A stretch of 64,000 bases of DNA from Multifurca ochricompacta. Lineage: Eukaryota > Basidiomycota > Agaricomycetes > Russulales > Russulaceae. The notes beneath the pieces were generated by a model that saw nothing but the letters and a program-made list of their open reading frames with translations, made no database searches and was not told the origin of the DNA. The DNA lies in contig WTXG01000061.1 of NCBI GenBank assembly GCA_022496185.1, positions 1 through 64,000 of the forward strand, read 5' to 3'. The translations under genes and the position numbers were made by a program. The first letter of the stretch is position 1; each line of letters starts with the position of its first letter. This document shows positions 1 through 64,000 of this stretch, piece by piece.

Positions 1-347
1 CATCCTATCTAATCATCACTGTATACTGGATTTTAGTTGTGCTTGTATAAAATTGAAGGCAGAATAATAAAATAAAAATGGAATAATTAATTATCTTAAT
101 CTTCTGAACATAAAACAAGAGTCATTGAGGGATCTTAAGCAGCCACAAATGAACACATTGTGTATCTTCTTGGTCCAGGAAGGCCCAGGCTGGTTATCTG
201 AAATGTGCAATGCAAGTAAAGAACTTGCACGTGTTTTCATGGGTGACCCACAGGTAACCTGCGGGTTACCTGTACCCATAGTGATGGGTACGGGTACAGG
301 TACAGGTACCAACGAGGATACCCCAGGGTTACCCCTGCCAATCACTA
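1..347 (+). mobile_element. hAT-like non-autonomous element, right part (copy A)
   Basis: This is the right-hand part of a repeat whose full copies lie at 20890-22139 and 33434-34677. It ends at 347 in the inverted terminal sequence CCAATCACTA, preceded by the family's GGGTAC-rich subterminal tract (about 250-310) and a GCAAGT/ACTTGC hairpin near 213-230. The left part lies outside the window, so its target-site duplication cannot be tested. It has no transposase ORF. It interrupts a Copia polymerase gene, whose reading frame resumes just after 347. Confidence 0.8.
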
Positions 348-352
348 CTGGT

Positions 353-627
353 ATCACAGTTTCCTCTCAGAGATTGGCTATGACATTTCCAATCTGATTC
401 CCTTACATGGCAACAACAAAGGTGCTGTTGACTTGGCACTCAATCCCATGACCAGGAGACAATCAAAACATATCTCCATCAAGTATCATGCAATCTGTGA
501 ATACATCAAAAAAGGCTTCATTACTCTTATCAGGATGCCAACCAATGACATGCTCACTGATGGTTTTACTAAGCCACATGCTCACATGCAGCTCACTGAT
601 TTTGTCACTGGATTAGGTTTACTCTGA
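353..627 (+). pseudogene. Ty1/Copia polyprotein, C-terminal RNase H fragment
   Basis: An open frame enters from the hAT-like element at about 353 and ends in a stop at 625-627. It reads like the end of a Copia polyprotein: an RNase H segment with a LLSE/GYD-type start, the block NPMTRRQSKHISIKYHAI, and the closing MLTDGFTKPH block typical of Copia RNase H tails. Only about 90 residues remain; gag, protease, integrase and most of the reverse transcriptase are missing, cut off by copy A of the hAT-like element. It is non-functional. The Copia assignment is firm from these motifs; the family within Copia is not determined. Confidence 0.85.
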
Positions 628-1204
628 TCTGGGATTGTCTTATGTCGAACAGGCATGAGGTGCAGCATACTGACTGTGCAAAGTTAGCGGTTTAGGCTAG
701 ACAAAGACAAGTTAACTTCAGGGGTAGAAGAAACTCTGTTATACTATACTACTGACCTAGACAAAGACAAGTTACTACAGGGAGCATTAGTCTCAAGGTA
801 TGATAGTAAGTAAGAGAGTGGACTTACACTTCAGAGGTAGAAGAAACTCTGAAGTGTAAGAGATGAAACAGACACCCTTATATACCCTAAGGGATGGTCT
901 GTGCACACTGGGAATAAGTCCACAGGTGCCGGACAAAGTCCAAACAATAAACATGAGGGAGAAAGGCCATTGGCCACTACAGAAATCACATGTTACATGG
1001 TGTATCAGTCAGCTACTGCGGAATGTGAGAAAGAAAGTAATAATGATAATGTAAAAAGTCCAAAACTCCGGTATCTTATCTAATCTACAAAGTAGCTAAT
1101 CTAATCACCTGATGCCTGAAGCATCACCAAACATCTTCTGTGTTCAACATCTTAATCACAGGGGAATGTTGAGATGGACCCAAAGCCACCAGATCAACCT
1201 GAGT
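628..1204 (+). repeat. Probable Copia 3' flank/LTR with hairpin and TATA box
   Basis: This non-coding stretch follows the Copia stop and probably contains the 3' LTR; a TGTCGAACAGG start at 643 is plausible, but the far end was not defined. An 18-bp direct repeat begins CTAGACAAAG at 697 and again at 757. A 16-bp repeat starting GGTAGAAGAA lies at 723 and 836. A perfect 12-bp inverted repeat (823-834 and 849-860) sits just upstream of a TATA-like TTATATACC at 878-886. Copy B of the hAT-like element inserted at its right side. Confidence 0.5.
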
Positions 1205-2213
1205 GGCATTACTAGTGATTGGCAGGGTAACCCTGGGGTATCCTTGTTGGTACCCATACCCATACCCATACCCGTCACTACAGGTACGGGTAACCCACGG
1301 GTTACCTGCAGGTCACCTGTGAAAATGTGTGCAAGTTCTTTACTTGCATCACACATTTTGGATAACCAGCCTGGGCCTTCCTGGACCAAGAAGATACACA
1401 ACGCATTCATTTGTGGCTGCTTAAGATCCCTCAATGACTCTTGTTTTATGTTCAGAAGATTAAGATAATTAATTATTCCATTTTTATTTTATTATTCTGC
1501 TTTCAATTTTATACAAGCACAACTAAAATCCAGTATACAGTGATGATTAGATAGGATGTTATAGAACATTGATGAAAAGCCTGTCAGATAACCACACAGA
1601 ATGCAAAAAAATTGACAAACACATAGAAATTGGTAGGGGTAACCCCTGGATAATTGTTTTGATACCTGGGTTACCCATAAAATGAAACGCATGCAAGTTC
1701 TTTACTTGCATCACACATTTTGGACATCCAGCCCAGGCCATCCCGGTCAAGGAGATATGCACTTGGACACAATGCATTCATTTATGGCTACTCAAGATCC
1801 CTCAAAATTCCTATTTTATGTTCATAAGATTAAGATAATTTATTATTCCATTTTTATTTTATTATTCTGCTTTCAATTTTATACAAGTGTGACTGTTCTT
1901 TGCATTTCTGCACATTTCGGGTAAATGGCCTGGGCCATCCTGGTCAAGGAGATAAGCACTTGGACACAACACGTTCATTTATGGCTACTCAAGGTTCCTC
2001 AAAAATTGTTGGTTTATGTTCAGAAGATTAAATGGATCCTTTATTTACATTATTATTTTATTATTCTGGTTTCATTTCATACAAGCACAACTGTCCTAGT
2101 CCCTGGATGCACATTTCTGCGCATTTAAGTCAACCTTCCTTAATAGGAAGGAGGTCAGACCACCATGTGATGCAATGTAGTTGCTGCCCCATGCAGCTTG
2201 TAGACACATGCGG

Positions 2214-3504
2214 TGTTACGACCCTACTCTTTTTCCTGACCCTGCATGCCATGCCTTATTCTTTGCACCATCCTTGATCTCCTCCTTCTCTGAACCACTC
2301 TTTGATGCCCTTGGCCTGTTGCCTTGGGACCTTCCTTGATGCCTGTGGCCTGTGGGCCCAGGACCCTACCCTGATTCCTGTGACATTGTTCATAGGACTG
2401 ACCTCCCTTGCTGCCATTTACACCTAACCTGCTGGTAGTTATGCTGCTACACTGTTGGATGTACACCACCCTTCCTTGCTGCCTTGGCTTATGCCTTGGC
2501 CACTGCTCCTGACCCTGTCCCTGTGCTTGACACCCATAGGAACCCCTGACATTGTCCCTGCCAATCTGACCAGTCCAGACAACTAGACGACTTTGGCTTG
2601 TACTTGACCCTCTGCCAGTCATGTGACTCCTGGCCATGTGACCCTTGGCCATGTGATCCCTGACCATGTGACTTTGGACCATGTGATCCCTGACCCTGAT
2701 CACAGCATCTTCCTCTGATCATTTACCCCTTTCTGATCACATGGCCCATCTGGCTTATCATTCGCTTCTCTGATTCCTGTGGGAGTATTCCCACATCCAC
2801 CCTGACTCCTGTGGGACCTGTTATCTCCCCATTTACCCCTGACCCTGGTGGGAATCCTCCCACACTGATATGACTCCTGTGGGGCTGTCCCACATGATTA
2901 TGCTTCTGATAAGGCTTATCCTTATCATGGACTATATTTGACATCTTATCTGCTATTGGATGATAAGGACTCTGACCCTGTTCCTGATTAGCTACAAACC
3001 AGACCCCCATACAGTATATAAGACCCTGTAGACAGTTTGTACAACCCTAGATTTGACCTCTTGGGCCTTCAGCCTGGAGATCTTAGACCCCAGAATACAT
3101 CAGAGCCTTTTCCCTCCTTTTGCGCCTTTGAGATTCCTACAGGGACCCCCATTGCCTCTGGCAATGGGTGTGTGCCCTTCCCTTTGACCCCTCTTTTTCA
3201 CTCCCTTGAGCTTCAGTCTGTTTGACGTGCTTCTGGCACTGCAGCTGAGCCTGATTCCCACTCAACAGCCTAAGGGGATTAGCTCCCTTTGGCTGACTCT
3301 TCCCGTCTTTCTCTGTGCTTGGTTATAGCACAACTTCCTATCCACCCCGAAGCTAAGAGCCTGGCCCTGTTGAGCCAGGCTTGTTGTAGATCCCGGACCC
3401 ACAGTGTCGGGTGTCGCGGATGTGGCTGACTAGTGCCGGACCAGTAACAGTGGACTCGCGCTGACCGGTGCACGTCGCACAGCAACGCCCCGCTGAGCGT
3501 TACA
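2214..3504 (+). repeat. Solo LTR nested in hAT-like copy B
   Basis: A 1291-bp insert begins TGTTACG and ends CGTTACA (TG..CA ends) and is flanked by the 5-bp duplication TGCGG (2209-2213 and 3505-3509). The uninterrupted sequence is seen in the paralogous element near 21330-21350, which proves the junctions. TG..CA ends plus a 5-bp duplication mark an LTR; no internal retroelement sequence is present, so it is a solo LTR. The left two thirds are low-complexity CCTGAC/CATGTGA tracts. They leave long but meaningless minus-strand open frames. Confidence 0.85.
3015..3022 (+). promoter_or_regulatory. TATA box of the solo LTR
   Basis: TATATAAG lies about 490 bp before the LTR end, in the position expected for the U3 promoter of a plus-strand LTR. 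It could still drive transcription to the right, into non-coding sequence. Confidence 0.5.
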
Positions 3505-3957
3505 TGCGGGCCTTGTTTCAATAAAGTAATTTGATAATTAGATTATAGAATAGTCTATATTAGTCTAGAGTGTATTTTAGATAGTGCCAGACTGGCAGAA
3601 TTGGTCGCATGTTAATAAAATAGATGTATCATGGTTTTCAAGAAAGTGGATCACTGATAAGGATTTTATTTTACATCACACTGTTAATCTGCTTTGATAT
3701 TTTGTAGGATAATACTAGAACATATTTAACGCCACCCTGTAGCATACATCAGACAAGATCTTGTATTTTTGTGGCTGCAGATGTGTTTTATCTCAGAAAT
3801 TCTACTGATCTTGTCAATGGATAATCAGTGCCTATACCCACCAAACCCGCTGCACGGGTACGGGTTTCCATGGGTTGGGAGCCATATACCCATACCCGTA
3901 CCTGGCAAAACCTGCGGCGCTTACCCGCATGGGTATGAAACCCCTTGACAATCACTA

Positions 3958-6256
3958 GGCATTACCACCATGCATGTTATGCTCAGAGGGGCGTACGCGA
4001 TCGAGTGCAGGCGGCTAGGTCACAGAGACAAGGTCGGGACGATCTTGGGTCGATGCGGAAGACAATAAGTCCGATGCAGGGTCTACCAGAGTCACAGGCT
4101 CAGTGTACAAGTCACAGAGGATGAGTACCAAAGGGACGAGTTTGGGTGGTGAGATGCAAGGAAGGAAGTTAAAGGTCCACAAGGCTACTGATTGTCACAG
4201 GAGCTCAAGATGGGGAACCATCTGAGCGAGACTAGCTAGGGTATATATACATGCTGGTACTAGCTTAGTCATCCGTTCTTATCAGGCTTATCTAGATGCT
4301 TGTGGTTCTGGACGTGTGACCATGGAACCTTCCATCAGAACCAGTGCCACCGTCTTCCCATGTCAACTAAGGTTCAGGGTCCTTCTGTACACGAGGCATC
4401 AAACCTTACTGTCACGTGATCTGCTTCTGTACCTCATGCCATATCCTGTCTTCTGGACTTCGGCGTGGGACATCATGACTAAGCTGGCGATGTCCTTGTG
4501 GACCCCGCACAGCTACTGTCACTGCTTGTGTGTCCCCCACGTCTTGCCGTCTGTCTGGTACGCTGGGTAGGTCGTGACAATGCATGCTTGTGGCATGCAT
4601 TGACTGATTGATAAAGGACAATCCACAAACACTCTTTATCCTCTCTTGTGACTGTAGGACAATGGACTTAGATAGTATTGTTCTACAAACTAGGATTACA
4701 CACTCTTTTAGTATTTAAGGACATCCCTTTGTGTAGTTGTCACTTCAGTTTTAACCAACTAAACTGAATTATTGCTACTAAACTAGGTAGTGCTTATCTA
4801 ACTCACTGCTGCTCAAAATGACACTCTTCCCACAGGTCTCCAATTAGGCAGGAGTCTGGCCCTGGTCTGGACCAGCCCTTCTCTGGTCTTAATCTAGGGT
4901 TATCTTTGTTCTTGAGGGTTCTACAGGGTCTCTGGGAGCATCCAGAGATTTCTAGGGGGTCAGGAGGTCTTTAGGGTGTCAGTTCATGACAGGAATCTCC
5001 ACTGGAGATTGGGACAGGAAATGCAAGTGGTGTTGCACCCACTCCAAAAGCAAATGAGTGTCAATCCCAGTCAGTCTAAGAAGTCTGAAAATCAGATAAA
5101 GAAAGATCATCAGCTCCAGTCACATGACTCGGAGTGAGAAGTTGAAACATTGAAACAAAAGTTGAATGCACACGGGGTCGAAAAACTGTCACAAACCGTC
5201 ACAAACGTCACAAACTGTTACATCGACAAAAAGCGTCACAGTTGCAGTGATCTGGAGGCATCAATGCCATGGAGGGCAGGGTCCATTGCTGCCCTATTAA
5301 TCAGGGAGGGGGCAGATTGGGAGTATCTTCATCCATGCCCATAGGAATGAGATGAGGGCTGGGGGAGGTAAGGGGACCAGCGAAGATGGAGCGTGGGACG
5401 GGGCTCTTGAGTGGGGAGTGTAACCCGGTGTGCATAATTCCTCATCATCTCATTATCTCATCTCGATCCCTCCTATACTATATATAGTAAATGTTACGTG
5501 GGTGGGATCAAAGGTAAAATTTAAATTTGAATGGGGCACAAAAGTGAGATCAAAGGGGAAAAATCAAATACATTGAACTAATTCTTCTCTCCCACTCTTC
5601 CACCCCCTCCCCTTCCCTCCACTCCCCTCTCCTCACTGGGTGTGTCCTGTAGCGAGCTAGAAAAGTGTAGCTCAGTCTTTTGAACAGAAAGGCTGAGGTT
5701 TCTAACTAGGCAACTAAGTTCTTATAATAAAGTGATGTATGATAAATAAGCATGAAAATTTGCACGACTCGCATCGCCTCAATCAATTTGAATTCGGTTG
5801 GACTCAACAGTTTCAGATCTAGATGGTCAAGGTTACGTGAGTCTTTGCTCCCGCGCATACTACCTGACCCGAACACGCACACAATAAAATGTCTATCCAT
5901 TAATCCGATTGGTATGCGTGTTAGTTTGATATCTACTACTACTACTCGACTACTACCGAGTCGATGACTAATCATGTTTGCATGCTTCCATGTAAAATAA
6001 AAAAAATAAAGGTGATATTATGAAAAACAAAATGCGCACGTATAGCTTTCCATCTCATCTCGCTTGTGGAGACGGGAAATCAATTAATCCAGTCGAATAT
6101 CAAATCAATCTTCCTAAGTTCCATCCTCGCCAAGAACGGGAGCACATACTCGTCGTCAGGAACCCGTCAAGTCGTCGTCAAAACCTTCCGCGGATGGGGG
6201 GGGGAAGGTGAAGGAAGTGTCAGCAGCCGAAAGTCGTGTGCCGTTTCTCAACTTGG
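3958..6256. other. Non-coding region with retroelement-like debris
   Basis: I see no convincing gene here. A TATA-like GTATATATAC lies at 4241-4250. A perfect 9-bp stem with a 5-nt loop spans 4579-4601. The stretch 4640-4830 is A/T-rich, with a CACTTCAGTT..AACTGAA hairpin like that of the fold-back repeat at 28.5 kb. A coiled-coil-like open frame at 5150-5344 may be a gag remnant but has no recognisable motif. From about 5990 to 6256 the sequence matches 15840-16250, the tail of the duplicated O-fucosyltransferase block. A (CTA)n run lies at about 5934-5947. Confidence 0.5.
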
Positions 6257-8129
6257 TCACCAGAAGCGCGTCGTGTTCCATTCAAGGCCTTGCGCAGCAC
6301 GTAACATGACCACATTTGACGTCAAACTAGAGAACTATTATCCGTAGGCGATCAGCACTACACACCCTAATGCCCCCCACAAAGCAAAGCAAAAAAAAGA
6401 GGCAAAAACACACACGCACCCCGTTTCCGATAAACACTTCCGCTCGCTGGGCGACTGCCATATCCATCGCTTGAGAGTTATGTTTTTGTTCGCTCGTCAA
6501 TACTAAATCCCGACTCGTCCCAATATGCTCCCATACGGGCATACCTCCCTTCTTTGCGTCCTCTTGTAATGCTTCTTTGAGCTCTTCCAGCATTTGCGGT
6601 TTCCCATTCGTCAGCACGTACACGCGCCTGAGTTGAGTCGTGGAAGAAAGCGAGGCCCGCACTTCCCGCACCCGTCTCACGATATCCTCAATCTCAGGAA
6701 AACAGTGCACACGATATTGCGCCTGGTCCTCTTCCGAAGCATTACCCACTCTAAGCGGAGGCGGAGGGATGAACCGATCGGGTAGTCCAGGGAATTCATT
6801 AAACCCCATAAAATGTGCATACCAATTCGTCAGAGTTTTGCAATGATCAATGTAATCTCCACGTCGAATGTGCAGCGCAAGCAAACCTGAGAGAGGAGCA
6901 GTGGAGGCAGAAGGGTTGAAGGAGCTTGGGGAAATGGAGGAAAGCGCAGGATGAATCACTTGTGCATTAGCCACGAGCGCAGCGAGGATCAGTGGCGACC
7001 AGGAAAAGTGAGTGATGATTGGCGACTTGGATATTGATGGCCAAATGTCGAGCAGCCTACTCGAGTCACCGAATACCCTTTCCCAGAAACTGACTCAGAT
7101 CCAACGCGTCCGTGAAAGAAGAGGAAAGAGAACGCACAGGTAATTAAATATCTGGCCTGAATACTCCTTAATCTCTACACACCGGTCCTCTGTCTGCTCT
7201 AGTTTATCAAGCCACGCCTGGAGGAGCGTTGCAGCAGACGCGTCCGGTAAAGCGCCGTCGACCTCTATGCGATCGATAATAGTGCGGTTAGGGCACACTT
7301 CATTAAAGAATTCAGGAATGACCGCAGGAACGCCGTTTGTGGAGGGTGGAAAAGGGTCTCCAGCAACGGGACCTTTGGATGTGAACAAATATGAGGGTGC
7401 GCATATACGGAGGAGGGGAGGGGGGAAGATGGGGTAAGGCGTACCAGAGAGTAGCGCGGTCAGTGGCACGCGAGCGGGGATCCGCTTGTCATTGAAGCTG
7501 GAAAAGTAACTGGACGTCTTATCCCAAGTATAGTCATCAAACACGTAACTGCACGAATCAAATAGATAAGGGTTGAGTGCGTTGGGGACGGCCGACCATG
7601 AGGATTGTACGTACGTTCGTTTCGCTAGGTAAGCGAGGTGAGCGTTAAATAGGAGTTCTTGCATCGCATTACCCCATCCTACGCCTATTTTGTTCGTTCG
7701 ATGAGTCAGTAACTGGGTGAGCGACTGCGGACAAGACAAGGGAAAAAAAAAAAACAAAGGCGCACCCCAAACGTGATTCGAGAAATGAATGTAGCGTCCC
7801 TCCCTCCCTTGCGGGAAAGGTAAATCAGGATTATGTTGCGGTAGACGTTTCTCCCTCTCGTGCCATTCGTGAAATCGGGGTGTGCTGCTGCCTCCTGGAT
7901 GTAGTAGGTCCTGAAGATAGATGACAATGTCGTCCTGGTGACGATGAGCGGATGAAGAAAGAAAGAACCAGGTGTAGAGGAAAGCGCCTATTGCTAGGAC
8001 GGCGAGGACCAAAGAAAAGCCACGAATTCTACGAGGGAGGCAAAGATGTATACAAAATGGACTGGAAACTGATTTATTTGTCGCCGTCACTGGACCAGGT
8101 AGTGGAAGTGGAGGATAAAGAAGAGACAT
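6257..8129 (-). CDS. GDP-fucose protein O-fucosyltransferase-like protein, copy 1
   Basis: A type II membrane glycosyltransferase, probably Golgi or ER, of the O-fucosyltransferase fold (Pfam O-FucT). I model five exons: 8129-7766, 7684-7445, 7372-7138, 7077-6420 and 6334-6257. They join in frame to 524 residues, with short introns of 60-85 nt. A single hydrophobic anchor (about residues 36-56) follows a short cytosolic tail. The luminal part has GWGNAMQE near the start of the fold, the LHIRRGDYIDHC motif (HxRRGD, donor-binding in this family), and a closing GNG-FSSLTSN motif formed across the last intron. The donor and acceptor substrate are unproven. The start is the first ATG, just before the anchor. 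It is nearly identical to copy 2 at 16249-18128. Intron 1 contains a longer A/T run than in copy 2. I see no broken frame. Confidence 0.85.
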
Positions 8130-8166
8130 GAGAGCGCCGTGGGGTCGTAACGTATTAAAAACTTAA

Positions 8167-8610
8167 ACACATCACATATTTATCACAATCTACTCAGATT
8201 AACGCTCAGACTCAAATTCAGTCGCCTTCAATGGTAATGGTCTTTTCAATTGAGATCCCTAATGTATGTATGTAACCATCCACGACGTAGTATACACAGA
8301 GACGGCCCATGAAGCCGGAATAGGTCCATGGACCCCCCCCCTTTTTGGACGGTCTAAACCTACATCACAACTCTTATCCCGCGGGGGTTTTTTCTCTGGA
8401 GCCATGCCCTGATATTCTACATAGTAGCTACTGGAACCCACTACTAGTAAGTAACCGTGCGACTTAGGCAAAGCCCATAAATTCGATTCAAGAAAAAAAA
8501 AACTCAAAAAAATGCACTCTCATAACCCTTATCCTCCATCCTCCATCTGAACACCCTCAACTTTCTCACCAGTCCAAACAGTAGTGAACCATGAGATTGT
8601 AACAAGTGCT
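8167..8610 (-). pseudogene. Nudix hydrolase relic (C-terminal part)
   Basis: This stretch aligns piecewise with the 3' part of the Nudix gene copy at 18220-18460: the matching blocks are about 8167-8275 and 8500-8610. Between them lies an unrelated insert of about 230 bp (8275-8500). The Nudix box itself is missing and no long frame survives. It lies directly upstream of O-fucosyltransferase copy 1, just as the Nudix copy does in the second block, so both genes were duplicated together and this one decayed. Confidence 0.65.
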
Positions 8611-8738
8611 ACTATCCCATGCTTACAGTGCAAGATAAGATAAGATGTAAAAGTTGTTGCAAATTGAAGTGAAATCACCTGTTAGATAACTGCACTGAAT
8701 GTGGAGATTGATTGTAAGGCATAGCATAAGTCTGGGTA

Positions 8739-8800
8739 ACTCTTTTTTTATTCATTTAAAAATTGAGTTTATTATGTGCATCAAGGTATTGCCACTGGCG
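8739..8800 (-). repeat. Retroposon 3' tail (R4 family), degenerate
   Basis: On the minus strand this reads GCACATAATAAACTCAATTT followed by an A-rich run, like the 3' tails at 35160, 44211 and 54150. An AATAAA signal next to poly(A) suggests a retroposed RNA end. Only the tail and a short body are recognisable. Confidence 0.4.
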
Positions 8801-8875
8801 TACAATCGTGAGACCATGTGAGTTTGTTGGAGGTCGTGAGGTTGTTGGAGGTCGTGAGGTTGTGAGAGTAGTGAT

Positions 8876-8905
8876 TAGTAATTGGCAGGGTAACCCCCGC
8901 CTTAC
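8876..8905 (-). mobile_element. hAT-like element right-end fragment
   Basis: TAGTAATTGGCAGGGTAACC matches the right terminus of the hAT-like family (TAGTGATTGGCAGGG). A left-terminus fragment of the same family in matching orientation lies at 10655-10722, so the two may be the ends of one element. No target duplication was found. Confidence 0.45.
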
Positions 8906-8989
8906 ACGAGCGGCCGCTCACCTCACCTCATCTCAAACGTCTCCTAGGTTCCCGCCGTCTCCCCGGGCCGCGACCTGCCTCGCCCCTCC

Positions 8990-10545
8990 ACCCCCTTTTA
9001 GCACATCTCGATGGATGATATGATGACAACAAGTTGTATGTCTCTTTGCGAGTACTAACTCCGAATCCCCCACAACCCACTTTGATGGCACTCTCAATGC
9101 TGCACGAACTTACATGACCGAGCTCGCAGATATTCACGCCCGTTAATTGACATGAATTACCCTCACGCAGCGCGCGCAGATACTGAGCGACACATTCGTG
9201 AGTAGTGATGTTCCGGCCCGGCTTTGAAGTCTGGGCCGAGCCAAAGCCGCCACAGACGGCTTAGCCCTGGCCTGGCTTGGCCCAAGCCGCGGCTTTTGGC
9301 AGAGAGAATTTTATGACATATAACCAGTAGTTATAGTTCAGCTAATCCAAATCTGACTTAGTGTGTTACGTATTGCAAAGCTATATCGAAGAAAAAGTTT
9401 GAAATGCCGCGATAAACATGATCACGTGACCCAAATCAACCACTTTGTGATCAGATTTTTATTGATTTTGACGATTGCTATTGCACTTGTATGTACTGTT
9501 GAAAGCCGCGGCCTGAGCCGGCGGCTTTGGCTTTTAGTTTCTCTGAGCCGGGCCAGGCACATCACTATTCGCGAGGAAATTGTGCATGAGCTTTTCCTCT
9601 CACACGACAGCCTTCGCGCTTCTATCCGCGCTGAGCTGAAACAAAAAATACACCAGGAAGTCTTCCTTGAGGTGGCCCAATGGCGGGTACAGTTCCACGA
9701 TGACCACATCGCCCGATCGCAGGCGGAGATAGATGCTTCTCTTCCTGCTCCCACACCCCTCCTGAGCCGCGCTGACATTGACAGAATATCACGACGCCCC
9801 ACAAAGAAGGGCTCTCGCCCCTCCATCACTCGACCCCCACGCGGTTGCGCGCGTCCTCATGGGCGAGTGCTGTTCCCTATCCCCCTCGTGCCACTAGCCG
9901 CGCTTGTCACGTTGACTCCGGCCGCACTCCATCGGTCCCGTCCTCTCAACCGGACCAGGACCAGGACATGGTTGATGCCCCGCGGACACCCCCGCCCAGC
10001 CTGCCCCACAGCGACCCTTCAATAGGGCCGAATCTGATCCTGCCAATTATGGCACCGACGCTTCCATCCACCGCCCAGAGGTAATGATGACGGATGAGCG
10101 CTCTATTGATAACTTATCCTACCTCACCGAGGATGACACTGACCCTCTTCCTCTTCCTGCTCCAGTTCTTGCTGACCCACCTCCCCCAACATCGGCAGTC
10201 CGTGCACCGGGTCCTCGAGACCCCCTCGCGCAGATCGCAGACACGCTTCAGGTGTTGGTCCTGTGCATCGAACAGCTTGAGTCTCGCCCAACTCAGGGCC
10301 ACCCCACGAGCCACCACCCGCGTGCCACAACCCCGGGGCCAGCCCCCTCTGGTCCTCCCCCGGTCCCCACAGCTTCTCGCTCAATGGGAGCCAACTTTCA
10401 CATTGTCACCCCAACCACCATGGCGCAACAGCAGCACACACTCACCTTTGCACAGGCTACAACTGCAGTTCAGGGCTGCACAGTCATGGGGTGCCTGCCC
10501 CTGGTGTGCCATGTATGGACCATGACTGCCCTCTCTTGATGCCTG
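8990..10545 (+). pseudogene. Unidentified coding relic broken by a MITE
   Basis: A plus-strand coding-like sequence runs from about 9060 to 10540 in shifting frames. The part after the MITE (9568-9850) is charged and helical; later parts (10084-10530) are proline-rich, with alternating frames that suggest small indels. Removing the MITE at 9203-9567 rejoins an open stretch across 9195-9575. I recognise no domain. It could be the gag or ORF1 of a retroelement or a captured host gene between hAT-like ends. It is not functional as it stands. Confidence 0.35.
9203..9567. mobile_element. Short hAT-type MITE
   Basis: A 365-bp element with inverted termini: TAGTGATGTTCCGGCCCGGCT at the left and GAGCCGGGCCAGGCACATCACTA at the right. 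The flanking 8-bp repeats are TTCGTGAG (9195-9202) and TTCGCGAG (9568-9575), 7 of 8 matching. The arms are rich in GGCTTTGGC/GCCGCGGC and fold back on each other; the centre is A/T-rich. There is no coding capacity. Its termini share TAGTGAT with the larger hAT-like family but the interior is unrelated. Confidence 0.8.
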
Positions 10546-10654
10546 CCAGCAGCTCACACTACTGAGATCACTGTCCTGCTTTCATTATGGCCCCCACCAC
10601 CACACCACAGAGGTCAAAACATGAGGCATCTCCAGACATGTCCTGTGTCAACAA

Positions 10655-10722
10655 CCCATACCCATACCTGGCAAAACCCATGGCGCTTACCCATCAGGTA
10701 TGAAAACCCTTGACAACCACTA
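10655..10722 (-). mobile_element. hAT-like element left-end fragment
   Basis: It contains the family's left-end signature in reverse orientation (ACCTGGCAAAACCCATGGCG, then ACCCTTGACAACCACTA), equivalent to 3890-3957 of copy B. It is truncated on its inner side or joined to foreign sequence. Confidence 0.6.
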
Positions 10723-11452
10723 CTCATAGTAGTCCTCTGTCCTCAGATACTGACTCTGTAGTTTAGAACATATATATTGTAGTATGATATCTGTGGTTTC
10801 TATCTGATTGTTTCTGGTACACCACAATGTGCCAACACATGATTTTTAAATAAAACTCACAGGTTTTAACCATACCTCCAAATACAGTGTCTTTATGGGT
10901 ACAGTGTGACAGGTTACAAGATGTAAAATTACCCGCTGTGTGACCCGTGTTATGCCACGACCTTGAAGCGCGTAATCAAATTCGATTATAAAAAAAAGCT
11001 TTTTTTATTATTATGTTCCTCCACAATCCTCGATATATCACACATCATGAAAGCCCTCAGACGCACATACTCACAAATGGGATTCACCACATCATACCAG
11101 GTCGCACTGGGAAATGGATACTTCTAGTATTCATGGGGGTCATATTTTTGTATTCAGCTGACTCGGTATTGTATTTGTTGACTGTGGGGTCTGAATGGCC
11201 CTATCTCCCTTTGCAGACTGGAACTATAGCTGCTTTTGAGCATGTGGCCCCCCTAGGAAACGTGGACATCAATAGTGATGATTGTTCCCACTTTTCAATT
11301 TGTTCTCCTGGCATCGACATGGGTCGACAATGAAATCAATCAATGAGCGTCTATCGTCTATATCTGGTGAATCACTTATCTCGTCATGAGGCTGTGTACG
11401 TGCAACTTCTCGTCGACCACGCTAATCACGATAGCTCCTTGCTACGACCTAT
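10723..11452. other. Upstream region of NLR gene N1; nothing recognised
   Basis: This is A/T-rich non-coding sequence. It contains an AT-palindromic run near 10987-11012. The open frame at 11013-11333 shows no family signature and no splice context, so I do not call it. Confidence 0.4.
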
Positions 11453-14400
11453 ATGTCCCAAACACCCTCCACAACAGCCTCAAGTTCGAATTATCAAGCC
11501 ATTTTTGGCGCTGCTTTGAAAGAATACAAGATCCGAACTGGGAAAGATATTGCCGACCACCCTTTATCGGCTAGGATTCAATCATGTAACTCTCCTGATG
11601 CCATTCTGGCCATTCTTCAAGAAAAGGCCCATGAGTTCGGTCAATCTATAAGCGACAACAAAAGGCTGACAAAGTGGTTGAATCCAACTGTTAATGTCCT
11701 CTATGCGTTTTCAGCCACATTAGGCGAAGGTGTTGGCTTGGTCAGTCGTATCATGTTCAGCTCGTTCCCGCACAAGACCTACACTCTTGTATTATTACAC
11801 AGGTCTTCTCTCCCGCCAAGGTAATCTTTGCTGGAATAGGTGTCCTCCTCTTGGTAAACATTCCTTATCTCGTTGTGCATGTCACTTCCACAACCGACTC
11901 AATTAGGCAGCAAAGGATGTTGAGGCGAGCCAAGGAACTCTCCTCGAGCTGTTTGATCGAATTGGAAGCTTCTTCAGACGACTTGAAACTTATATTGAAG
12001 TCTCACCAAGTGATGGGATGAGAGATATGATCGTGAAGATCATGGTGGAAGTACTATGTATACTTACGATTGCAACGAGGGAGATCAAGCAAGGGAGAAC
12101 GAGTGAGTTAGGATGATCGAGAAGATAGGGCTGATAATTTATATTTGTTCAGAGAAGTACTTCAAAAAGCTTGTGGGAAGGACCGATATCGAGGATGCGC
12201 TTCAGAGGCTAGATAGGTTGACACAAGAAGAAGCTCGGATGGCTACTGCTCAAGTTTTGAAGGTCACTCAGAAGGTGGACGGAAAAGTGGATGGCGTAGG
12301 GGACAGAGTGCAGCTGGTCGAAAATACGGTGAACAGCGTCGATGACAAGGTGGAGATTATCGATGGCAGAGTGCAAGGGATCGGTGATAGAGTGAAAGGC
12401 GTCGATGAAAAAGTGCAGATTGTCGACGGCATGGTCCAAGGCGTTGACGACAGAATGAGGATTGTTGGCGACAAGGTTAACCAAATCGTTGATGGTGAGC
12501 GGGACCCTATTTAGCCGATCAATGGGTCTATTCTGAAACATTTTATGCTGGCAGAGGGAAAGGCAACAAGGGTATCAGTTCAGAAACTAGCGAATGATCT
12601 AGGCTATTTGAGCCGTTCGTGATTTTCTAGCTCGGATACCGCTGGGTAAATAGGCTCAACTGACCATCACCTTTCCGCAGGAATTCAAATTCTAGAGAAG
12701 CTTCGCAACTGGCTTTGCCCCCCAGATCCATCCATCAATTACAACACCGCACGCAGCACTCACCACGAGGGGACCGCCCAGTGGTTCACCAATGGTGAAA
12801 CTTTCATCGATTGGAAAGCATCAGGTTCTCTCTTGTGGATTCATGGAAAACGTATATTTCATCTACCCACCACAGACCAACTAATACTAATGGCCTTTCG
12901 GTTTGCTAGCGGGATCTGGAAAGAGTATTCTCAGGTGTGTCTCTCACAATCAATTCTGCCTATGGAATCCTATGTTGATTACGACCAGCTCCGCAATCAT
13001 TCATAATATCGAGGCGATCTCAAATGCTGGCTCTGCACTTATGGCCTACTTTTATTTTGATTTCAAGGACACCGGCAAGCAGGACCCTCGTGCCTTGCTA
13101 TCCTCCCTTCTGATTCAGCTTTGCAATCAATCCGACATTTATTGCGACATTCTTGTTGCTTTGTACTCGATTCACCATCAAGGCTCAAAACAGCCCGGCC
13201 ATGACGCGCTTATTCAATGCCTTCAGGACATGCTCACTGTCCCAGGGCAAATTCCAACTTATTTAATCATGGACGCGTTGGACGAATGTCCGAACAGTTC
13301 TGGAATACCATCGGCGCGTGAAAGGGTACTTGAGCTTGTGGAAAGATTTCTAGAGCTGAACCTCCCAAATTTGCGACTTTGCATCACTAGTCGTCCTGAG
13401 ATTGATATCCGGACCTCCCTGGATCCCGTAACATCTCATCGCGTGTCCCTTCATGATGAAAATGGGCAAAAGGATGATATCATCGACTATGTCAGCTCTG
13501 TGGTTTACTCAGATAGAAAGATGCGGAGGTGGCGAGATGAGGACAAGACTTTAGTTATCGAGGCGCTCTCAGACAGAGCCGATGGAATGTAAGAGTGACG
13601 CTCTTTATTGATGGTCATACGTTCTCATGGTATGAAACAGGTTTCGATGGGTTTTCTGCCAACTTGAAATTCTTCGGCATTGTCTCCCACCAAGTGTACG
13701 GCGTATCCTTGACGAATTACCGGAGAGTTTGGACGAGACATACGAACGCGTACTAAAGGAGATCAATAAGGCAAACCGAGAACACGCATATCGTCTATTG
13801 CAATGCCTTACAGCAGCAGTTCGGCCACTTAGCGTTGAAGAGCTCGCAGAAGTCCTTGCCGTCGACTTCAACGCCGGAGGTATTCCGAAGCTAAACGTGG
13901 ACTGGCGCTGGGAGGATCAAGAACAAGCTGTACTCTCCGCGTGCTCGAGTCTAATCGCCGTCATTGACGTCGGCGGTTCCCAAGTGGTTCAATTTTCGCA
14001 CTTCTCCGTGAAGGAGTTCCTGACCTCGGATCGCCTCGCTGCCTCGAAGGGAGATGTTTCGAATTATCATATTCGTCTGGAGCCTGCGCATACCATCCTT
14101 GCACAAGCTTGTCTTGGTGTCTTACTGCGATTAGACGACAAGATCGATAAGGAGAGCATCAAGAGCTTTCCTCTAGTCCAATATTCCGCTGAAAACTGGT
14201 TGGACCATGCGCAATTCGAGGGTGTGTATTCACATATAGAAGAAGGGACCTACCACCTTTTTGATGCAGAAAAACCCCACCTTTCGGCGTTTCTCTGGGT
14301 ACGCTCATCGATGACTGAGATTCATCCAGAACGACTTGAAACTGTCCCACTGTACTACGCTGCGGAATTTGGGTTCCTTAAATTGGTAGAAGGCCTCATT

Positions 14401-15027
14401 ACCAAGCATCCAGAAGATCTGAACGCGACTGGCGGGGAATACGGTAATCCTCTGCTCGTGGCAATGCACGGGAGTAATAAAGAGGTCTCATGGCTTCTAC
14501 TCGAGCGTGGTGCAGATGTGAACTACGGGGGTTGGGCGCTCATGACTCCGCTACACGTAGCATCAGCGCGTGGATTATTCGATATTGCACAGTGGCTACT
14601 CAACCATGGAGCAGATCCAAGCGCCCTGGATGAGCACCATTGTACCTCGTTGCATATAGCTGCAAGTGTCGGAAACAGTGACATTATTCAGATCCTTCTT
14701 GAACGCAACGTAGGCGTCGACTCCAGGCGCACCAGTGGCCAAACGCCACTACATAAAGCGGCGGAACAAAGCGCGTTAGAGCCCATACGCTTATTGCTGG
14801 AGCATGGTGCGGATCCAAATGCACAAGATGGAGGACAATCAACCCCGCTTCATGAAGCAGCGAGCAGGGGATATTTGCAGACCGTACAGCTGCTTCTCGA
14901 CCATGGTGCGAATGTACATCTGGAAAATGAAAATGGCGCGACACCATTTCAAGTTGCGACAAAAGAAGGTCACGATAAAGTCGCACAATTACTGTCGGAG
15001 AATGGTGGCGGCGGACAAAAAGAATGA
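11453..15027 (+). CDS. NLR-like receptor N1 (Goodbye-NACHT-ankyrin)
   Basis: A STAND-class intracellular receptor-like protein of about 1039 residues, as in fungal non-self recognition genes. Exons: 11453-11740, 11803-11853, 11907-12102, 12153-12494, 12555-12614, 12681-12851, 12910-12934, 12989-13588 and 13641-15027; their sum is in frame. Residues about 10-180 match the fungal STAND N-terminal Goodbye domain (WLNPTVNVLYAFSATLGEGV). Then come about ten heptads of the V-D-x-K/R-V type (residues about 220-290), a coiled-coil linker. The NACHT P-loop GKPGSGKS (about 368-375) is assembled across two introns; Walker B is YLIMDALDEC (about 472). About seven ankyrin repeats occupy 810-1030. ATP-dependent switching is inferred from the family. 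Its ligand and effect are unknown. It is intact. Confidence 0.9.
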
Positions 15028-16248
15028 GGTATGAAATGTAGCACTCAAGCCCCGCTCTGCAGGTGCTTAAGCCGTTCAAGTTATTTATGTGACCTTTTGT
15101 AGTACATGACCATACGCCTAGTTCCGATCAGCAAAGACGGATATCACTTTTAGTTCTGACCAGTACTGCAAGGGTATGCCGATAGTGGAGAGCAAGTAGC
15201 TAATGGACCAGGACAAGGAGGTGGGGAAAGCGTGCAGAAAAGACAAAAACAAATGAAAGAGATTGATAGTTTGACCTTATAAGCAAGGTAGCATTATGGG
15301 CCCTAGGTTAAGGAAGCATTTGGGGGGGGGACTACCCGACACGTGATCGGAGAAAAAAAAACCCCCAATTGTAGATACGAAGGTAGTTTTTTTGACCTCA
15401 TCATCCATCTCAACTCATCTCGTCTGTGTGTGCGGAACCAAATAATCAAGATTCCTTCCTATACTATGTTATCAAAGTAGTAAAATGGAATGGATATTTT
15501 GGGGTGCACGCACGAGTAAGAGAAACAAAAAAACTCGAGGCTGTTTAGTATAGTAAGATTTACAAATCGGGACTCAACTCTTTTGAGGCAATGCGAGGCG
15601 CGCTCACGTTCCGAAAATCATCAAAAAATGTCCATTCCATCAAACAAGAAAAGGGTAATATCTCTCACCTCGTTCCGAGTGTCATCAACGGTCTTGCGCA
15701 CCTCTGGAGGAAGGCGAAGACAGATGACAATGGGCAATCGACAATTAAAATCAATCTTATTCCATTGTCAAATTTCGCTTATGTTAGTCTAATTTCTATG
15801 ACTTATTGCTATTATTACTACTCAAAGTTGTAGGGAGGGAGTATCACGAAAGGAGGTATCATGAGAAACAAAATGTGCACGTATATGAATATGGCTGGAT
15901 ATAAAAAAAATCGAAGCTTATGTTTTATTTTTTGTTTTGCTTTTGTTTTGTTTCATCTCATTTGTGGCGTGGCGACGGGAGATCAATTTAGTCCAATCAA
16001 TCAAATATCAAATCAATCTTCCCAAGTTCCATCCTCGAAACGAGTCTATCCTCGCCAAGAACGGGAGCACATATGCGTCGTCAAGAATCCGTGGATGTAA
16101 ATGTTTTGCATTCAAGTCGTCGTCAAAATGCTTCCAGTAAGTCCGGGTGAGGGGGGGGAAGGTGAAGGAAGTGTTGTCGTTTTTTAAAAGGATTTCCTCT
16201 CGCTGCGCTCCGCAGCAGCGAAAAGTCGTGTGTCGTTTCCCCAGTTGA
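15028..16248. other. Non-coding; tail of the second duplicated block
   Basis: No gene is seen. From about 15840 to 16250 the sequence matches 5990-6256, showing that the duplication extends beyond the O-fucosyltransferase stop codon. A weaker resemblance to 5440-5500 (the CTCATCTCG..CCTATACTAT context) begins near 15380. Several poly-purine and poly-pyrimidine runs occur at 15325-15385. Confidence 0.45.
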
Positions 16249-18128
16249 TCACCAGAAGCGCATCGTGTTCCATTCAAGGCCTTGCGCAGCTCGTAACATG
16301 ACCACATTTGACGTCATACTAGAGAACTATTATCCGTAGGCGATCAGCACTACACAGCCTAATGCCCCCCACAAAGCAAAGCAAAAAAAGAGGCAAAAAC
16401 ACAAACGCACCCCGTTCCCGATAAACACTTCCGCTCGCTGGGCGACTGCCATATCCATCGCTTGAGAGTTATGTTTTTGTTCGCCCGTCAATACTAAATC
16501 CCGACTCGTCCCAATATGCTCCCATACGGGCATACCTCCCTTCTTCGCGTCCTCTTGTAATGCTTCTTTGAGCTCTTCCAGCCATTCCGGTTTCCCATTC
16601 GTCAGCACGTACACGCGCCTGAGTTGAGTCGTGGAAGAAAGCGAGGCCCGCACTTCCCGCACCCGTCTCACGATATCCTCAATCTCAGGAAAACAGTGCA
16701 CACGATATTGCGCGTGATCCTCTTCCGATGCATCGCCCACTCTAAGCGGAGGCGGAGGGATGAACCGATCGGGCAGTCCAGGGAATTCATTAAACCCCAT
16801 AAAATGTGCGTACCAATTCCCCAGATTCTTGCAATGGTCGATGTAATCTCCACGTCGAATGTGCAGCGCAAGCAGACCTGAGAGAGGAGCAGTGGAGGCA
16901 GAAGGGTTGAAGGAGCTTGGGGAAATGGAGGAAAGCGCGGGATGAATCACTTGTGCATTAGCCACGAGCGCAGCGAGGATCAGTGGCGACCAGGAAAAGT
17001 GAGTGATGATTGGCGACTTGGATATTGATGGCCATATGTCGAGCAGTCTAGTCGAGTCACCGAATACCCTTCCCAAAAACCGACTCAGATCCGACGCGTC
17101 CGTGAAAGAAGAGGAAAGAGGAGAACGCACAGGTAATTAAATATCTGGCCTGAATGCTCCTTAATCTCTACACACCGGTCCTCTATCTGCTCTAGTTTAT
17201 CAAGCCACGCCTGCAAAAGCGTTGCAGCAGACGCGTCCGGTAAAGCGCCGTCGACCTCATTGCGATCGATAATAGTGCGGTTAGGGCACACTTCATTGAA
17301 GAATTCAGGAATGACAGCAGGAACACCGTTTGTGGAGGGTGGAAAAGGGTCTCCAGCAACGGGACCTTTAGATGTGAACAAATATGAGGGTGCGCATATA
17401 CGGAGGGGGGAGGGGGGGAGGGGGGGAAGATGGGGTAGGGCGTACCAGAGAGTAGTGCGGTCAGTGGCACGCGAGCGGGGATCCGCTTGTCATTAAAGCT
17501 GGAAAAGTCACTGGACGTTTTATCCCAAGTATAATTATCAAACACGTAACTGCACGAAGAAAAGAGAAACGGATTGAGTGCGTGGGAGACGACCGACCAT
17601 GAGAATAGTACGTACGTTCGTTTCGCTAGGTAAGCGAGGTGAGCGTTAAATAGGAGTTCTTGCATCGCATTACCCCATCCTAAGCCTATTTTTTTCGTTC
17701 GATGTGTCAGTAACTGGGTGAGCGACTGCGGACAAGACAAGGGAAAAAGGCGCACCCCAAAGCTGATTCGAGAAACGAATGTAGCGTCCCTCCCTCCCTT
17801 GCGGGAAAGGCAAATCAGGATTATGTTGTGGTAGACGTTTCTCCCTCTCGTGCCATTCATAAAATCGGGGTGGGTCTACGCCTCCCTCTGGCTTCGGTAG
17901 GTCCTGAAGATAGAGGGGGATATCGTCCTGGTGACGATGAGAGGATGAGGAAAGAAAAGACCAGGTGTAGAGGAAAGCGCCTGTTGCGAGGACGGCGAGG
18001 ACCAAAGAAAAGCCACGAATTCTACGAGGGAGGGAAAGATGTACATAAAATGGACTAGAAACTGATCTTTCTGCCGCCGTCGCCGTCGCCGTCACTGGAC
18101 CAGGTAGTGGAAGTGGAAGACGAAACAT
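16249..18128 (-). CDS. GDP-fucose protein O-fucosyltransferase-like protein, copy 2
   Basis: This is the paralogue of 6257-8129, with the same five-exon plan: 18128-17756, 17685-17446, 17365-17131, 17068-16411 and 16326-16249, giving 527 residues in frame. Internal exon lengths (240, 235, 658, 78) are identical to copy 1; the first exon is 9 nt longer. It is a type II membrane protein with an anchor at about residues 39-59. GWGNAMQE, HIRRGDY (about 353) and the closing GNG-FSSMTSN block are all present. The last intron ends in CGGATAATAG. The start is the first ATG, 39 residues before the anchor. Both copies look functional, so the duplication is recent or both are kept. The fucose donor role is inferred from the family, not shown. 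Confidence 0.87.
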
Positions 18129-18219
18129 TGAATGTGAGCGCCATGAGAAGAATGCTAACCCCAACCAAAGACGTGGCGATTCTATGACGTAATGTGTTTA
18201 TTTGTATATTACGTACGAT

Positions 18220-18839
18220 TCACAATCTACTCCGATTAAAACTCAGACTATAGTCCTTGTCCTGGTGATCCTCCTTTGGATACTCTGGATAGGTAGCACG
18301 AACAAGTTCAATGGCCCTTTCAATGAGATCCCTGTCCACTTGAAACGTAACCATCCGCAGTGCTTCTTCAATCTCAAAAAATGCACTCTCATAGCTCTCG
18401 TCCTCAGTCTGAACACCCTCAATTTTCTCCGCGCCAGTCCAAATGGTAGCGAACCACAAGATGAGTTGTACACCACCACCACCACCACCACAACCACTAG
18501 CGTAACCTCCTGCCATTCCTTGAGTCCGACGTATGGTGAACATGAACGGTTCCTCGCTCCCGCGTACCAGCACAGCCGCGTCTGCGGTCTGCGCACCGAC
18601 TGCCGGGGCGCGCGTGATCAAGTCGAGGGGAAGAAGTCTGCAGGGGTAACCGGTCTCTTCGAACGTCTCTCTTACGGCTGTCGTGATGATATTCTCCCCG
18701 CGATCTTTGCGACCCTTTGGGAGCAACCACTGCCCTCTAGCGTTGTGGTATATGAGACAGACGCGAAGAGGATGGAACCCCCCGATATGAGGAAATTAGA
18801 AGACGGGAATTGCTCGGTGGGGTATCTGGGAAGAGCCAT
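18220..18839 (-). pseudogene. Nudix hydrolase, damaged copy
   Basis: Similar over most of its length to the intact Nudix gene at 19571-20182. The Nudix box is complete (GRKDRGEN.. to RETFEETGY), but near 18770 about 22 nt present in the intact gene are missing between SILFAS and RVCL. This shifts the frame between the ATG at 18839 and the box. No ATG in the box frame lies close upstream. A (CAC)n run at 18471-18491 codes for a glycine stretch absent from the paralogue. It is probably a pseudogene unless an unusual intron removes the break. It sits 91 bp upstream of O-fucosyltransferase copy 2 on the same strand. Confidence 0.7.
18471..18491. repeat. (CAC)n microsatellite
   Basis: Seven CAC units in a row. 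In the minus-strand frame of the damaged Nudix gene they encode glycines where the intact paralogue has only two residues. Confidence 0.85.
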
Positions 18840-19570
18840 TCAATGGTGTATGTGTTTAGGAAGTTGGATAGCAGTTACGGTCGCAGTGTATGAGTTGGTG
18901 GAGATGGTGAAGATAGTCTGGGTTTTTATGCTCGAGGAGTTTTGCGCGAGCATTTCCACGTATCGTTTTTTTTTTTTTTACAAGAGAAGGACTGCGTGAG
19001 TGCTAAGCGTGAACTACTTATTGGGAGTTATCAAGAAACGTTTGCAAAGCGTGTCTATATCGAAGCACTTGTCAATATCATGACCACGCCACAATCACGA
19101 CCAACTGAGCCTTATCGCAGTGGAAGGAGCGATATCCATAATCCCAACCGAGTCGTAGACAACTGGTTAATACCACCAATCACCAACAAAGCCAGTCCAT
19201 TCATTCCAACTGCCGATCGGCCGTCACTTATCCGCTCAGCTCCGCGACAAGGCCGCCACCACCGCTTCGAACCCAAAAACGAAGTCACGTGCATTACCCA
19301 AGACTTTTTTTTATTACTTCCGAGGTCTCCCTCCTTGTTCCTGAAGAGTAAGTATATTTTAGCTAGCTAGTATAGATGGTCATTCAAGTATATAATCTTT
19401 TTTTTTTAAAAAAGAGAGGATGATCACTACCAACAACACGTTGCTCTCAAAATGTAGATTTGATGAAGTTGTGACGTAGTATGTAATAGCTAGGCGAACG
19501 CCATCGTCCGTTACGAATAATATTTCTCTCGTCATCAACCACGACAATCGCGTCTCATCTTTCATCATCA
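18840..19570. other. Spacer between Nudix copies
   Basis: One open frame from an ATG at 19080 to 19370 on the plus strand encodes about 96 residues of arginine- and proline-rich sequence with no recognised domain; it may be chance or a small gene. Poly-T runs lie at 18967-18980 and near 19400. I cannot support more. Confidence 0.3.
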
Positions 19571-20182
19571 TCAGGGTGAAGGTGAAGGCTGAGCAAAGTC
19601 CTCGTTCCGTCCTCCCCCCTCAGATGATTCCCTCGCTTCAGGATATGTCGCTCGAACGAGCTCGACGGCCCTCGCGATGACATCCCGATCCGCCTGAAAG
19701 GTAGCGACGCGAAGCGCCTCGTCCACCTCAAAGAACGAACTCTCGAAACTTTCCACAGCCGTCTGGGTACCTTCGACCTTATCCTCCCCTTCCCTCCGTA
19801 CAGTGACGAACCACCAAATGAATTTGACCACCCCCCCGTTCTCCGTACGACGCAAAGTGAGCATGAATGGCTCTTCGCTCCCCTGCACGGGCACAGCCGC
19901 GTCCTTGGTCTGCGCGCCAGCCTCAGGTGCGCGCGTGATAAGATCTAGGGGGAGCAATTGACAGGGGTATCCTGTCTCTTCGAACGTTTCACGTACGGCC
20001 GTGGCTGTCACGTCTTCGCTACGGTCCTTGCGACCTTTAGGGAGGAGCCACTCGTCACAGACATTATGGTGTAAGAGGCAGACTCGCAGCGGAGCGCGAG
20101 TCGATGCAAAGAGGATGGACCCGCCACAGATGAGGAAGTGCGAGGACGGGAATTGCTCTGTCGGGTATTTGGAAAGCGCCAT
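19571..20182 (-). CDS. Nudix hydrolase (diphosphoinositol polyphosphate phosphohydrolase-like)
   Basis: A single-exon gene of 203 residues. The Nudix box begins at G50 and fits GX5EX7REUXEEXGU: GRKDRSED, seven residues, then RETFEETGY. This box binds the metal and hydrolyses a nucleoside diphosphate linked to another moiety. The LLPKGRKD lead-in and overall length resemble the diphosphoinositol polyphosphate phosphohydrolase / Ap5A group; the exact substrate cannot be told. The start is the ATG at 20182 (MALSKYPTEQ), because the same MAL..YPTEQF start is seen in the damaged copy; an upstream in-frame ATG at 20266 would add a lysine/arginine-rich tail encoded by CTCGTC-type repeats and is less likely. 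This is the only intact Nudix copy of three. Confidence 0.85.
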   Translation of the reverse strand: MALSKYPTEQFPSSHFLICGGSILFASTRAPLRVCLLHHNVCDEWLLPKGRKDRSEDVTATAVRETFEETGYPCQLLPLDLITRAPEAGAQTKDAAVPVQGSEEPFMLTLRRTENGGVVKFIWWFVTVRREGEDKVEGTQTAVESFESSFFEVDEALRVATFQADRDVIARAVELVRATYPEARESSEGGGRNEDFAQPSPSP

Positions 20183-20889
20183 TATTCCTCTTCGTCTTGT
20201 TCGTCTCTTTTTGTCTCTTCTCTTCTCGTCTCGTCTCGTCTTCTCTTCTACTTGTCCTGTGGTCACGGTCTTGTGTGAGGTGTGTGGGGTTGGATATTCG
20301 TATTGTATTCGTATTGTATTTGTATTGTTTATTGGTTATCGTTAGTGTATTGTAATTGTAATAAATTGGGGTTGGCGGCAAGCTAAGAGTGTTTTTTATG
20401 TGAGAAGAGTTCGCAAGGGCATGGGCAACAAGATTGTACACGGATGTATGGCAACAGGGACCGGCCAGCTCGTTTTCTCGGTTTGTGCCGCGATTTGTAA
20501 GCAGCTGGGTGCGAAAGGCAATCAAGGACCTCGAGAACTCTTCTTTTTTACTTTGGAATATTTTTCGTCAGTCAGAAAACGAAGACAATGATTATGATCA
20601 TTGAGGCTGTAGAATAAAGTTGTGCAGATGAAAAGGAGAGCAGGCCGTGTCCAAGGCCATATTAAGAAAACCGGATTAAAAAAACTAAATGAATAGTACT
20701 TAAAGTAGTTGGTAAGATGAACTGAGTGTGTTTGTTAGGAACAGAAAAAAGGAATGGAACAGCTAGTGATTAAAACACCAAAGAGTAAGTAGGAATAGGA
20801 GCAATACACATTAATTGTTTGGCAAGAATGGCCTGGGCCACCATTAGAGGGCCGGGGAGTCAATGGATTGAATCAAGGACCCTTGTGAT
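20183..20889. other. Nudix upstream region
   Basis: Pyrimidine-rich simple repeats (TCTCGTC/TCTTC, 20200-20265) lie just upstream of the Nudix ATG. TTGTATTCG repeats follow at about 20300-20325. Otherwise no gene or repeat is recognised up to the hAT-like element. Confidence 0.4.
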
Positions 20890-22139
20890 TAGAGATCACC
20901 AAGGGTTTTCATACCCGCGCGAGTAAGCACCATGTGTTTTGCTGGGTACGGGTACAGGTATACAGCTCCCAACCCGTGGAAACCCGTACCCGTGCGGGGG
21001 GTTTGGCGGGTACAGGTGCCCATTATGCATTGACAAGATCAGTAGAATTTCCAAGATAAAACAGATCTGCAGCCCCAAAAGGACAAGATATCATCTGATG
21101 TATGCTACAGGGTATCTTTAAATATGTTCTAGTGTTATCTTACAAAATATCAAAGCAGATCAACAGTGCAATGTAAAATAAAAGTGTTATCAGTGATCCA
21201 TTTTCTTGAAAATCATGATGCATCTATTTTATTAACATGTGATCAATTATGCCGGTCTGGCACTATCTAAAATACACTCTAGACTACTTGCGACTATTAT
21301 ATAATCTAATTATCAATTTATTTTACTGAAACAAGGCCCGCGTGTATCTACAAGCTGCATGGGGCAGCAACTATATTGCATCGCATAGACCAGCATATTG
21401 TCTGATCTCCTTCCTATTAAGGAAGGTTGACTTAAACGCGTAGAAATGTGCATCCAGGGACTAGGACAGCCGCACTTGTATGAAATGAAACCAGAATAAT
21501 AAAATAATAATGTAAATAAAGAATAAATTTAATCTTCTGAATGTAAAACAACACTTTTTGAGGGATCTTCAGTAGTCATAAATGAACACGTTGTATCCAA
21601 GTGCGTATCTCCTAGACTGGGATGGCCCGGGCCGATTGTCTGAAATGTGCAACGCAAGTAAAGAACTTGCACGCGTTTCATTTTATGGGTAACCTGGGTA
21701 TCAAAACAAATATAGAGGGGTTCCCCCTATCATTAACTATGCACCCATCAATTTATTTTGCATTCTGTGTGGTTATCTGACAGGTTTTTCATCAATGTTC
21801 TATTACATCCTATCTAATCATCTCTGTATATTGGGGTGGATTTTAGTTGCACTTGTATAAAGTTGAAACCAGAATAATAAAATAATAATGGAATATTGAA
21901 TTATCTTAATCTTCCAAACATAAAACAAGAGTTATTGAGGGATCTTAAGCAGCCACAAATGAACACATTGTGTATCTTCTTGGTCTGGGAAGGCCTGGGC
22001 CAGATATCTGAAATGCGCGATGCAAGTAAAGAACTTGCACGCATTTACACAGGTAACCCGCAGGTTTACCCGTACGCGGGTACGGGTACGAGTACGGGTA
22101 CCAATGAAGGCACCCCAGGGTTATCCCTGGCATTCACTA
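20890..22139 (+). mobile_element. hAT-like non-autonomous element, full length (copy C)
   Basis: A 1.25-kb relative of copies B and D. Its left end is degenerate (TAGAGATCACCAAGGGTTTTC); its right end is ATCCCTGGCATTCACTA. It has two internal units, each with the GCAAGT..ACTTGC hairpin (about 21656 and 22021), and GGGTAC repeats at 22075-22100. The flanking 8-mers (CTTGTGAT, CTGCTGTC) do not match convincingly, so it is older than B and D or its termini have eroded. It supplies the empty-site reference for the solo LTR in copy B. Confidence 0.8.
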
Positions 22140-22528
22140 CTGCTGTCTTGTGTCAAGTATTGTACACTTAAAGGGGCTGTAAAATAGCCCCAAGAATCCA
22201 TCCCATTCAAGAAATGCCCCCATCCATTACTTTATCACCCTCTCTACACTGAATATGAGGAGAACAACTTACAGTCTTTCCAAACAAAAATCAATACAAA
22301 AAGTGAAAAAAATAGAGTCTCTGAGGTCCTCAGTCGTCTTTCTCACTCAGCTGCTTACAAATCGCGGCATTGTCGCGGCAACTGAGCTGGCCGGTCCCTG
22401 TTGCCATACGGATGGATGGTGCTAATTAAATAGAGAAAATGAAAGTGAAAGGGATTGGTTGAGTAAGGGCTGTGCTGCTGTGCGCTCTTGCTCTTGAGAC
22501 TGACTCGGCCACGGTCCGATAATCCCCG
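22140..22528. promoter_or_regulatory. MED11 upstream region
   Basis: Non-coding sequence between the hAT-like element and the MED11 start. No clear TATA box is seen; it is moderately C/T-rich near the start codon. A plausible housekeeping promoter by position only. Confidence 0.3.
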
Positions 22529-23364
22529 ATGTCCACCCACACTTCCACCTCAACCTCAACCTCACAACACGAATATGACTCTGACCCAATTTTTTCTTCA
22601 TCGCGTACAGCCCGCCAAATACATGATCTAGGTCGAGTAGAAAAGGTCACTTTCCTTTTCCTAATTCCAATAACGTCATACTCCCTACCTTGACCTAATA
22701 GGACATAGGTCATCTCCTCTCACTCGCAAGCTCATCCCTCGCTCTCCTAGCCCTCCCACAAACCGACGCACCAGATGCGGGACTCCCGAAGGGCGATGAG
22801 CGTAGCGAACAATTCGTCGCCGAAGTCGGCCAATATTTCGAAACTCTCGACGTGAGCGTTTCCCCCCCCCCCCTTTCTTCCTTCTTCCTCCTTCATCTAT
22901 TTCTATTTTATTTTTATTTTTCCCTTTTATCCTTAACATGATCGTGAAATTTTAATTTATTTGGGTGGTGTGTTTAGGGAATACAAATGGCTCTTCGCTC
23001 ATCGCTAGCTCATATCCGCGCTGCGTCTATCTCACCTGCCGTACTCACCGCACCCCCTAACGGTTTCGTACCACCCCCTCAAGGCGTCGGACTTCCCGGC
23101 CCCTCCTTACGATCCCAGTCACCCTCGCGGTCGCAGTCACAGTCGCAGTTTCAGTCTCAGTCAGGCGATAAAGCTGCCGGTGGTGGTGTAGAGGTGAAAG
23201 ACAAGACGCGTGGTTTGCTCGAGGAGCGCGTCGAACGCGATGCGTGGCGTGGCGTGCTTGATGCGCTCTCCAGGTTAAGGGATGCTAGACGAGCCGAGGC
23301 GGAGGCGGAGGCGGAGCGGGAGAAGAAGAAGAAAAATGAGGATGGGGATATCTATATGAGTTAG
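22529..23364 (+). CDS. MED11: Mediator of RNA polymerase II transcription subunit 11
   Basis: A subunit of the Mediator head module, which bridges regulators and RNA polymerase II in the nucleus. Three exons: 22529-22645, 22702-22851 and 22978-23364, all phase 0, giving 217 residues. The protein has the family pattern: a helix (RQIHDLGRVEKDIGHLLSLA), a second helix ending QYFETLD, then the hallmark MALRSSLAHIRAASISP and LTAPPNGF. The C-terminal third is a poorly conserved glutamine/serine tract (SQSQSQFQSQS) followed by a charged EAEAEAE/KKKK stretch, longer than in yeast but usual for basidiomycetes. The start is the first ATG of the serine/threonine-rich leader. The frame is intact. Confidence 0.85.
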
Positions 23365-24052
23365 GTGGAGTAATTTGTGAATCGGGGGAGGAGGAGGTGC
23401 GTTCCCTTTCAATTATTTAAAAAAAAGGTTTATTTGGAACTCGACCTTTCTGATCATTGTGATTTATTTAGTACGTACGTTGGACATTCTAGTAAAGGGT
23501 CTATGGGACGAGTAGCAAGCCCCCCCTCCCCCTTCCCCCCAAGGTTTTATGTTCATGTATTATTAATCCGTTATCTTTTTGCAACAATCATGAAACTCCG
23601 TTGGTCTCGCATCTTTGGCTCGGCAGCAGCGCCTAACGGAATTATTGGTCTGCTCTTTGAAATTATGTTTCCCTCTCCCCGGGCGCTATCGACTGCGTAC
23701 AAACTACACCAGATCCCTTGACAACTCACCGTGCCCCTCCCTTATTTCAGCTAGCGCTTTTTTTTAGGCAAGGCCGTCGGCGCCGTGCATGTGGGCGCGC
23801 GCAAACCCCGTGTATATACCTCTCCTGGCAACAAGTCACTAATCAGGCTAGGGGTAGGCCTCGTTCAGCCAAGCAGCTGAATTTTATTCGTCAGAGGAGG
23901 TAGACGTTCTTATCATGTCTATATCATAGAAGTAGCATAGTGTACGTTACAACGGAGGGCGCGTAAAAACCCCCCTTTTATATTCCCTACAGCTTCGTCG
24001 AAATTTAGGGAAAATCCAATTCCATAGGTTTTGCTTGCTTCCCTCATTTCCC
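23365..24052. other. Region between convergent MED11 and TBCA
   Basis: No convincing gene. Short plus-strand open frames (23377-23721, 23718-23903) lack recognisable motifs or splice context. The 3' ends of MED11 and TBCA face each other across it. Confidence 0.35.
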
Positions 24053-24675
24053 TCAGGTGTTCTGAATCACCGTCGCAAGGATTATGGCAGCGTCATTCAA
24101 TTCTGGACCCTGTTCCAATTCTGGATTTCTCTTTGCGGAATCCTAAAAAGTTATGGATGGGTAAAGGGAGAAGGGGGGGGGGGGTCAGAGGGCAAGGGGA
24201 ATCAAATGATGAACCGATTATACGTACCACTAGATCCTTGAGCTCCCCCGCTGCTCTCTCGAGCCGCGTCGTAGTGTCGTGGACCATGTTCTCGCTTTCG
24301 CGTATGAGGCTCGTCTATATATCAGCACGGATTAATGCCACTACTCATCACATGGCGTTAGAAGGGAGGGGGGAGGGGGGGGGATTAAGCATACAGCGTT
24401 CTTGGCCTCCCAAGATTCTATATCCGCTCCAGAAGCGATGAGAGATTCTAACTTGTTTTGTTTTCCACGACTTCTGTGTGATAGAGCACGAGTTCCTTCT
24501 GGTATCTATGGTTTATATCGGAGAGGTGTGGTTCAAGTTGTTGAGCGTGGTAGAAAGTTTCGTATCGGTCCTCGTGGCCATCATCGAATTAAAATATAGT
24601 TGAACGAAAAACTAACCGCTTCACAACTCCAGCTTTAATCTTGAGCTGTCTACGAGTTGCTGCCGTGTCGCTCAT
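24053..24675 (-). CDS. Tubulin-folding cofactor A (Rbl2-like)
   Basis: A small cytosolic chaperone that captures beta-tubulin during folding. Four exons: 24675-24617 (MSDTAATRRQLKIKAGVVKR), 24505-24395, 24314-24228 and 24142-24053, about 115 residues. The family's diagnostic blocks are present: RQLKIK..VVKR, ENK..KLESLIASGADIESWEAKNA, and ESENMVHDTTTRLERAAGELKDLV, which matches the ESR-MIPD-RL-A-L pattern. Splice sites are ordinary. Exon 2 is 111 nt, one short of the 112 needed: the run in GGAAAACAAAACAAG (near 24455-24464) seems to have lost an A. For so small a conserved gene, an assembly error is more likely than true loss. Confidence 0.75.
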
Positions 24676-25739
24676 TTATGATGGTCAGAGTTTCGAAAAT
24701 CAAAGTTTTAAATCAAAGTTGGCTCTTCGTAACGGGAGTGGATGGTAGCGAGACAGACTGGGAAGGGGCATGCGTTAATAATGGCTTGCGTTCTGACGAC
24801 CGGTGAACCACGGCCCGGAACCACTACCACGTTGCTCTCTCCGCCCACACCACGGGGGGTGACATGGGAGGGGGGGAGGCGAGGCTTATGGACCATAGAC
24901 CTTGAAATGGTTGTAGTCACGATAGCTCGACTCAACCCATCTACAGGTACTGCGCTCGACCATTTGGCTGGGCCATGTTAACGGCGTTAGGATATCTCCG
25001 TTATTGCGGTTCCCTTCCTTACTTCGCCATCGATTCAGGCGAGCGTTTTACGGTGTTCTGCCACGCTTTCTCTTCAAGAGTCTACTTGGTTTTTTTTGAA
25101 TCCGAGTCGGCCATTTCTAACTCTGGGTCTGGAAGTATCCGTGGTAGCGCGGGATTCTTTTTTTTTTTGGATCTGCCCCTCCTATATCCTCACAATTGAA
25201 TTCGACTCGGCCCAGTAGGTCTGGCGGGCGTTGTTCCGTTGCCATGGTTTCGTCTTCGCAGTTCTTTTTACCTTTGCGGGTTGGCTTAGGATGGGCCTGC
25301 GAGCGGTGACAGCACAAACTCCAGATAGTATCCTCCACTCTTCTTAGTAGGAATTATCGAACCTGGCGCTGGTCGAATAAACTTGGAGATCACGCCCAAA
25401 CGCTCAGGTCTCCTCCACTATCTCGTCTTCATGCTTATTTTCTGCCCTGCCCTCAACTGTATTGACTGCTATCCCGAGCTGTCTCCCTCTTGTAGTGGTC
25501 AGTGTCCAATTTGTGTTCCTTCCACTGGAATACCAACGTTCTGATACCCCCTGGGAAGACCTGTGCACCTCCACATTCGAATTGGGTTATACTTCCGTGC
25601 TGAGGTGCTGAGCAGATTTGGTTCGGGGCCAACCCCTTTTTGGGCAGTAGCAGCCGCAGCCTAATACCGTGACCATGACACAGTGACGTTCATCGTTATC
25701 ACTCACGGCCTCTCCCATATGCAAACCCCAACTCCTTTC
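24676..25739. other. Upstream part of the BTB duplicated segment
   Basis: From about 24880 onward this matches 35440-36000 and 36650-36780, so it belongs to a segmental duplication. It holds no recognised gene. A T-rich run near 25155 varies in length between the copies. The stretch 24676-24880 shows nothing recognisable. Confidence 0.45.
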
Positions 25740-27638
25740 ATGTCGAAAGTCATCACCCCCGAAACTTTGCCATCGCTCTCGGTCGTATCGTTCGACGCAG
25801 ATAAATTACTCTTCAATTTCCCTGAATCAGACACCATCCTGAGATCTTGCGATTTCTATGAATTCTCTGTGCTAAACTTTTATATCTTTCATAGCTCTCC
25901 CATACTTGGCGAACATATTTTAGCCTCCCCCAACACGGATGTTGCAACCTCACTTCCGATCGTTCAGCTCCCCGAAACTGGCAGCGTCCTTTTCAGCCTT
26001 CTCTCTTACATTTTTCCTGTACCACCCATTCTTCCTTCAACCCTTGAACAAACCATGCAACTCTTGTCAGCTGCTCAAAAGTATAATATGGACGTGGCTC
26101 TCATACACATCCGGAACCATGTAGCTCTCCAGGAACCACAATTCATTCGAGAAGAGACCGCATTCCTTGTTTATTCTCTCTCCCAGAAATATGAGCTTCG
26201 TCAAGAGGCGCTTCAGGCAGCACGATCCACTCTGAACTTCTCACCTTTGATTATTGAGGATATTGGTTACAAGCACGATATGATGCCAGGTGCCTTTCTT
26301 CACGAACTCTGGAAATATCATGACAGGGTCCGGAGAAATCTTACATCGGATCTTGAAGAGTTCAAGACATCTCGCGCACCGTATATTCTGAATGGCCTAC
26401 AATGTACAGCTTCAGGTTCACCGGTGGATAACTATATTACATCATTAAAAAAAACTCCCGCCCTCTTCGATCTCACTAAATTCCACATGTCCTTGGCAAA
26501 CCCTGTCCAAGGGCAGAGCCGCAAAGGACATAGTTGCACAGCCTGTGAAGACATGTCTAGCAAGGAGATACGCGCGTTTTGGGTTGCTTTGACAGCTGTC
26601 GTCCATGACAGTATGACCAGGGTGAGAGTCATCATCGATGCAATCATCTCGGCTACTAATCCGAACATTTTTTAGGCTGAGTCAGATTTATTACTCCTGG
26701 GTGAAGGAACGAACTTTGAAGGCCCTGAAAAGTCATCTAACCAAAGCTGGTCTCCAACAAAATACATCGATATGCCCAATGCCGATGTTATACTTCTTTC
26801 ATCCGATCTTGCCAGATTCCGCGTCCACAGATCAGTTTTAGTTGCCTCATCACCATTCTTTAGTGACATGTTCTCTCTCCCTCAACCCTCTAAAAATGAA
26901 GCCGTCGACGGGCTTCCCATAGTGCACCTGCCTGAGGACGCTGAAGTGCTGGACAGTCTTATATCGGTGCTGTATCCCGTTGATCCGTTGATCCCTGACT
27001 CAGACGAGAAGATTTTGTGTCTGCTTTCTGCGTGTCAAAAATATGATATGGTCGCCATCCAATCCCGTATTCGAGCCGAGGTCAGCCGCAGAGGGTTACT
27101 TTCCCCAACTGGCGCCAAGGCCTTCCGTCTATACGCCATCGCGTACAGAGAAAGGCTTGTTCCAGAAATGGAGGCCGCCGCCCGTCTTACTTTAGATTAC
27201 CCAATGATGTTCGAGTATCTCGGAGAGGTTTTACGGTCGTTTGAAGGCCCGGCACTCCGTAACCTGACCCACTTTCGCCAATCCTCCAAACTTAGTCTTA
27301 TCTCATGCTTCTCTTTGCTTTATGACGTGCCATTTAATATCTGGGTTGACTGCCTTTCAATTAGAAAAGATGTTCATCCTCCCTGGTTGAACGATCTTGT
27401 TCGGAGCAAACTCCTGGGATCAAATGGATTCGCTCGCCCGCTCTTCAAACCTTCAAGCTTCCGCGGGAGATATCTGGAGGCTCTTCAGGCCCACGTCAGG
27501 AAAGAAGACTGCTCCTACTGCATGAAGACGCACATCCTGAAAGGAGAGGATTTCTGTGTGGAGTTTGAGAGCGAACTGGCGCAGGCGCGGAACATTCAAT
27601 GTTGTTTTGACGAGTCATACTTTCAAGACTGGACTTAG
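25740..27638 (+). CDS. Double BTB/POZ domain protein, copy 1
   Basis: A 614-residue protein with two BTB/POZ domains in tandem. Exon 1 is 25740-26621 and exon 2 is 26676-27638. The 54-nt intron has a GTGAGA donor, a textbook branch site CTACTAAT and a TTTTTTAG acceptor; splicing fuses the two domains in frame, while unspliced RNA stops at a TAG inside the intron. BTB 1 is about residues 18-130 (FYIFHSSPILGEHI); BTB 2 is about 325-440 (ARFRVHRSVLVASSPFFSDMF). Each is followed by a helical region, and each half ends near a CxxC pair (HSCTACED; CSYCMKTH). BTB proteins dimerise and often link substrates to Cullin-3 ligases; the role here is unknown. The ATG at 25740 is chosen because copy 2 starts at the equivalent codon; ATGs at 25683 and 25719 are alternatives. 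Confidence 0.82.
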
Positions 27639-28215
27639 GTATCCGTTAGTCTTTAGTTTTCACTCACTTAAAGGAGTAGATCAGCAGCTTCCAGTGATTC
27701 TAGCAACGGGCTACTAGTATGATGACAGAGATGCAGGAGATGTGGTTGTAAGTGCATGACAGAGTCTAGGAGGTTACTGAAAAGATCCAATCCAAAGCAT
27801 GTTCCCAAGCAAAGAGAGAGGCAGAGGTGATGTGAGAGAGGAGGAGCCCCGGACCTATTACAAGCATGTGCCTGTACCATTAAATACTTGTAAAGAGTCC
27901 TAGTTGAAGGAGCGTTATGAAGCAGCAGATGATGAATTTCGTAGAAAGAGGGCAGAGCCGAGCAGGACAAGACGAAAGAGGACGAAACCGAGCAATAAGG
28001 ACGAAAGGAGATGAATCCGAAACTGAGTGTAAAATGCTAATTAAATTGCTTGTGCCATGCATCAATCTCATATCAGAGTCTGTCCGAAACTAAAAGTCGA
28101 ATTAATGGTCCAGCCAGAAATGGTGACGGCCAGAGCTTTTGCGTACAACGCCCGAACTATCCTTACAAAACCTTGTGGAAATGAGAGTGTATGGTGTCTG
28201 GTTAGCTTCATTTAA
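27639..28215. other. 3' flank of double-BTB gene, copy 1
   Basis: Non-coding sequence that matches 39226-39785. It contains a reverse copy of the R3 repeat (27860-27960, ATGCTTGTAAT..AAGTATT on the minus strand). No separate gene. Confidence 0.5.
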
Positions 28216-28330
28216 GTCACCTTACTCTCCCCCACCGCTGACATCCCTAAAGTGGTAATCTTGTCACACGACTGTGATTTGTAATAATATTTATTTTAAA
28301 AAGAAAAAGGAAAGTTATCATTGATCAACA
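28216..28330 (+). repeat. R2 repeat (palindromic MITE-like), 3' truncated
   Basis: It shares CCGCTGACATCCCTAAAGTGG and TGTCACACGACTGTGATTTG with the copies at 31974, 44590 and 45238. The second arm is missing after GATCAACAAGATATCAT. It interrupts the segmental duplication at 28215. Confidence 0.7.
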
Positions 28331-28449
28331 AGATATCATCCTCTGACTGCTTCAAGGCTTATGCATGCATTAATCTCCACATTCTGGACAGCCTCTGACT
28401 ATGGTTTTATCACCTCTGAGTTACTATGACTTTTACATCTTATCTATGA

Positions 28450-29130
28450 CAGAACGCAGCTGTGAAAGGGTTTAGCTATCTATGTAGATAGCGGATAGGT
28501 GTGGTCAAAACTAATATATTAATTAGTATGTTTACCTATGTAGATAGCGGATAGGCTATTAGTAAGCGTTAGCTAACTATAGTAAAGATAAGATACTAAT
28601 ACTCACTTCAGTTGTTGTGGTCAAAACTGAAGTGGACACGTACAATATAGCGACCTTTTAATACTACATTAAAGTGTGACAATCATTACAATAAATAATC
28701 CTATTTACTTGCGACAAGATGTGTGAAGGAAAGTGTTGTGCGTGCAATGTGGAATTGTATCTCAATCAGTTAATGTCAGATTATCTTATCACGATCGTTA
28801 GATCGAGTCCACCCGGGAGTCCGGCTCGTCTCAACACACTAGTCAGTACTCTCTGTGTTAAAGCTACATTATCCCTTCAGTGATTCATTTGTGTAGCTAC
28901 ACATTCATAGGTATTAACAAATTACATAGTCTTTCTATCCCAAAGACTGAGCTACGCATTTATAGTTCACTACATAGCCAACATAACTGAAGTGAGTATT
29001 TTATTATCTTATCTTTACCTATGTAGCTAAAGCATACTAGTTATAACTACCATCCTAGGTAACGACTAATATTATTAGTTCTGACCAATTATAACTACCA
29101 TTCTAGGTAGTTTGGATTATCTAACCTCAG
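28450..29130. repeat. Fold-back repeat with long imperfect inverted arms
   Basis: The left arm (about 28480-28640) and right arm (about 28960-29125) are imperfect reverse complements over roughly 150 bp. The matching core is AAAGATAAGAT..ACTCACTTCAG versus its complement at 28979-29020. Within the left arm ACCTATGTAGATAGCGGATA-like units repeat (28481, 28536). A perfect 10-bp hairpin CACTTCAGTT / AACTGAAGTG lies near 28602-28635. The central 300 bp are unrelated and non-coding. The ends and any target duplication are not defined. Confidence 0.6.
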
Positions 29131-29211
29131 GCTGTGTTTAATAGATGAACACGAGGTATAAAATGTAGCTCACTCCATTCTTCTGTTGTTCTTCTCGCTG
29201 CATTTCTTGTC

Positions 29212-31064
29212 ATGCCAGACACCAGGCAGAATGATGAGAGAACTCCTCTTCAACAGAATGTGATACTGACATCCCCAAATCCCACTCCACTGCCTTGGGC
29301 TCAGCTGTCGGCTTTGTTCCTACTGATTTTCGCTGACTCTTTGATGTCTGCGTCCGTGACTCCCTACATCAATGAGGTATGTTGTACTGATATAGTCTCA
29401 AAAACGCCGTGTGATGTCCGGTGACGTGCCCTTTCCCTCTAAGCTTATCAGTGAACTTCCAATTACCGGTGGGGACGAAAGGAAGGTTGGATACTACTCT
29501 GGTATCATCGTACGTGACTTGTTCAGAGATGTGACATGGCACGTCAATTATGCGTGCATCAGATATCACTCTGCTTTGTCGGGGAAACCACCACTGTCCT
29601 ACTATGGAGCCGTCTTTCAGACTTTATCGGTCGCAAGCCTGTCCTTCTGGGTGGTACCTTAGGCTCAATAATAGCGACAGTCCTATTCGGCCTGTCCAGA
29701 ACGTTTTGGGCACTAGCGGCGAGGTAATGTCTTATTCGGATGGCAACCGAATGAGTTTATGTTTTTTAACTGCGATAAAGCCGATTTCTTGCAGGCGCAC
29801 TGAATGGCAACGCTGGCGTTTTGCCGAGTATGCTGGTGGAGGTCACGGATGAGTCGAACATTGCACAAGGCATGTCGCTTCTTATCCTGGCTTGGTCTGT
29901 TAGTTTTGGTATAGGGTGCGTGGGGCCCCGGTGCCGTCATTCTACTAGTAACATCTACGCAGCTCATTCGTGGGTGGCCATCTTTCACGGCCACATGACC
30001 ATTGGCCTGGAGCGTTTCGTAACACCTTCTGGGTAAAGTATCCCTATTTTCTCCCTTGTGCAGTTACAAGTGCATTCGCCATTGTCTCCCTCCTCATCGT
30101 ATCTATCTTTTTGAAAGAGGTACGTGCCAAAGCATCACCTTATATTACTGGTGCACTTCCCAATGTTTCCAGACCCTACACAAGCGTAATAACACAAGCA
30201 AACTGAGATTCTATAGTGGCGACTCAAACGCGGGTTACTTACGTGACGGGGAGAGCAATATCGAGGATGAGAATAATGCCATTGTATCCCCAGGAGTGGT
30301 TCAGCAGAGATCGTCTCTCCGCGCTCTCCTCACCAGGCCAGTACTACTTAGTATTTCCATTAACGCCCTCTTCGCATTTCTTGAAATCTCCAATAATTCG
30401 CTCGTACCGTTGGTATACACAACCCCAATCAGATACGGCGGACTCGGTCTGGACCCCGCGCAGATGGGCACGTTTTTAGGCGTGTTTGGGATCCTGAACG
30501 GCGCATTTCAGTTCGCCATCCTTCCTCGCATCATGAAGTTGATGGGACTCCGTGGCTCGCTGCTGGCCTCCATGTCCTGCCTCGTTCCGGCCTTCCTCCT
30601 GTTCCCCATCAACGGCACGTACGCACGACACGCTGGCAGCGCAGATAATATCCTGTGGTTCCTTGTACTGTTTCACATGTTGATTATGGTAGGCATCAAT
30701 ATGGCATATAGTGAGACTTCTGTTTCCTTTACTTCTACTTCTCCCCTTCACCTCCCCAGTGCCTACCTTCCTCGCTGATTCGCACTTACTCCCTCCTGTC
30801 GCAGGCTGCATATTTCTATATACCTCTTCAGCAGCTCCAAAGGGTATGCTCGGTGCAACAAATGGCCTCGCGCAGACAGTCGCCTCCGTGCAGCGCTTTG
30901 TCGGGCCCACGATTGCGAGCTCGATTTTTGCCTTCTCACTAGAGAAAGAGATACTAGGTGGGTATGGCGCATTTTACGCACTTACCTTGTGCACATTTAC
31001 GGTGATCTGCTTCGCGTCACAACTCCCGCGCGAGGCATGGAAATCCCAGGAAGATTTAGAATAA
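29212..31064 (+). CDS. MFS transporter (Tet/YCR023C-like group)
   Basis: A multi-pass plasma- or vacuolar-membrane transporter of the major facilitator superfamily, about 488 residues. Exons: 29212-29376, 29444-29509, 29563-29723, 29795-29915, 29963-30119, 30173-30710 and 30805-31064. It starts with a short cytosolic tail and LPWAQLSALFLLIFADSL..PYINE. Loop 2-3 carries the motif-A signature SRLSDFIGRKP; later segments include NGNAGVLPSMLVEV and the C-terminal LGATNGLAQTVASVQRFVGP. All junctions keep frame except exon 3/exon 4, where AG joined to GCGCACTG is one base out of phase with ALNGNAG. Either one base is extra at about 29795 or the gene has a recent frameshift. Substrate unknown. Confidence 0.75.
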
Positions 31065-31973
31065 GCCAGTTATTACTACTGCACTGCATGGTGTAGCCTT
31101 TAGAGAGAGTTAAGAAACAAAAGGGAGAAACGGATTGACCACCTTTCAGAAATGAAAGAGGGACTTGAGTTTAGCTTGGTGGCGAAAAATAAATAAGCCA
31201 TTAGCTCGTGGGTGCAGCGCGTGTCGAGTGTGGGGAAACGTTAATTTATCGTGACGCCGGCTGCCAACCCACTAGCCCCCCAATGAGTGTACGCCACTGA
31301 AAATAGTGGCATATAGAGAACATCTCAAGTCTGTCTGGACACTGCTTTGTCATGGTGCAGCAAAGGTAGTGTACGGATGTGGTCCGTGGTGAGTGCGAGG
31401 CAAAGCACGTTCCCGAAAGGAGAGAGCAGAGGAGAGGGGAGAGAGGAGGAAACCCTGGAATAACTTTGTGTTACAACTCTTACATGATGTCATTTCTTTC
31501 TGTTTTACCACACAAGCAGGTATCTAGGCCTATCTCAATGACGTCTGCAACACGACGTCATCCTCTTGTCCATGTATATAAGCTGTAGTTACTTTACTCA
31601 AGACTCTCCAGTCTTGAGCTCCTTGTAAACTTACATAGCTCTCTTGACCCAGAATTCATCTCCTTTTTCTAAACACCCGAACTATTTCTAAAAACCTATC
31701 GAACTGAGCTTTGAATGTAACACTTTGACCTTGAATGAGGTGTATTGTTGTACCTTGAACTTGTGAATTCGTGTTTGCTGGTTCCGTTTGACCTTGCGCT
31801 TGACGTCATTGAGGTTTTTTAGCACATAAAAAAGAGGAAAATAGAGAGAGATTGCTAGGTTCTGGCTCACTTGTTCCTCTACTACAAGCATTGTATGTAC
31901 CCTTTTATACTTGTGGAGAGACCTAGCTGAAGGAGTGTTAAGAAGGAAGCCATGTGAGGCGGAAGAAACAGAA
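31065..31973. other. Non-coding with reverse R3 repeat
   Basis: No gene is recognised. A TATA-like CATGTATATAAGC lies at 31572-31584. From about 31700 to 31965 there is a reverse-strand copy of the R3 repeat (TATAAAAG then ATGCTTGTAGTAG on the minus strand), like those at 36390 and 40190. Confidence 0.45.
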
Positions 31974-32110
31974 GTCACCTCCCCACCACTGACATCCCTA
32001 AAGTGGTAATCTTGTCACACGACTGTAATTTGTAATAATATTTATTTTAAAAATGAAGTTATCGTTGATCAACAAAATATCATTACAAATCATGGTCATG
32101 TGACATGTAG
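31974..32110 (+). repeat. R2 repeat (palindromic MITE-like), complete
   Basis: It starts TCACCTCCCC. Its inner part has inverted arms: TGTCACACGACTGTAATTTG and the complement of CAAATCATGGTCATGTGACA, around an A/T-rich centre with GTTGATCAAC. One of four copies in the window. Confidence 0.75.
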
Positions 32111-32112
32111 AC

Positions 32113-32184
32113 AACTTGACTTGACGTCTTGGGCCACCTGCCTGTCTATTCCTTAAAAACCATTTTCATCACCTCTCTGTCTCA
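32113..32184 (+). repeat. R3 repeat 5' part
   Basis: TTGGGCCACCTGCCTGTC..TTCCTTAAAAACC matches 40070-40130 (GGGCCGCTTGCCCATCC..TTAAAAACCAG). The ORF1-only retroposon inserted directly after its CACCTCTCTGTCTCA. Confidence 0.5.
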
Positions 32185-32255
32185 TTCCTTCTTGACCATT
32201 TACCACCACCATTACTTTTGGGTTTTTGTGTTGCTAGTTGCTCAAGTTGCCTCCA

Positions 32256-34773
32256 ATGTCCAATCGATTTGCTGCTCTTGCCGAGCCCCCTCCCCACCCC
32301 CCTTCTCCTGCCCAGGTTCTCACCTTGGCCATTACCCAGCTTTACGATGGGATGGTTGAGGCTGAGGCTTCCTTCCCTGGGGATGATGATGCTTATGTCG
32401 CCACCCTCCACGAACACCTCCACACTTTCCTTGACTTTGCCCCTGTTCAAGGGCCCCCTCCCTCATCCACTCCTATGCTCAGCACTCACCTGACTTTGTG
32501 TCCAGTTTCCAGGCTGCCTTCCCTGCCCCCCCCAAATTGACATTATCCTCCACCAGGATCTTCACCAGGTGTCGAGGATGGTGCTGAGTCTTACCAAGAT
32601 GGTTGAGGCTCTCTCTGCTGGTCCCCAGCCAGTGCCCCCCCTCCTGCTGTGCCCCCTCCTGCTTCTGCCCCAGGCCCTTCCACGAAAGGTAAAGCCCTGG
32701 CCCAGGCCCCTCCAGCTCCACCTGCCCAGGCCCTGGCCCAGGTTGCCCCAGCCAAGGCCCCAAGGCCAAGGCCAAGCCCTCTGCCCTGGCCCCCTCCCCT
32801 GCACCCCCTCCTGCCCCCACTACCCCTGCTGCCCCTGCCCCCTCCCCCCCTTCATCCTACACTGCTGCTGCCAAGAGGCATGCGAGACCCTCTCTGGTGG
32901 TCTTTCCTGGTTCTGTGCAGGACATTTCCAACCTGCCATTTGTGTGCAAGCCCCCTGGGGCTATTGTTTCATACTTGAACTCCAAGCTGTCTGGGTCTGG
33001 GACCCAGGTCACCCTGTCTGCTGCGCAGTGGACACTGAAGAAGAACCTGGTTCTTACGGCTGGGCCTGATGTCTCAGAGGCCAACCTCCTCTCTGCACAA
33101 CCCCTCCTCACCTCTTTGCTAGGTCCCTTCTTGTTGGTGATGGGCCAGCCACTTACCCCCTCCTCCCGCCCGAATGTTTGGTGGTCCCGGGTGACCATCA
33201 ATGGCCTTGCTACTGGCATGACCCCGCACACTGGGGCACATTCTCCCCAGGCCTGCCATGAGGCCCTGGGTCGTGAGAATCCAGTGTACAGGGCGCTCAA
33301 AGTGACAGCCCTCCCCTCCTGGGTCCGCGCCCCCTCCACCCTCCTCCCTGGCTCCACCTCTTCTGTGGTGGTGGCCTTTGAGGACCCAGATGGTGCAGCG
33401 CTGGTGGGCCTCTTGGCCCAGCGCACCCTCTATTAGTGATTGTCAAGGGTTTTCATACCCATGTGGGTAAGTGCCATGGGTTTTGCCAGGTACGGGTATG
33501 GGTATACGGCTCCCAACCCGTGGAAACCCATACCCGCATGGCAGGTTTGGCGGGTATAGGCGCCAATCATGCATTGACAAGATCAGTAGAAATTCTAAGA
33601 TAAAACACATCTGCAGCCACAAAAATAAAAGATCTCATCTGATGTATGCTATAGGGTATCTTTAAATATGTTCTAGTATTATTATATAAAATATCAAAGC
33701 AGATTAACAGTGCAATGTAAAATAAAAGTGTTATCAGTGATCCACTTCTTGAAAATCATGATGCACCTGTTTTATCAACGCGTGACCAATTCTGCCGGTC
33801 TGGCACTATCTAAAATACTCTCTAGACTACTTTAGACTATAGTATAATCTAATTATCAAATTAGTTTACTGAAAAAAGGCCTGCGTGTATCTACAAGCTG
33901 CATGGGGCAGCGACTACATTGCATCGCATGGTGGTCTGACCTCCTTCCTATTAAGGAAGGTTGACTTAAACGCACAAGGACAGTCGCGCTTGTATGAAAT
34001 GAAACCAGAATAATAAAATAATAATGTAAATAAAGGATCCTTTTAATCTTCTGAACATAAACCAACAATATCTGAGGGATCTTGAGTAGCCATAAATGAA
34101 CATGTTGTGTCCAAGTGTGTATCTCCTTGACCGGGATGTCCCGGGCCGGATGTCCGAAATGCACGATGCAAGTAAAGAACTTGCACATGTTTCATTTTAT
34201 GGGTAACCCAGGTATCAAAACAATTACCCAGGGGTTACCCCTGCAAATTGCTATGTGTTCATCAAATTATTTTGCATTCTGTGTGGTTATCTGACAGGCT
34301 ATTCATCAATGTTCTATAACATCCTATCTAATCATCTCTGTATACTGTATTTTAGTTGTGCTTGTATAAAATTGAAAGCAGAATAATAAAATAAAAATGG
34401 AATAATGAATTATCTTAATCTTCTGAACATAGAATAAGAGTCATTGAGGGATCTTAAGCAGCCACAAATAAACGCGTTGTGTATCTTCTTGGTCCGGGAA
34501 GTCCCGGGCCGGGTATCCGAAATGCGCGATGCAAGTAAAGAACTTGCACGCGTTTTCACGGGTGACCTGCGGGTAACCTGCAGGTTACCCGTACCTGTCA
34601 CTACGGGTACAGGTATGGGTACGGGTACAGTATGGGTACCAACGAGGATACCCCAGGGTTACCCCTGCCAATCACTACCCTCTATGCCTTTGGGCATGCT
34701 GGTGCGGTCCGTCATTGGAAGAAGCCACCCTGTGTCAAAAAGCTGGCTGTCCCGGCCCCCACACCCGCTGCCT
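32256..34773 (+). pseudogene. LINE ORF1/Gag-like protein, interrupted
   Basis: The start MSNRFAALAE at 32256 resembles ORF1 starts of fungal LINEs. A proline/alanine-rich middle part (32540-32880) has at least two frame changes. The conserved part (32897-33433) includes VVFPGSVQDISNLPF, TINGLATGMTP and SSVVVAFEDPDGAALVGLLA. The hAT-like element interrupts it after the tyrosine codon at 33431-33433; after the element the frame resumes exactly at 34686 (AFGHAGAVRHWKK) and stops at 34771-34773. The ..YAFG..A.VRHWKK block before a usual zinc knuckle is a feature of Agaricomycete LINE Gag proteins as I recall them; the knuckle itself is absent. Not functional. Confidence 0.65.
33434..34677 (+). 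mobile_element. hAT-like non-autonomous element, full length (copy D)
   Basis: The reference copy, 1244 bp. It starts TAGTGATTGTCAAGGG and ends CCCCTGCCAATCACTA, with a perfect 8-bp target duplication CCCTCTAT at 33426-33433 and 34678-34685. Its removal restores an open frame in the host ORF1, independent proof of the ends. The interior has two diverged direct units (about 33990-34250 and 34370-34660), each with an AATAATAAAATAA block, a CCCGGGCCGG-type block and the GCAAGTAAAGAACTTGC hairpin. The subterminal sequence is rich in GGGTAC and GGGTAACC, likely protein-binding repeats. No transposase. Confidence 0.92.
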
Positions 34774-35101
34774 AGCGGCACTTTTCTTTTTTTAATTGTC
34801 ACTTTTGTGCTTTGGACTTTCACTGAACTGATTGGTTGGGTCTCGACCATGATGGCACATGGGGTCTGGACATGGCAAATGCGCCTAGCCGTCCCCACTC
34901 TTTATTTTACATCTTCCTTTTCCCCACCCCTTAGGGGTGGGGGTCCTGGTCACTCTGGGTCTTCCATGTACTACAACCTCGGGTTTTCCCTTAGGGTTTC
35001 CCACCCACTACCTCCAGGGCATTTGTCCCTTCTTACAGTAGTTACTATGTCCCTGTAGTAGCCACACGATTTGTCTGTCTGGCTGAAGTGCATAATAAAG
35101 T

Positions 35102-35132
<31 letters not shown>

Positions 35133-35159
35133 TCACCTCTCCGTCTCACCGTCTCCTCT

Positions 35160-35300
35160 CCGTCTTCATTTATTTTTATTTTTTTTTAAATCGAATTTAT
35201 TACGTGCTTCATGTGTCCCAAATTGCGCGGCTACTACGGGACAGAGCAGCTATTAAGACAAACACATGGTAACTACTAGTGAGAAAAGTAGCGAAGGGGA
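35160..35300 (-). repeat. R4 retroposon tail
   Basis: Read on the minus strand it ends GAAGCACGTAATAAATTCGA followed by poly(A) (poly-T at 35166-35187 on the plus strand). The body CGCGGCTACTAC..TAACTACTAG is shared with 44211-44340 and 54150-54260. Its tail faces the tail of the ORF1-only retroposon 30 bp away. Confidence 0.6.
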
Positions 35301-37274
35301 AAAACTCACTAGGAGGAAAAGGTTTAACTAAGGAGTGGAGATAAAAGGATCGAATAATTGTTAGGAAGGAAATATGTAGCAATCAAAGAAGGTGTATATC
35401 AAAGAAGGCAGTGTGGAAGGGCAAAGACTGAAAGCGTATTTGCAAAGCTTATGGACCATGGACCTTGAACCCGTCTACAGGGACCGCGCTCGACCATTTG
35501 GCTGGGCCATGTTAACGGTGTCAAGATATCTCCGTTATTGCGGTTCCCTTCCTTACTTCGCCATCGATTCAGGCGAGCGTTTTACGGTGTTCTGCCACGC
35601 TTTCTCTTCAAGAGTCTACTTGGTTTTTTTTGAATCCGAGTCGGCCATTTCTAACTCTGGGTCTGGAAGTGTCCGTAGTAGCGCGGGATTTTTTTGTTTT
35701 TTTTTTGTTTTGTTTTTGGATCTGCCGTTCCTAGATCCTTACAATTGAATTCGACTCGGCCCAGTAGATCTAGCGGGCGTTGTTCGTTCCGTTGTCATGG
35801 TTTCGTCTTCGCAGTTCTTTTTACCTTTGCGGGCTGGCTTAGGATGGGCCTGCACAAACTCCAGATAGTATCCTCCACTCTTCTTAGTAGGAATTATCGA
35901 ACCCGGCGCTGGTCAAATAAACTTGGAGATCACGCCCAAACGCTCAGGTCTCCTCCACTATTGTAAGGAAGGTGTGAGCGTTGGGCATGAAACCTTCGGC
36001 CTCCTCCACTTTTGGCTAACTCTCTGTACGAGCCCTGGACTATAAATTTTCTGATATTAGGTCTCAATTTTTAGACACTCTTTACTATACTTCAAAGCGT
36101 TTAATGCATGGTGCCAGTTTCAAGTTTGATCTTATCAGCTACTTCATACTGTCTTCACTCCGGGCCGGCTGCCCGTCCATCAAATTTTTCAATTTCTTCA
36201 CCTCTCCGTCCACTTCTTACTATATGTTTCGTATGTTAACCGTCGCCTGAACTTCACCGTCACTTCACCGTCACTTCACCGTCTTCAGGACCTGGTCTTT
36301 TCCTTGCTTGTCTCTTTCCTTCTTACCAAAATGGCCATCTTCGGCTTTTACTTACTATACCGCTCTTTTCAAATCTGGACTCTCAAGAAGTATATAAAGG
36401 TATCTATACTGCTTGTAGTAGGGCCAGCAACCAGCAATCTAGCTTCTCTCTCTCTATCTCTTTGTGTGCAAAGAACAGTTATTGAACAAGGCGCAAGGTC
36501 AATCGGAACCATCGGCACTGTCATCAGTAACATTCAGCACGATCTAACGCTCATCGACTTCATTGCGTCGCGCGGGCTCATCTCTCTCTTCCTCACAACT
36601 CACTGCTCACCTTACTCTTCAGGGAACAGGCTTTGCTTCGCACTCACCGCGGATAGGCTCCGCACACTATCTCGTCTTCATGCTTATTTTCTGCCCTGCT
36701 CTCAACTGTATTGATTGCTATCCCTCTCCCTCTCCCTCTTGTAGTGGTCAGTGTCCAATTTGTGTTCCTTCCACTGAAATACCAACCCAAAGATGATGGT
36801 GTGCTCTGCGGTCTTGATGGAGCTCACCGGGATCTGCCACCGGGGAGGGGCACAGAGGAGGGTGTCCCAAAGGACCCTGTTGCATTTTAGTTCATCCCAG
36901 AGGGATTCGCAGTTGAAGATGACACCTCGGAGCTGGAACCATGACCACCCATGGGTGGGCAATATGCATCCCCTTGACAAATCTTGTAGTGTGCACATAT
37001 GATGAGGCTTCGTTTTCTTGGTCGCCAAAGTTTAGGGGAGCAGATTAGCCAGAAGTTTTTCGGGCTTCGGTTGCTGCATGAGCATACGCACTGTGGCGAA
37101 ATATTTCTTTCACATTATACTTCCGTGCTGAGGTGCTGAGCAGATTTGGTTCGGGGCCAAGTCTTATGACCCCTTTTTGGCGGCGCGGCAGTAGCAGCCT
37201 GATACCGTGACACAGTGACTTTCATCGTGATCACACATGGCCTCTCCTAAGCCCCTTTTATCCAAACTCCTTTC
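35301..37274. other. Upstream part of BTB duplication copy 2
   Basis: 35440-35960 matches 24880-25400, and 36650-36780 matches 25420-25540; 37110-37275 matches 25590-25740. The extra 700 bp in between (about 35960-36650) contains R3 repeat sequence (36170-36510, with AAGTATATAAAGG). 36780-37030 is a further insert without a recognised feature. No gene is called. Confidence 0.45.
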
Positions 37275-39785
37275 ATGTCGAAAGTCACCCCCGAGGTCGT
37301 ATCTTTCGACTCAGAGAAATTACTCTTCGATTTCCCTGAATCAGACACCATCCTGAGATCTTGCGATTTCTATGAATTCTCTGTGCTAAACTTTTATATT
37401 TTCCATAGCTCTCCCATCCTCGGCGAACACATTGTAGCCTCCCTCAATTCAGATGTTGGAACATCACTTCCGATCGTTCAGCTCCCCGAAACTGGCAGCG
37501 TCCTTTTCAGCCTTCTCTCTTACATTTTTCCTGTACCACCCATTCTTCCTTCAACCCTTGAACAAACCATGCAACTCTTGTCAGCTGCTCAAAAGTATAA
37601 TATGGACGTGGCTCTCATACACATCCGGAACCACATCGCTCTCCAGGAACCACAATTCATTCGAGAAGAGACCGCATTCCTTGTTTATTCTCTCGCCCAG
37701 AAATATGGGCTTCGTCAAGAGGCGCTTCAGGCAGCACGATCCACTCTGAGCTTCTCACCTTTGATTATTGAGGATTTTAGCGACAAGCACGATATGATGC
37801 CAGGTGCCTTTCTTCACGAACTCTGGAAATATCACGACAGGGTCCGGAGAAATCTTGCATCGGATCTTGAAGAGTTCAAGACATCTCGCGCACCGTATAT
37901 TCTGAATGGCCTACAATGTACAGCTTCAGGTTCACCGGTGGATAACTATATTACATCATTAAAGAAAACCCCCGCCCTCTTCGATCTCACTAAATTCCAC
38001 ATGTCCTTGGCAAACCCTGTCCAAGGGCAGAGCCGCAAAGGACATAGTTGCACAGCCTGTGAAGATATGTCTAGCAAGGAGATACGCGCGTTTTGGGTTG
38101 CTTTGACAGCTGTCGTCCATGACAGTATGACCAAGGTGAGAGTCATCATCGATGCAATCATCTCGGCTACTCATCCGAACATTTTTTTAGGCTGAGTCAG
38201 ATTTATTACTCCTGGGTGAAGGAACGAACTTTGAAGGCCCTGACAAGCCATCTTACCAAAGCTGGTCTCCAACAAAATACTCTGATATGCCCAATGCCGA
38301 TATTATACTTCTTTCATCCGATCTTGCCAGATTCCGCGTCCACAGATCAGTTTTAGTTGCCTCATCACCATTATTCAGTGACATGTTCTCTCTCCCTCAA
38401 CCCCCTGAAAATGAAGCCGTCAACGGGCTTCCCATAGTGCACCTGCCTGAGGATGCTGAAGTGCTGGACAGTCTTATATCGGTGTTGTATCCCGTTGATC
38501 CGGTGATCCCTGACTCGGACGAGAAGATTTTGTGTCTGCTTTCTGCGTGTCAAAAATATGATATGGTCGCCATCCAATCCCGGATTCGAGCCGAGGTCAG
38601 CCGCAGAGGATTACTTTCCCCAACTGGCGCCAAGGCCTTCCGTCTATACGCCATCGCGTACAGAGAAAGGCTTGTTCCGGAAACGGAGGCCGCCGCCCGT
38701 CTTACTTTAGATTTCCCAATGATGTTCGAGTATCTCGGAGAGGCTTTACGATCGTTTGAAGGCTCGGCACTCAGTGACCTGATCCACTTTCGCCAATGCT
38801 GCAAACTTAGTCTTATCTCGTGCTTCTCTTTGCTATATGTCGCGCCATTTAATATCTGGGTTGACTGTCTCTTAATAAAAAAAGGTGCTCATCCTCTCTG
38901 GTCGAAAGGTGTTATTAGGAACGGACTCATGGGATCTAATGGATTTGTTTGCCCACTCTTCAAACCTTCAAGCTTCCGCGGGAGATACTTGGAGGCTCTT
39001 CGGGCCCACTTCAGGACAGAAGACTGCTCCTGCATGAAGACGCACACCCTGAAAGGAGAAGAATTCTGTGTGGAGTTTGAGAAAAAACTGGAGCAGGCGC
39101 GGAACAATACTGTTTTGATGAGTCATACTTTAAAGACTGGGCGTAGGTATCCTTTAGTCTTTAGTTTTCACTCACTTAAAGGAGCAGATCAGCAGCTTCC
39201 AGTGATTCTAGCAACGGACTACTAGTATGATGGCAGAGATGCAAGAAATGTGGTTGTAAACGCATGACAGAGGCTAGCTAGGAGGTTACTGAACGGATCC
39301 AATCCAAAGCATGTTCCCAAGCAAAGAGAGAGGCAGAGGTGATGTGGGAGAGAAGGAGGAAGCCCAGTCTTATTACAAGCATGTACCTGTACCATTAAAT
39401 ATTTGTAGAGAGTCCTAGTTGAAGGAGTGTTATGAAGCAGCATAGGATGAATTTCGAAGAAAGAGGGCAGAGCCGAGCAGGACAAGACGAAAGAGGACGA
39501 AACCGAGCAATAAGGACGAAAAGTAGATGAATCCGAAAACTGAGTGTAAAATGCTAATTAAATTGCTCGTGCCATAAATCAATCTCATTTGTACCGTATC
39601 AGAGTCTATCCGAAACTAAAAGTCATGAATTAATGTCAGAAAATTTATAGTCAAGAGTTGTAATGAAAGAGGGAGCAAATGGTCCAGCCAGAAATGGTGA
39701 CGGCCAGAGGTTTTGCGTCCAACGCCCGAGCTAACCTTACATTACCTTGTAGAAATGCGAGTGTATGGTGTCTGGTTAGCTTCAT
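35440..39785. repeat. Segmental duplication with double-BTB gene, copy 2
   Basis: Paralogous to 24880-28215 in the same orientation. Larger because of the inserts at about 35960-36650 and 36780-37100. Sequence beyond 39785 (ATCTTGTTGCGCGCGG) continues where copy 1 was cut by an R2 repeat, so copy 2 preserves the ancestral right flank. Confidence 0.75.
37275..39225 (+). CDS. Double BTB/POZ domain protein, copy 2
   Basis: The paralogue of 25740-27638. Exon 1 is 37275-38135 and exon 2 is 38191-39225, with a 55-nt intron with the same GTGAGA donor and TTTTTTTAG acceptor, giving 631 residues. Both BTB domains are conserved, as is the first CxxC (HSCTACED); the second CxxC is altered to CSCMKTH. 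Near the end a small deletion in GCGCGGAACAATACTG shifts the frame relative to copy 1, so the last 30 or so residues are new and the protein runs past the copy 1 stop. Exon 1 is shorter at its N-terminus (SKVTPEVVS instead of SKVITPETLPSLSVVS). Intact and probably expressed; function unknown. Confidence 0.82.
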
Positions 39786-42700
39786 ATCTTGTTGCGCGCG
39801 GTGCAGGTACGCGAAGAGGGAGCTGGAATTACGCATCACTTGTGGAATAGGAAGGAAGGAATTACAATATTTATTTTGCGCGACAGCGTTGAGCATTGAA
39901 CGATTACGTGTAAGGATGGCTCGGGCGGCTCGCATGAAACGTCCAGCTATCGCCATTCCTGATCAAACTCACTATTCCTCTCTTTCGTTACAAGTCCTGT
40001 ATTAGAGCACTTATGATTTAGTTTCAAACATTCGACTCATATCATATCATATTAGTACATGCACATCTCGGGCCGCTTGCCCATCCATTCCTTAAAAACC
40101 AGTTTCATCACCTCTCTGTTACCTCTCTGTCTTTATTGCCTGGCTTCATCTCACTCGTCTTGTCTCCTTTCATCCAAATTCATCCACTTCTGCTTCATAA
40201 CTTGGTCTCTCTGCAAGTATATAAGGATACATACAATGCTTGTAGTAGACCGGCCAGTGAGCCAACAGAAGCGGAAATCAAATGGCATTTCTCTCCCTTT
40301 CTCTCTTTTCTTTGTGTGCTAAAGAACTTCTTGACAACGTCAAAGCGCAAGGTCAAATGAAACCAGCAAGCAGCGTATTCGCAAGTTCAAGTACGATACA
40401 CCCTCCTTCGAAGTCTTAGTTATCTCAGGGGCTCCCCCTCTCTACCTCTCACCATTCGGGAACACTTTGCCTTGCACTCACTGAGGGTTGGATGTGTACA
40501 ATGGCTTGAAATTTAATAGCCAGAGCGTGTTTCTTCCGGTGCAACCCGCCGAGGGCGGAGCTATTTGATTCGGAAGAGAGGCCTGCGTTCAGGATTGTTC
40601 GCTACAGCGGCACAAGAGGCACAGGGGGGAGGAATGGTACCTCCCAAAACCAATTTATTTTTTCGGCTGTCGCGGGAGCTTTTCTTCCCTATATTGGTTG
40701 ATAGCCAAATACCAGTTCAAAGTCACACCAGACAATCTTCAGAACATGCCGTCCTTTGCGCGCGGATCGTTGATATTTGAATAAACGAAGATACATCGCT
40801 CGCCTTCTTGGGTTTTTTTATGAATCCTCAGATGAGGGTATATTTCTCCTTCCCACTTTTCCAATGCGCGAAGCCGCGGAATCGGGATAGTGGGCCTTGC
40901 GGTGAGGATGATGCGTTCGGAGCTGCGTGGCGATGTTTGGCACGAGGACGCTTGCATGCGCGCCGCGGGGCGGAAGTTGTGAAATGAACCCGCACATCGC
41001 ACTGCTGATTGTTGCTTAATGTGCGCGGACCCTAGACTTGCGAAGTGCCTCCTGAGCGCTGTTCATCTTTCGGATAGGTGTTGACGATCCCATTCCCTAG
41101 TACAACGGACGAGTGAACCTGCCCAAGCCGTGACACCTCCAGAGAGTTTTCATAAAGGAAGGCCAGCTTCAGGCGTATTACAGAGTAATGAGTGGGCTCT
41201 TTAATTTTAGCTAGCATACACTGAGTTTGAGTTGGACGTGCAGCGAGCTTGCTCATATTACAGCGAGCGAAATATTGAAGGTGTCAATTACCAGCAAGGC
41301 ACCAAGCGGACTTTGGCGGCCGTGGGGCAAACGGGAGTCTTGGAAGGTCGCCATTCGCTAGTCAACTATCAGTGTACTGTGTACTGAGATTATCCAATCA
41401 TATAACTCTATATTCTATATTCAAGAGCGAGGTTTGCTTGTCTGTCTTCCCACGGGACAACCTCTCTCCGAGGATCAGCGCCGGCTCACATCACGGCTTT
41501 GAGAACCTGGAGGCGGTTCCCAGGAGAGAAGAGTGCCGGCCCAGTAAAGAAGGAAGATGTGTCGGATCATCTCATCATGCAAGACGTCACCCATGAGCGC
41601 GCGGCGGCAAGAGCGGCTTTAGCGTCGTGTAACTTCTCAACTTGATGTATTTCATTTCTTCGTTGCAGAAATATAGCGCCGACAGTATGATCGGATGGTT
41701 TCAAAAGATGCTCAAAGACGGAGCCACAGCATGCACAGAAACCTTGAAGATTTCACACACCCGCGGCCGTCCCAGTCCGGCATGTATCTCTTGATTCAGC
41801 AACGCCATGAATTTGTACGTGAAACGTCAAGAGAGCCAGATAGAACTAGGGCACAGCACCCTCTAATTCCTGGATCCCAGTGGGTTTCCATTAGGGCTGG
41901 AAGAAGAGTTACTATTCTCCCCAAGCTCTGAGTCATGGGTGTCCTCCGAGCATTGAATATCTGAGCCAAAAGCCACTTTACAAAGCTGGTTTAGAGCATT
42001 CTTGGAGCTTGGGCCGCCTGCGAGTCGCTTCGTTGTGGTCTCCAAGTCAGGCTATGGTTAGCTCGCATAACGGAGTTGCACTTACCGGGCCGGGCCGAGG
42101 GTTTGTGGTCGGCACGGCACGGTCGAGTTCGAGTTGAGCGGCTTCTCAAACTACCGCGGCGACACACGGAATGGATGATGATGTTTGTGAGTTTCGTGTG
42201 ACAATGCAAATGGATCACTCGGTCTGATGGGCACTTCTCCGGACATGACGGGGACCAATCCCGTTACGCCTCGTCTCTTCTTACTGGATGGTGCTTTCTT
42301 TCTGGATTGGGTGGCCCCTTGTGCGTATCCGCTCGTTTCAGATGATGTTGGACGCGGTATTTACATTTCATGACACGTCCTTGAGTTAATTGATTGCTCT
42401 GTTTGGGTGTTACTTGCCATTATCTGCGTTTTTCTCCCCTTACAGAAGGAACGTTAATTTCGGTCCTCAACGGTTGGCAGTCTACCCGGAGGACGAGATT
42501 TGTCAAGAAAATGAATTGCTATAATTACCTTTTAGATCTCTGACATACTCTCGGACCTTTTGTTCACGTTCTTCTCATGGGTCCAGCCTGTTAAGGCCGC
42601 TGCCCGGTGTTGTTACCTTTTTGGGTCGAGTCCTTCCATTCCTGATGGAGTTTCTTAAGGGTGGGCCGCACAATTAGCTTCAGTCTCGAACGATTTCCCG

Positions 42701-42881
42701 AAATGTTGGGCCTCACATAGATTTATTGACTTCACGGCATGACTTCTTTTCCCGCATCTTTAAAGCTCAGTTGTGTGGGTTGCGGACATAACATAGGATT
42801 CCCTTCCCTCCCCTACCCCAGCGAGCCCTCTCTCTGCTCTTGGCCTCTACAACCAGCTGAACAGCACAGTCATTCATTATC
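39226..42881. other. Long region without a recognised gene
   Basis: 39226-39785 is the 3' flank of the duplication, with a reverse R3 fragment (39375-39460). 40060-40400 is the longest R3 copy, carrying a TATA-like AAGTATATAAGG at 40217-40228. Minus-strand open frames at 40739-41002 and 41032-41256 and a plus-strand frame at 41695-41931 look weakly protein-like, but none has a motif or paralogue I recognise. 42240-42880 is the upstream region of the secreted CPL1-like gene. Confidence 0.4.
40060..40400 (+). repeat. R3 repeat, longest copy, with TATA-like box
   Basis: Shared segments: GCCATCCATTCCTTAAAAACC-type start, CACCTCTCTGT, AAGTATATAAGG, ATGCTTGTAGTAG, and AACGTCAAAGCGCAAGGTCA. Other copies or parts lie at 27860-27960 (-), 31700-31965 (-), 32113-32184 (+), 36170-36510 (+) and 39375-39460 (-). 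No coding capacity; the conserved TATA box suggests an LTR or promoter-bearing repeat. Confidence 0.5.
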
Positions 42882-43947
42882 ATGAAGCTTTCGCGTCGTC
42901 TTCTTTCGTCTTTCTTCGCTGTCTCAGCAATTTCCCTTCCCGTAGTCGCCATTCCCGGTCGCACCCTTCACCAGCATGTCGAGCCTCGTGCAATCCTCGA
43001 CCTTTGTGTGAATATCGATGCATTTGCTCTTGCTTCCGTCGACCTCATCCTACCTGCCTCCGTCTTTGAGGCCTGTCTCGACATCTGCTTGTGTCTTTCA
43101 GCACTGCCTGTTGTCCTCAAGACCAATGTCGATCTTCAACTACTTGTCGAGACTTACGGAGAAGATCTAGTTAGCGGTGATCTTATCTCGTTGGTGAGCC
43201 TGTCCCTTCCACGAACTTGACAGGTTAAACGACTCACTTTTCCAATATCAGATCAATTCCGCCCCTGGCGGACAGCATTGCCGCTACCCCGATCATTCGA
43301 AACCCGTTTGCAGTCCGGACAATCCTTGTGATTTCGACTGTGAGCCCCCATATGTCAAGAAGGGCAATCATTGTGTTTGTGCCCCCCCTTACACACTCTG
43401 TAATGGCGTTTGTGGCACCTTTAGCTACGTGAGACTATCCCAGGTGTCCATAGCTTGATACTTACAGCTAACGCCATGTCCTAGGGTTGCGGCTCATCTG
43501 CGGCTCAGCCCTACTATAAGAGGAACCTAAGCCCAGATGTAAAAGCGCGAGCCCATGGAATTTTCACCCACGACGACGCGTTAGCTACCTGTGCCAAGGG
43601 TGAGGAAGTTTGTGGAGTGTACCAGGGCTCGGCTGCCTTTGAGTGCCTCAACACGGACACCACATTGGAGAGCTGTAAGTTGTGTCCTTGCCTTGTGCAA
43701 ATTTTTATTTCCCGCCGCTTATCTGCTTTCCCCTTCAGGCGGCGGATGCATGTCCCCTAATCCTTTCCTTTTCATGTCAGAGCAAGGCCCTGAGGGTGTC
43801 GACTGCACGACCCTCCCTTATGCCCGAAATGTCCGATGCTCAAGGGGTCGCTGTGTTATCGATCGTTGCGATAAGGGCTTTGTCCCTTCCTCCAAACGTG
43901 ACTCCTGTATCCGCGACGGATTCTACATCCAACCCTTCCAGCTTTAG
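42882..43947 (+). CDS. Secreted cysteine-rich protein, PriA/CPL1-like
   Basis: A secreted protein of 295 residues. Exons: 42882-43193, 43252-43428, 43485-43674 and 43739-43947, in frame. A signal peptide (about residues 1-23, SSFFAVSAISLPVVA) is followed by a non-cysteine-rich domain, then a cysteine-rich stretch (CRYPD..CSPDNPCDFDCEPPY..CVCAPPYTLCNGVC), and a C-terminal domain with CGGCM..GVDCTTLPYARNVRCSRGRCVIDRC, the pattern of the Protein CPL1-like/PriA domain of basidiomycetes. PriA of shiitake is expressed at primordium formation; the function here is unknown, probably cell-wall or surface associated. A C/T-rich leader precedes the start ATG. Intact and single copy in the window. Confidence 0.85.
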
Positions 43948-44210
43948 GCGATGTCGCGTTGTTAAAGGCCATAAATATAATCCGTTGATACCCATGATAC
44001 GAATTAGGTTTTAGAGATGGACTAAATATTATCTAATCTAGCTAGTTAGTCTTTTCGTACGGCAGGGATGCACAGTCTTTACAATCAATCTCCCGGACAA
44101 TTTTGTTGACAAAAAATGTATCCATTTACTTGCTTCAAGACCGAGAGGGGAATTTCCAAAACAGGAGGGACATCCGACTCCCGCAGGCCGCACCACTACA
44201 AACGGGGACT

Positions 44211-44340
44211 TGCACCTTTTTTTTAAAAAAAAAAGAGATTCGAGTTGATCACGCGCTTCAAGGGACGATGCCTAACTCGCGCGGCTACTACCAGTATATA
44301 GTAACTATTGGAAGGAACACAGTGGTGGGTGGTCAGTCCA
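44211..44340 (-). repeat. R4 retroposon tail copy
   Basis: Shares CGCGCTTCAAGGGACGATGC and CGCGGCTACTAC..TATAGTAACTATTGG with 54150-54260 and 35160-35300. The A/T palindrome at its start replaces the plain poly-T seen elsewhere. Confidence 0.55.
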
Positions 44341-44589
44341 TATGAAAACATACGTGGGGAAAAGTAGAAAGGGAGTGGATGTGGTGTGCCGGGAGAAGGG
44401 TGAAAGACCCTCGCCCCGGGGTTCAGTCGCGACGGACCAGAGTGAGTGATTGGAACCATCAGGAGGGCGACTGATGGAGAGAGAGTAGGCCCGGGGGGGA
44501 CTTGCACTTGCATTCCACCACGGAATGGAAACAACTTCACAAGGTTCTCAGGACGCTCAAGTCGTCAGACTGATCCTAGCTCACCAGCT

Positions 44590-44730
44590 CACCCACCTCT
44601 CCCCCCACCGCTGACATCCCTAAAGTGGTAATATTGTCATACGAGTGTGATTTGTAATTATATTTTAAAAAGGAAAGTTATCGTTGATCAACAAAGTACC
44701 ATTACAAATAAAAGTCATGTGACATGTAGA
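44590..44730 (+). repeat. R2 repeat (palindromic MITE-like), complete
   Basis: CCGCTGACATCCCTAAAGTGG, TGTCATACGAGTGTGATTTG and, in inverse, AAAAGTCATGTGACATGTAG around GTTGATCAAC. Both arms present. Confidence 0.75.
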
Positions 44731-45237
44731 TAACGTTTTTTTTTTAAGCACTGTAACTGTGTAACCTAATAGTGAAAATGCTTAACAACCCTCCCCCCTT
44801 CCTGTCCATGCAATGGATGATATCACCCCTGCTACAAAAAAATGAGTGCACAGTACGTGAAATAGCCAAGAGGGTGGACGAAGACACACCAGGAGATGAA
44901 GGAATCTCAAGCAGACCTCAGGCCGCGCGCAATCTCATAAAGAGCGAGGACGAAATTGATTATGTGGTAATCAGTAACTTACTATGGATATAGATAAGGA
45001 CTAACAGTATAGAGGAATTTTCACTGTTCCAAATGACCCACTGGTTTCTGATAGAGAGCACATTGACACGATTGCTAAGGAAATATGGAAGGTGACAGGG
45101 TATAGATTTACATGAGTAGTATGCCCAATGCTATTATTATATGACATCTAAAGTCATAAAATAGCTAGACATAGAGTAGCGAGAACGCGCGAGAATGCCA
45201 AAGTTCTTATCTAATCCTTATCTGATCTTATTCCAAT

Positions 45238-45420
45238 TGGTTTGTAATGATATTTCGTTGATTACTTTCCCTTTTAAAATAAATATTCAACGATAACTTC
45301 CTTTTTAAAATAAATATTATTACAAATCACAATCGTGTGACAAGATTACCACTTTAGAGAAGTCGTGTGACAATATTACCACTTTAAGGATGTTAGCAGC
45401 GGGGGAGAGTAAGGTGATTT
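45238..45420 (-). repeat. R2 repeat (palindromic MITE-like), reverse, with internal duplication
   Basis: The reverse-orientation copy. The GTGTGACAAGATTACCACTTTA segment appears twice in a row (about 45335-45355 and 45366-45386), and the AAAATAAATATT centre is also doubled (45275-45290 and 45305-45320), so parts of the repeat are duplicated internally. Confidence 0.65.
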
Positions 45421-46459
45421 TTATTACCACCTTCCCATTCCCCATCAGACACTCCAGTAAATTACTGGCCTCGAATATTTTCCGAGGCAAACCGAGCACC
45501 CGCCGTGTCTCATCGCTTCGCAACGTTTCATTTTCGTTCCACAATACCACAGTAGGAAGGCTGTAGTTTTGCCTTCAGCCCTGAAACATAAGCTATTTTG
45601 GCGGGTGTAGTGGCCTCTCTGAAGAGAGCAAACGCCCCAAACGTTTGACGCGAGTCAAGTAATTCGCGCGTGATGCGATTCGCGTAGTCCAAAGTATCGC
45701 TCATATGGGCGGTGATCATACGTAGTAGGAGATGAAGCTTGTACACGTAGGTGCGCCGCGCGATGCTTAATTTATCCTGAATGGTCGTCTCTTCTATACT
45801 ACCTTCCATCACTTCCATGTCATATCTCCTCGTGCTCAGTTTTTATTTCACTCTCCGCGGGTTCTCTGAAACATACGCCTCGTGCATGCGAAGGGTGCCC
45901 ATAATTTTCTTTTTATAGGTGATTCGTGTATAAGCAGACCAACTGCAACGAGGTTATTGCATCGCTCGCTGACAAGTATAAGAGCGCCATGAGCCAAGTC
46001 TAGCTACCGGCAGAGACCACAACTCCCGGTCCCAAATATTCGCGTTCGTTACTTGGAGTAAGGTTATCGCACGTTTGAGAGTCCTCAAAAGCATTAAGAA
46101 AGGCCGAGGATCAATGAGAGGTGATCCGCAGTCTGGACAGGTTGGCAATTTGTTCTCGCCTTGACCAATTGGCTGGACTGGGTCCACGCTCCCGTTCCAT
46201 AGTTCGCGCTCGTTCGCGCTCAACGGCCGACGTCATCTCGTTTCAGAGCCGAAGAAAAGGAGATATGATCCTTTTGGGGCTTCAGGATATTCTGACGTTT
46301 CATCTGACTCTGGGCCGTATCTCTGGCTTTACACTGGTATGATGTTCTATTATCAAGACTCTAAATGGTCACGGTAAGTAATTCCGGTTTTACATGATTC
46401 TATATCCATGTAGAGTATATCCGTAGAGTAGGCTTGTAAATGCTGTGTTATCTTCTCAT

Positions 46460-49400
46460 TCACTTGCCGCCATGCTCTGACAGCATTTGTGCGATCTCTT
46501 GATGCCCGTTCGCCAATGCCATCTGGTATGGGGTCTTACCTTTGTTATTTTCCAGGTGGACATTTGCGCCATGCTCAAGTAAAATGCGTGCAGCCTCGAC
46601 CTTCCCATTAAATGACGCCCAGTGTAATGGGGTCCAGGATTTCTTGTCCAGTGCAGCCACGTCTGCACCGTGCGCCATCAAAATCCGCATGACACCGATG
46701 TAATCGTGGTCGGGGCCTGAGATAAGACCTTGCGACGATAGGTGCAACGGAGTATTACCGAATCTATCTTGAAGATTGACCTCTACATTGTGTTCACAAA
46801 GCCTCCCAACAGCTTCGACGTTTCCATTCACTGCTGCTACATGGAGTGGAGTCGAGAGGTCATCCTGTCGGATATTCACATCCGCACCTTTCTTGAGTAG
46901 AAATGGAATCACGTCGGATCTGTGCGGCCAAGAGAGGGCCTTGTGCAGTGGAGTCTGTCCTTTACTGCCGCGGACATCTACATCGCCACCATACTTGATT
47001 AGGAGTTCGGCAATATCGAAGTGCTTCTTGAATAGTGCTACCACAAGTGGATACTCGAAGTCACCAGCGCCTCTAACATTCACAGTTTGTGGATGCTTGA
47101 TAACGAGGTGTTCTGCTAGGCCATAAAACCCACAAAACGCGACGTAGTACAAGGGGACTGCTTTCGGTGGTGTCGAATAATACCGCAAAGTATTATCGAA
47201 TTTTCGTAACCAGACCCATGCTGTAAAATGCGGTTTGTCTGAGTCTAGCAGGTCGTCGATCCCGTTTTTGGTGTATAAAAACACATTCTCGAACTGAACA
47301 TGGTCCATCCAGTAGAGTGCAGCGTACTCAGCTAGGGGGAAGCTTTTCAGGTCCTCGTCGTTAATTTGATCACCCAACTGGAGCAGCATCCCAAGGCAAG
47401 CTTGCGCAATGATCGTGTGCGCTGGCTCGAGAGGAATGTGATAACGCGAGACATCCCCGCTCGAAGTAGAAAGGCGATTCGAGCACAAGAATTCCTTGAC
47501 GGAGAAGTGAGAGAACTGCACCACTTTAGAACCGCCATCGCCGATGACTATGGAAACCAAACTAGAACATGCCGAAAGCACGGCTTGTTCTTGATCCTCC
47601 CAGCGCCAGTCGGTGTTCAACGTTGGAACCGCTCCCTGGGCTGCGCCAAAGTCCATCGCCAGAATTTCCGCAAGCTCCTCGATACGAAGTGGTCGGATGG
47701 AAACCGTGAGGCATTGTAAGAGACGATGAGCATGGTCACGGTTCGTCTTATGTATCTCCCGTAGTACGCGCTCGTAAGTTTCATCGAGAGTATCAGGCAA
47801 CTCATTAAGGAAACGCTTGACGCTTGGCGGGAGACAGTGGCGCAGCATCTCCAGCTGACAGAAAACCCATCGAAACCTGTGCTTAATAAGATAAAAATGG
47901 TAGAGCATATGACAATACTCTTACATTCCGTCCGCTCTTTCAAAGAGCGTTTGGATAACCAGCTCCCGGTCATCCTCCCTCCATCTCCGCATCTTTGTAT
48001 CTGAGGAAACGACAGAGCTGACATACTCGAGTATATCCTGACTTTGTCCACTTTGGTCATGAAGGGACATGAGGCGAGAGGTCAAGGGCTCGAGTGCACC
48101 TTTAATGTCGATCTCTGGACGGCTAGTGACACATACGCGTAGATCTTGAAGGCCCAGGTCAACGAGTTCCTTCACGAAATCAAGAACTTCTTCCCGTGGG
48201 CATGGCATTCCAGAAGTGTTGGAACACTCATCGAGAGCATCCATAATAATGTAAGTTGGCGCCTGAGCTGGAAGTGAGAGCATCTCTTTCAGACATTCCA
48301 TCAGAACGTCATCGCTAGGCTGTCGTGCGCCCCTGCCGTGTGTCGAATAAACGCGGGAGAGTACACCACAACGAGGGTTGGACTGAGCAGAGAGTTGGAT
48401 GAGAAGGGAGAGGAGTAAGTTGTGGAGGTTTTGTTTATTTACGTCCCTGAAGTCGAAGTAGAAATATGCCATGGTAGCCAATCCAGCCTCGCACATGGCG
48501 TTGACGTCGTGAATAATTGTGGAGCTGAGAGGTGACATAGGTCTATTTATGCAAGAATAGTCGAACATCCACGAACCAGAGGATGCTCTTTCCTGAACCC
48601 GCTGTGCAACCATGGAATGCTCATGAAGAGCTCACGCCTCGAATGAACAAAAGAACGTACGCTTCCCATGGACCCACAGTAAGGAGCCAGTCGCTGACTT
48701 CCATTCCTTGAAGATACTACATTGAAAGAACCACTCCGCCGTTCTCTTGTGGTGAGCTTTGCACGCAATATTGTGGTTTGTCGATGGGTCAGGAGGGGAT
48801 AACCATTTCCAAAGGTTATCTTGCACCTGGCTCTCTGCGGTAGTGGTTAAACATTTTCGGCAACAACAGAGGGGTCATGAAAACACAAACGGTGAAGATC
48901 GTCTACATTGTTCGCGATCTGTTCCACCGCTACCTTTACTTCCTTGCCATCTAGACGAAAGCTCAAGCTAAAGTGGATGACGAGTTTGAACGAATCGCGC
49001 ACCATCTTTTATATCACTGGTAGTCTTCAACATCTGTGCAATCGCCATTCGGGCCTCTTCCTGTGTCAGCTGGTCCAACCTCTGTAGTGCATCTTCGATA
49101 TCTGTCCTCCCTGCTAGCTTCTTAAGATATGTTTCTATTTGAAAGTTAGAGAAGAGAATCCTATTTTCGGTAGCCAACCCACTCATTAGTTTCTGTTTAA
49201 TCTCTTTGTCGCAATAGCAAGAATAGACAACACTTCAGCCATTATCTTGACGATTATGTGGGTCATGGCTGCGGTTGGTGGCACTTCGGTGTAGGCTTGC
49301 AGGCGCTTGAAAAAGTTTTCGATGCGTTCAAAGAGGCTCAAAAGCGCATCTTGGCTCGAGCCCACTCCCTTAGCCGCCTGAGAGACTTGGGTGTCATGAT

Positions 49401-49827
49401 AACCAGAGAAAGGGGAATCAAGGAAAGATCCTCGCCATTAGGAGGACGCCTATTCCAGCAAATATAACTTTTGCAGGAGAGAATACCTAAGAAATAAGTC
49501 AACGTGCAGACTATTTTCAAGATAGTGCCTGAGGTTTACTAGGCCAACGCCCTCGCCAAGGGTCGCAGAAAATGAATAAAGGATGTTCACAGTCGGAGTA
49601 AGCCACATCATTAATCGCTCATTTCCGCCCCTAGATCCATCGAAGATGCGGGCTTGCTCTTGGAGTACGGCTAGGATGGAATCTGGTGATCGGCAATTTT
49701 GAAGCTCAGCGAAGAGTGGGTGGGTCGTTAATTCTTTCCCCGTCTTCTTCTTGTACTCTTTCAAGGCGGCATTGAGGATTGATTGGAAATTTGAAGATGA
49801 TGGAGGAGGCTGGTGAGCTGAAGACAT
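46460..49827 (-). pseudogene. NLR-like gene N2 (Goodbye-NACHT-ankyrin), damaged
   Basis: It has the same nine-exon plan as N1 and N3: 49827-49540, 49486-49436, 49377-49183, 49134-49003, 48950-48891, 48834-48661, 48601-48577, 48524-47925 and 47876-46460. The Goodbye domain, P-loop microexon (GSGKSIL), Walker B (YIIMDALDEC) and about seven ankyrin repeats are present. Two lesions: exon 3 is 195 nt instead of 196 because an A-run near 49205-49207 is one short, giving a stop within a few codons; and intron 2 begins GCGAGG instead of GT. The heptad linker is the shortest of the four (exon 4 is 132 nt). With the frame kept it would be about 980 residues. Either a pseudogene or partly an assembly artefact. 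Confidence 0.85.
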
Positions 49828-50136
49828 GGTAATGTATGATAAACAGTTGGCGACGGAGTGTAGTAACGAACTTGCGAGTAGCAGGCAGAGCTGGGGTAAC
49901 AAGGCAAGGACACGGCAGATGGCTGTACCGCAGGAATTGTCTCCTTTGCTCCGTTTCCATGGCTGCCACAGCGACACCTGAACGTTATCGTTGATCCTGC
50001 GCGTCTATCACCTATATCAAGGTATAGCTCATCTAAGATAGTATCCCTTGCGTGGTTATCTCTACATACGCGAGGCAGTGCACTTTCGCGTACTCTCAGT
50101 TTTGTCGTCCCATACGACGCTACCATCCGAGCTATC
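49828..50136. promoter_or_regulatory. Shared upstream region of divergent NLR genes N2 and N3
   Basis: Only 309 bp separate the start codons of N2 (minus) and N3 (plus). It must hold both 5' leaders and both promoters. No strong TATA box is seen; a C/T-rich leader precedes the N3 ATG. Head-to-head spacing this short suggests shared control. Confidence 0.55.
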
Positions 50137-53100
50137 ATGTCTTCCTCTTCCGATTTTCAATCCATCTTCGATGCTGCCTTTAAGGCGTACAAAAAGAAAA
50201 CAAAGAAAGATCTGTCCACTCATCCTTTAGCCACACAGTTACAATCTTGCGACTCTCCTAGTGCAATCCTGGCTGTGCTTCATGGACAGGTCGAGGAATT
50301 GGAAGAATCTCGGAGTGGCGATGAGAGATTGAAAAGGTGGCTTAACCCGACCATCAATGTACTTTATGCATTTTCTGCCGCGCTTGGAGAGGGTGTTGGT
50401 TTAGTGCGCTCGTTATGGCTATATCTTCGTGAACCTGCAATTTAATGTTTATTCTCCAGGCGTTCTCACCTGCAAAAGTGATCTTTGCGGGTATCGGCGT
50501 GTTCCTCTTGGTCAGTTTCCCGATTCCTTACTAAGAGTCATTGTAACCCCAAGTACTGTTAGGCGGCTAAGGATGTTGGTGCGAGCCAAGAGGTACTCGG
50601 TGACCTTTTTGAGCGGATCGAGAATTTCTTCAAACGCTTGGAGGCTTATACGGAAGTACCACCGACTGCGGGAATGACAGATATAATTGTGAAGATAATG
50701 GTGGAAGTTCTGTCTATATTCGCTATCGCCACGAAAGAGATTAAGCAGAGTCAAACAAGTAAGTTGATAGAGATATCGTATGTTTCACGATACTCATAAC
50801 GTATTTTTCTCTAGAACTATACCTGAAGAAACTGGTAGGACGGACAGATATGGAGGATTCGTTGAAGAGGCTTGACAAGCTAACGCAGGAGGAAGCTCGG
50901 ATGGCTACTGCGGAAACCTTGAAGATTACCCATATTGTCGATGGAAAAGTGACTGACATCGGCAACCAGGTAAAGGGTGTTGATGACAAAGTGAAGGATG
51001 TCGGCCAGGACGTGAAAGGCGTTAGTGAGGAGGTGAAAGGAGTTGGTGATAATGTGAAAGTGGTAATTCAAGGTGCGCGCCCAATATTTATGCAATTATT
51101 CAGCACAATCCTCAACCGTTATATGGCCAGACGGAAGGGAGGCAAAAGCAATCATCCAGCAGACCGCCAACACCCTAAACCAAGTCAAGCGTTCGTGATA
51201 TTTTACCCTCGCCGCTTTCTTTTGTGCCCAAACAACACCACAGGGAATCAGCTAAGAAAGGACCTTCAGAAATGGCTCTCTCCCCCAGACCCCTCCACAA
51301 ATCATAACATCGCATCAGAAGCGCAACACAAGGGAACTGCACAGTGGTTCTTCCAAGGGACTATCTTCAACGAATGGAAGTCGACCGGATCCCTCTTATG
51401 GATTCATGGAAAGCGTATGCCTCTTCTACCATCTACCATTTGTCGTTTTCTTATGGTCTCTTGCTTTGATAGCGGGCTCTGGAAAAAGCATTCTCTGGTA
51501 TGTTGTCTATCTAATACCCCGGCCTTGCCAGAACTTATGTTATGGACAAGTTCGGCTATCATTCAAGATGTCCTGGCCCTGCGCGAGGCCGGATTAGCCT
51601 CTGTCGCCTATTTTTATTTCGACTTTCGAGACCTCGATAAGCAACATCGCCATAACTTGCTCCCCTCACTCCTAATCCAACTTTCTGCTCGTTCTGATCC
51701 TTTCTGTGATATACTCTTCCGTGCTTATGTGGCACACGAAGACGGTGCACAAAAACCGAGCGACAGTGTCTTGATGGAATGCCTAAAACAGATGCTCACA
51801 CTCCCGGACCAAGGACCAGTTTACATTATCATGGATGCGCTCGACGAGTGTCCGAACACTTCTGGGATTCCGACCGCACGGGAGAAGGTGCTTCAAATGG
51901 TGAAGGAACTTGTCGACTTGCGCCTGCCAAACCTTCGGATATGCGTGACTAGTCGTCCAGAAATCGATATCCGTGCTAACCTTGAGCCGTTGGCGTTTCA
52001 CCCTGTCTCGCTTCACGAGCAAAGCGGACAAAAGAAAGATATTGTGGACTATGTCCGCTCTATTGTTTACTCGACTTCGGAGACAATGATGAAGAGATGG
52101 CGAGACGAGGATAAGAACCTGGTTATTGAGACACTCTCAGAAAAAGCTGATGGAATGTGAGTGTGAGACGGTCGTGCCATATTTTGTGGAAAGTTAACTG
52201 ATATCTAATTCAGGTTTCGATGGGTTTTCTGCCAGTTGGAAACATTACGAGACTGTCTCCCACCAAGTGTGCGGCGTACCCTGAGAGAATTGCCGGAATC
52301 CCTGGACGAGACATATGAGCGCGTGTTGCGACAGATCAGAAAGGCGAACCGAGATCACGCTCATCGTCTCTTGCAGTGCCTCGCCACGGCGATTCGACCA
52401 CTTCGGGTGCAAGAGCTTGCAGAGGTTCTTGCCCTTGACTTTGATGCATCACAGGGAGAAATCCCGAAGCTGAACCCGAGCTGGCGGTGGGAAGACGAGC
52501 AAGAAGCTGTGCTATCTATTTGCTCAAGTTTAATTGCGATTGTGAACGACGACGGCTCTCAAGTAGTGCAGTTTTCGCACTTCTCTGTGAAGGAGTTCCT
52601 GATGTCAAATCGGCTGGCGGGTTCGACTGGAGATGTTTCGTGCTATCATGTTCCTCTGGAGGCTTCTCACATGGCCTTATCACAGGCATGCCTTGCTACT
52701 CTGTTGCAACTAGACGATCGCGTTGAATATAGCGCCGATGAAACGTTTCCTCTGGCTCGGTATGCTGCACAATATTGGGTGGATCACGCACAGTTCGAGA
52801 ACATATGGTCACGCCTCAAAGATGGGATAAGAAGTATCTTTGACCTGGACAGACCACATTTTTCAGCCTGGCGCAGAATCTATGACATTGACGAATCTTA
52901 CCAAATTTACGAATTTTCATTCATCATGGACGACGAAGAACCCAGTGTGGTTCCTCTATACTATGCTTCACTATGTGGATTTCATGAGCTCGTTATCCAA
53001 TTAATAAAGGAACACCCGCAGCACGTGAATGCGAAGTGTGGACACTGTGGAACTCCACTAGGGGCTGCATTAGTCAAGAAACACTTCCAGATCGCACAGT

Positions 53101-53630
53101 TACTACTGGATAATGGTGCGGAGATGAACATCCGGGACAATCAAAAATTCACTCTACTTTGTGAAGCATCACGAGTCGGGCGTCTTGACATTGTGGAGTG
53201 GACCCTCACCCATGGTGCAGACGTGAATGCCGTGGACGAGGATGGGTACACTTCACTGCATCAGGCATCGCGTTTTGGACACACCAAAATCCTTGAGGTG
53301 CTGCTTGGACATAATCCAGACATCAACCCCCGCGATAGACACGGTCGCACCCCACTTCACAGAGCATCAAGCGGAGGTTATCTTGACACCATGCGGCTAC
53401 TACTCGAGAGTGGAGCAGATCCGAATGCACGGGATGACAACGGATTAACTCCGTTGCATAATGCATCAATCAGTGGGAAGCTCGAGGCTACACGCTTTCT
53501 GCTTGAGCATGGCGCAGATTCAGGCGTCAAGGATAACCAAGGTAGGACCCCATTAGTGAGTGCGTTGATAGACCTGCGTCACGAGGTCGCGCAGCTACTT
53601 TCAGAACATAGTAGTCAGCATGGGGTGTAA
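50137..53630 (+). CDS. NLR-like receptor N3 (Goodbye-NACHT-ankyrin)
   Basis: An intact STAND-class receptor-like protein of about 1016 residues. Exons: 50137-50403, 50460-50510, 50563-50758, 50815-51072, 51131-51190, 51244-51414, 51473-51497, 51551-52156 and 52214-53630. Goodbye domain residues about 3-170; six heptads (IVDGKVT DIGNQVK ..) about 211-257; P-loop GKPGSGKS about 333-340, completed across two introns; Walker B YIIMDALDECP about 437; about seven ankyrin repeats from about 790 to 1010. Exon 1 is 21 nt shorter than in N1 and N4 because the serine-rich leader is shorter. Exon 8 is 6 nt longer (TSETMMKRW). Cytosolic; role in self/non-self sensing inferred from the family. Divergent from the damaged N2. 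Confidence 0.9.
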
Positions 53631-56595
53631 CACGTACAAGCAATAATTGCTTACAAAATCATGGAACTTCCATCGCGACATGACCCATTGTAGTGCTAGT
53701 AGTATTACAAATACAATGCGCGGTATGGAAACTACAATGTAGTGTGACTTTGCATCTAAGGGCCTGGGATTCACCTACATGTATACGTGTACTGTTTCCG
53801 CCACCACTTGCATTAGTTCATCAATGTACGGTAGTTCAATGCCCTACAGTTCAAATAAATGGTGGCTCAATCACCTTTCCAAGTGTTAGAAGCTTCGGAC
53901 GTGTACGCTGTCCTTTAGCCTTTATCTGGTCCCACTTGGCCCTCCCTGCCAGTATTGCAAATTTCTCCTGGATTCCTGCCTTCAAGGATTGTGATTCTCC
54001 TCCTGCTTGGATCTGGTAAGATAGGACATGTGTCAAATATCGGAAATCCCATAAGCACGGAAACCAATCCATAGCAATATGTCACACAAAGCCGTGAATC
54101 CATAAGTAAATTTAAATTCTTGTGCCTACACTTTGAAATGTGTGGTGTTAGAGTTTTTTTTTTGTACTTGACTTTATTCGCGCTTCAGGGCAGTGCCCAG
54201 ATCACATAGCTACTACTGGTACATAGTAACTATTGGTGAACAGGGAGGCTAGTAGAGAGCTGTGTTAGAGTTAGTGCAACTGAAATCACGTGCCACGTGT
54301 CACTCGAACTCGCGTGGTCATCTCGTATGCGGACCGGGGACCGGAGGAACGAACGAATGTGCCACGTGACTATCACCATTACCGTCACGCCTGCACATGC
54401 CCGCACAATGCGTGCCCATCACCGTGGTGAACGAGTACGCCTCGCTCCGCATGGCCAATTTTCAGGAACTCATTTTCACCTGACTGTAATATAGTAATGC
54501 TGTTGGGCACTCAGGGGTTGTTCGGAAGGTGGTGCATAGGATTGATACATCCGACCACGGTGGGTTCTCTCTCAATGTCTTGTCTTCTGCGTGGATCTGT
54601 AGCCGTGGGTGGGACCAGTGAGAAGGGGTACCCGTAACACCATCGTGCTTGCTTTGCCTTTTGGTTGGAAGAAGGCGCGGTTGGTCCACGGATAGCGGTA
54701 TCCTATATTGCGTACACAGCGTTGCTGGCCGCTGCGGTGCGCACATCCCGATGTGGGGCCCGGAGTCTGACCCTTCACGAACATGCCTGGTGCATGTGAG
54801 ATGGTCTGGAGTTATCCCTCAACAAGTAGCGTGCATCTGCACATGTTCGCTTTCATTTTCGCGTGTGATGTAGGTGAAACAGAATGACAAGACTCTATGG
54901 TATGCACGGAACCGATCTGTTGTCCTCTCCTTCTTCTTTTCCTTCCGGCGTGTCAAATAAACTCGCTGATACGGGACAGTGCGACAAGCCTCAAGTGGTG
55001 CGAGCTGCCATAGGACTTTGGCGTGGCGCCGCCGCCTCACCCAGACCGGCTGGGAAGGCTCGTAAAGGCACGTGTTTTAGGAATGACTAGCACCCGTTTA
55101 TCACTCAAGGAGGGAGTGAAGTCTGGCCCGTAAACCGGCGAAGCAACGATTGACAGCATCCACAAAACTCCAGCGGTGCTGTGCGCACTGCGCACTCCCA
55201 AAACGAACTCTCGCGCTTTTTCATTGTTTGCTAAATTTGACTCTTATATGAAACACCTGTCTTTTTCCTTTTTACCGATGGCCACTTTCTCATGAATTAA
55301 ATGGGCAGCGAACGATGCACCCTTCCATAGAAATGCTAATTGGGGACAGTAGGATCGGCATACGAAATTCCCTTGTGAATATCGACTTGGTGTTCGTAGT
55401 GAACCTGAAGGTCCCATATATAGGAAATCGTAGTCTCAACGCGCAGTCGATGGGCACGATTGATAGAGAGTGCGCACGCGCCTCTATGAATCGAATCTTT
55501 TGACCCGTGCTCAGTAAGGTGGATTTATGATGGGATAGTGGGGCTACATGGTTGGATGTTTACTTGGATAATGCTAAAATTAAGGAATGGAGGCATCAAT
55601 AAGTCACCACGCCCGTGGGAGAATAACGTCATATCACAATTGGCCTGCGGCATTGAGGACATGGCAGGTTTGAGATGTGCCACAGTTCATGACCGGAAAA
55701 GTAATCATGGGGTCTCCGATATATGTTTCTCCGATATCGAGGGATAAATGAACCGCCAGCAGGACATACCTGCATCATATCATATGCATATGTAAGACTT
55801 CATTACCATCAATGCCTCTTAAATCGTCTCCAATCAGGAGTAAAGGGCCGGTTCGATGCGTCAAAGGCAGCCTTTTTATTACTAAATATATGGTAAATGA
55901 GGCGTGCACTGGAATTGGAGCTCAACCGTGATTCAGTGAAGGAACAGCCGAGAAGCCTCCTGTAAAGTCCGCGAAATGGAGAGCGATTTCCCTTAAGTCA
56001 ACCAGACGTACGGCTGATCGAAATGAAAATCACCGTTACCAAGGGACTCTTCCAGATAGCCGATGTATGATATGTGCTGCCGGGAGTCATGCTCCAGTGG
56101 ACAGGCAGTGTCTTCTGTGAAACAAGGAGAAATGAACTGGAGATTATGTGGGGCCCTAAGGGCCTCCAAGATCACAGTCAACGAGATAGGATCGATGAAG
56201 GCATGCGAAAAGTCTCTGGGATCGCATTCTGGAGGTTTATCTAGTCTAACAGTTTTAACAGCAGCAGCTATTGTTGAATGCCAGTATTATGACTGCTCAG
56301 AATGGTGCTGATAATGACCCAAAATTCGCTGTAAGTTAAATTTCAGGTCGTGTGTGTGTGGGTGGGTGACTAAGCTCGTGATCACGGAGCGGCGAAGGGG
56401 GAGGTTTCCGATTCGGGAACGGAGTAGATGCGCTGCACTTCGGGATTACACCCGTCATCCGTCATTGATTGTCTCGTTGAATTGCTCTAATCCAGGCTTG
56501 AGTGAAACTCTTTCTTGTGATGTCTTGGTCTGGTTTCACTCGTACAAATACCATTCCAAGCATGGGATACACCTGTATCATTTGGCCCCTCCATC
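53631..56595. other. Long region without a recognised gene
   Basis: An R4 copy lies at 54150-54260. Several short open frames (for example 54462-54746 and 54884-55090) have no motif or splice context. A minus-strand frame at 55993-56181 has a protein-like look (SRQHISYIGYLEESLGNGDF) and may be the last exon of a lost gene, but I cannot name it. 56340-56595 is the upstream region of the DHA1 transporter. Confidence 0.4.
54150..54260 (-). repeat. R4 retroposon tail copy
   Basis: On the minus strand GCGCGAATAAAGTCAAGTAC is followed by about 10 A. The body GCTACTACTGGTACATAGTAACTATTGG matches the copies at 35160 and 44211. Confidence 0.6.
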
Positions 56596-58594
56596 ATGGC
56601 CTCCCCTTCAGCTAGCCTATCTCCTTCTCGCTCTTCGTCACCTACAGTAACTGCTGCCGGCCTCTCTGCATCCACTCTCCCACATCAACGATCTTAGAGG
56701 ATGAAGAATTTGCGGTTAAATCGGCAACAGAACGTGACAAAGCCCGCTTCAAGGAATGCGGTAGCAATGATCCACAGGACCCACCACCGAATGCCGTGAC
56801 CAAGCCCGCGCGGTCACTGCCCTTCCTACCCAAACCCAACACGGACCCGAACCTGGTCACCTGGGATGGGCCTAACGACCCTGCCAATCCACAGAACTGG
56901 TCGTCCTTGTATAAGTGGTGGCTCACCATAGTGTGTACGGTGATGACGCTCAACGTGTACGTAGTATGCAAACGTGTGCTATCGCTGGGGTTTTTTTTTT
57001 GGTTCTGACTTTGACCCCTTTTCTGCGCTGGCAGCACGTTCGCCTCGTCTGCGCCATCTTCTGCCTCACCTTTTATTGCGCACGACTTTAAGGTCGGGAG
57101 GGAAGTGGGTGACCTCATACTTACCCTCTACCTTATCGGCTACATGCTCGGGCCTACCTTCTGGGGTCCCGGTTCTGAGCTCATCGGCCGGCGTCCCATC
57201 TTCATCGGCACTCTCGCCATCTACACCATCTTCCACATCGGTCAGGCGCGTGCGAATAATATGACGACCTTGCTCGTCACGCGTTTCCTGTGCGGTTTCT
57301 TCGCCGTCGCCCCGCTCACCAACAGTACCGGCGTCATCGCTGACATATGGGATCCCATGATCCGCGGCATCGCTACGAGTATTTTTGCCTCAGCCGTCTT
57401 TCTCGGACCTGTGCTTGGACCTGTTGTTGGCAGTTTGTGAGTTTATCCTTGTGACCGATGGGGTTGATGGGACGCTCAATCATCATCTACCTTTTCAGTG
57501 TCACAACCAGCTACCTTGGCTGGCGCTGGGTCTTCTGGTCATGATGATTTTCGCGGGCTCCTGCACACTCCTCGGCTTCTTCTGCCTTCCTGAGACTTAC
57601 GCACCTGTCCTACTCGCACAGAAAGCGAAGCGCCTGCGTAAAGCTGATCCAGTGAAGAACAAGGAACTCTATGCGGAGAGCGAGAACGTCAGTTGGGCTG
57701 TGGGCGCTGTCCTCGAGCGCACGATATTCCGTCCGTTTAAGATGCTCTTGGTCGAGCCGATCCTACTCCTTTCGACGATTTACCTTTCGGTCGCTTATGG
57801 TGTCATCTACGCGAGTACGTCTTTCATAATCTCTGTCCAGAACGCTATTCCGTGTGAAGCAGAATCTCTGACTTTTTCGGTCTCGTGTGTGCAGTGTTCC
57901 AGGCTCTTCCTGTGGTCTTCATCCGCACGCGCCACTTTTCCATCTCGAACGATGGCCTTGTGTTTATCGGCATTGGCATCGGTTCCGTCCTTGCCACCCT
58001 CGTGAACCTTTGGTTCCTACGTCCGTACCCCCGTCTTCTCAAAAGTGGTACGGGTTTCCGCCCGTTGAGGAGCGCCTATACTCCGCCATGTTAGGCGGCC
58101 CCATACTGGTGATAGGCATCCTCTGGCTAGGCTGGACCGGGAACTACGAGAGCGTACCGTGGTGGATCCCTGCACTGAGCACGATTCTCATTGGACTGGC
58201 AATCACGCTGGTATTCATCTCCTTCATCGTACGTCTCACCCTTATCTCCATCTTTTTTTTTCTTTCGGGGACTGACGTGAAGGCGATAGACTTATCTGGT
58301 AGATACGTACCTGATGTATGCGGCATCCGCGCTTGCAGGCCATACGATATCCGTTCCGCAACTGGCGCCGCATTCCCACTTTTCACGACGCAGATGTTCG
58401 TCAATCTTGGTACCAACTGGGCCGCCACTCTCCTCGGTGGCATCGCGCTACTTCTCGCACCGATGCCATTCCTGTTTTACAAGTACGGTCCGCGGATTCG
58501 CTCCAAGAGCTCGTTCGCGCCTTGCATCGACCTTAAGGTCGCCAAGTTTCTCGAGGAGGAGGCGCGCAGTGAAAAGGGGCAACAGACGGTGTAG
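56596..58594 (+). CDS. DHA1-type MFS drug/polyamine transporter, frame-broken
   Basis: A twelve-span drug:H+ antiporter-like membrane protein of about 555 residues. Exons: 56596-56646 (tentative), 56700-56956, 57035-57436, 57499-57814, 57895-58228 and 58290-58594. Seen: NPQNWSSLYKWW before the first helix, the motif-A region GSELIGRRPIF, antiporter motif C as GPVLGPVVGSF, then the SYLGWRWVFW and FFCLPETYAPVLL blocks of the DHA1 group. Three single bases appear to be missing, each in a short homopolymer: after VFW near 57538 (GGG to GG), in the lysine codons near 58042 (A-run), and at TIS-RSA near 58351 (CCC to CC). Either the gene is decaying or these are assembly contractions; because all three lie in runs, the latter is favoured. 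Substrate unknown. Confidence 0.72.
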
Positions 58595-58925
58595 ATTCTT
58601 TCATTCCAGAGCGAGAAGTTTAGATGGTGATGCTACGATTGGACCTTGACAACGCTTATCATTGTTGTAAAATACCCCTTCAACGTTGTTCGTAAATTAT
58701 GACCCTACGCTAACGACTTGATGAAGAAATATAAATAATATAATATAAAATAATTATAATTATAAATATGAATGACTCAGTGTGCTGCGGGTGAAGGTCA
58801 CTGGTCACTGGATTGTATTGCTTAGTCATACAAAAAGCCCGAACGGTGCGACTCAAGTTTTGTAACCCGTTAACCCGAACAACGACGAGCCAAGTTACTA
58901 TTCACTCACTTTCGCCATACTTTCC

Positions 58926-60035
58926 ATGGAATCCCTCAATCTTAATGCTCTCGCAGGCTCTCTTCCGACTTCTAACCTTGCTAATGCAGAGAAAGAACTG
59001 CTCAACAATTTCAGAGGTAAAACACTCGCATTTTTCCCTACTATCGTACTTTTGTGCGGAGATTGACACACACCCTTCCGGTAAGCGGCGGCACTCAGCA
59101 TAACAAATCTCTATCGCTCCTCACGCACGACGTCCAAGCGCGCTTACAACTCGGGCTATGCGCCGCCTGCGCCGACCTGCTTCAGATGATTCAACAGGCG
59201 TGTCTGATTCCGAGACGCCACCCACGATAGGGCGAGTCATGGACTGGGTCGAGGCACGCCTTGAGGCTGTCCGTGCGCGTGAAGAGGAGGAGCTCGAGGA
59301 GGATGAGGAGAATGCGAGCAAGAAGGACAGTCAGGCTGGAAAGCTCAAGGCGAACGCCGCCAACCCCCGCGGGCGAGCAGCGCTCCGGCAGTGCCGCCAC
59401 AGCCACCAAAAGACCAAGTGAGCACGTCTCTTGATCTCTTGATTTTTCCCCTACCCCCCTTACTATTTTACTTTGTTGATAGACACCCATGGCCCCATCG
59501 AAATTATCGCAGACGATCGCCACCGCACCGGGCACATCACCATCAGCGCCACCTTCACCATCTGTTCCCATCACACGATCCCTTCCTGCCCCTGCCCCAC
59601 CCTCACGCGCCGCAAAATCCCGACCAGTCCATCGCCGATACAAGCCAGGAGAACTCCGCCACGACAACAATGACCTCCACGACGACGACAATGACGACAA
59701 CGACGATGGCAGCCCCGCCGGCAATCCACCCTTTCGCAATGTCACCTGAATCACCTTTCACATTTACCGCATTTCCGCCATTGCCATCCTCTCCTGGACC
59801 GACAGAAACGCTCGCGATCCCCCTTCCATTGACGGTGGCCGCTGGAGCGAAACGTCGGCACGCCATGATGGTGCTCGCAGATGACCCTGCCTCTGTGGCT
59901 GCTGGTACAGCAGGTGCAGGGTCGAGCCGCCGGCGTACGCGGTCGACTCGTGGTGCGCATCAGAATCAGCATACGCAGGACGCTATGGATATTGAGGAGG
60001 ACGGGCGTGAGCGCAAGCGCGTCGCGCGCCGCTGA
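58926..60035 (+). CDS. Conserved HAPSTR1/TAPR1-like protein, frame-broken
   Basis: It starts MESLNLNALAGSLPTSNLAN (exon 1 58926-59016; intron to about 59059). Then the block AALSITNLYRSSRTTSKRAYNSGYA-AACADLLQMIQQ-GVSD, resembling the helical core of the C16orf72 (HAPSTR1/TAPR1, DUF4588) family, followed by RVMDWVEARLEAVRAREEE. Another intron lies at about 59418-59482, then a proline/serine-rich tail and a basic C-terminus (ERKRVARR) preceded by QDAMDIEEDG. Single bases seem missing near 59160 and 59197 and another shift lies near 59615, all in short runs. The family assignment is tentative; if right, a nuclear protein linked to stress signalling. Confidence 0.5.
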
Positions 60036-61066
60036 CAAACCCCTGTGCTTTTCCTTCCTTTTTTTCCCGCCCCATTTGTTTCCTATCCCTCTTTGATTTC
60101 ACATTCAAAGGGTGCTTTATTTTTTCTTTCGCCACTGCGGTCCCGGTATATTTGTACAACAAAATACCATTAACAAGTCCCCACCCCCCATACAAGGAGA
60201 GAGCGCACGGAGAATCTGACTCTACCCCCCAACGTCAAGAACACACATGTACTTACATATCCCTCATATCGCATTGTTGCACCTCCCCCTCTTTTTTTGG
60301 TGATTGTGAAGCACACAACTCTTTATTATAACAAGTGTTTTCTTTCCTTTAACCTATCGAATCCCGAGATTTGGTCCATTGCCTATTCAATGCGCATAAT
60401 AAATGACAGCCAACCGCCTATGAATTAACTTAGGAGTGAAGAGGGTGTATAATATATCTATCTGATCATCGATGAACTGATCATCGATATTGATTGGTCG
60501 GTTATCGCCTCCCCATCTCAGCACCAGGAAGCTTTGATTGCGCACGCGCGCATGTGTTACGCTAACAGAAACGAGGGGCAACTTGTTAGTGAGCTCGTGA
60601 CCGGCTGTGACCAGAGACCTCCCCAACGTATGTGTGCGAGCACCTGATTATAATGACGTACTTTAAAATCTAGGTGTCGCAAATCTATACACTTTGAAGA
60701 ATCCTATAATATTTATTATAGGAGATTGTGGGCCAGAGTCCAGAGAGGTTCGAGCCGTCACCCGCCCCCGCCAAGAATTGACACTTTAAGTAAAATGGTC
60801 CTAGTTCGTCGTAGATGAATTATAGCCTACCCTTAAGTGCAGCTGTCTTTGCGTCCTGCAGATTCCTCACGTGATCACACCGACCACTATTTATTATTGA
60901 AAAGATGAAACCACCATTATACATGTATTGCAAAAAATAAGGTACAGGATTACAATCGCATCTAGCGTAACGAAAGGGAAAGAAAAAAAAACCAACTTGT
61001 GGCATACACATATGACGAATTTAGAGACCACAACGGCCCGACGACTGAAACCACAAAGTAGGGACC
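60036..61066. other. Convergent intergenic region
   Basis: 3' flanks of the gene ending at 60035 and the minus-strand gene ending at 61067. It includes a C/T-rich 3' UTR-like stretch and an inverted GATCATCGAT repeat (60464-60473 and 60479-60488). No gene or known repeat. Confidence 0.45.
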
Positions 61067-62234
61067 TCACTCCTCCTTCACTATGAAAGTACCCTCTCCA
61101 GCGCACGCCCTCAAAATTTCCATCTCTTCCTCTCCACGCAATACTCTCCACACACATCGCGCATCCTCCCTCCATTCCTCATCAGGTCCCTCCTCGCTCT
61201 TCTCTACCTGCGCCTCAAATCCACGCCAGACCATCACAGCGCGTATCGCGACGGCGCCGACAAGAGTGACTCGGAGCAGCCAGCCAGGAAGCATGGCAGC
61301 AGTGAGACACAAAACACCGGCGAAAATACCGATGTGTGAAGGAGCGGTATGTGCGTGGTGCGCGAGACGCTGGAGTGGCGTGAGCGGGGGCTCTTTGTAA
61401 ATGCGCACGAGAGAGGCGAGCCCACGCGGGTATAGGGCGATGGCTGCACCGACGGCGATGCACCACGGTACGAAGAAAACGATTCGCGACGCGAGTGAAG
61501 GCGGCGTCCATGGTGAGCCGGGGGGTACTGGCGTGCGGGAGAAGGGAAGGCCTGAGAACGTAGGGGTAGTTGGGCTGGCTGGCGCGGACAGGAGAGTGTC
61601 ATGTGTGCTGCGCCTAGTAAGCGATCTTATGACCTGCAGGATTGCAGAGGTTTTTTTTTTTTTTTGGGGGGGGGTGTGGGTGCGAAAGAAAAGTGCAAGG
61701 GGGAAAAATAGGATGAACGTACCTGGGGGCCCGTCGCCTGTATGCGAGGCGTGCTATCAATCGGATCGTTTGGAAGGCTGAAAAGTATCTACGACGCCTT
61801 TCATCGGAATTTTACACCTCGTGGATACAGAAAGGGAGGCATACTTGTGAGGGGGGCAGCTCCGTCTCAGCGGGCCTTTCCGACGTCTCTTGGACGTTAT
61901 CGGGGAGAATTTGGACGCCCGTTGATATCCCGGCGTCAGCGCTGGGTTGCCTCTTCCGCTTACCCAAGTTCGAAAGGACTTGTCTGGCGCGCGAGACGGT
62001 ACCCCCAAGTCGTGAAGCGCTCCTTGCCACGGGTGCGGGTTTATACGGACGTGGATCGGGCTGATGTTTCCCGTCTACAAGCGGATCGGGGGGCGGTGAA
62101 GAAAAGGGCGGGACATCAACTGGTGTCACTGGCTCTGAAGATGACGGAGAACTGGCGTTGCTAATAGGATCGCTGGGAGAAAGTTCGGGTACCGTCAAGT
62201 GGTTAAGTGAGACCTGCTCAGCTGCGGGAATGTC
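61067..62234 (-). CDS. Uncharacterised membrane protein with disordered N-terminus
   Basis: Three exons are clear: 62234-61845, 61753-61723 and 61613-61067; a short 5' coding exon probably lies upstream (an ATG near 62313 could begin one). The N-terminal 130 residues are proline/serine-rich and low-complexity. The C-terminal 180 have two hydrophobic stretches, RIVFFVPWCIAVGAAIALYP and a longer one around GIFAGVLCLTAAMLPGWLL, then an acidic, helical tail ending TFIVKEE. Exon 2 is 31 nt; 32 are needed to join exon 3 in the good frame, so a base may be missing in its G5 run (61724-61728). I recognise no family. Confidence 0.5.
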
Positions 62235-62848
62235 CTGTGTACCATGAATTAGATCGAGAAAATGAGGCGCGGAAAATGAGCAGAACTTGCAATATGAGGG
62301 GGAGGATGCATGTTAAGATGAATCACGGTTCCAGCGAGTGTTTTGCAAAGACGTAGATCAGGGTATTATAGCGAGGAATAGAAACTTGGCCTGGAATTCA
62401 AGTCTTCAAGGGGAGGCTGTCAGCCCCTCACTGACACCAGCACCCAATGACTTCATAGAACTCTCTTCCATCAAGGTGATTGTTTGTTCATTGTGTACTT
62501 GGGATGAAAGTGTTGAACATTCCCCAAGTTCGTGTTTTGGTATCGAATTTGAATTTGAATTTGCATCTCGCAATACAACGCAAAGCCTTCATTTCTCAGC
62601 TGTCGCCCAGCCGATCCTATTCCTTACGATGTTTTTTCGGTTTCGATTGTCCTGCGCTGGCTCGGGCTCCATTCATGATTTTTATGACAATGAACGTTAT
62701 CACAATTAGAGGTCCTGCGCGCCTGTCAATTACAATCCAACACAAGGCAGTGCACGTGTGCCCACCGTTGTATTGATAGGTCCTTAAAGATGATCTTAAC
62801 CGACCGAGCTCGTTATCATCCCTTCAGCGCGACGCGATTTCTTGATCC
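62235..62848. promoter_or_regulatory. Upstream region between the membrane-protein gene and NLR gene N4
   Basis: Both genes point away from each other, so this 600-bp stretch should hold both promoters. No clear TATA box. Open frames here (62338-62709, 62480-62776) overlap in different frames and look non-coding. Confidence 0.4.
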
Positions 62849-64000
62849 ATGTCCAAGACACTCCCAGCGACCACCTCATGCTCAAATTTCCAATCTGTCT
62901 TTAATGCCGCCTTGAAAGCATACGAGAAGCAGACGAAGAAGGACCTTCTCGCGCATCCGCTCGCCGCCCAGTTGCAAGCCTGCAAGTCTCCTGGAGCTAT
63001 TCTGGAGGTACTCCACGAGAAAGTCCAAGAGTTCGACCAATCTCAGAATGAGGATGAGAGGTTGGCGAGGTGGTTGAACCCGACCGTGAATGTCCTCTGT
63101 GCGTTTTCCGCGGCGCTTGGAGAAGGTGTTGGCCTCGTGAGTCCTCCGAGTCCCAGACAAAGGGTCGTCGTCAATCCACACTCTGACATTCACCTTCCCT
63201 AGGTATTTTCACCTGCCAAAGTGATATTTGCTGGTGTTGGCGTCCTTCTTCTGGTCAGTCTTTTCGTCGATCCTACCCATTCATACGAATCGTTGTAACG
63301 TGGCAGTTTATCAGGCGGCTAAGGACGTTGCTGCTAGCCGAGACGCGCTCGTTGATCTCTTCGAGCGCATCGAGAACTTCTTCAAACGCCTCGAGATGTA
63401 CATAGAAGTACCACCAACTACAGCGATGACGGACATCATCGTAAAGATAATGGTCGAGGTACTCTCAATCCTTGCCATCGCGACAAAGGAGATCAAGCAG
63501 GGACGAACGAGTGAGTTTATCCTCAGTTTGTATCTATCTTTGCTCATCTACATTCAGAGAAATATATCAAAAAGCTTGTAGGAAGGACAGATATCGAAGA
63601 TGCGCTGACGCGGCTGGACAAGCTGACACACGAAGAGGCTCGGATGGCGACTGCTCAAGTCCTGAAGGCCACTCATGAACTTGGCGTAAATGTAAATGTC
63701 GTCGACAACAAAGTGCAAGGTGTTAATGACAAGGTGAAAATATTAATTGACGGTGCGCAGCGCATGTTCCGGTTCTTGCTGAAGCCTACTCTGAACTCTA
63801 TGAGGCTAGATAGCAAGGACGCCAAGGCAATCATGCAACAGACAGCAAACAAACTAGACGAAGAGAAACGTTCGTTATGTCCTATTACCCCCCGTGTTTG
63901 TAGTCTCGAATAACTGCGCAGGAAACCAACTGCAATTGGATCTTCGAACATGGCTTTGCCCACCAAATCCATCAACAAATCACAACATTGCGTGCAGTGC
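62849..64000 (+). CDS. NLR-like receptor N4 (Goodbye-NACHT..), 5' part
   Basis: The first exons of a fourth Goodbye-NACHT gene: 62849-63136, 63203-63253, 63315-63510, 63558-63752, 63810-63869 and 63922 to beyond 64000. Exons 1, 2, 3 and 5 have the same lengths as in N1 (288, 51, 196, 60). The Goodbye domain (WLNPTVNVLCAFSAALGEGV; VFSPAKVIFAGVGVLLL) is intact; three heptads (ELGVNVN VVDNKVQ GVNDKVK) follow. The window ends in exon 6 at the PPNPSTNHNIACS block just before the NACHT domain, so the P-loop is not visible. No lesion so far. Confidence 0.88.

Follow-up and report, generated by a model that had tools for sequence, protein, structure and literature searches.

The closest described systems are proteins with variable repeats or register-sensitive coiled coils. 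In Arabidopsis, RPW8/HR proteins carry an MLKL/HET-S-like helical domain followed by C-terminal helical repeats of 14 or 21 amino acids, and the number of these repeats varies and alters NLR-dependent cell death (PMC6684095). Fungal NLRs have C-terminal WD, ANK and TPR repeats that change in number and are often highly conserved within a gene (PMC4986451). Chicken BG genes, an immune multigene family, encode a cytoplasmic tail of heptads presumed to form a coiled coil, with 13 to 36 heptads per gene in one haplotype and each unit an exon of 21 (or 24) nt of its own (PMC4046983). In the linkers of bacterial sensor histidine kinases, length modulo 7 and phase matter for signalling, and stutters and stammers are described (PMC6798134, PMC11164954); a stutter is a 4-residue and a stammer a 3-residue insertion (PMC6798134). 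Natural linker lengths in a phytochrome set cluster within about 10 residues of those of the parents, with several registers filled. SMC proteins are ATPases with a coiled-coil arm, between ATPase head and hinge, in which heptad register matters (PMC5344682). Goodbye is named together with HeLo, HeLo-like and SesA among the N-terminal domains of fungal NLRs (PMC12881547), and Goodbye-like domains are counted as pore-forming (PMC12258605).

The locus described here shares traits with each of these systems. Like RPW8/HR, it encodes repeats, here predicted to be helical, of variable number and a length that is a multiple of 7, but the RPW8/HR repeats lie in a separate protein whereas these sit inside the NLR, between effector and ATPase; the 14- or 21-residue repeats at the C-terminus of RPW8/HR have no counterpart, the unit being 7 residues and the array inter-domain (L054 and L058 alternate by 14). 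The WD, ANK and TPR repeats also belong to fungal NLRs, yet here an N-terminal linker is built of 7-residue, mostly diverged units. Heptads form the tail of BG proteins and here join two domains. In contrast to the kinase linkers, the lengths span 147 residues, in NLRs, and change by unit expansion. SMC proteins are unrelated to this family, and we know of no comparable unit array in their arms. Heptad-quantised signalling linkers, repeat-number variation in NLRs and the RPW8/HR repeats are known; the variant seen here is a linker, probably resized by heptads, at the Goodbye-NACHT position. We found no description of heptads in Goodbye-domain or NACHT fungal NLRs in a literature consisting mostly of papers other than subscription articles and preprints. 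In a 2014 survey of fungal NLRs, 'heptad' is absent and 'coiled-coil' occurs once, in relation to plants; the main texts of two further fungal NLR papers contain neither word.

Exon structure and domains in the window

The window, the whole 64,000-nucleotide stretch analysed (contig C564), contains the Goodbye-NACHT NLR genes N1 to N4 (Table 1). In all four, exon 4 is bordered by AG on the acceptor side and GT on the donor side, and its length is 6 mod 21 in each, in agreement with the 21-nt steps of the original prediction. Recounting the V-D-x-K/R-V-x-G heptads from a conserved anchor gave the same numbers as had been proposed, and the range 12268-12494 takes in the whole N1 array together with the last part of the anchor. 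Tandem Repeats Finder reports a 21-nt period in N1 and N3. The neighbouring exons had been described as fixed in length, which is correct for exon 2 (51 nt in 4/4) and exon 5 (64 nt in 4/4, N2 and N3 being read to the next GT donor). Exon 3, in contrast, is 196 nt in N1, N3 and N4 and 195 nt in N2, so the description is inexact for N2, and N3 has a shorter exon 1, of 267 nt versus 288.

Table 1 Features of the window, in positions of the whole stretch.
Feature	Position	Strand	Basis
N1 exons 1-3 (288, 51, 196 nt) and introns, Goodbye-type N-terminal domain	11453..12102	+	homologues with PF17109
N1 exon 4, 342 nt, conserved anchor helix and heptad array	12153..12494	+	splice signals, translation
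N1 array, 10 heptads	12275..12484	+	counted from anchor
N1, 21-nt period	12359..12415		Tandem Repeats Finder, 75% match
N1 exon 5, 64 nt, end of linker	12555..12618	+	
N1 open frame, NACHT-type ATPase	12903..13592	+	PF24883 above cut-off, PF05729 below cut-off
N1 open frame, winged helix (PF22939) and ankyrin repeats	13729..15027	+	
N2 exon 4, 132 nt, 0 heptads	49003..49134	-	
N2 exon 3, 1 base short	49183..49377	-	
N2 exon 2, followed by GC, not GT	49436..49486	-	
N3 exon 4, 258 nt	50815..51072	+	splice signals
N3 array, 6 heptads	50937..51062	+	counted from anchor
N3, 21-nt period	51007..51060		Tandem Repeats Finder, 81% match
N3 exon 5, 64 nt to GT donor	51131..51194	+	
N4 exon with Goodbye match	62900..63151		PF17109 above cut-off
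N4 exon 4, 195 nt	63558..63752	+	splice signals
N4 array, 3 heptads	63680..63742	+	counted from anchor

Domain matches place the array between Goodbye and NACHT, where it changes by whole units, as had been claimed. PF17109 (Goodbye) scores 63.8 bits in homologue P0003 and 64.1 bits in P0055 (cut-off 24.8) and exceeds the cut-off in an N4 exon; no exon of N1, N2 or N3 is among the 39 matches listed. The NACHT-type P-loop ATPase PF24883 exceeds its cut-off in N1, N2 and N3. PF05729 does so in P0003, falls below the cut-off in N1 and N3 and has no match listed for N2. Ankyrin repeats are present in open frames of N1, N2 and N3, and N4 runs past the end of the window. Comparing the fold of the N-terminal domain yielded no specific match, with no MLKL, HeLo or plant CC entry among the matches listed. 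The sole match of a PDB sequence search, 3f85, was weak (E 0.00084), had no stretch passing by itself and was disregarded.

N2 has defects in exons 2 and 3, and the exon 3 match stops at query residue 47 both in N2 and in its copy on contig C111; both copies of the gene may be pseudogenes. N2 (minus strand, start 49827) and N3 (plus strand, start 50137) lie head to head, their start codons about 310 bases apart, and these partners carry 0 and 6 heptads, respectively. Neighbours less than 3 kb apart are divergent in 10/10 cases (124 of 150 exon-4 matches examined), several of them haplotype copies; gene length alone makes other orientations unlikely within 3 kb. In L071, the C111 partner of N4, exon 4 is frameshifted with stops, so the two copies of N4 differ in apparent integrity. 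The window also contains a further 21-nt tandem repeat outside the NLR exons (59654-59706, CTCCACGACGACAACAATGAC) and part of a repeat family at 28453-28837 (also 28985-29087, minus strand) with at least 68 genomic matches (40 of 2,680 candidates scored), some in inverted pairs.

Linker lengths in the host genome and in homologues

The 39 residues of the anchor, with which exon 4 begins, served as a probe and had at least 150 matches in the host genome, both haplotypes counted (240 candidates); 98 distinct loci, mostly from the better-scoring part of these matches, were examined. The strict donor was defined as the first in-frame phase-1 GGTRNG site past the anchor, a rule that is blind to length. 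It is present in 62/98 loci and lies 4 mod 7 residues past the anchor in every one, with 15 different lengths between 4 and 130 residues (0 to 18 heptads). In one subfamily, of 26 loci whose anchor mostly reads ...LGE or ...FGE, all 22 strict donors lie at 11 residues, with no expansion; such a constant short linker counts against the coiled-coil stalk proposed below. The 72 loci outside this subfamily have 40 strict donors, all at 4 mod 7 and with 15 lengths. The 36 loci that lack a strict donor comprise 14 broken or frameshifted copies, 16 in which a weaker site, in phase 1, lies at 4 mod 7 (L085 is doubtful) and 6 others (L030, L031, L041, L042, L043 and L098).

Some loci depart from the general exon layout. 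Exon 4 of L030, L031, L041 and L042 is fused into exon 5-like sequence, with neither an array nor a strict donor, and the linker of homologue P0006, a member of the 3 mod 7 class, matches the translation of L030 (contig C35) as far as the exon end. In L054-L058 and L061-L064 (contigs C80, C129, C86 and C277) the array alternates in 14-residue steps (VDxNVKVIKExTxx) and does not consist of plain heptads. Exon 5, although its sequence is different, likewise changes by a 7-residue step outside the window: L048 has a second AKEAKVA (+21 nt), and L059 and L068 have only one. The assembly appears to hold both haplotypes, since many family loci occur as near-identical pairs on two contigs (for example, C564/C111).

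The homologue set of 201 proteins combines the 120 top-ranking proteins among 2,404 N3 homologues with the results of two further searches. By name, 197/201 are from Lactarius, Russula or Multifurca, as are 118 of the best 120. A length-limited search with the array alone (7,996 candidates scored) found at least 53 proteins, 52 of them named Lactarius. Linker length, counted between the anchor and WLSPPDPS, a sequence bordering NACHT, was measurable in 188/201 proteins, the other 13 being left out because the start or end anchor was unclear. The linker between Goodbye and NACHT has 20 to 167 residues and 58 different lengths, and classes 0 to 6 modulo 7 contain 11, 5, 7, 27, 5, 2 and 131 proteins. 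The main class thus holds 131/188, compared with an expectation of 1/7. Over periods 5 to 11, vector strength is 0.565 at period 7 and does not exceed 0.134 at any other (188 proteins); for the first 120 proteins (115 measurable) and periods 3 to 15, R is 0.586 at 7 and at most 0.237 elsewhere. Period 10 has R 0.237 in the 115-protein set and 0.134 in the 188-protein set. An artefact that could produce any period was rejected, as only 7 stands out in either range. The flanks are near-constant, with four flanking anchor distances at their commonest value in 106/111, 107/114, 103/114 and 81/81 proteins.

Kinship was addressed with a 178-tip tree of the N-terminal domain, after 10 more proteins with a short N-terminus had been dropped, which yielded 89 independent pairs. 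Linker length is equal in 20 pairs and different in 69. The difference is a multiple of 7 in 34 of these (binomial P 5.6e-12), and among the remaining 35 pairs it is ±3/±4 mod 7 in 22 (P 0.0003 versus 1/3). P-values assume independence, which is attempted by the 89-pair test only. As a control, the distance from the start of Goodbye to the anchor, a crude best match, is equal in 50/89 pairs and otherwise takes many values. The 62/62 host donors and 131/188 homologues bear out the predicted family-wide clustering in 7-residue steps. An error of gene models or of splice-site choice is an extremely improbable source of this clustering. Exon ends are predicted, and some models, such as P0067, P0132 and P0100, look wrong, but wrong models should give noise and not period 7, and the database proteins also form one main class. 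An artefact of splice-site choice was rejected, as 62/62 loci fall in one class under a donor rule that uses phase and motif irrespective of length.

Of 188 homologues, 57 are off the main register, which counts against the stalk; several of these, not all, look like retained introns or truncated models. Among 152 measured proteins, the second class contained 24 of 43 off-register proteins (P 6e-9, kinship uncorrected). Second-class members P0038, P0064, P0079, P0011, P0013 and P0103 have 4 or 11 extra residues, and P0106 and P0129 appear to be faulty gene models. The second most frequent class corresponds to a stutter or stammer step, which argues for a stalk with coupled phase. A linker that had only to be long or flexible could take any length; one phase in most members over a 147-residue range likewise argues for a coiled-coil stalk.

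Heptad pattern, predicted helix and change of the array

Across 490 units from 109 in-register proteins, positions 1 and 5 of the heptad, the core, carry aliphatic residues in 98% and 96% of cases, compared with 1 to 11% at the other five positions, which upholds the 4-3 spacing first read from the window. The core is aliphatic at 86% and 83% in 24 second-class proteins and at 76% and 84% in 19 others. The pattern is weaker in the last 34 residues before NACHT, with 47% and 46% at core positions versus 11-26% elsewhere. In the host, 263 units from 30 loci (both members of haplotype pairs counted) have V/I/L at position 1 without exception, D at position 2 in 171, K/R at position 4 in 207, V at position 5 in 224 and G at position 7 in 72. 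From these sequences, V at position 5 would be core a and V/I at position 1 core d, which would make D position e and K/R position g. An acidic e and a basic g are traits of parallel coiled coils, and this arrangement would suit a parallel homo-oligomer. When both core positions are beta-branched, trimers or higher oligomers are favoured over dimers, and the composition of the array would favour a trimeric or higher, not a dimeric, state.

Single-chain AlphaFold2 predictions are consistent with a helix. For P0055 (112 sequences), one 69-residue helix (186-254) is predicted through anchor and array, with block confidence of 72-91 up to residue 250 and pLDDT of about 50 in the exon 5 part; its N-terminal domain is predicted to be helical, with blocks of 74-94 for residues 11-170. 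For the longer protein P0003 (49 sequences), one helix is predicted at 219-283, running through the array in the direction of NACHT; block confidence is 39-80, and the N-terminal half of the model is poor. Between array and NACHT, both the heptad pattern and the predicted helix are weaker, which speaks against a stalk that is continuous to the ATPase.

Comparison of near-identical copies indicates how arrays change. Between L032 and L033 (98.4% identity over 3,093 nt) there are three indels, of 2, 21 and 1 nt, and the 21-nt one falls at the first base of the array. Arrays differ by 21 nt between L009 and L018, by a net 42 nt between L017 and L018 (aligned as 21 + 22 - 1) and by 210 nt between L054 and L058. 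Indels outside the compared exons have many lengths. Adjacent 21-nt units average 60% identity and 0/127 reach 90%; most arrays are not fresh minisatellites. Next-but-one units reach at least 90% identity in 5.4% of cases versus 0.8% between loci (17 chosen loci), a sign of 42-nt duplications such as in L009.

These differences of 21, 42 and 210 nt, the 21-nt unit and the 42-nt duplications speak for an alternative, neutral tandem-repeat dynamics, in which mutation alone generates the steps and the linker is a tolerant spacer. Repeat mutation alone does explain the 21-nt step, and a 21-nt unit could by itself yield period 7, a point against the stalk. It explains less easily the conservation of the core, 96-98% aliphatic despite 60% DNA identity of adjacent units, or the excess at ±3/±4 mod 7, where off-register differences concentrate, several of them in exon 5, outside the tandem array. 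Arrays do acquire indels of other lengths, of 1 nt in L026 and of 11 nt in L047, but the frames of both copies look broken. As a full account, neutral change seems unlikely.

Haplotype-like pairs were defined by upstream identity of at least 0.97, downstream identity of at least 0.96 and strict donors, with L069/L007 excluded (same place). Heptad count is equal in 15/16 such pairs, the exception being L032/L033, so the suggestion that linkers change between strains is not well supported and allelic variation was rejected as the main source of length differences. Without the downstream limit, seven more pairs among L009, L012, L017, L018 and L019 differ by 1 to 3 heptads; these loci are taken for close paralogues. 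L032 and L033 are not proven alleles and may be recent paralogues, given a third, interrupted copy on C3, collinear with C256, whose match stops after about 1,073 bases. The equal counts also bear on whether the array is a recognition surface, a bait for a partner or pathogen protein with avidity tuned by heptad number, a role already proposed for the repeats at the C-terminus of fungal NLRs. Repeat-number polymorphism in the WD, ANK and TPR domains of fungal NLRs (PMC4986451) and the position of the greatest variability, at heptad positions 3, 6 and 7 of the host units, are in its favour; however, equality in 15/16 pairs and the simplicity of the surface make this role very unlikely.

A probable resizable stalk between effector and ATPase

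We consider it probable that the linker is a parallel coiled-coil stalk that is resized by whole heptads and keeps effector and ATPase in phase. Oligomerization, coupling of phase and function are parts of this reading that we infer. The array would be the variable middle of a helical stalk joining the Goodbye domain to the NACHT ATPase. Unequal exchange or slippage, acting between units of 21 or 42 nt, would add or remove heptads. In-frame changes that put the two stalk ends out of phase would mostly be purged, stutters and stammers excepted. Oligomerization of the ATPase would bring the stalks together, and stalk length would then set the distance of the clustered effector domains from the ATPase ring, leaving rotational phase unchanged. 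A coiled coil rises by about 1 nm per heptad.

Heptad number could also act as an assembly code, in which only length-matched, same-phase subunits zip into an active oligomer and paralogues are thereby kept apart. We regard this as quite unlikely; if true, subfamilies bearing a stutter would form a second, out-of-phase compatibility class.

Freedom in length combined with a phase that is largely constant suggests a continuous, oligomeric helix running from effector to ATPase. The family offers a natural length series, with 0 to 18 heptads in one genome, in which the parts played by spacing, phase or partner choice in NLR activation could be tested.
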